From contig CANJPY010000034.1 in the NCBI GenBank assembly GCA_947476255.1, positions 1 to 48,297 on the forward strand: a stretch of 48,297 nucleotides of DNA. The letters run 5' to 3'. Positions 1 to 48,297 of the stretch are shown in pieces (the first letter of the stretch is position 1; each line of letters begins with the position of its first letter). The notes beneath the pieces are model-generated. The model was not told the origin of the DNA. It saw only the letters and a list, made by a program, of their open reading frames with translations, and did not search any database. The position numbers and the translations under genes are program-made. The DNA is from Chthoniobacteraceae bacterium. Lineage in GTDB: Bacteria; Verrucomicrobiota; Verrucomicrobiia; Chthoniobacterales; Chthoniobacteraceae.

Positions 1-2
1 AA

Positions 3-65
3 CGCCTGCATGAGCAATACGGCCTGACTCGTTTTCCCACGAACGCCACACGGCGATACAAATGA
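3..65 (+). CDS. Group II intron-encoded protein, C-terminal end (partial)
   Basis: An open frame enters from the left edge and ends at TGA 63-65, 24 bases before domain V. It encodes RLHEQYGLTRFPTNATRRYK. An intron-encoded reverse transcriptase/maturase ending shortly before domain V is the normal arrangement. The visible piece is too short to show any catalytic motif, so the identity rests on its position in the intron and on the identical copy at the right edge. Confidence 0.65.
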   Translation, partial: RLHEQYGLTRFPTNATRRYK

Positions 66-89
66 AGCAAACCGGAGAACAGCCTCCGA

Positions 90-122
90 GAGCCGGATGC
101 GGGAAATCCGCCCGTCCGGTTC
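90..122 (+). ncRNA. Group II intron domain V
   Basis: The 33-base hairpin has the hallmarks of the catalytic domain V. The AGC triad is at 91-93, the 9-bp lower stem pairs 90-98 with 114-122 (ending GGTTC), there is a two-base CC bulge at 112-113, and GCGG/CCGC form the upper stem with a GAAA-containing loop. It is identical to the inverted copy at 48170-48202, so selection or recent copying has kept it intact. Confidence 0.85.
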
Positions 123-233
123 GATGAGGGGGAGGTGAGGACAAGGAGTGGTTGTGGCCGCAAACCATCCTCGTCTCCCTACTCTATTAATTCAAAAATA
201 CGAGGCTGCAGCGGGAGAACCGAGGGTGTTATG

Positions 234-1088
234 TTATACGGCTGCTTCCGCAAGTGCAAGAGGACGAGCGTTTTTAGCTGGTTCGCGTTCGGGTTGGTGG
301 GTGAGCAGATGAATGGTTCCGGTACTGTCCTCCGCGAGCGCGGTGAGGCTTTCCACCCAGTCGCCTGAGTTGTAGTATTCCAGATCGCCTATCTTGCGAA
401 TCGCTGCAGTGTGGATATGCCCGCACACAACGCCTTGGATATTTTCCTCCATGCGGGCAAGCCTGGTCACCGCATCTTCAAAAGCACCGACGTAGTTGAC
501 CGCCGTTTTCACCGAACGCTTTGCGGCGGCGCTGAGGGACCAAAACTGAAGACCCATTTTTTTTCGGATCCAGTTGATGGGGGTGTTGAGTCTCAGGAGG
601 GCGCTGTAGCCAAGGTCACCGAGGCAGGCGAGCCACTTGATGTTTTGCACGACCGTATCCAGTTCATGCCCATGGAAAATCAAGAGGCGCCGTCCGTCTG
701 CGGTCGTGTGAATCATCCGGGGCAGGACGCGCACTGCGCCGTAATCGCCGTGAAAGCCCGAGATAAACTCGTCGTGGTTGCCGGGGATGTAAATCACCTG
801 TGTGCCCTTGCGGCCTGCGCGCAACAGCTTTTGAATCACGTCGTTGTGGGTCTGGGGCCAGTAGATGCCGCGCTTCAGGGACCAGACGTCGATCAAGTCT
901 CCCACAATATAGAGAGTTTCAAACTCGTGGGTTCTTAGGAAATGCAGGAGTGCTTCTGCCTGGCTTCCCCGAGTGCCCAAGTGCACATCGGAGATCCATC
1001 CGGTACGATAGTGGCGTGTCACCACTCCTTTCTGAGCGCACCGGCGAGCGGGGGCAAAACCAAATCCACGCCTTCGTGGTGATTTCAC
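234..1088 (-). CDS. lpxH: UDP-2,3-diacylglucosamine diphosphatase-like metallophosphoesterase
   Basis: This is a calcineurin-type phosphoesterase of the LpxH/COG2908 family. These enzymes hydrolyse UDP-2,3-diacylglucosamine to lipid X in lipid A synthesis at the inner face of the inner membrane. The metal-binding motifs appear in order: DVHLG (about residue 34), GDLID, GNHDE, HGHELD and GHIHTA. The open frame gives 284 residues from a GTG. The first 20 or so are basic and atypical, and a second GTG at about 1025 (VVTRHYRTGWISD) follows AAAGGAG closely, so the protein may be about 262 residues. It is the only gene between the left intron and the sensor operon and is separated from the latter by 300 bp, so it probably has its own promoter. 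Confidence 0.85.
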   Translation of the reverse strand: MKSPRRRGFGFAPARRCAQKGVVTRHYRTGWISDVHLGTRGSQAEALLHFLRTHEFETLYIVGDLIDVWSLKRGIYWPQTHNDVIQKLLRAGRKGTQVIYIPGNHDEFISGFHGDYGAVRVLPRMIHTTADGRRLLIFHGHELDTVVQNIKWLACLGDLGYSALLRLNTPINWIRKKMGLQFWSLSAAAKRSVKTAVNYVGAFEDAVTRLARMEENIQGVVCGHIHTAAIRKIGDLEYYNSGDWVESLTALAEDSTGTIHLLTHQPEREPAKNARPLALAEAAV

Positions 1089-1389
1089 CCGTTTGTCACA
1101 GAGAAAAAGCTGGGTTGACCAAAGGCACGCCCGTGAAGTGTGCTGGCATCTTCAGACGGGAATTCGAAGCTTTACCGTAAGGCGCTGCAACACTTACAGA
1201 ACGATGGCGGGGAAGATATCCAGCAGCGCCAAATCGCGTCGGAGGCACGTCAACGGAGGCCGTGAAAGCCGCGGTTAAGAGTGGTTGAAAAAGGGTCCGC
1301 GTAGATCCACTGAGTTTTGAAAAGGTTTTTGCGAAGGCTCTCTCAAGGGAGATCTCTGACCAGTTATCAAAAGCAATTCTCCGATATTG
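1089..1389. other. Intergenic stretch with one repeat copy
   Basis: No gene is supported here. The stretch holds the first copy of a 27-bp repeat (1098-1124) and must carry the promoter of the lpxH-like gene. Weak similarity to the 5' end of the leucine-rich-repeat gene continues past the repeat to about 1175. I see no convincing terminator for the response-regulator gene. Confidence 0.5.
1098..1124 (+). repeat. 27-bp dispersed repeat, copy 1
   Basis: This sequence is identical over 27 bp to 9097-9123. It contains AAAAAGCTGGG followed by TTGACC, which resembles a -35 element. Here it sits just upstream of the minus-strand lpxH-like gene but points away from it. Confidence 0.75.
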
Positions 1390-2049
1390 TCACGGGAGAG
1401 ATTCCCGAGCGAAGCGAATGGCCACTTCCAGCAAGCGGTCTCGCGTTTCGAGACCCAGTTTGCTGCGAATGTTTCCCCGGTGGGCTTCGACTGTTTTCAA
1501 GCTTAAGGAAAGACGTTTCGAGATGGCTTCCGAACTGAGGCCTGTACCGATGAGGGAAAGAACTTCTAGTTCCCTGTTGGTGAGGGATTGAAAACTCGGC
1601 CTGAGATTGTCTGGCAATCGATTGAGGGCGGGAGTGGTCATCTCCCCTAAAAAACGCTCACTGAGATAGATTCGTCCCTGAAGAACTTGATCAAGCGCCT
1701 CCAGAATCTTTTGAGCGGCATCGCTTTTCATGATGTAGCCGTGCGCGCCCGCGCGGAGAGAGCGTTCGGCATAAATCATTTCGTCGTGCATCGAGAGAAC
1801 AAGGACTCTCAGTTGAGGGACGAGGGCGGTTGTTTCGCGTATGAGATCCAAGCCCATGCGGTTTCCGAGTGAGATGTCTAAAATCATCGCATCCGGACGT
1901 GTGGTGGAAACAAGCTGGAAGGCCTCGCCCCACGTTGAGGCTTCGCCACAGACGCGGAACCTCTCCTCCTCGGCAATCAGGCGTGAGACTCCCTGGCGAA
2001 CAATGGGGTGGTCGTCCACGATCAGAATGTTGGATACAAGACGAGTCAT
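1390..2049 (-). CDS. NarL/FixJ-family response regulator (REC-LuxR HTH)
   Basis: A two-component transcription regulator of about 219 residues. The receiver domain (1-125) has the acidic pair in ILIVDDHP, the phosphoacceptor Asp in MILDISL, the Ser of VLSMHDE and the Lys of GYIMKSDA. The LuxR-type helix-turn-helix occupies about 150-210 (LTNRELEVLSLI...KTVEAHRGNIRSKL). The frame is open to 2118, but I chose the ATG at 2049 because it lies 20 bp after the kinase stop and starts directly before the REC fold; the longer form would overlap the kinase by 49 bp. It is the last gene of the six-gene operon and is the natural partner of the upstream HisKA_3 kinase. Its receiver clearly resembles the one fused to the glycosyltransferase at 7305-8777. 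Confidence 0.93.
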   Translation of the reverse strand: MTRLVSNILIVDDHPIVRQGVSRLIAEEERFRVCGEASTWGEAFQLVSTTRPDAMILDISLGNRMGLDLIRETTALVPQLRVLVLSMHDEMIYAERSLRAGAHGYIMKSDAAQKILEALDQVLQGRIYLSERFLGEMTTPALNRLPDNLRPSFQSLTNRELEVLSLIGTGLSSEAISKRLSLSLKTVEAHRGNIRSKLGLETRDRLLEVAIRFARESLP

Positions 2050-2069
2050 GAGAGAGGAAGCCAACGGTG

Positions 2070-3323
2070 TTATTTGGAACTGAGCAAGGATGGATGGGAG
2101 AGGTGCACATGAATGCACGTCCCCTGACTGGCTTTGGACTCAATGGATAAGCGGCCTCCGATCGAAGCGGTCCTGTATTTCATAATTTCCAGGCCCAGGC
2201 CCTTTCCCGATTTCTCCCGAGGCAGTCCGATCCCGTCGTCCTTGATCGTGAGATCTATGCCCTGTTGGGTGGTCTCGAGCGTGATGGAAATGGCCTTGGC
2301 TCGAGAGTGTTTGAGAGCGTTGCGCACGCTTTCTTGGGTGATTCTGTAAAGATTTGAAGCGATAGAGGATTCTTCGATTTGAACGGAACCGACGATGGAA
2401 AGATTGCAGGTTGCGACGTTGTTGGAGTTCACCCCGTTTACAAGTTCTCTCAATCCGACAACAAGGCCTCCGGGTTCGTCGGGTACTGGGTGGAGGCCGC
2501 GGGTGACGATCCGTGTTTCTTCGATCGAATTGTTGAGCAGTCGACTGATTTGCTCCAGTTGGTGTTCGCTTCCTGCTCTTATCTTTCGATAGAGGCTGCT
2601 TACCATGAGGGAGATGCCAGTGAGTTGCTGGCAGAGTCCGTCGTGCAGGTCCTGTCCGATCCGGCGCTGCTCGCGTTCGCTGATTTCGAGGAGCGAGCGC
2701 TCGAGGTGTTCCCGGTTTAAAATTGCGCGACTGAGTGCAATGGTGCTAGAGAGGTGAAAAAGCACTGCGAGAACGCTGCCTATCCCAATGATCCAAGTGG
2801 TGCGCGCGGAGACTTCCTGCAGGCGTTGAGCGGCTGCGGTCAGGTGTTGATTTTCAACCGCCTCGTTTTGTGCGGTGACTAGCCGAATTTCATCCATCAA
2901 TTTTTTGCCAATCCCCGCAACACCAACGACAGCATCGATTCCCTCTAGTTGGCGCGCCTCGATGGTAATCCGCAGCCGTTCGAGGCGCATTTCAATCAGT
3001 GCTATGAGTCGATTGATAATTTCGGGCGTCACCGTCTGCTTTTCAACTTCGCGCAGTCGAAGAATTCCTTTTTTAACATCGCTCACAGCTTCGGTGTAGA
3101 GTGTCAGATATTCTTCTTTTCCCATGATTACATACCCGCGCGCTTCGCTCTCCGCGCTGACAATGTCTGTAAGGAGGCTTTCCCGCACGTTTGCAAGATG
3201 ATGTGAGCGGGACACTAATTCGGCCGTCGACCGAAACTCGAGGATGCTCAGGTAGGAGAACCAGCCGATGACGACCAGCAAGACGACGATGATGGAAAAA
3301 CCTGAAACGACGCGATGGTTCAT
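2070..3323 (-). CDS. Sensor histidine kinase, CHASE3-HisKA_3-HATPase
   Basis: A membrane sensor kinase of 417 residues. The first membrane helix is at about 7-27, followed by a periplasmic CHASE3-like sensory helix bundle (30-175, with AESEARGYVIMG), a second membrane helix at about 177-199, a HisKA_3 dimerisation/phosphoacceptor region (REQRRIGQDLHDGLCQQL, His227) and a HATPase_c domain with an N box (RITQESVRNALKH) and G boxes (DDGIGLP, GKGLGLEI). HisKA_3 kinases normally signal to NarL-type receivers. Two such receivers are encoded in this operon: the regulator that follows and the glycosyltransferase fusion that begins it. The start is 2 nt after the aminotransferase stop, which implies translational coupling. 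The signal sensed cannot be read from the sequence. Confidence 0.92.
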   Translation of the reverse strand: MNHRVVSGFSIIVVLLVVIGWFSYLSILEFRSTAELVSRSHHLANVRESLLTDIVSAESEARGYVIMGKEEYLTLYTEAVSDVKKGILRLREVEKQTVTPEIINRLIALIEMRLERLRITIEARQLEGIDAVVGVAGIGKKLMDEIRLVTAQNEAVENQHLTAAAQRLQEVSARTTWIIGIGSVLAVLFHLSSTIALSRAILNREHLERSLLEISEREQRRIGQDLHDGLCQQLTGISLMVSSLYRKIRAGSEHQLEQISRLLNNSIEETRIVTRGLHPVPDEPGGLVVGLRELVNGVNSNNVATCNLSIVGSVQIEESSIASNLYRITQESVRNALKHSRAKAISITLETTQQGIDLTIKDDGIGLPREKSGKGLGLEIMKYRTASIGGRLSIESKASQGTCIHVHLSHPSLLSSK

Positions 3324-3325
3324 AT

Positions 3326-4456
3326 TTAAGCGTGAAGGTCACTTAAAGCCGACACAATGTAATGTATCTCATGTTCTGAAAGATAGGGATGCATAGGAAG
3401 ACTGAGGACTTCGGCGGCGGTGCGTTCGGCCACAGGAAAGGGCCTGCCGCCCGTGTACGCCTTGAATGCCGATTGCTGTGAGAGTGCTCTTGGATAATGA
3501 ATGCCGTATTCTACTCCGTGGTCGTCCAATACACGCCTTAATTGCTCGCGAGCAGCGACCCGTACGACGAATTGATGGAAGACGTGATGGCAGTGTGTTT
3601 GGAGAGAGGGGAGAAGCATTGGAACTGCAATCTTGGCACTGGAAAAAGCCTCTAGATAGGCGCGGGCAAGGGCGCGCCTTTGGTCGTTCCTATGATCAAG
3701 GTCTTTCAGAGCACATCGCAGTATCGCTGCTTGAATTTCGTCCAGTCGGCTGTTGCGGCCCACTTGCGTGGAATTATCCCGTTCCCGCCAACCATACTGG
3801 CGCAGTCGTCGCAACCTCTCGAGAACAGGGGCAGCCATAGAACAGCAGAAGCCTCCGTCTCCGATTCCTCCCAGGTTTTTAGTGGGATAAAAGCTGAATG
3901 CGCCGACGTCCCCCATGGTGCCCGCCATGCGCCATTTCTGGGTTTCTTTCTCCCAGTACCGCACACCATGGGCGTGTGCGCAGTCTTCTACAACCCAGAG
4001 GTTGTGAGCTTTGGCGACGCCAAGAATGGGCGTCATGTCATCCACCCCTCCAAACAGGTGGACTACCACAACGGCGCGAGTGCGCGCAGTGAGCAAAGCG
4101 CGCGCTTGTGCGAGATCCAGTCCAAAATCAGGCGTGATGTCCACCAATACTGGCGTGGCGCCTGTTGCGATGATCGCGCTGGCCGTTGCGCTTGGAGCGA
4201 AGGCCGGTACCAACACTTCGTCGCCTGTCTGAATTCCGCCGGCCATTAAGCCGAGTGTGATAGCGTCCGTTCCCGAGCCGACTCCGACTCCTGAAGAAAG
4301 TCCCAAGAAAGCGCTGAATTCCCTCTCAAAAGCTTCGACTTCGCTGCCAAGCACAAATTTACCAGCGTTCAAAACTCTCCCGATTGCATTTGTAGCAGCT
4401 TCTTGATGCCGCGCCTCGTGAACCCACAAGCGTGTTAAGGGAATTTTAGTTTTCAT
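3326..4456 (-). CDS. DegT/DnrJ/EryC1/StrS-family sugar aminotransferase
   Basis: A PLP-dependent aminotransferase (376 residues) of the family that converts keto nucleotide sugars to amino sugars for surface glycans. The PLP-binding Lys is K193 in SFYPTKNLGGIGD, and the ring-binding Asp is D158 in VVEDCAHAHG. The GSGTDAITLGL stretch (about 60-70) is the usual phosphate-binding region. The frame is open further upstream, but the ATG at 4456 is the right start: it overlaps the stop of the upstream epimerase as ATGA, and the N-terminal PLTR segment is typical. The sugar substrate cannot be deduced; the neighbouring SDR enzyme is a likely partner in the same pathway. Confidence 0.92.
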   Translation of the reverse strand: MKTKIPLTRLWVHEARHQEAATNAIGRVLNAGKFVLGSEVEAFEREFSAFLGLSSGVGVGSGTDAITLGLMAGGIQTGDEVLVPAFAPSATASAIIATGATPVLVDITPDFGLDLAQARALLTARTRAVVVVHLFGGVDDMTPILGVAKAHNLWVVEDCAHAHGVRYWEKETQKWRMAGTMGDVGAFSFYPTKNLGGIGDGGFCCSMAAPVLERLRRLRQYGWRERDNSTQVGRNSRLDEIQAAILRCALKDLDHRNDQRRALARAYLEAFSSAKIAVPMLLPSLQTHCHHVFHQFVVRVAAREQLRRVLDDHGVEYGIHYPRALSQQSAFKAYTGGRPFPVAERTAAEVLSLPMHPYLSEHEIHYIVSALSDLHA

Positions 4457-5508
4457 TCGATGCGTCTTTGGGGAGTACCTTGGCGCAGTTCGCTGAGCGC
4501 GTCCCAAGTCATGCGGAGACCTTCCTCGAGGCGGATCTGAGGCGTCCATCCGAGGCGGGTGCGGATTTTCGCGGTGTCTGCCCTGTAGCTTCCAATCGCA
4601 ATACGCTGCAAGCCAGTGGGATATTTCTCCATGCGAACCTTGCTGCCGGTCTTTGACGTTTCAATAAGGAGTCTGGCGATTTCAAAAAGGGAGCGAGCCT
4701 CGCCGCCGCCAAGATTAAAGACCTCTCCAGTTGCAGTATTCGGGTACGAGGCAACACGCACGAACGCATCCACCGCGTCCTCTGCGTAGTTGAGATCTCG
4801 CAACTGGCTCCCGTCGCCGTACACGACAAGGTCTTGAGCGGATAGGAGGCGGCGGATCCATTCTCCTAAAAAAGAGTGCCCCGGCGGAGCCAAGCGCATG
4901 GTGGGACCATAGGTATTGGTCAGGCGCAGGACCGTTGTGCGGAGATTGTGCTGTTTGTAGTACAGAAGATGATGGAGCTCGGAGGTCATTTTGTGGACGC
5001 CATTCGGGTCGAGAGGAGCCAATGGATGGTCTTCCTTCACGGGCAGTGTAATGCAACGTCCGTATACTTGCCGGGTTCCTGCGTAGATCACATGGGCCGA
5101 GGGCGCCCATTTTCTGCAGGCTTCCAAAACCGTAAGGGGAGCGAGTGTATTAGCTGCAATGTCGCCCATGGGATCGAGTACAGAGTCCCAGTGTCCGCAG
5201 CGCCCGCTGAGACTAAATACGACTTCGCATCCGGAGACGATCCGTGCCATAAAGTCCGCATGAGAGCAGTCCCCTTGGTGCCATTCCAGAGAGTGGGCGC
5301 GGAGTTTTTTGGGAGGGATAGGGGCTCGATCCACGGCAACGACAATCGCCTCGAGGGCTTGCAGCTTTGCTGCCAGTGCGCTTCCTAGAAAGCCCGTCGC
5401 GCCTGTGACGAGCACGCGCTTGTTTTTAAAGAAGGCTTTTTCCGTGTCTGCGGAAAAAGCTTCAGGGCCGGGGAGAGTAACGACCGAGGAGGCTTCATTC
5501 ATAGACAC
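4453..5508 (-). CDS. NAD-dependent epimerase/dehydratase (extended SDR)
   Basis: A nucleotide-sugar modifying enzyme of the extended short-chain dehydrogenase family (351 residues from GTG 5508; an ATG two codons later is equally possible). The Rossmann motif GATGFLG is at 36-42 and the catalytic Thr region is YAGTRQVYG (T145). The expected YxxxK is replaced by NGVHK, with Asn169 in place of the catalytic Tyr and Lys173 conserved. From memory, a distinct subgroup of bacterial SDRs has NGINKMAGE at this place, so this is probably a family trait and not a broken enzyme. It is coupled by ATGA to the aminotransferase and starts one base after the stop of the GT-C gene. Confidence 0.88.
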   Translation of the reverse strand: MSMNEASSVVTLPGPEAFSADTEKAFFKNKRVLVTGATGFLGSALAAKLQALEAIVVAVDRAPIPPKKLRAHSLEWHQGDCSHADFMARIVSGCEVVFSLSGRCGHWDSVLDPMGDIAANTLAPLTVLEACRKWAPSAHVIYAGTRQVYGRCITLPVKEDHPLAPLDPNGVHKMTSELHHLLYYKQHNLRTTVLRLTNTYGPTMRLAPPGHSFLGEWIRRLLSAQDLVVYGDGSQLRDLNYAEDAVDAFVRVASYPNTATGEVFNLGGGEARSLFEIARLLIETSKTGSKVRMEKYPTGLQRIAIGSYRADTAKIRTRLGWTPQIRLEEGLRMTWDALSELRQGTPQRRIE

Positions 5509-5509
5509 T

Positions 5510-7318
5510 CTACGGTCCGAGTCTGAGCCTGAATTGGTTTTTCATCCCTTCAACCGTGGCGATCGCTTTTTCGAGTTCGGGAGATTTTGGGTGGTGGACG
5601 ACGCCTTCCTGAAGCACCTCGAGTGCTGAAGTTGTATTCATGGTTTGGAGCAGGGCATCGCAAAGGCGAAGACGGATATCGAGCCGGCTTGGGATGAGTT
5701 GCAGGGCCTCACGATAGGCGTCGATGGCCTCTTGTGAGAGTCTGAGTTGCCTGCAGGAGTCGCCCAGGTTCATTAACAACATAGGGTCGTAGCCAGAGGG
5801 TCTGCATTGTAATCCCATGCGCGCGAAATCATAGGCGCGCTGGGGTTGGTTGCGGTGAAGATTGACGCAGGCCAGATTGGCAAACGCCGGAACAGAGGGA
5901 GCGACTTGGATGGACTGAATGAACGCATCTTCAGACGCCTCCAATTTTCCAGCTTCAAAATATGCCGCGCCCAGATTCAACCAGGGACGCGCCTTTAGTG
6001 GTTTTTTATCACACGCGTCCCTCCACAAGCGCAGAGTCGAAGCCCAAACCTTGCTTCGTGCGAAGGTGGTCGCTGAAAGGCTCAATGTCATCACCACGGC
6101 TATTGCCACGACGACGCCTTGGGAAAATGGGATGCTGCAGACCAACGTTGCTGCAACGAGGCAGAATCCTACCGAGGACAGATAGGTGCGGTGTTCCGCC
6201 ATGCAGTCCGGGAGGGGCACCAGGGAAGAGTCGGGAAGAAGGGTGAGCGCAAACCAAAGCGCTCCCACAAAGATGGCTCCGTTTGTGGCTCGTCTCAATG
6301 GTTGTGTGTACGACCACGCCGCGGCTCCGAATAGGAATACAAGACTGAGTGACGCGCCCCAAAAACGGACATCTGTCAGATTTTTTACAAGAGCCACATC
6401 GGGGTCGATGTTTAATCCGACCGGCCAGGCGAGGAGGCCCAGGTAGCGCAGCCAGACGCTTGGTTGCGTCAGTGCGTAGTGCACACCATAGGCAGGGTCG
6501 GCGCTGTTGGAGGCAATGTTCACAACGGAGCCTCCCGTGAGGGCGCCAGTCTGCGCATAACTCACCGCGGCGAGGAGCAGTGGAAGGATGGGGAGCAGAA
6601 CAAGCAGACTTCGCGCCCTCCAGCATGCCTGTCGCAGGGGTGTTTGAAAGGCGGCAACGTCGAGCGCCACGGCGAGTACTGGAACCGTGACACCCGTTTC
6701 TTTGGAAAACATCGCTCCCAGAGCGCAGAGCACCGAAGCGGTTCGCCAAAGCCCGCTAGAGCGGGTGGTGGCTTCAATGTGGGCGATCAAGGCGCACAGG
6801 TAAAACAGGGTGCACAGGGAAGTCGCACGCTGGATGATGTAGATCACCGACTCGATTTGTAGTGGGTGGACGAAAAAGAGCAGGCAGCTCAAAGAAGGAA
6901 TCAGGTGCCGGGCCCTGGGAACCGCGGCCTGCAGGGCCCCGCTTTTAAGTACCAAGAGGTGTGCCAGATACCACACGAGGAGCGCATTGGCGGAGTGAAT
7001 GGCGATGTTTACAAAGCGGAAGCCCCAAGGGTTTAACGCGCCTAACCGGTAGTTCCAATGGAAGCTTAAATAAGTCAAAGGTCGCATCAGGAAGTTTGTA
7101 GACACATCTCCCTCGATGCCCAATTTTGAGGCCATGGTGGCAACGCCTTTGAAGTTGTAGAAAATCGCTTTGAAGTTTTGCGCGTCTTTAAAGATCGGGT
7201 TTTCTCGAAGGTAGATCTCATCGTCAAAAACCATCGGGTAATCGAGGGAACCCCGGAAAAGAACCGTTCCTAAAACGCCTAACAGCAGGCAGACGCAAAA
7301 TATCTCAATGCGTTTCAT
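5510..7318 (-). CDS. GT-C-type membrane glycosyltransferase with C-terminal TPRs (TMTC-like)
   Basis: A large multi-pass membrane protein of 602 residues. The first membrane helix is followed by VFDDEIYLRENP (D32, D33), the acidic first-loop motif of GT-C glycosyltransferases that use lipid-linked sugars. About ten hydrophobic segments follow to about residue 420, then roughly four tetratricopeptide repeats (about 450-600, such as NLGAAYFEAGKLEASEDAF). The order resembles the eukaryotic TMTC O-mannosyltransferases and their bacterial relatives. It probably moves a sugar from a polyprenyl carrier to protein or glycan outside the inner membrane (inference). The start at 7318 overlaps the fusion gene by 14 bp, consistent with that gene making its lipid-linked donor. 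Confidence 0.78.
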   Translation of the reverse strand: MKRIEIFCVCLLLGVLGTVLFRGSLDYPMVFDDEIYLRENPIFKDAQNFKAIFYNFKGVATMASKLGIEGDVSTNFLMRPLTYLSFHWNYRLGALNPWGFRFVNIAIHSANALLVWYLAHLLVLKSGALQAAVPRARHLIPSLSCLLFFVHPLQIESVIYIIQRATSLCTLFYLCALIAHIEATTRSSGLWRTASVLCALGAMFSKETGVTVPVLAVALDVAAFQTPLRQACWRARSLLVLLPILPLLLAAVSYAQTGALTGGSVVNIASNSADPAYGVHYALTQPSVWLRYLGLLAWPVGLNIDPDVALVKNLTDVRFWGASLSLVFLFGAAAWSYTQPLRRATNGAIFVGALWFALTLLPDSSLVPLPDCMAEHRTYLSSVGFCLVAATLVCSIPFSQGVVVAIAVVMTLSLSATTFARSKVWASTLRLWRDACDKKPLKARPWLNLGAAYFEAGKLEASEDAFIQSIQVAPSVPAFANLACVNLHRNQPQRAYDFARMGLQCRPSGYDPMLLMNLGDSCRQLRLSQEAIDAYREALQLIPSRLDIRLRLCDALLQTMNTTSALEVLQEGVVHHPKSPELEKAIATVEGMKNQFRLRLGP

Positions 7319-8777
7319 TGCGGTGCGCAGCCTCGATTTCTTGTTGAACACGAGCAATATCCAAGGGTGTTCGCAATTCCCTGTGTTTGATCACGAACTG
7401 GGGCGGTGCGTTGTGGAGCGAGTGGATACGGCCCACATATTCGCCGATGAGTACGAGCAGGGTGAGCGTTGTCGCTCTTTCCGCCCATTCCGAAGCATTC
7501 GCGAGTGGAGGGTTTTGGGTGAATGCGCTTCGCACGTAGAGAAGGAGACTCAGCAGACCGGCAAGCCGGACGGGCCAAATGGAAAAACCGACAAAAAGCC
7601 GCAGCCAGAGGCCGAGTAATTTCTTCCATGTGTACCCGGATCTGCCCCCGCCGCGCTCTTCGTGGAGGCATTCCACGGTGGATATGTTTGCGGTGGCCCG
7701 CAGCAAGAGGGCGTCAAGATAGGGTTCGGGGCCGTTGAATCGGCTCACCTCCTTGATGACCCTAGATGAAAAAACCTTGAAACTAGAGAGATACAGCCCA
7801 GGTGGCTTGCCAAGCACGAGGCTGGCCGTCCAGTTCTGAAGTTTGCTCCCGAGCCTGCGGTAGAGCGGATGCCTTCGGTTTCGATAGCGGGAATAAACAA
7901 GATCAAAGCCAAGCGCAGCCTCGCGCAGGAGTACCTTCACTTCCGAAGGCGGGTTCTGGAGGTCATCGTCCATGAGCACACAATAGTCCCCAGTGGCGTG
8001 CTTGATTCCTGCGATGAGCGCGTTGTGCTCTCCAAAATTGCGCGAAAGTTGTAGGAAATCCACACACGATGGATAGCGGGCCCGCATTTGTGCGCAGATT
8101 TGCTCCGAACCATCGGTGCTCCCATCGTCGACTAAGATGATTTGTAATTGCTCTACAGCTGCCAACTCTCGCAGGAGTTGTTTGCACAGTTTTTCAATCG
8201 TTTCGCGCGAATTATAGACCGGCACAACCACCGACACGGCCCAGTTGCAAAAGGGCTCCGTGCCTTCCGCTTTTTTCTGATTTTCAAAGTTTGGGTGTGC
8301 AACCCTATTTCCTGAAACACGTTTTAAAGATCCGTACGAGAGGCTGTTGAGCGCCCGGTCACTCAAGTAAAATGCCCCGGCTAAAACGCTGTTAATGCCT
8401 TCGACAATCTTTTCGCCCGCATCCCGCTTCATAATGTACCCGTGCGCTCCCGCTTGCATTGCGAGATCGGCATGTGTGAGCTCGTCGTGAATGGAGAGGA
8501 CGATGACCCTCAACCTTGGTTTCTCCCTCAAAAGGGTAATGATCAGGCCTCCCGAGTCTCGCTGTTTGAGGGACCAGTCCACCAAGAGCACATCAGGCAC
8601 GTTCTGGCGAAAGGCTAGAATGGCGTCAGCCTCATTGGATGAATCGCCGCTGACTTCCAGCTCTGCATGCTCGTTGATAAGCGTCACCACGCCGCGGCGT
8701 ACTACCTCGTGGTCATCGACGACAAGAACCTTGGATTTTTTGAAAACTAGTTGTGCACTGTCATTAGGGGGGGGCAT
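7305..8777 (-). CDS. Receiver domain fused to GT2 polyprenyl-phosphate glycosyltransferase
   Basis: The first gene of the operon, 490 residues. Residues 15-135 form a complete NarL-type receiver: acidic pair D21/D22, phosphoacceptor D67 in LLVDWSL, S95 and K117 in GYIMKRDA. The LuxR helix-turn-helix that normally follows is absent. After a linker (about 140-178) comes a GT2 domain (180-345) with VVVPVYNS, the nucleotide-binding VDDGSTD (217-221) and the metal-binding MDDDLQNPP (270-272). The C-terminus has two membrane helices (about 390-415 and 433-450) and IGEYVGRIH, as in ArnC/GtrB/DPM1 enzymes that make polyprenyl-phosphate sugars. No Met occurs between residues 116 and 231, so the two parts are unlikely to be separate genes. 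The start has no Shine-Dalgarno sequence and lies in an A8-TG-C8 context. Confidence 0.9.
   Translation of the reverse strand: MPPPNDSAQLVFKKSKVLVVDDHEVVRRGVVTLINEHAELEVSGDSSNEADAILAFRQNVPDVLLVDWSLKQRDSGGLIITLLREKPRLRVIVLSIHDELTHADLAMQAGAHGYIMKRDAGEKIVEGINSVLAGAFYLSDRALNSLSYGSLKRVSGNRVAHPNFENQKKAEGTEPFCNWAVSVVVPVYNSRETIEKLCKQLLRELAAVEQLQIILVDDGSTDGSEQICAQMRARYPSCVDFLQLSRNFGEHNALIAGIKHATGDYCVLMDDDLQNPPSEVKVLLREAALGFDLVYSRYRNRRHPLYRRLGSKLQNWTASLVLGKPPGLYLSSFKVFSSRVIKEVSRFNGPEPYLDALLLRATANISTVECLHEERGGGRSGYTWKKLLGLWLRLFVGFSIWPVRLAGLLSLLLYVRSAFTQNPPLANASEWAERATTLTLLVLIGEYVGRIHSLHNAPPQFVIKHRELRTPLDIARVQQEIEAAHRNETH
8767..8774 (-). repeat. C8 tract directly after the start codon of the REC-GT2 gene
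   Basis: On the coding strand the gene begins ATG followed by eight C and then TAATGA. With eight C the frame reads M-P-P-P-N-D. With nine C the fifth codon becomes TAA; with seven the frame meets TAG after a few codons. The tract therefore could act as an on/off switch by strand slippage. Other G8/C8 runs exist in the window (for example 41306-41313 inside thiL), so length alone proves nothing. Confidence 0.6.
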
Positions 8778-9157
8778 TTTTTTTCTGGGGGTGCAGGTTC
8801 GCAGATGGTTTCATACTCGCGTCACACCTGCATCCCTGCCTATCCCTACTCCTAGTTAGGGTTTTACCCTCCCCCCCCATCCCCGTCGGGGGAGGTAGAC
8901 GGGTGCGGTCCACAGCTTTTAGGAGGGGCTCCTCCCTTTTGTTCTCCTTGATAGGAATGAAGGCTTGAAAAAATGATGGCATCCGCGAGCTCTAGAGGTG
9001 TGGGAGTGCCGCGAGCCAGATGGCGCGGCGATTCAAGGAACGGAGCGCACCGTATTTGTGTCTAAAACGGGTCAAGGGGGTTGGTTGAGTGTGCTTACAG
9101 AGAAAAAGCTGGGTTGACCAAAGCCGCACGATGGATACAGGCTTCCCCCATCTCCCT
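8778..9157. other. Divergent intergenic region with C-rich and hairpin sequences
   Basis: This 380-bp gap between the minus-strand glycosylation operon and the plus-strand LRR gene must hold both promoters. It has a second C8 run (8871-8878) beside a CCTCCC/GGGAGG inverted repeat (8869-8895), and a GGAGG-GGCT-CCTCC hairpin (8922-8935). Read on the operon strand, this gives a G-rich leader with four or more runs of three or more G. The second copy of the 27-bp repeat lies at 9097-9123. I cannot place a convincing -35/-10 pair for either gene. Confidence 0.5.
9097..9123 (+). repeat. 27-bp dispersed repeat, copy 2
   Basis: This is identical to 1098-1124. Here it lies in forward orientation 34 bp upstream of the start of the leucine-rich-repeat gene, and its TTGACC (9114-9119) could be a -35 element, though no good -10 follows at 16-18 bp. 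Confidence 0.75.
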
Positions 9158-10141
9158 ATGAAAATCCGAAGCCTTTCTTTGTCTCTTCTGCTAGTTGCTT
9201 TGTTCTCTGCTTCTCCCGCTCTTCGTTCCGAGGATGTGGACAACGGACCCAAACTGGAGGAGTCACAGCAAAAAGCACTTGCCCAACTTTCTCAACGCGG
9301 CGTTCTCGTTCAACCCCTTGCCGTGGGTTCCAACTGGTATTACGTCAACTTTCGCGGCGTCGAAAAAGCGGACGCTTCCCTCTATGCCCTTCTCAAAGGG
9401 GCTGTCGCCATCGTGGATCTGGACATGTCGGGGCAAAAATTGACGGACGCTGACTTGGCGCCTTTGGTTGGATTGAAGAATTTGCGGAAGCTGAGCCTCG
9501 CCCGCTCTTCAGTGCAGGACTCCGGACTTGTTCATCTTAAGGGACTTGAAAAAATGGAGTCCTTGAACTTGTTTCAGACGGAGGTTTCGGATGCCGGTCT
9601 CGCTTCGGTTGCAACCCTCAAGGGGTTGAAGCGCCTGTACGTATTCCAAACCAAGGTGACGGATGCAGGGGTGAGCAAGGTCAAGGCGGCGTTGCCCGGA
9701 CTTCGTGTGGAGCAGGCCGCAGTTCTCACCTTGCCGCCGCCTCCTGAACCCAAAAAGGACGAGCCCAAGAAGGACGAGCCCAAAAAGGACGAGCCCAAGA
9801 AGGACGAGCCCAAAAAGGACGCACCCAAAAAGGACGAGCCCAAAAAGGACGAGCCCAAAAAGGACGAGCCCAAAAAGGACGAGCCCAAAAAGGACGAGCC
9901 CAAAAAGGACGAGCCCAAAAAGGACGAGCCCAAAAAGGACGAACCCAAAAAGGACGAACCCAAAAAGGACGAACCCAAAAAGGACGAACCCAAAAAGGAC
10001 GAACCCAAAAAGGACGAGCCTAAAAAGGACGAACCCAAGAAGGACGAGCCTAAAAAGGACGAACCTAAAAAAGACGAACCTAAAAAGGACGAGCCCAAGA
10101 AGGACGAGCCCAAGAAGGACGAACCGAAGAAGAATTCGTAG
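9158..10141 (+). CDS. Exported leucine-rich-repeat protein with (PKKDE)25 tail
   Basis: A 327-residue protein. Residues 1-23 are a signal peptide (MKIRSLSLSLLLVALF, then a small-residue region). About 85-180 contain three to four leucine-rich repeats of the type common in PVC bacteria (LVGLKNLRKLSL, SDAGLASVATLKGLKRL, VTDAGVSKVK). Residues 198-322 are 25 tandem copies of PKKDE (one with Ala), ending in PKKNS. The tail has balanced charge but very high density and should be extended and disordered. It may bind polyanions, the wall or outer-membrane lipopolysaccharide (inference). The frame is open from GTG 9089, but the ATG at 9158 gives the proper signal peptide. There is no Shine-Dalgarno sequence. 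The function is unknown. Confidence 0.82.
   Translation: MKIRSLSLSLLLVALFSASPALRSEDVDNGPKLEESQQKALAQLSQRGVLVQPLAVGSNWYYVNFRGVEKADASLYALLKGAVAIVDLDMSGQKLTDADLAPLVGLKNLRKLSLARSSVQDSGLVHLKGLEKMESLNLFQTEVSDAGLASVATLKGLKRLYVFQTKVTDAGVSKVKAALPGLRVEQAAVLTLPPPPEPKKDEPKKDEPKKDEPKKDEPKKDAPKKDEPKKDEPKKDEPKKDEPKKDEPKKDEPKKDEPKKDEPKKDEPKKDEPKKDEPKKDEPKKDEPKKDEPKKDEPKKDEPKKDEPKKDEPKKDEPKKDEPKKNS
9749..10123 (+). repeat. 25 tandem 15-bp units encoding PKKDE
   Basis: The consensus unit is CCCAAAAAGGACGAG. Runs of identical units are present: GAG-ended copies in the first half, a block of GAA-ended copies around 9935-10005, then mixed copies with CCT or AAG. This block pattern indicates recent expansion by slippage or unequal exchange. 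The copy number is likely to vary between strains and may be miscounted in a short-read assembly. Confidence 0.95.
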
Positions 10142-10222
10142 ACCTCTGGTTGACGGGCTTGAGGGTGCGAAGGAACTAAAATCCCTTCGTGCCCGGGCGT
10201 GGTGTGTGCGAGGATGGATGTA

Positions 10223-11812
10223 ATGTCTGACCCTGAGTCCGCACTAGGGGGGCTTCCAAAAAGAAATAAGCCCGACCTGCGTCCCAAACTTCGTGATCTT
10301 CCCCATAAACCGGGCGTCTATTTGATGCGCGACCGGTTTAACCGGATCATTTACGTCGGGAAGGCGCGCGATCTTAAACGAAGGGTCTCGCAGTATTTTA
10401 TGCCGTCACGAAAGATGACGGCTGACTTGAAAACGCGGGCACTCCTTGACGCGATTTGGGATTTGGAATGGCACACGGTTGGCAGTGAGCCCGAGGCGCT
10501 GCTTTTGGAAGGCCGCTTGATCAAGGATTATCGGCCGCGGTACAACGTCTCTTTTCGCGACGACAAGAGGTTTCTCTTGGTGAAGTTTGACCCGAGGGAG
10601 GATTGGCCGCGGTTCCGACTCACTCGCTTGCGCTTGGAAGATGGGGCGCGTTATTTTGGGCCGTTTGCACATTCCGGGGCATTGCGGCAGACGCTTGCAT
10701 TTCTGCGAAAAAAATTCGGGGTGCTCACGTTTGGAAGGGGAAATCCCACGGAACGGGAGTTAAGAAGTTCCACGTATCAGGTGCCACAAAAGCTCTCCGC
10801 CCTCACTTCAGAGCAGTACAAGGAGCGAGTCGAGATGGCGGCAGGTTTTTTGGAGGGGCGCTCGCGGGAAATGTTCACGGAGCTTGAGACGGAAATGCAC
10901 AAGGCGGCTGCGGCACTGGAGTTTGAGAAGGCTGCTGAGTTGCGAAACATGCTGCAGGATTTGCGCAAAACAACGGCTCCGGTGAAGAAGTTCACGAGGC
11001 TTTCGCTGCCGGGAACGGTCCGCCCGGAGGATGATATGGCGGGATTGCAGGAGGCCTTGGGGCTGCATGCTCCGCCGCGCCATATGGAGTGTTTTGATAT
11101 CTCCAACATTTCTTCCACTCACATCGTGGCTTCGATGGTTTGTTTCCGCGATGGTGTGCCGGACCGGCAGAGCTACCGCAAATTTCGGATCACCACGACC
11201 AATGGCCAGAATGATTTTGCGAGCATGGCCGAGGTGGTTCGGCGGCGCTATGCGCGGGTGTTGCGCGAGGGCGCATCTGCGGCGCGCGTGCGCGAGGAGG
11301 CGCAGGGTGAAGAGGGGGTCGACTATTCGGTGAACCAGGAGGGACAGGAGGACGCGGCCCGCCGCGCAGGGACGCGATTGCCTGACCTGATCATTGTGGA
11401 TGGAGGCAAGGGGCAGCTTTCCTCGGCGCGCGGCGAATTACAGCGCCTTGGGCTGAGCGGGGTGCCGATTATAGGGCTGGCGAAGGAGTTTGAGGAAATC
11501 CACCGACCCGACCAGCCGCAGCCGCTGGCGCTGCCGAAGTCGAGTGGAGCGTTGCGTTTATTGCAGCGGATTCGGGATGAAGCGCACCGGTTTGCGAATG
11601 GCTATCATCAGCTGCTCTTGAAACGCCGCGTCTCAGAGAGCGTTTTGGACGATTGTCCGGGGGTGTCGCAGCTGCGTAAACAGCAGCTGCTCACGCAATT
11701 CGGTTCCGTGGCTAGGCTGCGCAAGGCGACGCTCGAGGAAATTGCTGCGGTTCCGGGGGTGGGGGCTCGCCTGGCGCAGCAGGTTTTCGATTTTTTGAAA
11801 GAGCGGCGTTAA
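10223..11812 (+). CDS. uvrC: Excinuclease ABC subunit C (short form, no Fe-S cysteines)
   Basis: The dual-incision nuclease of nucleotide excision repair, which acts with UvrAB on damaged DNA. The GIY-YIG domain is at 25-105 (GVYLM, IIYVGKARDLKRR). A UVR helix pair follows (AAAALEFEKAAELRNMLQDL), then the RNase H-like domain with MECFDIS, LIIVDGGKGQL and GYHQLL, and a helix-hairpin-helix end (AAVPGVGARLAQQVFDFL). It is 529 residues against about 600 in E. coli. The CLxxxIxRCxxPC segment after the GIY-YIG domain is replaced by cysteine-free sequence, and about 100 residues between UVR and MECFDIS are missing. An acidic 35-residue insert precedes the second catalytic Asp. ATG 10223 follows a GAGG at a spacing of 9; ATG 10214 and GTG 10199 are alternatives. 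Confidence 0.93.
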   Translation: MSDPESALGGLPKRNKPDLRPKLRDLPHKPGVYLMRDRFNRIIYVGKARDLKRRVSQYFMPSRKMTADLKTRALLDAIWDLEWHTVGSEPEALLLEGRLIKDYRPRYNVSFRDDKRFLLVKFDPREDWPRFRLTRLRLEDGARYFGPFAHSGALRQTLAFLRKKFGVLTFGRGNPTERELRSSTYQVPQKLSALTSEQYKERVEMAAGFLEGRSREMFTELETEMHKAAAALEFEKAAELRNMLQDLRKTTAPVKKFTRLSLPGTVRPEDDMAGLQEALGLHAPPRHMECFDISNISSTHIVASMVCFRDGVPDRQSYRKFRITTTNGQNDFASMAEVVRRRYARVLREGASAARVREEAQGEEGVDYSVNQEGQEDAARRAGTRLPDLIIVDGGKGQLSSARGELQRLGLSGVPIIGLAKEFEEIHRPDQPQPLALPKSSGALRLLQRIRDEAHRFANGYHQLLLKRRVSESVLDDCPGVSQLRKQQLLTQFGSVARLRKATLEEIAAVPGVGARLAQQVFDFLKERR

Positions 11813-11838
11813 GGGCCCCGGTGGCTCCAACGCGCAGA

Positions 11839-12810
11839 CTAATCCCCGTAGCCGTGGGGATGCGCAAGGTGCCATTTCCAAGCACTTTCGATAATGGGTT
11901 CGATGGACTCAAAACGGGGTTTCCAGCCGAGCTCGCTGTGGATTTTATCGGAGGATGCGATGAGTCGAGCCGGGTCGCCTGGACGGCGGGGCTGCTCGAG
12001 GACAAGGATGGGACGGCCCGTTATTTTTTCGCACGCAGCGATGACTTCGCGCACGCTGGTGCCGCCGCCAGTGCCTAGGTTGTATTTGGCTGATTCAGTT
12101 CGACTTAAAGCAAGCATGTGCGCCTGGGCGAGGTCGAGAATGTGGATGTAGTCCCGGATGCAGGTCCCGTCGGGTGTTGGGTAGTCTGTACCAAAAATGG
12201 AGACGTCTTGTTTTTGCCCGAGGGCAACCTTGAGGATGTTGGGGATGAGATGGGTTTCGATCCGGTGGTCCTCGCCGTACCGCGCGCTTGCACCTGCTGC
12301 ATTGAAGTATCTAAGGGCGACGTACTTAATGCCGTGGATTTCGTCAAACCAGCGCAGCATCTGCTCGAACATCAACTTCGATTCCCCATAGGGATTGATG
12401 GGGCGCTGGGGAAGGGTTTCATCGATGGGCACGCGCTCGGGAGTCCCGAAAGTGGCGCATGTGGAGGAAAAGACGATTTTTTTGACGCCGCAACGGGCCA
12501 TGGCTTCGAGCAAGTTGAGGCCGCCGGTGACATTGTTGCGGAAGTATTTCACCGGATTGGTCATGGATTCGCCTACCAGCGCGTTGGCTGCAAAGTGCAT
12601 GACCGCATCGGGTGCGGCGTGGTCGAGGGCGGCGCCGATTTCCGAGGGATGATCCAAGTCGCCTTTCACAAACACGGCGCGGGGATCGAGTGCCAGGCGG
12701 TGTCCTTCCGTAAGATTGTCGAATACCGTAACTTGATGGCCTGCGTTTAGCAGTTCTTCGACGCAAATACTTCCAATATAACCTGCGCCGCCTGTGACAA
12801 AAATCTTCAT
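11839..12810 (-). CDS. galE: UDP-glucose 4-epimerase
   Basis: It interconverts UDP-glucose and UDP-galactose in the cytoplasm for the Leloir pathway and for glycan precursors. The 323 residues include the NAD-binding GGAGYIGS (7-14), the catalytic Ser region FSSTCATFG (about 115-122) and the YxxxK pair Y141/K145 in YGESK. The RNNVTGGLNLLEAM segment and the C-terminal LGTGGGTSVREVI match GalE. It converges with uvrC (26-bp gap) and diverges from the Pal-like gene. The start ATG is the first residue of the Rossmann strand, so it is secure although no Shine-Dalgarno sequence precedes it. It could supply sugar nucleotides to the glycosylation operon. Confidence 0.94.
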   Translation of the reverse strand: MKIFVTGGAGYIGSICVEELLNAGHQVTVFDNLTEGHRLALDPRAVFVKGDLDHPSEIGAALDHAAPDAVMHFAANALVGESMTNPVKYFRNNVTGGLNLLEAMARCGVKKIVFSSTCATFGTPERVPIDETLPQRPINPYGESKLMFEQMLRWFDEIHGIKYVALRYFNAAGASARYGEDHRIETHLIPNILKVALGQKQDVSIFGTDYPTPDGTCIRDYIHILDLAQAHMLALSRTESAKYNLGTGGGTSVREVIAACEKITGRPILVLEQPRRPGDPARLIASSDKIHSELGWKPRFESIEPIIESAWKWHLAHPHGYGD

Positions 12811-12958
12811 AACCGTGAATAAATGGAGGCCGATAGTCCTTCAGGTTGAGGGGAGAGCGCAATCGGGAAAAACGAGACTTTCACTAAGGAATTTTGCATT
12901 GTTTAAAATCAGGGCTCGCGGGAATCGCGCCGAGTTTGTAAAGAAAACCCTTAACACT

Positions 12959-13528
12959 ATGAATTTCCTATCTCTTACCCGCGTTATTTTACTGGCGGCT
13001 CTTGCTGTTTCCTCAACCTCGTGTGCTTCTTGGAAGAAAAAGAAGAAAGGATCTGGCACGGGCGGAAGTGATTCTGATTTTGTGCAGGGAACTCCCATTG
13101 GTGGGGCCGGTAGTGAGTCAGCATCAGGGGGCGGCCTCGGCTCTCCATTGCCGGAACGTTCTGAGGGCGGTGCCTTTACCTCCGCCTCGGTGGACCGTCG
13201 TCGCTTTGCTCCGATCCAGTTCGGATTCGATAGTTACACGGTAAGTCCCGCGGAGCAGGGCAAGGTTCGTTCCGTGGCTTCCGCGATGAAATCATCCTCG
13301 GAATCTTTGATTATCGCAGGGTTCACGGATGAACGCGGCACAGCCGAGTACAACCGCGGCCTGGGTGAGCGTCGGGCGCAAGCCGTTCGGCAGTCTCTGA
13401 TTAGTTCCGGTCTTTCCGGGGCCAAGGTGCAGACCGTGAGTTTTGGTGCTGAAATGCCTGTGGATTCCGCTTCAAACGAAGGCGCATGGGCGAAAAATCG
13501 CCGGGCTGAGTTTGGCGTTACCAAGTAG
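12959..13528 (+). CDS. Pal/OmpA-family peptidoglycan-associated lipoprotein
   Basis: A 189-residue outer-membrane lipoprotein. The signal peptide ends in a lipobox-like SSTSC (Cys at about residue 20), followed by the unusual basic run ASWKKKKKGSG and a glycine/serine-rich linker to about 75. The OmpA C-terminal domain follows, with IQFGFDS, the peptidoglycan-binding signature GFTDERGTAEYN.GLGERRA, and NRRAEF near the end. It tethers the outer membrane to peptidoglycan, probably with Tol proteins that are not encoded nearby. The frame extends upstream to 12794, but the ATG at 12959 gives the signal peptide. TAAAAT at 12904-12909 could be a -10 element. A strong terminator follows. Confidence 0.9.
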   Translation: MNFLSLTRVILLAALAVSSTSCASWKKKKKGSGTGGSDSDFVQGTPIGGAGSESASGGGLGSPLPERSEGGAFTSASVDRRRFAPIQFGFDSYTVSPAEQGKVRSVASAMKSSSESLIIAGFTDERGTAEYNRGLGERRAQAVRQSLISSGLSGAKVQTVSFGAEMPVDSASNEGAWAKNRRAEFGVTK

Positions 13529-13835
13529 CGTGGGGTCTTCTCTGAGGTTTTTCTAATTCTGGATTTAACGAGGGCACGGGCTGAAGGGGCCGTGCCCTTT
13601 TTTTGTGTAGTCCTTCAAGAAAGAGCCACATGGCACGCGGGAAGCTACGTCAACAACAGCGCCCCGCCATCCTTCCGTCCCACCCCGTTACGGGAGATGG
13701 CAGGGGTTGCCTTGTAATGAATGCTGTTCCGCGCTCTCAACGCCTTTGGAAAAGCTTCGAAGGCTTTGATCAAAGCGCGTTGTTCTGGTTTGCCCCGCGT
13801 TTACAGCGGTTCAGAGCTTGTTTGTCAGCCATGTA
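13529..13835. other. Convergent intergenic region
   Basis: Besides the terminator at 13571-13604 there is a perfect 14-bp palindrome, GCTTTGATCAAAGC, near 13765, within reach of the leuS 3' end. I found no gene, and no open frame with a recognisable product. Confidence 0.5.
13571..13604 (+). terminator. Rho-independent terminator after the Pal-like gene
   Basis: AGGGCACGG (13571-13579) pairs with CCGTGCCCT (13590-13598), and seven T follow. On the opposite strand no U-run follows the hairpin, so it serves the plus strand. Confidence 0.9.
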
Positions 13836-16376
13836 TCAAATCACGATGTTCACAAGTTTTCCCGGTACGACAATCACTTTGCGAATCGTTTTTCCTGAAG
13901 TCCATTCCTGAGCGCGGGGACTTGCGAGCGCGGCGGCCTCAATATCGTGACTGGACGCATCCCGTGATACCGTGAGTTTGTCCCGCACCTTGCCGTTGAT
14001 TTGCACGACAAGCTCGAGTTCGTCTTCGATTAATGCCGCGGGGTCAAATGCGGGCCACGACTGGTCCGCAACGGTCCCAGTGGATTCGGTGAGCTGCCAC
14101 AACTCCTCGGTGATGTGCGGTGCAAGCGGGTTGAGCAGCTGGAGCAAGGTGCGAATCGCTGACACCGGACGCTGCGCTGCGCCGGTGAACGCGTTGACGA
14201 AGATCATCATCTGCGAAATTGCAGTGTTAAACGAGAGCGACTCAATGTCTTCGGTCACTTTCTTGATCGTCGCATGCAGGACCTTGAGCTGGGGCTTGTC
14301 CAGAGGAACGTCCATCAGTGCCGCTGAACGAACCCATTCTCCGGACTGATTTTCCTCCATAACCAGGCGCCAGACGCGTGCCAGAAAGCGCGACACGCCT
14401 TCCACTCCCGAGGTGCTCCACGGTTTCATTTGTTCCAAAGGCCCCATGAACATCTCGTAGCACCGGAAAGCATCCGCGCCGAATTCCCCGATAATCTCGT
14501 CCGGGTTGACTACATTACCCCTGCTCTTGGACATTTTCTGCCCGTCTTCGCCGAGAATAATTCCCTGATTAACAAGTTTTTGGAAAGGCTCCGGCGTGGA
14601 GAGGTGGCCCAGGTCAAACAGCAACTTGTGCCAGAATCGCGCATAAAGAAGATGGAGTACGGCGTGCTCTGTGCCTCCCACATACAAGTCAACGCCTCCT
14701 GGGTGGGATGAATCCGCACCCATCCAATAACGTTCCGCCTCGAGACTGATGAAGCGCTCGGAATTTGCGGGGTCGCAATAGCGCAGATAATACCAGCAGG
14801 AACCAGCCCACTGGGGCATTGTATTGGTTTCGCGGCGTGCTGTTTCTGAATAGCGGAGCCATTCGCCCGCCTTGGAGAGCGGCGGTTCAGGCGTGCCGGT
14901 AGGCTTGAAGTCTTCAAGCGTTGGTGGCGTGAGCGGCAGTTCGCTTTCTGGAATGGCACGGTGGCGGCCGTTCTCCCAAACGATGGGGAAGGGTTCTCCC
15001 CAGTAGCGTTGGCGGGAAAAGAGCCAGTCGCGCAGTTTGTATTGAACGGTGCCTTTTCCTTTTCCATTTGTTTCCAGCCAGCGATTGATTTCGCGTTTGG
15101 CATCAGCCGTGGAAAGGCCGTCTAGAAAGCCCGAGTGAACAGCAGTGCCGTGGCCGGTAAATCCCTGCCATGGCTCGTCTCCAGAGGGTTGGACGACCTG
15201 CCGGACAGGCAGGCCAAACTTGCTCGCGAATTCGTGGTCCCGCGTGTCGTGCGCTGGCACGGCCATGATGGCTCCTGTTCCGTAGCCTGTGAGCACATAG
15301 TCGGCGATCCAAACCGGCACGCGTTCTCCATTGACGGGATTGAGTGCATAGGCGCCGGTGGCTACGCCCGATTTGTCCTTGGCAAGGTCGGTGCGTTCCA
15401 GATCGCTTTTGGAACGGCAGGCGTCTTGGTAGGCGCGCACGGAATCACGTTGCTCATGGCTTGTAACAACATCCACAAGAGTGTGTTCAGGAGAAAGCAC
15501 GAGATAGGTTGCGCCGAAAAGAGTGTCGGGCCTTGTGGTGAAAACGCGCACGGTATGCTCCGTGCCTTCAATGCCAAAAATAACTTCGGCGCCTTCCGAG
15601 CGGCCGATCCAATTGCGCTGTAGCAGTTTGATCGACTCGGGCCAGTCGAGTCCGTCAAGTTCTTCGATTAAACGGTCTGCGAACGCGGTGATCCGCAGCA
15701 TCCACTGCCGCATGGGACGGCGTTCGACGGGATGCCCGCCGACTTCGCTTTTACCATCCACAACCTCCTCATTGGCGAGAACAGTTCCGAGCTCAGGACA
15801 CCAGTTGACCGGCACCTCCGCAACATACGCAAGGCGAACCGAGTCCGGGTCGGCGCCTTTGAATGAGGATATGGGTTCCGCCTTTTTTGAGGATGGGTTG
15901 AACCAGGAATGATAGAGTTGGAGGAAGATCCACTGCGTCCACTTGAAATAGTTTGGATCGGTCGTGTTGACTTCCCTCTGCCAGTCGTAGGCGAAGCCGA
16001 TGCGCTTTAACTGTTCGCGGAAGTTGTTAATGTTGTGCGCCGTAGTGACGGCAGGGTGCTGCCCCGTTTTAATCGCGTACTGTTCGGCAGGAAGCCCAAA
16101 AGCGTCCCAGCCCATGGGATGCAGCACATTGAAGCCGCGCATGCGCTTGTAGCGCGCAAGAATGTCCGTGGCCGTGTAACCCTCTGGATGCCCCACGTGA
16201 AGGCCTGCGCCGCTGGGGTAGGGAAACATATCGAGGACGAAATATTTGGGTTTCGACGCGTCGAAGCCGGGCTCTCCCGGGTTCCTGGCATGAAACGTGG
16301 AATGGGTGTCCCAGTGGTGTTGCCATTTGGCCTCGAGGCGGTCGAAAGGGTAGGGCTTGCGGCGTTCAGTACTCAT
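13836..16376 (-). CDS. leuS: Leucyl-tRNA synthetase
   Basis: A class I aminoacyl-tRNA synthetase of 846 residues that charges tRNA-Leu. The HIGH-type signature appears in [21 protein letters not shown] (about 50-70; H-V-G-H), followed by [16 protein letters not shown]. The CP1 editing domain lies at about 240-420 ([19 protein letters not shown] and [14 protein letters not shown]). The KMSKS loop is in [14 protein letters not shown], and the anticodon-binding and C-terminal domains follow to NIVI. Length and domain order are normal for bacteria. It diverges from rdgB; the start is preceded by a pyrimidine-rich stretch and no Shine-Dalgarno sequence. Confidence 0.97.
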
Positions 16377-16549
16377 CGGTTTAGAAAAGGGGTGAGCACA
16401 CTACCTGCGTATCGGTTCCGGTTCTAGCCTGAGTTTTGGGGTGTTGCTTGCGCCGCTTTGGGCAAATGCCCTCGGTTTGTGCGGTTCCTTCCCTCCAGTT
16501 GAGATTCATTCTGGTTGTCCAACGCGTTCATCGCTATTTGACTTCCCCA

Positions 16550-17152
16550 ATGCCCCAACTCTTGATCGCCACTAAAAACGCCCATAAGACCGAAGAAATC
16601 CGTGCTGTTTTAGCCGGCCGGTTCGAGGTCTCAGACCTCTGTGCGCACCCAGATGTGCCTGCCCCCGAGGAAACTGGAAAAACCTTTTCCGAGAATGCCG
16701 CCATCAAGGCGGTCTCCGCCTCGAAAATATTTGAGGGCTGGGTCTTGGCGGATGATTCCGGCCTTTGCGTGGATGTTTTGGGGGGCGCTCCGGGGGTGCT
16801 CTCCGCTCGTTATGCCGGACCGCTCGCCTCCGATGCGGAAAATCGAACCCAATTGCTTGCGGCTCTCGGCGCTTTTCCCGAATGGACTCAGCGCCGAGCA
16901 CGTTTTCAATGCGTGTTGGTTTTGGCAAAGTCGGGGCAAGTGCGCGGTCTTTTTCAAGGCGCCGTTGAGGGGGGAATCTTACCCGAAGAACAGGGAGGGG
17001 GAGGTTTTGGTTATGATTCGCTCTTCGTGCCTGACGGGCATGAAGCTTCCTTTGGAGTTTTGAGTGCTGCTGTTAAAAACGAAATCAGCCATCGAGCCAG
17101 AGCCTTGAATGCCTTTCAACAATGGCTGTCTGTGACTCCGGAACTTGAATGA
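16550..17152 (+). CDS. rdgB: RdgB/HAM1 non-canonical purine NTP pyrophosphatase
   Basis: It hydrolyses dITP, XTP and similar bases to monophosphates and so cleans the nucleotide pool. The 200 residues include the nucleotide-binding TKNAHKTEEI (7-16), the SENAAIKA helix, DDSGLCVD, GVLSARYAG and the C-terminal GFGYDSLFVP and SHRARAL motifs. The frame is open to 16436, but the ATG at 16550 starts exactly at the family N-terminus (MPQLLIATKN). It lies 45 bp before ribE on the same strand and may be transcribed with it. Confidence 0.95.
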   Translation: MPQLLIATKNAHKTEEIRAVLAGRFEVSDLCAHPDVPAPEETGKTFSENAAIKAVSASKIFEGWVLADDSGLCVDVLGGAPGVLSARYAGPLASDAENRTQLLAALGAFPEWTQRRARFQCVLVLAKSGQVRGLFQGAVEGGILPEEQGGGGFGYDSLFVPDGHEASFGVLSAAVKNEISHRARALNAFQQWLSVTPELE

Positions 17153-17197
17153 GCATCGCCCTTTCCCGCGGGATCTTTTGAGGTTATCAAGTAGCCC

Positions 17198-17794
17198 ATG
17201 TTTACTGGCTTGGTTGAAGAAACTGGTTTGATTGACACGATAAAGCAGACGCCCTCCGGCGGCGTGCAGCTCTCGGTTCGCGCTCCCATGATTGAAGCAG
17301 GCGTGCGTTTGGGCGACAGCATCGCCGTCAACGGGTGCTGCCTGACCGTGGCTGCAATGAAGAACGGACAGCTTCGATTTGATCTTCTGCAGGAAACCCT
17401 CGCGAGAACCAGCTTGGGATCTTCAGCCCCCGGGGGGGCTGTGAATCTCGAGCGTGCGCTTGCTGCGGGCGGGCGCTTGGGCGGGCATTTCGTGCAAGGA
17501 CATATCGACGGCACGGCGGAGATCTTGAAAATTGAACCGGTTGGCGCGGACGTGCGCCTTGAGATCGAGTTGCCTGCGGAAGGGGCGCGTTATCTCGTGC
17601 CAAAGGGTTCCATTGCGGTGGATGGAGTTAGCCTGACTGTCGCAGAACTGCACTCAGACCGCTTTGTGCTTTGGATCATTCCCCATACGCTGGCAGCCAC
17701 CAACCTGGGAACCCGCAAGGTTGGTGACCGGGTCAATTTGGAGTACGACCTGTTGGCGAAATATGTGGAGCGGATGCTCGCACACCGCGCTTAA
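17198..17794 (+). CDS. ribE: Riboflavin synthase, alpha subunit
   Basis: It dismutates two molecules of 6,7-dimethyl-8-ribityllumazine to riboflavin, the last step of the pathway. The 198 residues contain the two lumazine-binding repeats: the first begins MFTGLVEETG and contains SIAVNGCCLTV, and the second contains GGHFVQGHIDGTAEI and SIAVDGVSLTV. The MFTG start is diagnostic. No FMN riboswitch is visible in the 45-bp gap upstream, and no other rib gene is in the window. It converges with the unknown acidic protein (16-bp gap). Confidence 0.95.
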   Translation: MFTGLVEETGLIDTIKQTPSGGVQLSVRAPMIEAGVRLGDSIAVNGCCLTVAAMKNGQLRFDLLQETLARTSLGSSAPGGAVNLERALAAGGRLGGHFVQGHIDGTAEILKIEPVGADVRLEIELPAEGARYLVPKGSIAVDGVSLTVAELHSDRFVLWIIPHTLAATNLGTRKVGDRVNLEYDLLAKYVERMLAHRA

Positions 17795-17810
17795 AGGAAA
17801 AGAGGCCTGT

Positions 17811-19682
17811 TTAGTTTACGGGTTCCGGACCCGCTTCGGGAAAATGAATCCCCTCAGCCAGAAGGACTTCGAAAACATGCTGCAGCAGGGTGCGGTAGTG
17901 TTGTTGAACCACCAGGTCTCGCGCCTCCTGTTGCAGGGCTAGATAGTCCTCGTAGTCGTCCTTCAACTTGAACCCAAGCAGTGTACGAAGTTGGGTAGAG
18001 GCATCAGGCGGGACTGAGTTCGAGATGAGTCCGCTGCTGGCAGCGCGCTCCTCGCTGTCCAGCGTGAGTTCGTCGATCCGTGCTTTGAGCTCCGCATTGC
18101 GGGATTCGAGTTGCTGGTTCAAACGCATCAATTCTTCGGTCGACAACTCTCCGGGTACGACAACGGGCGCCGGGCGCTCGTTCCTGCGCGCGCGCCGAGG
18201 ATCATCTTCGCGTTGACGGAGTTGCTTTTGAGTCGAGGCCAGTTCGCCGCGAAGGCCCGCCACGTAATTGTCGATCTGCCGGAGAGTGTCCTGGAGATTG
18301 AAAGCAGACTGCACGCTTCCGCGCCGGTTCGTGTGCGTCGGTTGCTGCGGGGCCCCGTGGTGTGGCACTGTTTTTGAAACGTAGACAGGACGCTGCTTGT
18401 GTTTGGAAGGGGTTTCAGCCTCATCCTGCTCGTCGTCGTTGTCGTCTTCATCCTCGTCGTCATCGTCTGACTCTGAATTCGTAGGACGCTCCTTCGCGCG
18501 GTCCTCTGCGGAGGGGAGGGAAGACTCTGTCTGGTTGGGCTGGTCTTGGTCTTCTGAATCTTGTTCGCCTGACTGCTCCGGCTTTTCAGCGGTGCTTTTT
18601 TGTCTGGAGTCAGCCTGTTTTGACGCGTGGTTTTTGAAGCCCTCGGTCCATGAATCAGGAAGGGGTGAAACTTCTTTGCGCAGCGCAGCCTGCCACTTGC
18701 CGCTCCAGCGGGAAATGCCCTTTAAAATTAGAGTTTCCAAAGCTTCTGGAAGCCTCGTAAGGCGTTCCGCCGCCGCCGCCCATTTGAGAATGCTCAGTTG
18801 GGCGATTGGTGCTTGCGGCGCATGAAAGGCACCATGCAGGGCCGCGAAAACAAGAAGGTCTGCCTCGATGGGCTTGAGGGTTTGGAGTGGGAGTTGAAGC
18901 GCCCAAGCTTTCCCGCGTCCAATGAGCACATTGGCGAAGAGGGCGGGCCCTTTGCCTTCGAGTAAACCTGTTTCCTTGTTTCTGAGAAGTTTAAGGGAGA
19001 GGAGGATCAGTTTTAGCGCTGCACTTTGGTCCACCTTGAACAACCCGCGCGCCAGACTTAAGCGGATTCTCGCCGCCTGTTCTCCCTGCGCTCTGGCGAG
19101 ACCAGCCAAAAACTGCGAGCGGAAGGAAGGCTTCATCTCGGGCCATGCGGCCGCCGTCGCTTGCACGCTCACAATCCACGGCAGCGAGGGAGTCGCGGCA
19201 ACTGCTTTTGCAACATCAACCCTTCCTCCGAGAAGCGCTTCTTTGAGAACCGCTACCGCCTCACTTTCTTCCTCACTGTTGAGTCGCCCCCTCCGCGCAC
19301 GCTCCGCGAAGTCTTCCAAGGAACCGAGCTCGTAATTGACGGGCTCAAGCGCTTGGTCGGAGGCCGAATGAATGTCTTCCTCACTGTTTGCGCTCGAAGA
19401 ATCCTGCTCGTGCTCGTGGTCTGACCCGCCTGTCTGTAAGTTTTGCTCGTGACCTTTGGTTGGGGCATTCTCCGTGTCCGAGCGGACCTCGCTGACCTCG
19501 CGGCCTTCGTGCCGTGCTTCGGGATCGCGCGGAAGCGTTGTGTCTGAAACCGCGTCGGTGGAAGGTGGCAAGACGGCTTCCGAGGATGCAGCTCCTTGGA
19601 TTTCCGAAGGTTGGGGCTCCGTCACCTTGTGAGGTTCGTTAGGGTCTGTATGGTGCGGCTCCGCAGGAAATGAATTTTCCAT
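17811..19682 (-). CDS. Large acidic protein of unknown function with coiled coil
   Basis: I do not recognise this 623-residue protein. Four parts can be seen. Residues 1-115 are disordered and rich in Pro, Glu, Ser and His. About 118-345 are predicted helical, like an alpha-solenoid, with Leu/Ala-rich stretches (AALKLILLSLKLLRNKE). About 350-445 are strongly acidic and disordered, with runs such as ESDDDDEDEDDNDDEQ. About 470-560 contain helical, coiled-coil-like segments (LMRLNQQLESRNAELKARIDELT), and a short helical end follows (LLGFKLKDDYEDYLALQQEA). No signal peptide or membrane helix is seen, so it is probably cytoplasmic. It stands alone between ribE and carA. A scaffold or nucleoid-associated role is only a guess. 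Confidence 0.75.
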   Translation of the reverse strand: MENSFPAEPHHTDPNEPHKVTEPQPSEIQGAASSEAVLPPSTDAVSDTTLPRDPEARHEGREVSEVRSDTENAPTKGHEQNLQTGGSDHEHEQDSSSANSEEDIHSASDQALEPVNYELGSLEDFAERARRGRLNSEEESEAVAVLKEALLGGRVDVAKAVAATPSLPWIVSVQATAAAWPEMKPSFRSQFLAGLARAQGEQAARIRLSLARGLFKVDQSAALKLILLSLKLLRNKETGLLEGKGPALFANVLIGRGKAWALQLPLQTLKPIEADLLVFAALHGAFHAPQAPIAQLSILKWAAAAERLTRLPEALETLILKGISRWSGKWQAALRKEVSPLPDSWTEGFKNHASKQADSRQKSTAEKPEQSGEQDSEDQDQPNQTESSLPSAEDRAKERPTNSESDDDDEDEDDNDDEQDEAETPSKHKQRPVYVSKTVPHHGAPQQPTHTNRRGSVQSAFNLQDTLRQIDNYVAGLRGELASTQKQLRQREDDPRRARRNERPAPVVVPGELSTEELMRLNQQLESRNAELKARIDELTLDSEERAASSGLISNSVPPDASTQLRTLLGFKLKDDYEDYLALQQEARDLVVQQHYRTLLQHVFEVLLAEGIHFPEAGPEPVN

Positions 19683-19823
19683 GATAAAAATGACTGACTC
19701 TCAAAAGCGGGAAACTTGACACGATGCGAGCAAAAACGCGAGCCGTTCCGTGGGGATTGATTCGATGAGTGACGGAAATTTTACTCGAACCATTCCGCGG
19801 TCTGCTTCATCCTCAGAAATTAC

Positions 19824-20984
19824 ATGCGCGCAATTCTTGCCCTAGAAGATGGACGGAGTTTTATTGGAGAATCCTTCGGTGACGGAGGCACCTCGGTGGG
19901 CGAGGTGTGTTTCAACACATCGATGTCAGGATATCAGGAGGTTCTGACGGACCCCTCGTATCGGGGGCAGATTGTCGCGATGACCGTTCCCCAGATTGGG
20001 AATTACGGAGTCAATGCCCTCGACTCTGAAAGTGACCACCCGCATGTGCGTGGGTTTGTCATAGAGGAACTAAGTCCGGTGGCGAGCAGCTGGCGGTCCG
20101 AAGAGACGCTGGACCATTATTTGAAGCGGTTCGGGATTTTAGGGATTCAAGGCATAGACACGCGCGCCCTCACGCGGCACCTGCGTGACAAGGGCGCGAT
20201 GAAGGGGTGTCTCACCACGGAGGCTGTCAGCGTTGCGGCTGCTGTCGCACAAGCACGTGCAGGAGTGGGTGTGGTGGGGCAAGATTTCGTCAAAGAGGTC
20301 ACGCCGCAGGAGGCTTTTGATTGGGATCCGCTTTCTGAACTTTCGCGCGAGTGGACGACGGTGCCCGAGCTTGGTGTGATCCAAGGAGTGGGCGGATCCT
20401 TCAAGCCGCTGCCTCCGGTTCGGCACAAAATTGTCGCCTATGATTTCGGGATGAAGCGCAATATTTTGCGCCGTCTCAGGCAGGAGGGATTTGCGGTGCG
20501 TGTGGTTCCGGCAGGAACTCCCGCAGAGGAAGTTCTAGCACTAAAGCCAGACGGAGTGTTTCTTTCCAATGGACCGGGGGATCCCGGCGCCCTGGCTTAC
20601 GTCCACGATAACATTCGGAAGATCGTCGGAAAACTTCCAGTGTTTGGAATTTGTCTGGGACACCAAATGCTTGCTTATGCTTTTGGAGGAAAGACTTTTA
20701 AACTCAAGTTTGGGCATCGGGGAGGGAATCAGCCCGTGAAAGATTTGCGCACTGGGAAGGTCACAATCACTTCGCAAAATCATGGCTTTGCGGTCGATCC
20801 GGAATCTCTGCCCCGGGAGGTGGAAGTGACGCACATCAATCTCAACGACAACACGGTTGAAGGGATGAAGCACTCCTCACTGCCGGTGTTTAGCGTACAG
20901 TATCATCCGGAAGCGGCTCCGGGGCCGAATGATGCCGGGTATTTCTTCAGTCAATTCTCGGAATTAATCGCAGCGTCGAAGTAG
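19824..20984 (+). CDS. carA: Carbamoyl-phosphate synthase small subunit
   Basis: The glutaminase subunit, which passes ammonia to CarB for pyrimidine and arginine synthesis. The 386 residues have the CarA N-terminal domain (LEDGRSFIGESFG, GEVCFNTSMSGYQE) and the class I glutamine amidotransferase domain with the nucleophile Cys in FGICLGHQMLA, HRGGNQPV and the catalytic His-Glu in [13 protein letters not shown] 19824 gives the normal N-terminus. TTGACA at 19716-19721 lies upstream but no good -10 follows it. The next gene starts 22 bp after the stop. Confidence 0.97.
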   Translation: MRAILALEDGRSFIGESFGDGGTSVGEVCFNTSMSGYQEVLTDPSYRGQIVAMTVPQIGNYGVNALDSESDHPHVRGFVIEELSPVASSWRSEETLDHYLKRFGILGIQGIDTRALTRHLRDKGAMKGCLTTEAVSVAAAVAQARAGVGVVGQDFVKEVTPQEAFDWDPLSELSREWTTVPELGVIQGVGGSFKPLPPVRHKIVAYDFGMKRNILRRLRQEGFAVRVVPAGTPAEEVLALKPDGVFLSNGPGDPGALAYVHDNIRKIVGKLPVFGICLGHQMLAYAFGGKTFKLKFGHRGGNQPVKDLRTGKVTITSQNHGFAVDPESLPREVEVTHINLNDNTVEGMKHSSLPVFSVQYHPEAAPGPNDAGYFFSQFSELIAASK

Positions 20985-21006
20985 TTTCTCCCTTCCTCCC
21001 AGAAAC

Positions 21007-21645
21007 ATGACCAAACTTATTATCACACTGCCAGACGGGTCCATTGTGCCCGCCATGCCCTCTGAGTTGCTCGAATACAGAATTACCATAGGCAGCGGAG
21101 TCGGCAGCACTTTGGTGGTGCCGCATGACTCCGTTGCAGAGACGCATGTGGAGCTCATTCTCGACGACGGAGGTTACTTGGTGGCAGATCTTGTCGGCAA
21201 TGGTGCCACGAAGATCAATGGGCATGCGATCGAGCCCGGCCTGCACTACCAATTGGAAACAGGGACAACGATCCAAATGGGCGAGGTTGAAGCGGTTTAC
21301 ATCGATGCTGATTTGTTGGGGGAAGAACTGTCTGACGCCGAGTTGGCGGCGCAGGTGGGTTCTCATGCGTTGTCCCTGGAGGCGCATGCCACGCAAGAAC
21401 AGTCGGTGGCAACGAGTCAGGCAGGGCCTGCTGTGGCCGTTGCCGTATCTGTGGCGCCAGCGGTTGCTGAGGGCGATTTTCCCCCCGGTGGGTATCCGCT
21501 CCCCAAGCATCCTCCGGGGGTGTTTGTCCCAAGGAAGGCCGCCCGCAGTCTGTGGGTGATGGCCTCGGTGGCGATCACGCTCATGGCGGTCACGGCAGCC
21601 GTTGTGGTGGGATACTTGAGTTCAACGGTTTCCATCCAGCATTAG
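21007..21645 (+). CDS. FHA-domain protein with C-terminal membrane anchor
   Basis: A 212-residue protein. Residues 5-100 form a forkhead-associated (FHA) fold, which normally binds phosphothreonine: ITIGSGVGS, then S42 and H47 in HDSVAETHVEL, then NGATKINGHAI. The Arg of the usual GR motif is replaced by Ser (G29-S30), so phosphothreonine binding is doubtful. A Glu/Ala/Val-rich linker and a Pro-rich part (PPGGYPLPKHPPG) lead to one C-terminal membrane helix (about 182-205) with a very short tail, so the FHA domain should face the cytoplasm. It lies between carA and carB; no kinase is nearby that would explain it. Confidence 0.82.
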   Translation: MTKLIITLPDGSIVPAMPSELLEYRITIGSGVGSTLVVPHDSVAETHVELILDDGGYLVADLVGNGATKINGHAIEPGLHYQLETGTTIQMGEVEAVYIDADLLGEELSDAELAAQVGSHALSLEAHATQEQSVATSQAGPAVAVAVSVAPAVAEGDFPPGGYPLPKHPPGVFVPRKAARSLWVMASVAITLMAVTAAVVVGYLSSTVSIQH

Positions 21646-21671
21646 CGGGGGGATATTCGGACGCCCGTTGG

Positions 21672-22295
21672 ATGACCTTCCCTGTTCCACAGATCTTGTG
21701 TCCGGGCGCCGCGTTTGGAGATCTGAAGGCTGATCCCAGTCAGGATCCCTGGTCGTTCTGTGCTGGGTTTTCGCTGAAATTAAACAAAGACGGCGCAACG
21801 CCAAAGCAGGGCACAGAAGTGAGGGTTGGCTGGAGCTCGGACGCCCTCAGAATCCTGTTCCTTTGTGAGGATACGCTTCCCTGGGCGACTTTAACTGCGC
21901 ACGACGCGCCTCTTTACAAAGAGGAGGTTGTGGAAGTCTTCATTGATACAGAGGGAGATGGGGGCGGCTATTTTGAAATTGAGGTGAATCCCAACAACGC
22001 CGTCCTCGATGGGTGTATGCGGCGAGTCCGCAGTGGATATCGCAAAGATTTTCGCTGGCATTGTGAAGGGCTTCGCACAGCCGTTCGGCTTTTTCCGGGG
22101 GGGTGGGCTGTGGAATTGGCCATCCCATTTCAAAGTCTATCGGGGCGTGCTCCGGACCCCGGTTCGCACTGGCGCGTGAATTTCACCCGAATCGACAGAC
22201 CGGAGGGGGCTCCGAGGGAACTCAGTTCCTGGTCTCCAACCGGCTATGACCAGTTTCATATGCCCGAAAAGTTCGGGGTTCTCACCTTCGTATAG
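21672..22295 (+). CDS. CBM9-like (carbohydrate-binding family 9-like) protein
   Basis: A 207-residue protein matching the stand-alone CBM9-like beta-sandwich family: VGWSSDALRILFLCEDT, DAPLYKEEVVEVFIDTEGD, YFEIEVNPNNAVLD, WAVELAIPFQSL, HWRVNFTRIDRPEG and WSPTGYDQFHMPEKFG. Relatives bind or act on sugars outside the cell or belong to uncharacterised metabolic loci. No signal peptide is visible from the ATG at 21672; the frame is open upstream to 21552, where it would overlap the FHA gene by 93 bp, and that extension is not hydrophobic. It begins 26 bp after the FHA gene and is 98 bp before carB. Confidence 0.85.
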   Translation: MTFPVPQILCPGAAFGDLKADPSQDPWSFCAGFSLKLNKDGATPKQGTEVRVGWSSDALRILFLCEDTLPWATLTAHDAPLYKEEVVEVFIDTEGDGGGYFEIEVNPNNAVLDGCMRRVRSGYRKDFRWHCEGLRTAVRLFPGGWAVELAIPFQSLSGRAPDPGSHWRVNFTRIDRPEGAPRELSSWSPTGYDQFHMPEKFGVLTFV

Positions 22296-22393
22296 AGGTT
22301 GGCTGAGCCTGCTCACGGGAGGGATGTGTTTTTTCACTCTGCAATCGTTGCTCAAGGCGTGGGGGTCTGTTAAACCTCGTCGCACTTTTGCCC

Positions 22394-25300
22394 ATGCCGC
22401 GCGACACCTCTTTCAAAAAGATTCTCCTCATTGGTTCTGGTCCCATTGTTATTGGACAAGGCTGCGAGTTCGACTATTCAGGCGTACAAGCCTGTAAAGC
22501 CCTCAAGGAGGAGGGCTACGAGGTCATATTGGTCAACTCCAACCCGGCGACCATCATGACCGATCCGGAGTTCGCTCACCGGACGTACATTGAGCCCATC
22601 ACCCCCGAGGTCGTCGAGCGTATCATCGAGCGCGAAAAACCCGATGCGCTTCTCCCAACCCTCGGAGGCCAGACTGCCTTGAACTGCGCCATGTCGCTCT
22701 TCAAATCTGGCGTGCTTGAAAAACACGGAGTCCAAATGATCGGCGCCAAGGCCGATGCCATCCACAAAGGAGAAGACCGGCAGGCCTTTAAGGAAGCGAT
22801 GCAGAAAATTGGGCTCGAGGTCGCGCGCTCGGGCACCGCACGCACGATGGAAGATGCCCGCAGGGCTGCGGCTGAAATCGGAAGTTTTCCACTGGTGATC
22901 CGTCCCGCGTTTACCCTTGGAGGGATGGGGGGAGGCATTGCTTATAACCGCGAGGAGTTCGAAGAAATCGTGGCTCGCGGACTCGATCTTTCCCCCGTAA
23001 CGGAGGTTCTGATTGAGGAGAGTCTCCTTGGATGGAAGGAATACGAAATGGAAGTCATGCGCGACCGCGCGGACAACTGCGTCATTGTTTGTTCCATTGA
23101 GAACCTCGACCCCATGGGGGTGCATACCGGAGATTCCATCACGGTTGCACCCATTCAAACGCTCACGGACAAGGAGTATCAGTTCATGCGGGATGCCTCC
23201 TTCGCCGTGATTCGTGAAATCGGTGTGGAGACTGGCGGATCAAACATTCAATTTTGCGTTCATCCTGAAAACGGTCGGGTCATCGTGATTGAGATGAACC
23301 CACGGGTGTCGCGTTCCTCTGCGCTGGCGTCGAAGGCAACCGGTTTTCCGATCGCGAAAATCGCCGCTAAACTGGCCGTGGGATACACTCTGGACGAGGT
23401 TAAAAACGACATTACCCGGGAGACGCCGGCGAGTTTTGAACCTTCCATCGACTATGTGGTGGTGAAAATCCCAAGGTTTACCTTCGAGAAGTTTCCTCTC
23501 GCGGACGCAACACTGACAACGCAGATGAAAAGCGTTGGTGAAACAATGGCAATCGGCCGTACCTTCAAAGAGGCCATGCAGAAGGCGCTCCGAGGCCTTG
23601 AAATCAAGCGCTTTGGGTTGATCGGAGACGGTGCTGACAAGCCCCTGTCTGCCGCCGACTTGCGCAAGCGACTTGTCGTGCCGAATGTAGACCGTATCTT
23701 TTGCCTCGGGCAGGCGCTCGCTGGCGGGATGAGTGTGGAGGGAATCTTTGAACTCACAAAAATCGACCGCTGGTTCCTTGAACATTTGCGAGCGATCGTG
23801 GAGGAACAGAAAACCCTCGCAGAGGCCATAGACTCGCCTGAGAAAATTAGGCGCGCCAAAAAGTTTGGATTTTCAGATCGTCAACTGGGCATTGCCTGGG
23901 GCAAGACGGAGTTGGAGGCGCGCGCCATCAGGAAAGCGGCTGGCGTCGAACCTAATTATCGGTTGGTGGATACGTGCGCCGCCGAATTTGAGGCGTACAC
24001 GCCCTATTATTACTCTGGCTACGGCGATGAAAATGAACGGAGAGAGAGCGGTAAGCGCAAGGTGATCATTCTCGGAGGCGGTCCTAACCGGATTGGACAA
24101 GGGATCGAGTTTGACTACTGCTGCGTGCACGCGGCCTTTGCGCTCAAGGAATTGGGATTTGAGACCATCATGGTGAATTCTAATCCTGAGACGGTTTCAA
24201 CCGATTACGATACGAGCGACAAACTTTACTTCGAGCCGTTGACACTCGAGGACACGTTGAACATTTGCGAGCAGGAGAAGCCATGGGGGGTGATTGTGCA
24301 GTTTGGAGGCCAGACGCCTCTGAACCTCGCCAAAGGTCTTTCCGAAGCTGGTGTGCCGATCATTGGCACCTCTCCCAAGAGCATTGAGAAGGCGGAGGAT
24401 CGCAAATTATTCTCGGCAATGTTGGATGAATTGGGAATCAAGCAAACCCCGGGTGGCACCGCTTCAAACGAGACGGAGGCGTTGGAAGTGGCGCGCCGCG
24501 TGGGCTACCCGGTGCTTGTGCGGCCCTCCTTTGTTTTGGGCGGACGTGCGATGGAACGCGTTCACAATGAGGAAGACTTGCGGCGCTATATTCGCACGGC
24601 CGTGGAGGCCAGCCCCGATCATCCCGTGCTCGTCGACCATTTTCTCGAAAACGCCACCGAGGTGGATGTTGATTGTATTTGCGATGGCGAAATAGCGGTT
24701 CTGGGCGCCATCATGGAGCACATCGAAGAGGCGGGGATTCACTCCGGAGATTCGGCGTGCGTGATCCCGCCTTTCAGCCTGAGTGAGAAGGTGAAGCAAG
24801 AAATTTCCGATGCGACTAAACGCATGGCTTTCGCGCTTGAGGTGAGGGGACTCATGAACGTCCAGTTCGCGGTGAAAGACGAAACTGTTTACGTCCTTGA
24901 GGTGAATCCTCGGGCCTCACGCACCGTGCCTTTTGTTTCCAAAACGATTGGAGTTCCCCTTGCGAAACTGGCCGCAAAAGTGATGGCTGGCATCACATTG
25001 AAGGAGCTTGGCTTTACTCAGGAGGTTTATCCCGAGCATTTTTCGGTCAAGGAGGCAGTCTTTCCGTTTATCAAGTTCCCTGGAGTGGACATCGTGCTCG
25101 GGCCAGAAATGCGAAGCACTGGCGAGGTGATGGGGATTGATAGAAGTTTGGGTCTCGCCTTTGCCAAGGCTCAGATGGCGGCGCAGCCTCCGCTGCCTCA
25201 GTCTGGGAATGTCTTTATCTCGATTCCTGACAGAGACAAACCCAAGGCGGTTGAATTGGCTCGGGGTTTTGCGGAGCTAGGATTCACTCTCTTTGCCACG

Positions 25301-25600
25301 CATGGAACAGCCGCTGCCTTGAAGGCCGCGGGGATTTCTGCCAAGCGTCTTCACAAAATTGGGGAGGGGCGGCCCAACGCTTTGGATATGGTCAAGAATG
25401 GCGAGATGTCGCTGATTATCAACACGCCCTCCGGCAAGGTCGCGCGCGAGGATGAAGTGAAAATCCGATCCACCGCAAACAGCGCTAGAATCCCTGTGGT
25501 GACGACCTTGAGAGCTGCGGACGCAAGTCTCGAGGGAATCCGCGCCATGCGGGAGCATGGGATTTCCGTGCGAACACTGCAGGAATTCCATGGTCTTTAA
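22394..25600 (+). CDS. carB: Carbamoyl-phosphate synthase large subunit
   Basis: It makes carbamoyl phosphate from bicarbonate, two ATP and ammonia from CarA. The 1068 residues show the two homologous ATP-grasp halves. Each opens with the PreATP motif ([21 protein letters not shown] near the start; [19 protein letters not shown] near 560) and has a matching [20 protein letters not shown] or [14 protein letters not shown] metal-binding strand. The C-terminal MGS-like regulatory domain (about 940-1065, with [15 protein letters not shown]) suggests control by nucleotides. ATG 22394 is preferred to TTG 22388. A strong terminator follows. Confidence 0.98.
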
Positions 25601-25887
25601 CGGGAAATCGATGGTCTCAAAAAAGAGGTAAGATTTTTCTAAGGAAGATTTGTCTCTGGGGTAGTGCTTGATGTTCTGGGGGGAACACTGGGCTGCCAGT
25701 TAGAGAATTCTAGCTGGCGGCCCTTTCTTTTTGCGCCGAGGGTTGGCCTCTCTGCGTGCGTCCTTTGTGCGTTCCCTGTCTTGATCGGGCTGGGAAAGAC
25801 TTGGCTTGTGATTAAAATGCGAACCCAAGGCGCCCTCAGCGTGACTTGCGCCCGGATCTTGGCGCTGTGCGCAGGCTCCTCTTTTTC
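25601..25887. other. Convergent intergenic region
   Basis: It contains the carB terminator at 25690-25732. The remaining 155 bp up to the DUF1501 stop hold no gene and no clear terminator for the opposite strand. Confidence 0.5.
25690..25732 (+). terminator. Rho-independent terminator after carB
   Basis: GGGCTGCCAG (25690-25699) pairs with CTGGCGGCCC (25714-25723) with one wobble pair, and the stem continues through TAGA/TCTA to a GAAT loop. TTTCTTTTT follows. Confidence 0.9.
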
Positions 25888-27336
25888 TCAGCTGAGAATG
25901 GCTTTCACAACCTTGCCGTGGACATCGGTGAGTCGGTATCGTCGGCCTTGAAACTTGTAGGTGAGGGCTTCGTGATCCGTTCCCAGTTGATTCAGAATGG
26001 TGGCTTGCAGATCATGGACGTGCACGCCGTCTTTGATGACATTGTAGCCCAGTTCGTCGGTTTCGCCGTGGATAATGCCGCCTTTCACCCCGCCTCCCGC
26101 CATCCACATCGTAAAGCAGCGTGGGTGATGATCCCTCCCAAAACTCGCAGACAACTTTCCCTGACAATAGTTGGTGCGACCAAATTCGCCGCCCCAAATG
26201 ACAAGTGTGTCCTCTAGCATTCCTCGCTGTTTGAGGTCTTGGATCAGAGCCGCGCACCCTCGGTCAGTTTCGCGGCATAATTTTGGAATCGCACCGGGGA
26301 TGCCTCCGTGATGGTCCCAGTCTTGATGGTAGAGTTGGATGAAACGAACGCCTTTCTCCGCGAGGCGCCTCGCCTGGAGACAGTTTGCGGCGAAGGTGCC
26401 CGGAGTTTTCGACTCGGGGCCGTAAAGTTCAAACGTCGATTCGCTTTCCGAGGCGACATCCGTGACCTCCGGGATGCTGCTTTGCATCCGGTAGGCCATT
26501 TCATAATTGGCGATTCTTGCCTGAATTCCAGGTTCGACCCCAGACGCTTCCATCTGGTGCGCATGCAACTCTCCGAGGTGGTTGAGCATCAGTCGGCGAC
26601 TCTCGGCAGAAACACCTTGAGGATTGTTTAAGTATAAAACCGGGTCTTTGGACGGCCGGAATTGAAGACCTTGATACTCCGCTGGTAGAAAGCCGCTACC
26701 CCAGAGGTGCGCACCGAGGGGTTGCCCTCCTTTGTCTTTTGTGATCAGAACCACAAAGCTTGGGAGATTACTATTTTCGCTTCCCAAACCGTAACTGAGC
26801 CAGGCCCCCATGCTGGGGCGGCCCGGAATTTGGGAACCTGTTTGCAGAAACGTCACACCAGGACCATGGTTGATGGATTCGGTGAACATCGACCTGATGA
26901 TGCACAGCTCTCCAGCCACTTCTGCGGTGTTCGGGAGGTGTTCTCCAAACCACGCGCCTGCAGGGCCGTGCTGAGAAAACTTAAAAGGGGATCCCACCAT
27001 CGGTATGGAGGACTGATTGCCTGACATTCCTGTGAGGCGCTGGCCGCCGCGCACGGAATCGGGAAGCTGTTCTCCGTGCCGCTTGATGAGTTCGGGTTTG
27101 TAATCCAAGAGATCCAACTGCGAGGGACCGCCGGACATAAAAAGATAAATAACCCGTTTTGCTTTAGCCGCGAAATGAGGAAGCCCACGGATGGCTTTTG
27201 CAGGTTCGGTTGCCGAGACTTGGTGCGCGCCGAGCATTTCAGCAAGTGCGAGACCGCCGAGGCCGATCCCCGAGCTTTGTAAAAAATGGCGGCGAGGAAG
27301 CAACGGGTTCATGGATGAGACGGAGGTCGGTTGCAT
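25888..27336 (-). CDS. DUF1501 family protein, Tat-exported
   Basis: A 482-residue member of the DUF1501 (sulfatase-like fold) family, abundant in Planctomycetes and Verrucomicrobia and nearly always paired with a DUF1549/DUF1553 cytochrome. The N-terminus has a Tat-like signal, PRRHFLQSSGIGLGGLALAE. Characteristic stretches are YLFMSGGPSQLDLLDYKPE, HGPGVTFLQTGSQIPGRPSMGAW, YHQDWDHHGGIP, VIWGGEFGRTNY and GRDHHPRCFTMWMAGGGVKGG. The role is unproven; an extracytoplasmic role in carbohydrate breakdown is usually supposed. The ATG at 27336 lies 2 nt after the stop of its partner, so the two are translationally coupled; a second ATG lies at 27312. Confidence 0.93.
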   Translation of the reverse strand: MQPTSVSSMNPLLPRRHFLQSSGIGLGGLALAEMLGAHQVSATEPAKAIRGLPHFAAKAKRVIYLFMSGGPSQLDLLDYKPELIKRHGEQLPDSVRGGQRLTGMSGNQSSIPMVGSPFKFSQHGPAGAWFGEHLPNTAEVAGELCIIRSMFTESINHGPGVTFLQTGSQIPGRPSMGAWLSYGLGSENSNLPSFVVLITKDKGGQPLGAHLWGSGFLPAEYQGLQFRPSKDPVLYLNNPQGVSAESRRLMLNHLGELHAHQMEASGVEPGIQARIANYEMAYRMQSSIPEVTDVASESESTFELYGPESKTPGTFAANCLQARRLAEKGVRFIQLYHQDWDHHGGIPGAIPKLCRETDRGCAALIQDLKQRGMLEDTLVIWGGEFGRTNYCQGKLSASFGRDHHPRCFTMWMAGGGVKGGIIHGETDELGYNVIKDGVHVHDLQATILNQLGTDHEALTYKFQGRRYRLTDVHGKVVKAILS

Positions 27337-27338
27337 GG

Positions 27339-30300
27339 TTATTGTTTTACGACGGAGCCATCGTGATTCAGGAGCGCCTGCGCGAGAATGGTGGCTGCAG
27401 CGACTTCCGCCACTGGCAGTGCCTTGTCGACCGGAGCTTGACCCACGGTCAACAAAGCTTTCGCATCTTCTTGGTGGGCTTTAAAATGATGGAGTTGTTC
27501 GTTGTAGAGTGTGGTGAGAATCGCTTTCTCTCTGGCATCTGGAAAACGAGAAAGGCATGCCAAAAACGCTTCCTCTATCAAACCCGCAAGATTTTCTCCG
27601 TAAGTCTTTTGGAGGCGCTCTCCAAGCACCCGCGCGGCTTCCACGTATTGAGTGCCGTTGAGAAGGACTAGCGCTTGGAGTGGAGTGTTGGTGCGTTCCC
27701 TTTTTGCGGAGCAAACCGCACGACGCGCGGAGTCAAAAGCCATCATTGCAGGGGGAGGGGACGTCCTGCGCCAGCGTGTGTAGAGGCTGCGCCTCAAACT
27801 TCCTTCCCCTTTATCCGCTGGAGTTGGGCGAAATGCCTCGGAGCTCTCGTACGGATTTACGGGCGAGCCTCCCATTTTGCCACTCAGCAGACCGCTTGCA
27901 CTTAGAAATGTGTCGCGCACCGCCTCTGCTGGAAGCCTGAAACGAGATCCACGAGCCAGCAGCACGTTCTCCGGATCATCTGCGGTCAATTCAGGCAAAC
28001 CAAGGCTGTCCTGCTTGTAAGTCTGTGACATGACAATCCCTTTCAGCAGCGCTTTGACATCCCACCCGTTCTGAATGAATTCTGTGGCGAGGGTATCAAG
28101 GACCTCTTGATATTCTGGCGGCGTACCTTGGCTCCCAAAATCGTCTGACGTCCGAACCAAACCTCTCCCGAAAAGAGACTGCCAAAAACGGTTGACTGTT
28201 ACTCTCGCCAACAGTGGGTGCTCCGGCGAGGTAAGCCAGCGGGCGAGGCCAAGGCGGTTTCGGGGGGAATCGGCTGGGAATTTTGGAAGAGACGCTGGTG
28301 TGTCCGCGAATACCTCCTCCCGCCGCTGGTCGTACTGTCCGCGGAATAAAACGAAGGCCTTTTTGGGCTTCGGTAGATCGTTCATCACCGATATTTCGGG
28401 CTGCGATTCCAAGAGCTTCAGGACGGCGTTGCGCGCGTCTTTCAAGGCATGAAGTGCCTCCCTGCGTGAGTCAGGCGGCGTCGCCAATAAGAATGTCTCC
28501 AAAAGGCGATCTCTCTCGAGGGGCGACAAGTTATCGGACGCCTTTGTCCACAGCAGATCCGCTTCCTGTGGCGCAAATGTCGCTGCGACTTCCAGCGCCG
28601 ACAGTTCTCTTTCGAAAATGCGAAGATCATCAATCAGGCCATTCTTAAAACCCCGGTCTCGCATGCGGGCACCGAGAGTGATGTTCTCCCTCCCGGGCGT
28701 TATATCCCGTGAGAGGTTGTCTTTAATGACCTCGGTTTGAGCTGCATTTCCATTGATGAAAATACGCAGGCCGGATGCTTTGCCCGAACCATCCGATGTT
28801 ATTGCAACATGAGTCCAGCTGCCGGGAACCAAAAGGGTTGTTGTTCGAATGGAGGCTGCATCTCCCGGCCAGAAACGCACGAGTGACCACTTGAGCCGGC
28901 CGTCTTCGAGGAGCAATTCAAAGCCCCGGCTTGCCGCGTCGGTCCAGGCCTTCGAACGATGTAGAATCACTGCGCGTTCTTTTGGCTCTGGCGTTTGGAT
29001 CCAAAGAGAAACGGTGAATGGATCACTTCTATTAAAGCTTCCAACAGGCAAAGTAAGCTCATCATCTCCAGAAAGTTGAACGGCTGCGGTGTCTACGGAG
29101 CGGCCCGCGACGCTTTTGTTTTCACCCGAGAGAGCGGCCGTTTTTTTTGAGTCGATCAGGTTCGTGAGTTTATTGTCTCCAATCTTAGCGGAGTGGAATC
29201 GTCCGATTTCATTCGGAATCGCAAAGAGCGCCGTCCTCTGCTTCAACCATGCCTCAAAGCTCGCCCGAGCGTTGCTATCGGCTTCCGTTAAGGCGGTCTC
29301 AGCTTGCGCGACGACACGCTGAAGCTCTTTCAGTTTTGTTTGTGTTTCCGGAGAGAGCAGTCGAATGGCAGGAGTGGGGGCATCGCCGGTGAAAAATGAG
29401 TAGAGACCCGCTTCATCGATGTCATCGAAGAACGCAAACATCTGATAAAATTCCTTTTGCGAGATTGGATCAAATTTATGGTCGTGGCATTTTGCGCATT
29501 CAAAGGTGAGGCCGAGGAAAGCGGTTGCGAATGTCTGAACGCGGTCGGCAACGTATTCGACTCGGTATTCCTCTTCGACAGATCCTCCCTCGGCTTCCTG
29601 TTGATGAAGACGGTTAAAAGACGTGGCTAAAACTTGTTCTTCCGTTGGAGTTGGCAAAAGATCGCCCGCAAGCTGCCAGGTCACAAAATCATTAAAAGGC
29701 AGGTTTCGGTTGAGCGCGTTCACAACCCAGTCCCGCCAAGGCCATACAGCTCTATCCCGATCTACTTGAAACCCATAGCTGTCAGCATATCTAGCGACGT
29801 CGAGCCAGTCGGAGGCCCAGCGTTCGCCGAAAGAGGAGGATTTTAAAAGGCGGTCAACGGCACTCTCGTAAGCGTCAGGTTGGTTGTCTGCAAGATAGGC
29901 GCGGACGTCTGCGGGAGAGGGCGGGAGACCGGTAAGGTCAAGGGTGACGCGGCGAAGAAGGCGATCCGGGGTGGCCTGCGGTCTCTGTGTTATTCCTCTA
30001 GATTTCAGGCGTTTTTGTATGAGCTTGTCTATCTTGGTGGACAGAGGATCCAACTGCGCTTTCTCCTGCTTTGGGGAGATAAAAGACCAGAGAGGTTGGT
30101 ATTCTGCTCCTTCAGAGACCCAGCGCCGGAGCGTTTCAATTTCGGCTTTGGAGAGTGGTTCGAGTTTTGCCTCGGGTGGAGGCATGACCTCGTCCTTGTC
30201 TGTGCTGCGGATCCGAGAGAGAATTTGGCTGCCGTCGGGATTTCCAGGACTGAGGGGAATGTCCCCACTCTTGGCGGGCTTGAGGGCGGCGTCTCGCAGG

Positions 30301-30464
30301 TCGAGGCGCAGACCTGCTTTCCGATGGCCACTGTCAGGACCGTGGCAGCCGAAGCATTTGTCGGAGAGAATGGGGCGTATATCCCTGTTAAATTCCAGCG
30401 GCGCAGCGCTCAATGGCCCGGAGGTTAGTCCGAGAAAAAGTACAAACTGTGTGAGTAATTTCAT
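27339..30464 (-). CDS. PSCyt1-DUF1549-LamG-DUF1553 (PSD1) protein
   Basis: A 1041-residue exported protein typical of PVC bacteria. A signal peptide (1-21) is followed by the Planctomycete cytochrome C domain with one heme motif, CFGCH (37-41). DUF1549/PSCyt2 follows (about 135-340, with DLTGLPPSPADVRAYL, FGERWASDWLDVARYADSYG and CAKCHDHKFDPIS, a second CxxCH). A LamG/concanavalin-like domain lies at about 445-610 (FTVSLWIQTPEPKERAV, LVPGSWTHVAITSDGSG), and DUF1553/PSD1 at about 700-990 (VNRFWQSLFGRGLVRTSDDFG, SRRAVCSAKRERTNTPLQALVLLN). The LamG domain suggests glycan or protein binding. It heads a two-gene operon with the DUF1501 gene. The electron partners and substrate are not known. Confidence 0.94.
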   Translation of the reverse strand: MKLLTQFVLFLGLTSGPLSAAPLEFNRDIRPILSDKCFGCHGPDSGHRKAGLRLDLRDAALKPAKSGDIPLSPGNPDGSQILSRIRSTDKDEVMPPPEAKLEPLSKAEIETLRRWVSEGAEYQPLWSFISPKQEKAQLDPLSTKIDKLIQKRLKSRGITQRPQATPDRLLRRVTLDLTGLPPSPADVRAYLADNQPDAYESAVDRLLKSSSFGERWASDWLDVARYADSYGFQVDRDRAVWPWRDWVVNALNRNLPFNDFVTWQLAGDLLPTPTEEQVLATSFNRLHQQEAEGGSVEEEYRVEYVADRVQTFATAFLGLTFECAKCHDHKFDPISQKEFYQMFAFFDDIDEAGLYSFFTGDAPTPAIRLLSPETQTKLKELQRVVAQAETALTEADSNARASFEAWLKQRTALFAIPNEIGRFHSAKIGDNKLTNLIDSKKTAALSGENKSVAGRSVDTAAVQLSGDDELTLPVGSFNRSDPFTVSLWIQTPEPKERAVILHRSKAWTDAASRGFELLLEDGRLKWSLVRFWPGDAASIRTTTLLVPGSWTHVAITSDGSGKASGLRIFINGNAAQTEVIKDNLSRDITPGRENITLGARMRDRGFKNGLIDDLRIFERELSALEVAATFAPQEADLLWTKASDNLSPLERDRLLETFLLATPPDSRREALHALKDARNAVLKLLESQPEISVMNDLPKPKKAFVLFRGQYDQRREEVFADTPASLPKFPADSPRNRLGLARWLTSPEHPLLARVTVNRFWQSLFGRGLVRTSDDFGSQGTPPEYQEVLDTLATEFIQNGWDVKALLKGIVMSQTYKQDSLGLPELTADDPENVLLARGSRFRLPAEAVRDTFLSASGLLSGKMGGSPVNPYESSEAFRPTPADKGEGSLRRSLYTRWRRTSPPPAMMAFDSARRAVCSAKRERTNTPLQALVLLNGTQYVEAARVLGERLQKTYGENLAGLIEEAFLACLSRFPDAREKAILTTLYNEQLHHFKAHQEDAKALLTVGQAPVDKALPVAEVAAATILAQALLNHDGSVVKQ

Positions 30465-30560
30465 TGGAGCTACCAGAAGACCCAGATCCGCCGAGGGCCT
30501 TAGCCGGCCATTGGGTAAAATAATTTCATAAAGTCCACGGGTAGATTTTTTTCAGCGGAT

Positions 30561-31172
30561 CTATCCACCAAGGATGGTATCGATCGAGTTCATGCAGATT
30601 TGGGACCAGGTCTCCAAAAACTCGTGGTTGGTGCGTAAAACTTCTTTGTCGAGGAAGGCCAGGTCGGTGATCGCAGCTTCTCCGCATGTGATGTCGTCAG
30701 TGTCGCACTCGAACACATGCACAACCCCGATATGCACTTTTCCAACTTCAGTGGAATCGTCGTTTAGGAGTGCAACGGCGCGTTGTTGATACGGCGAATG
30801 AATACGCAGTTCTTCGGCGATTTCACGCTGAAGGGCACGATGGTAGGCTGCGAGGTCAAAGCTTTGACCGGCGGCGTCTGCGTCGTTCATGTGCCCTCCA
30901 ATCCCAATGGAGCGCTTGGCTGCCAAACGCTTTTCCCCGCCCTTACCTCCGCGAATGTAGCTGAGAATGCGCCCCTCATGGGTGAAAATCGCGTAGGGAA
31001 TAATCTGTTTAAAATTTGGGTCAGTCTCCGCAAGGGAGCGCGCCATGAAGCGCGGGGAGGGAGGCGTGAGGAGCGCGCTCAAATAGCGATCCACCTCGAA
31101 GTGCAGGCCTTCAAACGCGCCCAAACGGTCGAATTCAGAACGGGGGACCACTAAAATCATTTCTTCAGCCAT
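30561..31172 (-). CDS. NUDIX-family hydrolase
   Basis: A 203-residue protein. The Nudix box is degenerate but recognisable at about 92-126: IGGHMNDADA, then a short insert, then HRALQREIAEELRI, which gives the REhxEEl metal-binding helix. The start of the domain (PYAIFTHEGRILSYIRGGKGGEKRL) and the later HIGVVHVFEC and TDLAFLDKEVL fit a nucleoside-phosphate hydrolase of the NUDIX fold. The frame continues to 31328, but the ATG at 31172 is a better start because the extension is low in structure and overlaps the malQ promoter region. It diverges from malQ with a 110-bp gap. The substrate is unknown. Confidence 0.83.
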   Translation of the reverse strand: MAEEMILVVPRSEFDRLGAFEGLHFEVDRYLSALLTPPSPRFMARSLAETDPNFKQIIPYAIFTHEGRILSYIRGGKGGEKRLAAKRSIGIGGHMNDADAAGQSFDLAAYHRALQREIAEELRIHSPYQQRAVALLNDDSTEVGKVHIGVVHVFECDTDDITCGEAAITDLAFLDKEVLRTNHEFLETWSQICMNSIDTILGG

Positions 31173-31282
31173 GGGAACATGTTTCCTACAAACCAAATCT
31201 GTGTCGAGCTTCCGTCGGATTACACAGCTTGCAGGCGTCAAATCTGGCGTTTCAGCGGTGTTGTCGGTTATTGTGGGACTCC

Positions 31283-33007
31283 ATGGAATTGTCGCCCGAA
31301 CGAAAATTGTCAGGAATCTTGGCTCCATTGTTCGCTCTCCGGGGGCCTAATGATCTGGGTGTGGGGGATATCGGCGCCTTGCGGGACCTCATAGACTGGG
31401 CCGCTGCATGTGGACTGGGCGTGGTGCAGTTGCTTCCGGTCAATGAGACGGGTCTGGAAAACTCGCCTTACAACGCAATCTCGTCGGTTGCACTGGATCC
31501 TCTGACCATTGAGCTCACAGTAGAGGCGCTGCCGGAGCTGACGGAGGAAATTTTGCTCGAGGAGAGGGAGCGGTTTTATCTCCGCAGAGTGTACGAGGGG
31601 CCGGTGTTTTACAAAATTGTTAAACCAATGAAGCGCTCTATCTTGCATAGGGCTTTTGAGCGCTTCAATGCGGTGGTGCGAAAGTCAAAGTCGGAGAGGG
31701 CACGGAGATTTGAGGAGTGGATTGCGGAGCAGGCGGCGTGGCTTCGGGGCTTCGCGTTGTTTCGCGTGTTGATGGCAGAAAATGAAACTGAGCAATGGGA
31801 TCAGTGGCCAGAAGCACAACGCACGTTGAAAACTGCGAGTGAATGGCTTGGGAAGCAGTCCGCCCAAGTGCAGAAGGAATGGGAGTTGCGCCAGCGTGAA
31901 GTCATGTATGTGCAGTGGGTCGCGTGGATGCAGTGGAGAGGGATCAAAGAATACGCAACTCGCAAAGGGGTCGCGTTGATGGGCGACATCCCGTTTGGCG
32001 TGAGCCTTTACAGCGCGGACTTTTTTTGTGAGCCCGAGATCTTTGATGTGCGCTGGAGTGGCGGTGCTCCTCCAGAACCAGCTTTTCAAGGCGATCTGTT
32101 CACTCAGCGCTGGGGGCAAAACTGGGGCGTGCCGCTGTATCGTTGGGATGTGCTGGAGCAAACTGACCTTCATTGGTGGCGGCAACGCGTGAGGAAGGTC
32201 CGGGAGGTCTTTCACATGTTTCGGATCGACCATGTGCTCGGTTTTTATCGTGTGTTTGGATTCCCTTGGCGTCCTCAGCGCAATGCCGAATTTGCTCCGC
32301 TGGATTCGTCTCAAGCAAAGCAAGCCGCCGGAGGGGAACTGCCCCGCTTCCACCCGTTCTCGGATGATACAGAACGCGGGCGAATGGAAAATCGTGTTCA
32401 CGGAGAGCGACTGCTACGACCGCTGCTTGAGGAGGCTGGTCCTTATACGCTTATGGGGGAAGATTTGGGCACAGTGCCCGATTATGTGCGCCCAAGTCTT
32501 GAGGCACTGAACATCGCTGGATTTAAAGTGCCGATGTGGGAGAAGGAGTGGGATACGCGTTTGATTGCCGGCGACAAGTATGGTCGCCTGAGTGTTGCGA
32601 CCTATGCGACGCATGATCATGAACCGCTCAAAGTGATGTGGGAGCGTTGGATGAGAGCCATTGCAACGGGTGATTCCGGACGCCCCGAGGATTCGGAAGC
32701 CAGGGATATCGCGTGGTGGGAGGTGCGGAGACTTGCGGCCTGGGCGGGCTTTGAAGTGCCCCGGATCATGGAGTTTCAACAGGTTCATGAGCCGCTCTTA
32801 AGGGGGCTTCTGTCGTGCAACTCATGGATCACCATTTTTATGGTCACAGACCTTTTTGGGACTGGGCAGAGGTTTAACGTGCCTGGGGCAGTTGCGGATT
32901 CGAATTGGAGCGAACGCATTGCTTCGCCTGTTCGTGGGTGGTCGGAGCACAAGCGGTTGGCGCCCCTAATGGGCAGGCTGTCCTCTGCGTTTAAGCGAAA
33001 GCACTAG
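31283..33007 (+). CDS. malQ: 4-alpha-glucanotransferase (amylomaltase)
   Basis: A GH77 enzyme of 574 residues that disproportionates maltodextrins in the cytoplasm. It has GVVQLLPVNETG and NSPYNAISSVALDPL near the N-terminus, MGDIPFGVSLYSADFF, the catalytic nucleophile Asp in FRIDHVLGFYRVF, the acid/base Glu in LMGEDLGTVPDYV and the stabilising Asp in THDHEP. The ORF opens at 31229, but ATG 31283 places the conserved GILAPLFALRGPNDLGVGD at residues 11-29, as expected. glgP follows 126 bp later; together they degrade storage glucan or maltodextrin to glucose 1-phosphate. Confidence 0.95.
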   Translation: MELSPERKLSGILAPLFALRGPNDLGVGDIGALRDLIDWAAACGLGVVQLLPVNETGLENSPYNAISSVALDPLTIELTVEALPELTEEILLEERERFYLRRVYEGPVFYKIVKPMKRSILHRAFERFNAVVRKSKSERARRFEEWIAEQAAWLRGFALFRVLMAENETEQWDQWPEAQRTLKTASEWLGKQSAQVQKEWELRQREVMYVQWVAWMQWRGIKEYATRKGVALMGDIPFGVSLYSADFFCEPEIFDVRWSGGAPPEPAFQGDLFTQRWGQNWGVPLYRWDVLEQTDLHWWRQRVRKVREVFHMFRIDHVLGFYRVFGFPWRPQRNAEFAPLDSSQAKQAAGGELPRFHPFSDDTERGRMENRVHGERLLRPLLEEAGPYTLMGEDLGTVPDYVRPSLEALNIAGFKVPMWEKEWDTRLIAGDKYGRLSVATYATHDHEPLKVMWERWMRAIATGDSGRPEDSEARDIAWWEVRRLAAWAGFEVPRIMEFQQVHEPLLRGLLSCNSWITIFMVTDLFGTGQRFNVPGAVADSNWSERIASPVRGWSEHKRLAPLMGRLSSAFKRKH

Positions 33008-33133
33008 AGCGGGTTATCCGTTTGCGGAAAGCGGGTTGCATTGTTCCGAATAGGCTTGAGCGTGGTTGTTTGCCTCGGCACAATGCGAGGGTCCTCCCCC
33101 GGGGCGTGAGTGTTGTAAACGATCAGGAAAATT

Positions 33134-35701
33134 ATGCAGCCAATTCACACTTTCAATGTCGTCCCAAAATTACCGGAGGTTCTCGAACCGCTCCGTGAAA
33201 TCGCACTAAACCTTTGGTGGACATGGCAACCAGACGCACGAAAGTTATTTCGTCATCTGGATCCAGTGCTGTGGCACAAAACCAACCACAGTCCGCTGAG
33301 GATGCTTCAGCTTTGCCGGCAGGCGAGGTTGATTGATGTGTCTGAAGACGAGGATTTTAAACGTGAAATGAATGCAGTGCATTCACGCCTCAAGGCCTAC
33401 ATGCAGCGCTCGGACACGTGGGGGAAGCTGCGCAGCGATAAATCACCACTCAAGAGTCCTGTCGCCTATTTCTCGGCAGAATTTGGATTCCATGAATCCG
33501 TACCGAACTATTCCGGAGGACTTGGCATTTTGTCCGGAGATCACTGTAAATCAGCCAGCGATTTGGACGTCCCCTTCATCGCTTTTACACTTTTGTACCG
33601 GCATGGGTATTTCAGGCAGCAGATCAACAAAGAGGGCTGGCAGGAAAGTGTACAGTTAAACCAAAACTTCACGCATCTTCCACTTTTGGAGGCATTTGAT
33701 TCGGATGGAAAACCGCTGTTCGTATACGTCACGATTTTAGGCGAAACCGTCTCGGTGAAAGTTTGGCGCCTTCAAGTCGGTAGGATTACGCTCTACTTGC
33801 TCGATACCGATCTGCTGGAAAACCGCGACGAGCACAGACTCATTACGGCCCAATTGTACGGCGGTGATTTGGACATGCGCATCCGCCAGGAGATCGTTCT
33901 AGGTGTGGGAGGAGTTCACGCCCTCCACGCGATGCAAATCGTACCCTCCGTATTCCACATGAACGAAGGGCACTCCGCTTTTCTGTCGCTTGAACTGATT
34001 CGTCGGCACGTCGTGGATCATGGGTTGGATTTCTACGCAGCGCTTCAAATCGTCGCTGCCGGAAACATTTTCACAACGCACACGCCTGTGCCTGCGGGAA
34101 ACGACGCATTTCCCTTGTCCATGATGGAGAGGTATTTCGGAGATTATCCGGCCAAGGTGGGAATCGACTTTGAAAAGTTTGTCGGGTTTGGCCAGACGCG
34201 AAAGGATCCGCACGAGCCTTTTTCCATGACCATTCTCGCGCTTCGCACCAGCCGTCATTCCAACGGAGTGAGCGCCCTTCATGGCAGGGTATCGCAGGGG
34301 TTGTGGAAGGATGTGTGGGCGGGGGTGCCACAGAAAGAGGTTCCGATCACGAGTATTACCAACGGTGTTCACACCCGCACGTGGATGGCGCCGGAGTTTG
34401 CAGCGCTTTATGACCGGTATCTGCCGGGCTGGGAGGAGCATTTGGTGGACGTGGATTTTTGGCGTGGCGTGTATGATATTCCAGACGAGCAGCTTTGGGC
34501 GACACATCAGCTTTTAAAACAACGGCTGATCAATTTTGTTCATGAACGAGTCGGTTCCCAGCGTCTACGCCTGGGCGAGGCCCCTGAAAAATTGCGTGCA
34601 GTTCAGCGGTTGTTAAATCCAGACGTTCTTACGATTGGATTTGCCCGCCGGTTTGCAACATACAAGCGTGCGACGCTGCTTTTTTCCGATCCTGACCGCC
34701 TCGTAAAACTCATCAATAATGTCGAGCGTCCGGTGCAGTTCATTTTTGCCGGGAAAGCGCACCCCAAAGACGAGCCAGGAAAGCGCTTTATCCAAGAGGT
34801 TTATAAATTTAGCCGGATGCCAGAGTTTGAGAACAGGATTGTTTTTTTGGAAGATTACGACACCTACGTTGGCCGGCGCATGTATCAGGGGGTGGATCTC
34901 TGGTTAAACAATCCACTGCGTCCGCTTGAGGCGAGTGGTACGAGCGGGATGAAGCTCCCTCCAAACGGAGGACTCAATCTCTCGGTGCTCGATGGTTGGT
35001 GGTGTGAGGCGTTTGCCCAGAACCGCAAGACTGGGTGGGCGATTGGCGAGGAAATCGGGGACGGTGCCGTTGATTTTCAGAACGAGGTGGATACGGCGAG
35101 TCTGTTTCACATCCTTGAAGCGCAGGTGGTTCCTCTTTATTATGCGAAGCCGGACGGGCGCCTGCCGCTGGCGTGGTTGCAGTTGATGCGGGAGTCGATC
35201 CGCTCAATCACACCCGTGTTCAACACGCACCGCATGGTTGCTGAATATACTGAGCGTCTGTATGAGCCTGCATCCAGGGCGCATGCGGTTCTATCTTCGG
35301 AGGGTGGAAAGAAGGCGCGGGCACTTTCGGAATGGAAGGATTTGATCCGGGCGGCGTGGCCAAAGGTCCGGGTCGAGACGGTTGAAATTGAGCGTTCTGG
35401 ATCGAGCGTGGAGGTGGGGGATCTGCTGCCAGTGCGGGCGACGGTCCACCTGGGGGCTTTGGCCCCGGATAATGTGGCGGTACAAGCTTATTATGGGGAG
35501 GAATTTAACGCAGAAATTGTTTCTCCCATGACTGGAGTGCTGCAACTGGCCGCTAAACTTGACGGTGGTTCCTACCTTTACAAGGGGGCAATCGCAGCGG
35601 TTGAGAGCGGTTCGTACGGCCTGAGCGTGAGGATCATACCGACGCATCCGAATTTGATTCAGGCGCACGAATTGCGCCTGATTAGCTGGGCGAAGCCCTA
35701 G
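33134..35701 (+). CDS. glgP: Alpha-glucan (glycogen/maltodextrin) phosphorylase
   Basis: A GT35 phosphorylase of 855 residues that releases glucose 1-phosphate from alpha-1,4-glucans. It belongs to the subgroup with an N-terminal DUF3417 domain (LREIALNLWWTWQPDARKLF). Other motifs are YFSAEFGFHESVPNYSGGLG, HMNEGHSAFLSLELIR, TTHTPVPAGNDAFP, GFARRFATYKRATLLFSDP, and the PLP-binding Lys in EASGTSGMKLPPNGG. The LPPNGG after the Lys differs from the common AxxNG, but the Lys and the flanking SGTSGMK are intact. AGGA five bases before the ATG gives one of the few recognisable Shine-Dalgarno sequences in the window. Confidence 0.95.
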   Translation: MQPIHTFNVVPKLPEVLEPLREIALNLWWTWQPDARKLFRHLDPVLWHKTNHSPLRMLQLCRQARLIDVSEDEDFKREMNAVHSRLKAYMQRSDTWGKLRSDKSPLKSPVAYFSAEFGFHESVPNYSGGLGILSGDHCKSASDLDVPFIAFTLLYRHGYFRQQINKEGWQESVQLNQNFTHLPLLEAFDSDGKPLFVYVTILGETVSVKVWRLQVGRITLYLLDTDLLENRDEHRLITAQLYGGDLDMRIRQEIVLGVGGVHALHAMQIVPSVFHMNEGHSAFLSLELIRRHVVDHGLDFYAALQIVAAGNIFTTHTPVPAGNDAFPLSMMERYFGDYPAKVGIDFEKFVGFGQTRKDPHEPFSMTILALRTSRHSNGVSALHGRVSQGLWKDVWAGVPQKEVPITSITNGVHTRTWMAPEFAALYDRYLPGWEEHLVDVDFWRGVYDIPDEQLWATHQLLKQRLINFVHERVGSQRLRLGEAPEKLRAVQRLLNPDVLTIGFARRFATYKRATLLFSDPDRLVKLINNVERPVQFIFAGKAHPKDEPGKRFIQEVYKFSRMPEFENRIVFLEDYDTYVGRRMYQGVDLWLNNPLRPLEASGTSGMKLPPNGGLNLSVLDGWWCEAFAQNRKTGWAIGEEIGDGAVDFQNEVDTASLFHILEAQVVPLYYAKPDGRLPLAWLQLMRESIRSITPVFNTHRMVAEYTERLYEPASRAHAVLSSEGGKKARALSEWKDLIRAAWPKVRVETVEIERSGSSVEVGDLLPVRATVHLGALAPDNVAVQAYYGEEFNAEIVSPMTGVLQLAAKLDGGSYLYKGAIAAVESGSYGLSVRIIPTHPNLIQAHELRLISWAKP

Positions 35702-35787
35702 GATTGTCAAGGGACTGCCTTTGAAATGACAAAGACTGGCCTTGGAGGAGACAAAGAAGCGTCAAACTTGGCCAGAGATCGTAAAAT

Positions 35788-35810
35788 GTGTGATTACCGC
35801 TTGATCACAC
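35788..35810. promoter_or_regulatory. Perfect dyad upstream of skp (possible operator)
   Basis: GTGTGAT (35788-35794) and ATCACAC (35804-35810) form an exact 7-bp inverted repeat with a 9-base spacer. The right arm overlaps a possible -35 element (TTGATC, 35801-35806), where a bound protein would block or assist RNA polymerase. The half-sites resemble those of CRP-type regulators, but the spacing is longer than CRP uses. Confidence 0.4.
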
Positions 35811-35831
35811 GGCGTTCTCAGTCGATATATT
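35801..35831 (+). promoter_or_regulatory. Candidate sigma-70 promoter of skp
   Basis: TTGATC (35801-35806) is followed after 17 bp by GATATA (35824-35829), or after 19 bp by TATATT (35826-35831), the better -10 match. The skp start is about 25 bp downstream, so the leader would be short. Confidence 0.4.
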
Positions 35832-35853
35832 GCCTCTGTTTCCATTTATATCT

Positions 35854-36462
35854 ATGAAACTTAATCGTATTGCCCCCCTATTCGCCTTCATCGTTGGTAG
35901 TTTTTTTGTAACGAGTTCTGCGCAAGCGGATCTCAAGATTGGAACAATTGACATGAAGTTGGTGTTCGATAGTTATTCGAAGACCAAGGAAGCCGAAGGT
36001 AAGATCAACGAAGCTCGCGAGCAGGCTAAGAAGGAGCTGGATGAGCGTTTGGGGATTTTCAATAAGGCTCAGGAAGAAGCCCGTAAGTTAAACGAGGAAG
36101 CGAACAAGCCTGAACTTACCGAGAAGGCCAAGTCTGACAAGAGCAAGGTTTTGAATGAGAAAATCCAGGCCCTCGGGACTCTTCAGCGCGAGATTCAAGA
36201 GTTCCAGCAAACCCGTGAGCGCCAGCTGAGCGAGCAGTCTGTCCGTTCCCGCAACGCCCTTCTTGAAGAGATCAACAAAGTCATCGGTGACAAGGTGAAG
36301 GGCGCTGGTTACGACCTCGTTATTGACAAGTCTGGGCAGTCTTTGAATGCCGTTGGGGTTCTGGTATATTCGAAGGAATCTTTCGATTTCACCGCAGAAA
36401 TTATCGCTGAGATCAACAAGGATAAAGACAAGGACAAGGGCGCCAAGGGATCCAAGAAGTAG
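35854..36462 (+). CDS. skp: OmpH/Skp-family periplasmic chaperone
   Basis: A 202-residue protein with a signal peptide ending near ASAQA-type residues (SSAQADLKIG, cut about 26), then the Skp fold. A short strand (LKIGTIDMKLVFDSYSKTKE) is followed by a long charged alpha-helical hairpin (about 45-145) rich in Lys, Glu and Gln, and a C-terminal strand region (GAGYDLVIDKSGQSLNAVGVLVY). Skp trimers carry unfolded outer-membrane proteins across the periplasm. Unlike in many bacteria, bamA and lpxD are not beside it. The frame is open to 35830, but ATG 35854 begins the signal peptide. A Lys/Asp-rich tail (KDKDKDKGAKGSKK) ends the protein. A strong terminator follows. Confidence 0.88.
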   Translation: MKLNRIAPLFAFIVGSFFVTSSAQADLKIGTIDMKLVFDSYSKTKEAEGKINEAREQAKKELDERLGIFNKAQEEARKLNEEANKPELTEKAKSDKSKVLNEKIQALGTLQREIQEFQQTRERQLSEQSVRSRNALLEEINKVIGDKVKGAGYDLVIDKSGQSLNAVGVLVYSKESFDFTAEIIAEINKDKDKDKGAKGSKK

Positions 36463-36491
36463 TTGGTGGTTCGTGTAATTCAAAATATAGC

Positions 36492-36528
36492 ACCGGCTGC
36501 TCTTTTTGGGGCAGCCGGTTTTTTTTTA
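36492..36528 (+). terminator. Rho-independent terminator after skp
   Basis: ACCGGCTGC (36492-36500) pairs with GCAGCCGGT (36511-36519), and a T-run follows to about 36527. Confidence 0.93.
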
Positions 36529-36541
36529 AGTTGGAGCCCGT

Positions 36542-36943
36542 ATGAAGCAGGAGGACTCTGGTCATTCAAAACATGCTGTGCCGAAAGTCGTGCCGTTGGA
36601 GGTGGTGGATGAGATTCCAATGACTGGCGGACGTTGCGAGGGTCCTCGGAAAGCAGAAGAGGGAGAGACTCACCGGCAAACTCAGCGGGGGTGGCGGTTT
36701 GTTTTGAGTCTCATCGTGGCCGCTGTTGCTGACGGTTTGGAGGTCCTTTTTCCTTTCGCGTGGGTTCCAATCGACCTCGCAACGGTTGGTGTTTTCTTCT
36801 TGTTGTGGGGGTTTCGATGGGAGGTCGCACTCGTTTTGATTCCGGAGCTCATTCCAGGGGTAAACGCATTTCCTTCTTGGATAATGCTTGCGTTATACCT
36901 CGGCAATGCAGCTCCAACGCCGAGGGGGAATGGCGGCCAATGA
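36542..36943 (+). CDS. Small membrane protein of unknown function
   Basis: I do not recognise this 133-residue protein. The first 55 residues are hydrophilic and mixed in charge (VDEIPMTGGRCEGPRKAEEGE). They are followed by two hydrophobic segments, about 56-88 (FVLSLIVAAVADGLEVLFPFAW, continuing into VPIDLATVGVFFLLWG) and about 98-124 (VALVLIPELIPGVNAFPSWIMLALYLGN), and a polar end. GGAG six bases before the ATG is a good Shine-Dalgarno sequence, rare in this window, and supports a real gene. It is separated from skp by a terminator and converges with cinA with a 3-bp gap. Confidence 0.72.
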   Translation: MKQEDSGHSKHAVPKVVPLEVVDEIPMTGGRCEGPRKAEEGETHRQTQRGWRFVLSLIVAAVADGLEVLFPFAWVPIDLATVGVFFLLWGFRWEVALVLIPELIPGVNAFPSWIMLALYLGNAAPTPRGNGGQ

Positions 36944-36946
36944 TGG

Positions 36947-38185
36947 TTAGTGGGCTTGTAGCAATGCTTTTCTGAGCATTACCAGCGCATGCTGGACTGC
37001 GAGTTGTTTGAATGTCTGCCGGTCCGAAGTAAAGCGGCGATGGTCCACCGTTACAGAACCATCTCTTTGGGCTAGAGCAATGTACACAGTGCCGACGGGT
37101 TTTTGTTCCGACCCTCCAGCTGGGCCGGCGATACCGGTGGTTGCGAGCGAGTAGTCCGCCCCCGATAGCTTTAATGCTTGAAGGGCAAGTGCTTCAGCGA
37201 CAGCTGCGCTGACTGCTCCATGCTCTTCAAGAAGGGGTTTGGGGACTCCGATGTATTCTTTAGCGGTGTTTGCGTAAGTGACGAATCCGTAGCCGAACAC
37301 GCCCGAGCTTCCAGGTGCGTTCGTGATTTGGTTCGCAAGAGCCCCACCGGTGCAGCTTTCTGCTGTGGCGATGGTCTGCTTTCGGCGTGTGAGTTCAGAG
37401 ACTAGCCAGTCTTCCAGTGTACGGGAGCTTTCTGGTAGTACCGCGGTTCCAAACGACGTTTTTAGCAATGCTGCGGCTTCCTCCAACTGGCGGGGCGAAC
37501 CCACGATTCTAACGTCCACTTCCGACGGTCGCGCGCAATAACCGGGCTCGATTCCCATTTTTATCAAGGGCTCTCCTACTGTTTCTTCAACGATGGATTC
37601 TGGTACACCCACAACACGCCATATTTGCATGTGTCGGGCTGAGCCTTGGGGAAGGAGCAAGCGGAGGCGTGGAATCAGGTCTGCTTCCACCATCGGAATC
37701 AATTCCCGCGGAGGACCTGGCAGAAGGAAAAGATGCGGTGAGCTCTTGCCATCCCCGAGTGGAAGTGGCGGGAAATACAGGCCCGGAGCGGTTCCATGGT
37801 TGTTTTGGAGCAATACAGATTCCTCTGGTCGCTCGGCTTGGCGAAGGATCCGGGCGGTTACGGGGATTTGCCGTGTTTTCAGCCGTTCTTCAATGAGCTC
37901 TGCCACAGCAGGATCCAGTTGCATTTTCAGACCCAGCAGTTCGGAGGCAACATCCCTCGTGATGTCATCCGTGGTTGGCCCTAACCCTCCGGTGACTATG
38001 ACTACGTCACACCGGGCAAAGCTTTCGAGGAGTGCCTCACGAATGGGGGCGCCATCTGGAACCGTCGCCTGTCTTTGGATGGTTATGCCGATTGTCCACA
38101 GAGCGGTGGCCAGAACCTTGAGATGAGTGTTTACGACCTGCCCGAGCAGCAGTTCGGATCCTGTGTTAATGAGTTCAACGCGCAT
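36947..38185 (-). CDS. cinA: CinA family protein (NMN deamidase/ADP-ribose pyrophosphatase type)
   Basis: A 412-residue CinA. The N-terminal molybdopterin-binding-like domain (1-170) has VELINTGSELLLGQVVNTH and VIVTGGLGPTTDDITR. The C-terminal CinA domain (about 255-410) has the NMN-amidohydrolase motifs TIATAESCTGGALANQITNAPGSS and YSLATTGIAGPAGGSEQKPVGTVYI. It converts nicotinamide mononucleotide to nicotinate mononucleotide in pyridine salvage and has been linked to competence in Gram-positive bacteria. The frame is open to 38245, but the ATG at 38185 matches the family N-terminus (MRVELINTGSE). It diverges from the HAD gene. Confidence 0.93.
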   Translation of the reverse strand: MRVELINTGSELLLGQVVNTHLKVLATALWTIGITIQRQATVPDGAPIREALLESFARCDVVIVTGGLGPTTDDITRDVASELLGLKMQLDPAVAELIEERLKTRQIPVTARILRQAERPEESVLLQNNHGTAPGLYFPPLPLGDGKSSPHLFLLPGPPRELIPMVEADLIPRLRLLLPQGSARHMQIWRVVGVPESIVEETVGEPLIKMGIEPGYCARPSEVDVRIVGSPRQLEEAAALLKTSFGTAVLPESSRTLEDWLVSELTRRKQTIATAESCTGGALANQITNAPGSSGVFGYGFVTYANTAKEYIGVPKPLLEEHGAVSAAVAEALALQALKLSGADYSLATTGIAGPAGGSEQKPVGTVYIALAQRDGSVTVDHRRFTSDRQTFKQLAVQHALVMLRKALLQAH

Positions 38186-38379
38186 GAAATGAAGCCGGAC
38201 CGCATGCCGGTTGTCGACCCTACACGTTTGCGCGTTAAAGCGCAAAGGAGCGGTTTAAGAAAAGAGACTCCTCGGCAAAAAAGGCGTCCGATTCGCAATG
38301 GGAGGCGGGCGCAAGATTTCGAGGACGTGCCTGGCATTGGTGCTTTTATTTTCAGCGTGGAAATTTCAGACTTTCCTGC

Positions 38380-38979
38380 ATGGTTGACGCTGTGGTTTTT
38401 GATATAGGTAACGTGCTGTTGCGCTTTGATTTTAGGTTGGCAGTAAAGCGTGTCGCACCGTTTTGCAGGGTTGCGGCTTCCGAGATCCCCGAGATTCTGG
38501 AGCCTTTGAAAATCGAGTTGGAATGCGGTCGGGTGGCTGGGGACGTATTTTTGAATAAAATGGCCGATTGCATCGGGTTTGTGGGAGACTTGGACGTTCT
38601 GCGTTCAGCATGGCAGGAGATTTTCGAACCCATCGCGGCGACCCACGATCTTGTAGCCTGTTGGCGAGGTAAATATCCCCTGTATCTTCTATCGAACACA
38701 AACGATCTTCATGCAGAGTATTTTTTGAAGCGTTACCCAGTATTTTCTAGTTTTGACGGCGCAGTCTTTTCTCACGAGGCGGGTATGATGAAACCCGATG
38801 CAGGGATCTATGAACACGCGGTGGAAAAGTTTGGAATTCAACCGGAGCGAACTCTTTTCATCGATGACCTGCTTGCGAATGTGGAGGCCGCAAGAAATGC
38901 CGGCTGGCTGACGCATCATTATCGCGAGGACGAGCATAATGCTCTCCTTGCCCGGGTTCGAACTCTCCATTTGCTCTGA
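38380..38979 (+). CDS. HAD-superfamily phosphatase (YihX-like)
   Basis: A 199-residue HAD hydrolase of subfamily IA. Motif I is VVFDIGNVLLRFD, with nucleophile D8 and Gly at position 10, the D-x-G pattern of YihX/epoxide-hydrolase-like HADs rather than DxDxT. Motif II is the SNT of LLSNTNDLHAEYF, motif III the Lys of MMKPDAGIYEHA, and motif IV FIDDLLANVEAARNAGW. E. coli YihX is an alpha-glucose-1-phosphate phosphatase, which would fit the glgP product made nearby, but the substrate is not proven. The ATG lies at the family N-terminus and no Shine-Dalgarno sequence is present. Confidence 0.9.
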   Translation: MVDAVVFDIGNVLLRFDFRLAVKRVAPFCRVAASEIPEILEPLKIELECGRVAGDVFLNKMADCIGFVGDLDVLRSAWQEIFEPIAATHDLVACWRGKYPLYLLSNTNDLHAEYFLKRYPVFSSFDGAVFSHEAGMMKPDAGIYEHAVEKFGIQPERTLFIDDLLANVEAARNAGWLTHHYREDEHNALLARVRTLHLL

Positions 38980-39069
38980 GGATGTGCGCGAAGGCGTCGT
39001 ACAGAGCACGTCTGTATCCAAAAGGAAGAGCTTGCGGCTTTGCCAGTTGTTCACCAAGCTTGCTTCCCT

Positions 39070-40086
39070 ATGAGTGAGAAACGATCAGGCTGCCTGACCG
39101 CGGTTGTCATTGTCGCCTTTTTGGTCAGCATCATTTTGAACGTTGCATTTATTGCGGGACGTTCTTCTAAAATCGTTCGTGCATCGATGCAGCCGTCGGC
39201 GGCTGATGCTTTCACCGAGGAGGTTGTGGTGCCCGCTTCGGGGGCTGACACGGGAAAACGCATTGCGATCATAGCATTGCGTGGGGTCATAAGCTCGGCT
39301 GAACCGGGGCAGGTGACTGAATCGGCTCTAGAGGATTTGTTGATGGAGCTAAAACAAGCTCGGGAAGATCGTTCGGTAGGGGCGATTCTGCTGCGGATAG
39401 ATTCTCCGGGAGGGGAGGTAACCGCCTCTGACATTCTGTACCAGCAGGTACTCAAGGCCCGCGCGGTGAAACCCGTTGTCGTGAGCATGGAGTCTGTGGC
39501 GGCCTCAGGCGGTTATTACGTCGCGTGTGCGGGGAGTTTTGTGTTTGCCCATGAAACAACGATTACCGCCTCGATAGGCGTGATTATGCAGAGCGTGAAC
39601 TACCAGAATCTGCTAGGTAAGGTGGGCGTGGAAGTCAATACGTTCAAGAGCGGAGTCTTTAAGGACTTACTCAATGGAGCGCGCGAACTGACGGAGGCGG
39701 AACGCGAATATGTGCAGGGTTTGATTGACCAGTCTTACTCGCGCTTTGTTGGAATCGTCGCGAAGGAAAGGCATCTTGACGAGGCCTCTCTGCGGACGGG
39801 TGTTGCCGACGGACGGATTGTTTCCGGCGTTGATGCTCTGAAAGAAAAGCTCATCGATGACCTTGGAGGTTTTGATGAAGCTTTGGAAAAGGCACGGGAA
39901 CTGGCCGGTACGCCGGGGGCTGCCGCGGTGAGGTATTCTTCCCCGATGGCGTTTGGACGCCTGATCCGTCTGCTCAGTGAAGCGCCCGCCAAAAACACGA
40001 GGGTCCAGCTAGATTTGGGGGGGAAAGTCGACAGCCGTTTACCAAGCGGCAGACTGTATTTTATGAGTTCCATGTTGGTTCCCTAG
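39070..40086 (+). CDS. sppA: Signal peptide peptidase SppA (short form)
   Basis: A membrane-bound serine protease (338 residues) that degrades cleaved signal peptides. An N-terminal membrane helix (about 9-31) is followed by a single protease domain: RIAIIALRGVIS, LLRIDSPGGEVTASDILY, the nucleophile S146 in SVAASGGYYVACAG, and the general-base Lys of TFKSGVFKDLLN (K198; 52 residues after the Ser, the spacing I recall for the B. subtilis enzyme). ATG 39070 is chosen over 39040 because the upstream extension is polar. A CPBP protease gene starts 33 bp after its stop, so the two membrane proteases may be co-transcribed. Confidence 0.93.
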   Translation: MSEKRSGCLTAVVIVAFLVSIILNVAFIAGRSSKIVRASMQPSAADAFTEEVVVPASGADTGKRIAIIALRGVISSAEPGQVTESALEDLLMELKQAREDRSVGAILLRIDSPGGEVTASDILYQQVLKARAVKPVVVSMESVAASGGYYVACAGSFVFAHETTITASIGVIMQSVNYQNLLGKVGVEVNTFKSGVFKDLLNGARELTEAEREYVQGLIDQSYSRFVGIVAKERHLDEASLRTGVADGRIVSGVDALKEKLIDDLGGFDEALEKARELAGTPGAAAVRYSSPMAFGRLIRLLSEAPAKNTRVQLDLGGKVDSRLPSGRLYFMSSMLVP

Positions 40087-40119
40087 GCCGAAGACTAGCT
40101 CGTCGGACACCCCGGTTTT

Positions 40120-40938
40120 GTGGAGGATCTCTCGCCAATTTTTTTGCAGTTGTTGCTGGCGATTCCGATCGTGGGGGGCGTCCTCTATTACTTTGCGCAG
40201 GCGCGGGAATTGGCGCTTCGAGGCACGCGTTTGGATGCGGGGTATTTTGGGGTCGCAGATTTGTTTATGGGGACGGCTCTTGCCCTGTACTTTGGATTGA
40301 ACGGGGTTCTGATGCTTTCCAAGGGGGATTCAAACTCAGAGCTGAGGCCGGAGCATGTGCGCTCGAATCTCGCGTTCATGCTGGTGGTTTTGATTTCCGT
40401 GTTCGTGTTTGTTTCTGCCCGGCGCCTGCCTTTGACAAAGGTTTTCAATCTTGGATTAGAGGACATAGCCTCTATTCCATTGCGGGCTGCTGTTGCCTTG
40501 GGGACTGCCCTTCCGCCGATTTGGGGGGCAGGGCTTTTTTGGGAACGCTACCTGCAGAATTCGAGCCCCGAGCAGTCTCTTGTGAGCCTGTTCCGCGTTT
40601 CCGCTGAATCGGGGGACTGGAGTTCCGTGCGGTTGGTTGCGTTGTCGGCGTTTCTTCAGGCACCGGTGGTTGAGGAGGTCCTTTTTCGAGGATATTTTTA
40701 TGTGACGCTCAAGCGGTACATGGGCGCTGTGGGATCGGCGCTTCTCGTGAGCGCGCTCTTCGCGGTGTGCCACGGCAATGTGCGCGTTATTCCCGGTCTT
40801 TTTATCCTTTCGATTTGTGAGATCATCACTTTCGAGCGGTTTGGGTCCCTTTGGGTGTGCATTTGCATGCACGCCTGCTTCAATGGACTGAGTCTGTTCT
40901 TGCTCTACATGGAATCCCAGGGATGGCTGCCCCATTGA
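40120..40938 (+). CDS. CPBP-family intramembrane metalloprotease
   Basis: A 272-residue multi-pass membrane protein with the CPBP/CAAX (Abi) signatures. The EExxxR motif is in APVVEEVLFRGYFYVTLK (about 184-200), the FxxxH motif in ALFAVCHGN, and a third conserved His appears in CICMHACFNG. About seven hydrophobic segments are visible. The bacterial family includes proteins linked to bacteriocin immunity and surface-protein processing; the substrate here is unknown. The start codon is GTG at 40120; no ATG lies before the first helices. The gene overlaps thiL by 16 bp. Confidence 0.87.
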   Translation: MEDLSPIFLQLLLAIPIVGGVLYYFAQARELALRGTRLDAGYFGVADLFMGTALALYFGLNGVLMLSKGDSNSELRPEHVRSNLAFMLVVLISVFVFVSARRLPLTKVFNLGLEDIASIPLRAAVALGTALPPIWGAGLFWERYLQNSSPEQSLVSLFRVSAESGDWSSVRLVALSAFLQAPVVEEVLFRGYFYVTLKRYMGAVGSALLVSALFAVCHGNVRVIPGLFILSICEIITFERFGSLWVCICMHACFNGLSLFLLYMESQGWLPH

Positions 40939-41840
40939 CGTTACATGATCTCGGTGAAGAGGCTGTAGTGCGCGGCCTCATCGATCTTTTACCTGCGAGC
41001 GGAAAGCTGGTTTTGAGAGGGCCGGGAGATGATTGTGCCGTGGTGAGTCTTTCGGATGCAAAAGACGTGCAGCTCCTCAAGGTTGACTCGGTTGTGGAGG
41101 GCGTTCACTTTGACCCCGCGGAGGACATGCTGCGCGTGGGCTGGAAAGCGTTGTGTCGCGCCATCAGTGACGTTGCGGCGATGGGGGGAACTCCGGTTCA
41201 TGCTTTGATTACTTTGGCTGCGCAACCGAGTGTGCCGTGGTCGCGCGTGCGTCTTCTTTATGAAGGAATTTTGAAGGCTGCATCTGTGTATGAGGTCTCG
41301 ATTGTGGGGGGGGAAACAGGCAAAACCTCGGGGCCGTTAGTTTGCAGTGTGTTTTTGACGGGCAAAGTCTCTGCAAATGATTGTGTTTTGCGCGCGGGAG
41401 GCCGCCCTGGCGACGTTCTCTTTGTGACTGGACGCTTGGGAGGTTCGTTGACCAGCGGTCGGCATCTTGATTTTTGTCCGCGCCTGAGGGAGGGACAATG
41501 GTTGGCGTTCCATCATTTTCCTTCGGCCATGATGGATGTTTCTGATGGACTGTGTTTGGATGTTCAGCGTCTTGCAGCTGCAAGTGATTGCGGTGTAGTG
41601 CTTTATCCTGAAGGAATTCCGTGCAACAAGGGCTGTACGACTCAACAGGCGTTAAGCGACGGGGAGGATTTTGAACTGCTTTTAGCAGTGCCCCCTGAAA
41701 AGGTGGAGGCGCTGTGCGGCGCTTGGACGGAGGCTTTTCCGGGGGTGCCGCTCTCACGCGTTGGGAACTTGACTGAATTCGACAGAGGGTGCACACCTCA
41801 CGAGATTTTTATCAAAGGTGGCTACGATCATTTCCAATAG
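40923..41840 (+). CDS. thiL: Thiamine-monophosphate kinase
   Basis: It phosphorylates thiamine monophosphate to the active cofactor thiamine diphosphate. The 305 residues carry the AIRS/PurM-type fold: GPGDDCAVV (Mg and ATP site), LKVDSVVEGVHFDP, WKALCRAISDVAAMGGTPVHAL, GGETGKTSGPLVCSVFLTG, the MMDVSDGLCLDVQRLA helix, and GEDFELLLAV. ATG 40923 lies inside the end of the CPBP gene (16-bp overlap), and the last 23 bases overlap tsaE. A G8 run (41306-41313) lies inside the coding region. No other thiamine gene is in the window. Confidence 0.95.
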   Translation: MAAPLTLHDLGEEAVVRGLIDLLPASGKLVLRGPGDDCAVVSLSDAKDVQLLKVDSVVEGVHFDPAEDMLRVGWKALCRAISDVAAMGGTPVHALITLAAQPSVPWSRVRLLYEGILKAASVYEVSIVGGETGKTSGPLVCSVFLTGKVSANDCVLRAGGRPGDVLFVTGRLGGSLTSGRHLDFCPRLREGQWLAFHHFPSAMMDVSDGLCLDVQRLAAASDCGVVLYPEGIPCNKGCTTQQALSDGEDFELLLAVPPEKVEALCGAWTEAFPGVPLSRVGNLTEFDRGCTPHEIFIKGGYDHFQ

Positions 41841-42234
41841 TTCCGAAGAGACCATATCCGCAGGGCGGTTGCTTGCCGCGCGTTTGCAGAGCGGTGATGT
41901 AGTCGCTCTTTGTGGAGATTTGGGGGCAGGCAAGACTCATTTTACCAAGGGTATTGTGGAGGCTCTTGGCGGAGATGCGGGAGATGTGACAAGCCCTACG
42001 TTCACGCTTGTGCATGAATACCGCAGCGGTCGTTTACCTGTTTTCCATTTTGATTTTTATCGACTCGAAAGGGTCCAAGAATTGCGTGGAATAGGTTGGG
42101 AGGATTATCTGAGAGACGATGGTGTTTTGGTGGTGGAATGGGCGGAGCGTTTTCTTGAGGCCCTGCCGGAGCACACGATTTTTGTGCGATTTGCCGTTAA
42201 CGAGGGTTCCGAGAGGGTATTGGAGTTTTTATGA
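41818..42234 (+). CDS. tsaE: tRNA N6-adenosine threonylcarbamoylation ATPase TsaE
   Basis: The ATPase of the TsaBDE complex that makes the t6A base next to the anticodon in tRNAs reading ANN codons. The 138 residues have a Walker A loop GDLGAGKTHFTKG, the conserved SPTFTLVHEY after it, and HFDFYRLERVQEL with VVEWAERF. The start is GTG 41818, inside thiL, with AAAGG just before it; this gives the expected short N-terminal region. tsaB follows with an ATGA overlap. tsaD is not in the window. Confidence 0.95.
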   Translation: MATIISNSSEETISAGRLLAARLQSGDVVALCGDLGAGKTHFTKGIVEALGGDAGDVTSPTFTLVHEYRSGRLPVFHFDFYRLERVQELRGIGWEDYLRDDGVLVVEWAERFLEALPEHTIFVRFAVNEGSERVLEFL

Positions 42235-42839
42235 AAGCGATTCTCGCGTTGGAGGCTTCCTCAGATACGGCATCAGTCTCCTTGTGGAGGAGTGGAGAGG
42301 TGTTGGCGGAGGTTGAGTTTTTCTCAAAGCGATCTCTGTCCGCGGAGTTGTTTCCAGTTTTGTCGCGGGTGCTCGACGGAGCCCCTCCCGTGGGCCTGAT
42401 CGCAGTGGGATTGGGGCCGGGCTCGTATGCGGGCGTGCGGATTACGATTGCAGCGGCCCTTGGTTTGCAATGCATTTGGGAGTGCGAGATCAAGGGGATT
42501 CCAAGTGTTGCTGTTCTTGGAGCGCAGGGGGAGAGCTATCAAGCAATAGGAGACGCGCGCCGCGGCACCTGGTACTATTCGCAGGTTGTGGACGGTTTGT
42601 GCGTGAATGGTCCTGTGCTGCTGGAATCTCCGGAAATGCTGAAGAGCGCCTTGGCGAAGGGCCATGGACCGGTTCGATCGACTGAGGTTCTTCAGGACGA
42701 ATGGGGGGCGGTTGTGAGTGTTCCGAATGCTTCAGCGCTGGCGCGTCTCGCCTCACTGGGGCGTGGGATCGTTCAGAGTACGGATCTCGAACCGCTTTAT
42801 CTCCGCGAACCGCATATCACTCTGCCTCGCGTACCATAA
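42231..42839 (+). CDS. tsaB: tRNA threonylcarbamoyladenosine biosynthesis protein TsaB
   Basis: A scaffold/partner subunit of TsaD in t6A synthesis. The 202 residues begin with MKAILALEASSDTASVSL, the ASKHA-fold phosphate loop, and contain the diagnostic GLGPGSYAGVRITIAAALGL and the later GIPSVAVLGAQ. The ATG overlaps the tsaE stop (ATGA), so CPBP, thiL, tsaE and tsaB form one coupled run of overlapping genes. It converges with the pyrophosphatase gene; a CTCGCGT/ACGCGAG hairpin spans the gap but has no U-run. Confidence 0.93.
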   Translation: MKAILALEASSDTASVSLWRSGEVLAEVEFFSKRSLSAELFPVLSRVLDGAPPVGLIAVGLGPGSYAGVRITIAAALGLQCIWECEIKGIPSVAVLGAQGESYQAIGDARRGTWYYSQVVDGLCVNGPVLLESPEMLKSALAKGHGPVRSTEVLQDEWGAVVSVPNASALARLASLGRGIVQSTDLEPLYLREPHITLPRVP

Positions 42840-42860
42840 ACAGACACGCGAGAGCGAGAA

Positions 42861-44513
42861 TTAGGAGTTCTTCATCCGAGTCACGCATTTAAGCAGATAC
42901 GGAAGGAGCTGTTTCTTGCGCGAAACCACGCCTGTGAGTTCCCAGATAAAATGGGATTTTTCCGGGTAATCGATCGAGGCGAGAAAAGCAGGTTCGCCCC
43001 GCACGAGCAGGAGCGAGGTTTGCTCATTGATGTCCGTGACGAGCAACGCCGAAAATATCAGTCCGGCGATTTTACGCTGGCGTTCAAGCTCCTCGAGAAG
43101 GGCCTCTTGTTTTTGTTCAAAGTGGGCAAAGGAAAGTTCTTCGATCTGCGCGACGCTGAAACTGTAACCATTTTCCTTGTAGACCTTGGAGTCCGCACTC
43201 ACGGCCTGCGCGGGTGTCATTGTCAGGAGTGGGGAACCGACTGCGAAAATTTCGTTCGCAAGTTGGGTTGGATCGACGCCGGCCACTTCCGCAAGCTCTG
43301 CGAGGATTCTTTTGTCCGTTGGCGTCGTGGTGGGTGAATTCAGATTGAGAGTGTCTGAAATGAGTCCGGCCATGAGCAAGCCCGCGATCGCCTTGGGAAT
43401 GGGGATCCCGGCGTTTTGGAAACACATTGTGATAATACTGCTCGTGGACCCGACAGGATTGTTCCAAAAAAGAATAGGCGTGTGGCTTGAGAATCCGCCG
43501 AGCTTGTGGTGATCGAGGATCTCAACGATGGGAACTTCACTGGCTCCGCGAACGGCCTGTGTGAGTTCATTGTGGTCGACTAAAATAAGCTGGCGGGGAA
43601 CGGGTTTGATGAAATCCGATTTGGAGAGGATGCCAACCAGTTTGCCTTCATCGTCGATGACTGGGAAAATAAACTGTCCGCTTTGTGCTGCAACCTGCCT
43701 TGCTTCAGCCAACGGTGTCTCCTTGTGGAAAGACGTGTATTCGGTTTGAACCATCCTTTCGACGCGCACTGCGCCGCGTGCTAACAGCACGGTAGACGCG
43801 GTGTCATGGGGCGATGAAATGAGAGTGATTCCCGCGCTTCGCGCAGACTCGCTTATGAATTCCGGAATCTCCAAACCGCCAGTAACGATGATCGCGCTTA
43901 CATTTTCCTCGATTGCAAGAAGTTGAACGTGGGGTCTGTCGCCCACAAAAAGGATGACCTGTTTGTCTTTGTATCTGCGCAGACGAGGGATGAAACTGTC
44001 TTGGGCCATCGCGCAAACCATCAGCAGCTTTTCCGAGGGTTCTGTGCCGAGTTTGCCCGTGATGAGTGAGCCCCCAAACGTGGCTACAATATCGTGTATC
44101 GAGGCTGTTACCAGACGGGCCGAATTAGCCTCGTCTCGAGAGGGGAAGAGATGGTGCGTGATTTTGAAAGCGCTCAACAACCCCAGGCACCGATTCTCGC
44201 CGTCAACCACTGGAAGACCCCTCAGCCCCTTTTGATCAATAAGTTGGATCGCGTCGTATACAGGCGAGTCGTTTTTGACACAAATAACCTTGGGTTGCAT
44301 GACATCTCGCACCACGGGAGAGAGGTCGGTCACGAGCATCGGAGCGGGGATCCCGAACTTTTTGAGCACGTAATCGATGCGTTCGTTTGTATTGCCGCAT
44401 CTGGCCGCGACAACATCCGTGAAGCCTGCCAGCGTCTTAAATTCCGCATAGGCAATGGCTGCGCAGATGGAATCCATATCAGGATTACGATGGCCGATAA
44501 CGATGGTTTGCAT
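42861..44513 (-). CDS. Family II inorganic pyrophosphatase with CBS-DRTGG insert
   Basis: A manganese-dependent DHH-superfamily pyrophosphatase of 550 residues. The catalytic domain starts with IGHRNPDMDSICAAIAYA (metal ligands H8, D12, D14) and resumes after a regulatory insert with ILVDHNELTQAV and ILDHHKLGGF; the DHHA2 domain ends the protein (TLNLNSPTTTPTDKRILAELA). The insert (about 70-310) contains one CBS pair split by a DRTGG domain (VMQPKVICVKNDSPVYDAIQLI, then LLMVCAMAQDSF, then HKETPLAEARQVAAQSG). In known relatives, adenine nucleotides bind the CBS part and inhibit or activate the enzyme. It hydrolyses pyrophosphate to drive biosynthesis. It stands alone between tsaB and ppdK. Confidence 0.94.
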   Translation of the reverse strand: MQTIVIGHRNPDMDSICAAIAYAEFKTLAGFTDVVAARCGNTNERIDYVLKKFGIPAPMLVTDLSPVVRDVMQPKVICVKNDSPVYDAIQLIDQKGLRGLPVVDGENRCLGLLSAFKITHHLFPSRDEANSARLVTASIHDIVATFGGSLITGKLGTEPSEKLLMVCAMAQDSFIPRLRRYKDKQVILFVGDRPHVQLLAIEENVSAIIVTGGLEIPEFISESARSAGITLISSPHDTASTVLLARGAVRVERMVQTEYTSFHKETPLAEARQVAAQSGQFIFPVIDDEGKLVGILSKSDFIKPVPRQLILVDHNELTQAVRGASEVPIVEILDHHKLGGFSSHTPILFWNNPVGSTSSIITMCFQNAGIPIPKAIAGLLMAGLISDTLNLNSPTTTPTDKRILAELAEVAGVDPTQLANEIFAVGSPLLTMTPAQAVSADSKVYKENGYSFSVAQIEELSFAHFEQKQEALLEELERQRKIAGLIFSALLVTDINEQTSLLLVRGEPAFLASIDYPEKSHFIWELTGVVSRKKQLLPYLLKCVTRMKNS

Positions 44514-45046
44514 TCGAGAGCGAGCTTAGGGGGGATGAGGGTTCCGATTGAAGCGGGAAAATCACCAAGAGTGACGGGGCGGTTGTGGGTGGGGTGCTTT
44601 AGTTCGGTTGGCGTTGTGTTTCCAGCGGGGAAATCTTGTGCGTTTTTTGAAACGGACGGTCAGTTTTGTGAGGAGTTTTTGAGGGGGAATCAAACGGTTT
44701 GGCATCCGAGTTGAGGACTAACGCAGTGGAGCGGCCGTGAAGGGTTTTTATGTGAGTTGGAAGTGTCTGATATGGTTGATTATATGTGCATAAAAAGAGT
44801 CTGGGGCCGGCGTTTTCACGCTGCGGGTTGGAGGCGAGAAGGAAAAATAAATGCATTTTTCCTGCGTCCTAAATAAGCGAAGGTGTGGACACAAAGCCGA
44901 GTTTGTGGCACAGCCTGCTGCTTGATTTTGATTCCTGCCCCCCCCATGGAGCACAGAAGAGGTTTGCGTGAAGTCGCAATCTACTGTGGCTTTTGAGAGT
45001 GTCAGGCTCTCTCAGTTCTTTGTTAGTGATTGAACATTTATTAGAC
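44514..45046. other. Divergent intergenic region before ppdK
   Basis: This 530-bp gap must hold the promoters of the pyrophosphatase gene (minus) and ppdK (plus). I see a C8 run (44938-44945), a small hairpin (GAGAG 44995-44999 with CTCTC 45007-45011) close to the ppdK start, and an AT-rich patch around 44770-44795. The short open frames here show no recognisable protein. I could not place a convincing promoter or riboswitch. Confidence 0.45.
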
Positions 45047-47962
45047 ATGCCCAAAACATCCAAAACATCCAAACCCGCCGCCAAGAAAAGCGGCGCACCT
45101 AAAACAGCCGCGAAAGCCGCTATCAAGAAACCAGTCAGCGCTCCCGCCCACAAGGGGGTGAAGTACGTCTACACCTGGGGCGACGGTAAGGCGGATGGAG
45201 ATGGTTCACAAAAGGCCCTCCTTGGCGGCAAGGGAGCCAACCTCGCTGAAATGACACGGATCGGCCTGCCAGTGCCCCCGGGGTTCACGATCTCCACCGA
45301 AGTTTGCACCTATTTTTACAACCACAACCGTTCCTACCCGCCGGTATTGCAGGCGCAGGTGGAAGGCGGCGTTAAAAACATGGAGCGGATCATGAAGTGC
45401 ACCTTTGGAGACGCTGAAAGCATGCCTCTTCTGGTCGCAGTGCGTTCTGGCGCGCGTGACTCGATGCCTGGGATGATGGATACCATCTTGAATCTCGGCC
45501 TGAACGATCAGACCGTTCTAGCCCTCGCGAAGGCGACCAACAACGAGCGGTTCGCTTGGGATTGCTATCGTCGTTTCGTCCAAATGTATGGTGACGTCGT
45601 TCTTGGTGTCCAAAAGCGCGAGGGAGAAGATCATGAACCCTTCGAAGTTGTAATCGAAGAGTACAAGCATGAGCACTATCATGCGGAGCTTCTCGACAGT
45701 GAATTGACGGCTGAAGACCATAAAGAACTGGTGAAGCGCTTTAAAAAGCTCGTCAAAGATCGCACGGGAAAAACCTTCCCCTCCAATGTGTACGACCAGC
45801 TCAAGGGAGCAGTTGGAGCCGTGTTCGGTTCTTGGATGAACGATCGCGCGATCGTGTATCGCCGCAAGTACAACATCCCCTCTGAATGGGGCACCGCAGT
45901 GAACGTGCAGGCGATGGTGTACGGAAACACTGGCCCTACATCGGGCTCGGGAGTTGCCTTCACCCGGAATCCAGCGAACGGCGTCAATGAATTCTACGGG
46001 GAGTTCCTCATTAATGCGCAAGGGGAGGACGTGGTGGCCGGCGTGCGTACGCCCGAGCCCGTGTCCAAGCTTCAGAAAGAGATGCCCAAGCCTTTCGCCG
46101 AACTCATGAAGGTTCGGTCGATCTTGGAAAAGCACTTCAAAGATGTGCAGGACGTTGAATTTACCGTGCAGGACGGAAAATTGTTCATGCTCCAGACCCG
46201 CAATGGAAAGCGTACCGCAGCAGCGGCGCTCAAGTTCGCGATGGACATGCACAAGGAAAAGCTCATCGATTGGGAAACAGCAGTGCTGCGCAATCCAGCG
46301 GATCAGTTGGACCAGTTGCTTGCGCCGATCTTCGATCTTGCTGAGGTGAAGAAAGCTAAGGCTCTCGCAAAAGGTCTGCCTGCAGGCCCTGGAGCCGCTT
46401 CTGGTAAGATTTACTTGAACGCCGACCGCGCCGCTGCTGCCGCCCATGATAAGGGCGAGCAGGTGCTGCTGGTGCGCAATGAGACGTCTCCGGAAGATCT
46501 CCGTGGGATGATCGCGGCAGAGGGCATTCTCACCGCCAAGGGTGGCGTATCCTCGCATGCAGCGCTTGTGGCGCGTCAGATGGGGAAAGTCTGCATCTGC
46601 GGCGCTTCCGATGTGTTGATCAATTACGAGAAGAAGACTGTCACGATTTCCGGACAAGTCTTCAAGGAAGGTGACTTCCTCTCGATTGATGGAACGAGCG
46701 GTATTGTTTATGGCGGCAAACTCAAGACGTCTCCGAGCGAGATCATCACGGGTACCATCAACAACAACAAGGCCGCGCAGAAGACCGAGAAGTTCAAAAA
46801 CTTCCAGCAGTTGATGAAGTGGTGCGGGCAGGCGACTCGCCTGGCGGTTCGTACCAATGCAGACACGCCCGAACAGACCGCAAATGCGATCGCATTCGGA
46901 GCCACCGGAATCGGGCTTACCCGCACGGAGCACATGTTCTTCGAGGGCAACCGCATTGATGCAGTCCGCGAGATGATTCTTGCCGACACCAAGGAAGCGC
47001 GGGAGAAGGCACTGGCCAAGATCCTTCCCTACCAGCGTGCAGACTTCGCCGGCATCTTCAAGGCGCTCAAGGGCTACCCTGCCACAATCCGTCTTCTGGA
47101 TCCGCCATTGCATGAATTCGTGCCGCACGACCAGGCCGCTCAGGCGGACTTGGCCGCAAAGCTGAAGATTCCTGTGGCGAAGGTTGCCGAGCGCGTTGCG
47201 GCTTTGCATGAAGCCAATCCGATGCTTGGGCACCGTGGTTGCCGCTTGGGGATTGCATATCCCGAAATTACGGCGACACAGGCGCGCGCCATTTTCGAGG
47301 CGGCTGCTGACGTGCAGAAGAAGGGCATCAAAGTGAAGCCCGAGGTGATGATTCCCCTCGTGGGTTACAAGCGCGAGCTCGATCTTCAAGTCGCGATTGT
47401 GCATGAGGTTGCAGCGCAGGTGCAGAAGGAGAAGAAGGTGAAGCTCAGCTACCAGGTGGGAACGATGATTGAAGTTCCTCGTGGTGCGCTGACGGCTGAT
47501 GAGATCGCTCACACGGCTGAGTTTTTCAGCTTCGGCACAAACGATCTGACTCAGACCGCTCTTGGCATCAGCCGTGACGACATGGGCAACTTCCTCAATG
47601 CTTACGTCGAAAACGAAGTGTTCTCCAAGAATCCCTTCGCAAGCCTCGATCAAGGCGGCGTCGGGCAGTTGGTGAAGATCGCCATTGAGAAGGGCCGCGC
47701 TACGCGTCCTGACATCAAGCTGGGCATCTGCGGTGAGCATGGTGGCGATCCTGAATCCGTGAAGTTCTTCCACCGTGTGGGACTCAATTATGTGAGTTGC
47801 TCGCCGTTCCGCGTGCCCGTGGCACGTTTGGCCGCGGCGCAGGCTGCGATCGAGGAAAAACGCGCACAGGCGCATGCCCCGATCAAGAAGGCAGCAGCAG
47901 CTCCGAAGAAATCGGCAACGGCTAAGAAGGCTGCGCCAGCGAAAAAAGCGGGCAAGCGGTAA
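45047..47962 (+). CDS. ppdK: Pyruvate, phosphate dikinase with histone-like tails
   Basis: It interconverts pyruvate, ATP and Pi with PEP, AMP and PPi. The 971 residues include the ATP-grasp start ([25 protein letters not shown]), [20 protein letters not shown], the swivelling phosphohistidine domain with H504 in [16 protein letters not shown], and the PEP-binding barrel ([56 protein letters not shown]). Typical PPDKs have about 875 residues. The extra length includes an N-terminal Lys/Ala/Pro tail (1-36, [16 protein letters not shown] and so on) and a similar C-terminal tail (about 935-971, [20 protein letters not shown]), both like histone H1. ATG 45047 is in frame with no better downstream start before the tail. 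A terminator follows. Confidence 0.95.
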
Positions 47963-47981
47963 TCCGCAGCTATTATCCTAG

Positions 47982-48020
47982 AAAAAGCCGCTCAAGGTGA
48001 AAATCTTGAGCGGCTTTTTT
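47982..48020 (+). terminator. Rho-independent terminator after ppdK
   Basis: GCCGCTCAAG (47987-47996) pairs with CTTGAGCGGC (48005-48014) around an 8-base loop. A-run and T-run flanks extend the stem and give a U-tract on the plus strand. Confidence 0.94.
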
Positions 48021-48169
48021 GCGTCGAATGTTTTGAAAAAACGGCTGCAAAAACTCTTTTCAGTGCATGCGCTGGAACTTTTGGTTCTCTCGCCAAGGAG
48101 ATTAATAGAGTAGGGAGACGAGGATGGTTTGCGGTCACAACCACTCCGTGTCCTCCTCTCCCCCTCATC

Positions 48170-48202
48170 GAACCGGACGGGCGGATTTCCCGCATCCGGC
48201 TC
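48170..48202 (-). ncRNA. Group II intron domain V (right copy)
   Basis: Identical to domain V at 90-122, read on the minus strand, with the same AGC triad, two-base bulge and GGTTC end. Confidence 0.85.
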
Positions 48203-48226
48203 TCGGAGGCTGTTCTCCGGTTTGCT

Positions 48227-48295
48227 TCATTTGTATCGCCGTGTGGCGTTCGTGGGAAAACGAGTCAGGCCGTATTGCTCATGCAGGCGTTCGTT
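48227..48295 (-). CDS. Group II intron-encoded protein, C-terminal end (partial, right copy)
   Basis: The open frame enters from the right edge and ends at TGA 48229-48227. It encodes NE followed by the same 20 residues as the left copy (RLHEQYGLTRF and so on). It is cut by the contig end and shows no catalytic motif. Confidence 0.65.
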   Translation of the reverse strand, partial: NERLHEQYGLTRFPTNATRRYK

Positions 48296-48297
48296 CC

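Follow-up and report, generated by a model that had tools for sequence, protein, structure and literature searches.

A receiver domain fused to a predicted polyprenyl-phosphate glycosyltransferase in some uncultured Verrucomicrobia

Undecaprenyl phosphate and nucleotide sugars are common to envelope pathways, and how the flux into each pathway is set is called an open question in the available excerpts of PMC12802240. The same excerpts describe a receiver that acts at this point in Myxococcus xanthus, where phosphorylated EpsW (EpsW~P) stimulates the phosphoglycosyl transferase EpsZ, an effect modelled as stabilization of the EpsZ dimer, and they mention that receiver domains also occur in small monotopic phosphoglycosyl transferases. 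In Methanobacteriaceae, proteins of the REC-BcsA and REC-REC-BcsA type (MTH_548) have been described, as far as the available text of PMC5847659 goes. A sequence-only reading of the present DNA had proposed a receiver (REC) fused to a polyprenyl-phosphate glycosyltransferase without a characterised example. In that breadth the statement does not hold, given the receiver-glycosyltransferase fusions of Methanobacteriaceae and the control of an undecaprenyl-phosphate enzyme by a receiver in EpsW/EpsZ; for the narrower class, a full-text search of the literature, with most subscription papers outside its reach, returned no description of an ArnC/GtrB-type enzyme that carries a fused receiver.

The window, by which we mean the whole stretch of 48,297 nt analysed here, encodes a protein in which a receiver is followed by a family-2 glycosyltransferase (GT2) (Table 1). 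The reading frame starts with an ATG at 8777, ends with a TGA at 7305-7307 and contains no internal stop. In Pfam, the protein matches Response_reg over residues 17-127 (61.7 bits; cut-off 30.2) and Glycos_transf_2 over residues 182-303 (97.2 bits; cut-off 23.3). The parts named in the sequence-only reading were found as follows: First, the receiver, described there as a complete one of NarL type, has the receiver fold, the acidic pair D21/D22, the phosphoacceptor D67, the Ser/Thr residue S95 and the Lys residue K117. Second, the DNA-binding domain expected after such a receiver is missing, with no HTH family match in Pfam after the REC. By-eye comparison with the cluster's own regulator indicated that the region after helix 5, which leads to the HTH in NarL regulators, is kept in the fused REC and that the HTH is gone. 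Judged by the Pfam matches, the predicted enzyme would be the output domain, in the same chain as the receiver. Third, the GT2 motifs VDDGSTD and MDDDLQNPP are present, and the AlphaFold2 model has two long C-terminal helices (400-419 and 425-455). At last, the translated frame has no Met within residues 116-231. Non-ATG start codons do occur between these residues (TTG138, GTG181, 183 and 185, TTG205), and ATG159 and ATG166 are found in the same stretch of one homologue (L011). An internal start that would yield a separate GT2 appears unlikely, as no start position is common to the six genus genes compared.

Table 1 Features of the REC-GT2 fusion gene and of the genes around it in the window.
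Feature	Positions	Strand	Length or residues	Remarks
REC-GT2 fusion gene	7305..8777	minus	490 aa	Basis: reading frame, Pfam
REC domain	8370..8738	minus	residues 14-136	D21/D22, D67, S95, K117 intact; Trp68 right after D67
Linker	8241..8369	minus	residues 137-179	Variable, partly disordered
GT2 catalytic domain	7623..8240	minus	residues 180-385	VDDGS 216-220, DDD 270-272
C-terminal membrane part	7308..7622	minus	residues 386-490	Two long helices
Multi-helix membrane protein with C-terminal TPRs	5510..7318	minus		Read as GT-C-like transferase
NAD-dependent epimerase/dehydratase (SDR)	4453..5508	minus		
DegT/DnrJ/EryC1/StrS sugar aminotransferase	3326..4456	minus		
CHASE3-HisKA_3-HATPase sensor kinase	2070..3323	minus		Probable phosphodonor
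NarL/FixJ-type transcriptional response regulator	1390..2118	minus		REC + GerE

The AlphaFold2 model of the fusion (mean pLDDT 88.3, pTM 0.65) consists of the REC fold, a disordered linker with residues 163-170 at pLDDT below 50, a GT-A domain and the two C-terminal helices; because the pTM is 0.65, the relative placement of the domains is unsure. The best structural matches of the N-terminal part are NarL-family receivers, and those of the GT2 part are ArnC and GtrB (Foldseek 1.4e-22 to ArnC), which are also the closest solved structures by sequence, ArnC (phmmer E 5.5e-35) ahead of GtrB. We therefore predict, from sequence and model, that the GT2 part is a polyprenyl-phosphate glycosyltransferase of ArnC/GtrB-like type with a GT-A domain, an Asp-rich metal site and C-terminal membrane helices. 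The C-terminal membrane part is shorter than in the fused relatives outside the genus. Three more specific assignments were rejected. ArnC proper, the undecaprenyl-phosphate 4-deoxy-4-formamido-L-arabinose transferase, has an NCBIfam equivalog cut-off of 529 bits (NF007986), against which the protein scores 127.9 bits; a REC-BcsA of the MTH_548 type is disfavoured since PF13641 reaches 29.6 bits and PF00535 97.2 bits, so that the best family is not BcsA-like; and a target of the EpsW/EpsZ type would be a large monotopic phosphoglycosyl transferase, whereas the target here is a GT2.

The REC-GT2 enzyme occurs in some uncultured Verrucomicrobia. Within the genus, the fusion is present in 7 of the 12 genomes, in one case interrupted by a contig end. 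Further fused genes came from genome samples of the class (384 genomes; G462 and G246), of the phylum (387 genomes; G531 and G602) and of the class of G602 (288 genomes; G835), and the sample of the order of G462 (293 genomes) gave no additional one. The five fusions beyond the genus belong to three other families, one of which lies outside the class. In total, the fusion occurs in 12 genomes with four family codes; three of these genomes do not belong to the class of the window. This count is a lower bound, since each sample was scored on 4 to 7 first-look candidates and some fusions may have been missed. A scan of the collection's contigs with an alignment as query kept 80 of 556 loci (6 fusions in genus genomes and 74 loci with the GT2 only), and with a single protein as query it found nothing. 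Among 1,143 matching plasmid records, none covers 80% of the fusion protein.

The two domains are conserved to the same degree and the segment between them is not. Among six genus sequences, the mean pairwise identities of the REC (0.730) and the GT2 catalytic part (0.726) are close to each other, and those of the linker (0.381) and the membrane part (0.455) are lower. In six computed pairs, dN ranged over 0.08-0.20 in the REC and 0.07-0.15 in the catalytic part; most dS values were saturated. The five REC residues listed in Table 1 are identical in the six genus sequences and in 11 of 11 fused RECs compared. A Trp follows the acceptor Asp in 11 fused RECs and in G835, in none of 11 cluster regulators and in none of the four split receivers described below. 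In E. coli CheY, a Trp likewise follows the acceptor Asp.

It had been noted beforehand that homologues always encoding REC and GT2 as separate genes would speak against a genuine fusion. The homologues do not fit this pattern, as the fusion recurs across genomes, although one sister genus (code g48) does have two genes: in 4 of 4 genomes, the same cluster contains a single-domain REC and, downstream on the same strand, a separate GT2, with 15, 29, 7 and 17 nt between the stop codon of the REC and the ATG assigned to the GT2. These free receivers match Response_reg at 76-85 bits and no other family; all four retain the phosphoacceptor set, three of them with Asp-Glu where the fused RECs have Asp-Asp. 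Fused and split loci are equivalent in bringing a receiver and this GT2 together. The fused gene of G246 belongs to the same family as g48, and two further genomes of that family gave no match at E 1e-80. As background, a REC gene lies within 1,500 nt of the GT2 in 1 of the 74 GT2-only relatives, on the opposite strand; more than 1,500 nt of upstream sequence was available for 68 of the 74, and these relatives are not independent because many come from one Alphaproteobacteria group. The closest GT2 without a REC (G415) keeps the SDR, has a kinase and a regulator about 4 kb away and lacks the TPR protein, and a remoter one (G004) keeps the DegT gene and the TPR protein. Neither has an adjacent REC yet both keep cluster genes, indicating that the REC is dispensable for the chemistry.

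In the window, the REC-GT2 gene is followed on the same strand by the genes for the TPR membrane protein, the SDR, the DegT aminotransferase, the CHASE3 kinase and the NarL regulator. There is an overlap of 14 nt between the end of REC-GT2 and the start (ATG) of the TPR protein gene, and the SDR stop overlaps the DegT start as ATGA. The sequence-only reading had named the kinase as the likely partner, and its domains (CHASE3-HisKA_3-HATPase) and linkage are consistent with this: of 16 loci counted, 8 of the 12 fused and all four split ones have a homologous kinase and NarL regulator alongside. HisKA_3-type kinases serve NarL-type receivers. The TPR membrane protein adjoins 11 of 12 fused and all four split loci, the SDR 9 of 12 and all four, and DegT 8 of 12 and none; the last count implies that some loci may serve a sugar other than an amino sugar. 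In three of the four fused loci without the kinase (G011, G014 and G531), the gene is near a contig end, and in the fourth (G246) the 13.3-kb contig contains neither a kinase nor a regulator. In G011, an 88% complete genome, no kinase relative was found genome-wide at E 1e-40. The five genus genomes that lack the fusion also have no TPR membrane protein and no kinase at E 1e-40. In G462, G602 and G835, the order is kinase, regulator, REC-GT2 and TPR protein, and the linkage therefore survives rearrangement. We read the TPR membrane protein as a GT-C-like transferase that would use the lipid-linked sugar, a reading for which the tools give weak evidence: TMTC_DUF1736 matches 2 of 22 homologues (best E 0.0039) and not the window protein, and TPR proteins lead the best 50 Foldseek matches listed, with no GT-C among them. 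A promoter scan found 4 sites versus 3.9 expected and is uninformative. A terminator scan gave 20 versus 9.8 expected.

The fused RECs form one clade (100/99; 11 of 37 tree rows) in a tree whose comparison receivers are 11 chosen matches from the family of the window. The cluster's NarL regulator was rejected as the source of the REC by recent duplication, with p-AU 0.008 for a clade of the genus fused RECs and the genus cluster regulators. In the REC tree, split and fused RECs do not come out as sisters, and one clade of both is compatible (p-AU 0.375). Likewise, the best GT2 tree does not unite the fused GT2s in one clade, and a single clade is compatible for the fused (p-AU 0.205), for the split (p-AU 0.23) and for the fused and split GT2s together (p-AU 0.386). 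On these results, the pairing may go back to one origin followed by fission or to two separate recruitments.

The best explanation, which we regard as moderately probable, is a two-component system with two outputs, transcription and, through the REC, lipid-linked sugar synthesis. The CHASE3 membrane kinase would sense a signal and phosphorylate the cluster's NarL-type transcription factor, and we infer that it would also phosphorylate D67 of the receiver inside the glycosyltransferase. Phosphorylation would alter the receiver surface and hence the assembly or the domain arrangement of the enzyme. Its activity would probably be raised, since phosphorylated EpsW stimulates EpsZ and activation is expected by analogy, so that a polyprenyl-phosphate sugar would form at the membrane. 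The SDR and the aminotransferase probably provide an amino sugar for this step, and after flipping the TPR membrane protein may move it to a periplasmic or surface acceptor. Such a GT-C-like downstream step would follow the three-component logic outlined in the available excerpts of PMC11127046. The cell may in this way adjust surface-sugar synthesis directly, beyond control at the gene level alone.

Other roles for the REC were weighed against this one. The best surviving of them, which we nevertheless consider unlikely, is a phosphate-controlled docking or localisation module that would bring the glycosyltransferase to the kinase, a pole or a partner such as the TPR protein and leave its catalytic rate unchanged. 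The long disordered linker of the model would suit such a module, and the TPR partner gene adjoins the fusion or the split pair in 15 of 16 loci; the EpsW precedent, however, is a stimulation of activity. It is decidedly improbable that the REC serves signalling and competes for the kinase with the NarL regulator, either as a phosphate sink or as a feedback element, while the glycosyltransferase is constitutive or reports the membrane state to the kinase. DifD is a phosphate sink in the EpsW system (PMC12802240, available excerpts), and the kinase, the regulator and REC-GT2 share one cluster at the 8 fused and 4 split loci counted above, but a sink needs no fusion to an enzyme and would not explain why a receiver is repeatedly found fused or adjacent to this GT2. 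That the REC is a passive leftover or a folding or stability domain with no regulatory role is very unlikely: the 74 GT2-only loci show relatives that presumably work without it, yet the REC is conserved like the catalytic domain and its acceptor residues are invariant, in a protein whose linker was free to drift. An artefact, with two genes joined by a frameshift, of which the sequence-only reading had cautioned, by sequencing error or by misassembly, has next to no chance of being the answer, because 12 genomes of four families carry both domains in one protein with the same junction after the receiver, which is more than chance or sequencing error would give, even though one sister genus does have two separate genes.

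A two-component system acting on both transcription and sugar synthesis remains our preferred reading. We see about an even chance that the protein is the first phosphorylation-switched polyprenyl-phosphate sugar synthase, with one CHASE3 kinase acting at two levels: on transcription through the NarL regulator and on the flux of lipid-linked sugar through a receiver in the glycosyltransferase or, in the sister genus, encoded beside it. The receiver sits within or directly beside the enzyme predicted to commit the lipid carrier, and an ArnC/GtrB-type enzyme would join the list of two-component outputs. Nature offers fused and split versions for comparison, so that the control could be tested with three purified proteins.

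Compared with known systems, the window GT2 has the fold and the catalytic motifs of ArnC, GtrB and dolichyl-phosphate mannose synthase, which lack a receiver. The multi-helix membrane partner at the cluster recalls the GtrB and GT-C pairs of three-component periplasmic glycosylation (PMC11127046, available excerpts), although none of the genes in the cluster was identified as a flippase. Like the window protein, the MTH_548-type REC-BcsA proteins have a receiver and a family-2 glycosyltransferase in one chain and a narrow lineage distribution; by the published description available to us (PMC5847659), they are set apart as archaeal proteins with a BcsA-like glycosyltransferase (PF13641) and one or two RECs, whereas the window GT2 is ArnC/GtrB-like. 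The receiver-bearing small monotopic phosphoglycosyl transferases likewise join a receiver and a polyprenyl-phosphate glycan-initiating enzyme in one chain, as far as their brief mention goes, but the fold of the enzyme differs. In EpsW/EpsZ, as proposed for the fusion, a receiver acts post-translationally on the undecaprenyl-phosphate-charging enzyme of a glycan pathway; according to the same excerpts of PMC12802240, EpsZ is a large monotopic phosphoglycosyl transferase rather than a GT2, and the Dif chemosensory kinase drives EpsW, which is not fused to its target. The split loci of the sister genus, with a single-domain REC beside its enzyme, would follow the same principle as EpsW and EpsZ.

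In the sequence comparison, the residue directly C-terminal of the acceptor Asp was Trp in all twelve fused receivers, whereas it was found in none of the 15 remaining cluster receivers (eleven NarL regulators and four single-domain receivers). The membrane part of the REC-GT2 protein (7308-7622) also varies: in the genus, membrane segment two is much shorter than in fused relatives elsewhere, as is the loop that precedes it.

The cluster SDRs share a substitution, in which the catalytic Tyr position of the YxxxK motif is occupied by Asn, giving NG[IV][HN]K in 14/14 proteins compared (the window SDR at 4453-5508 and those of loci L184, L185, L186-L190, L194, L195 and L039-L042). The kinase of genome G005 (locus L039, 2520-3805) is split over two overlapping frames, a state that is a frameshift or sequencing error. 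Three loci (L050, L051 and L067) come from environmental bins titled Akkermansia muciniphila; since two of them hold the genus-type cluster, these labels are doubtful.

Elsewhere in the window, the 623-aa frame at 17814-19682 had zero Pfam matches at E 1e-8, and a PSCyt1-PSCyt2-PSD1 protein adjoins a DUF1501 protein.

Coordinates of receiver residues and of the adjoining gene pair
Feature	Position	Strand	Description
D67	8577-8579	(-)	Acceptor Asp of the fused receiver
W68	8574-8576	(-)	Trp next to D67 in the fused receiver
PSCyt1-PSCyt2-PSD1 protein	27342-30464		With Laminin_G_3 domain
DUF1501 protein	25891-27336
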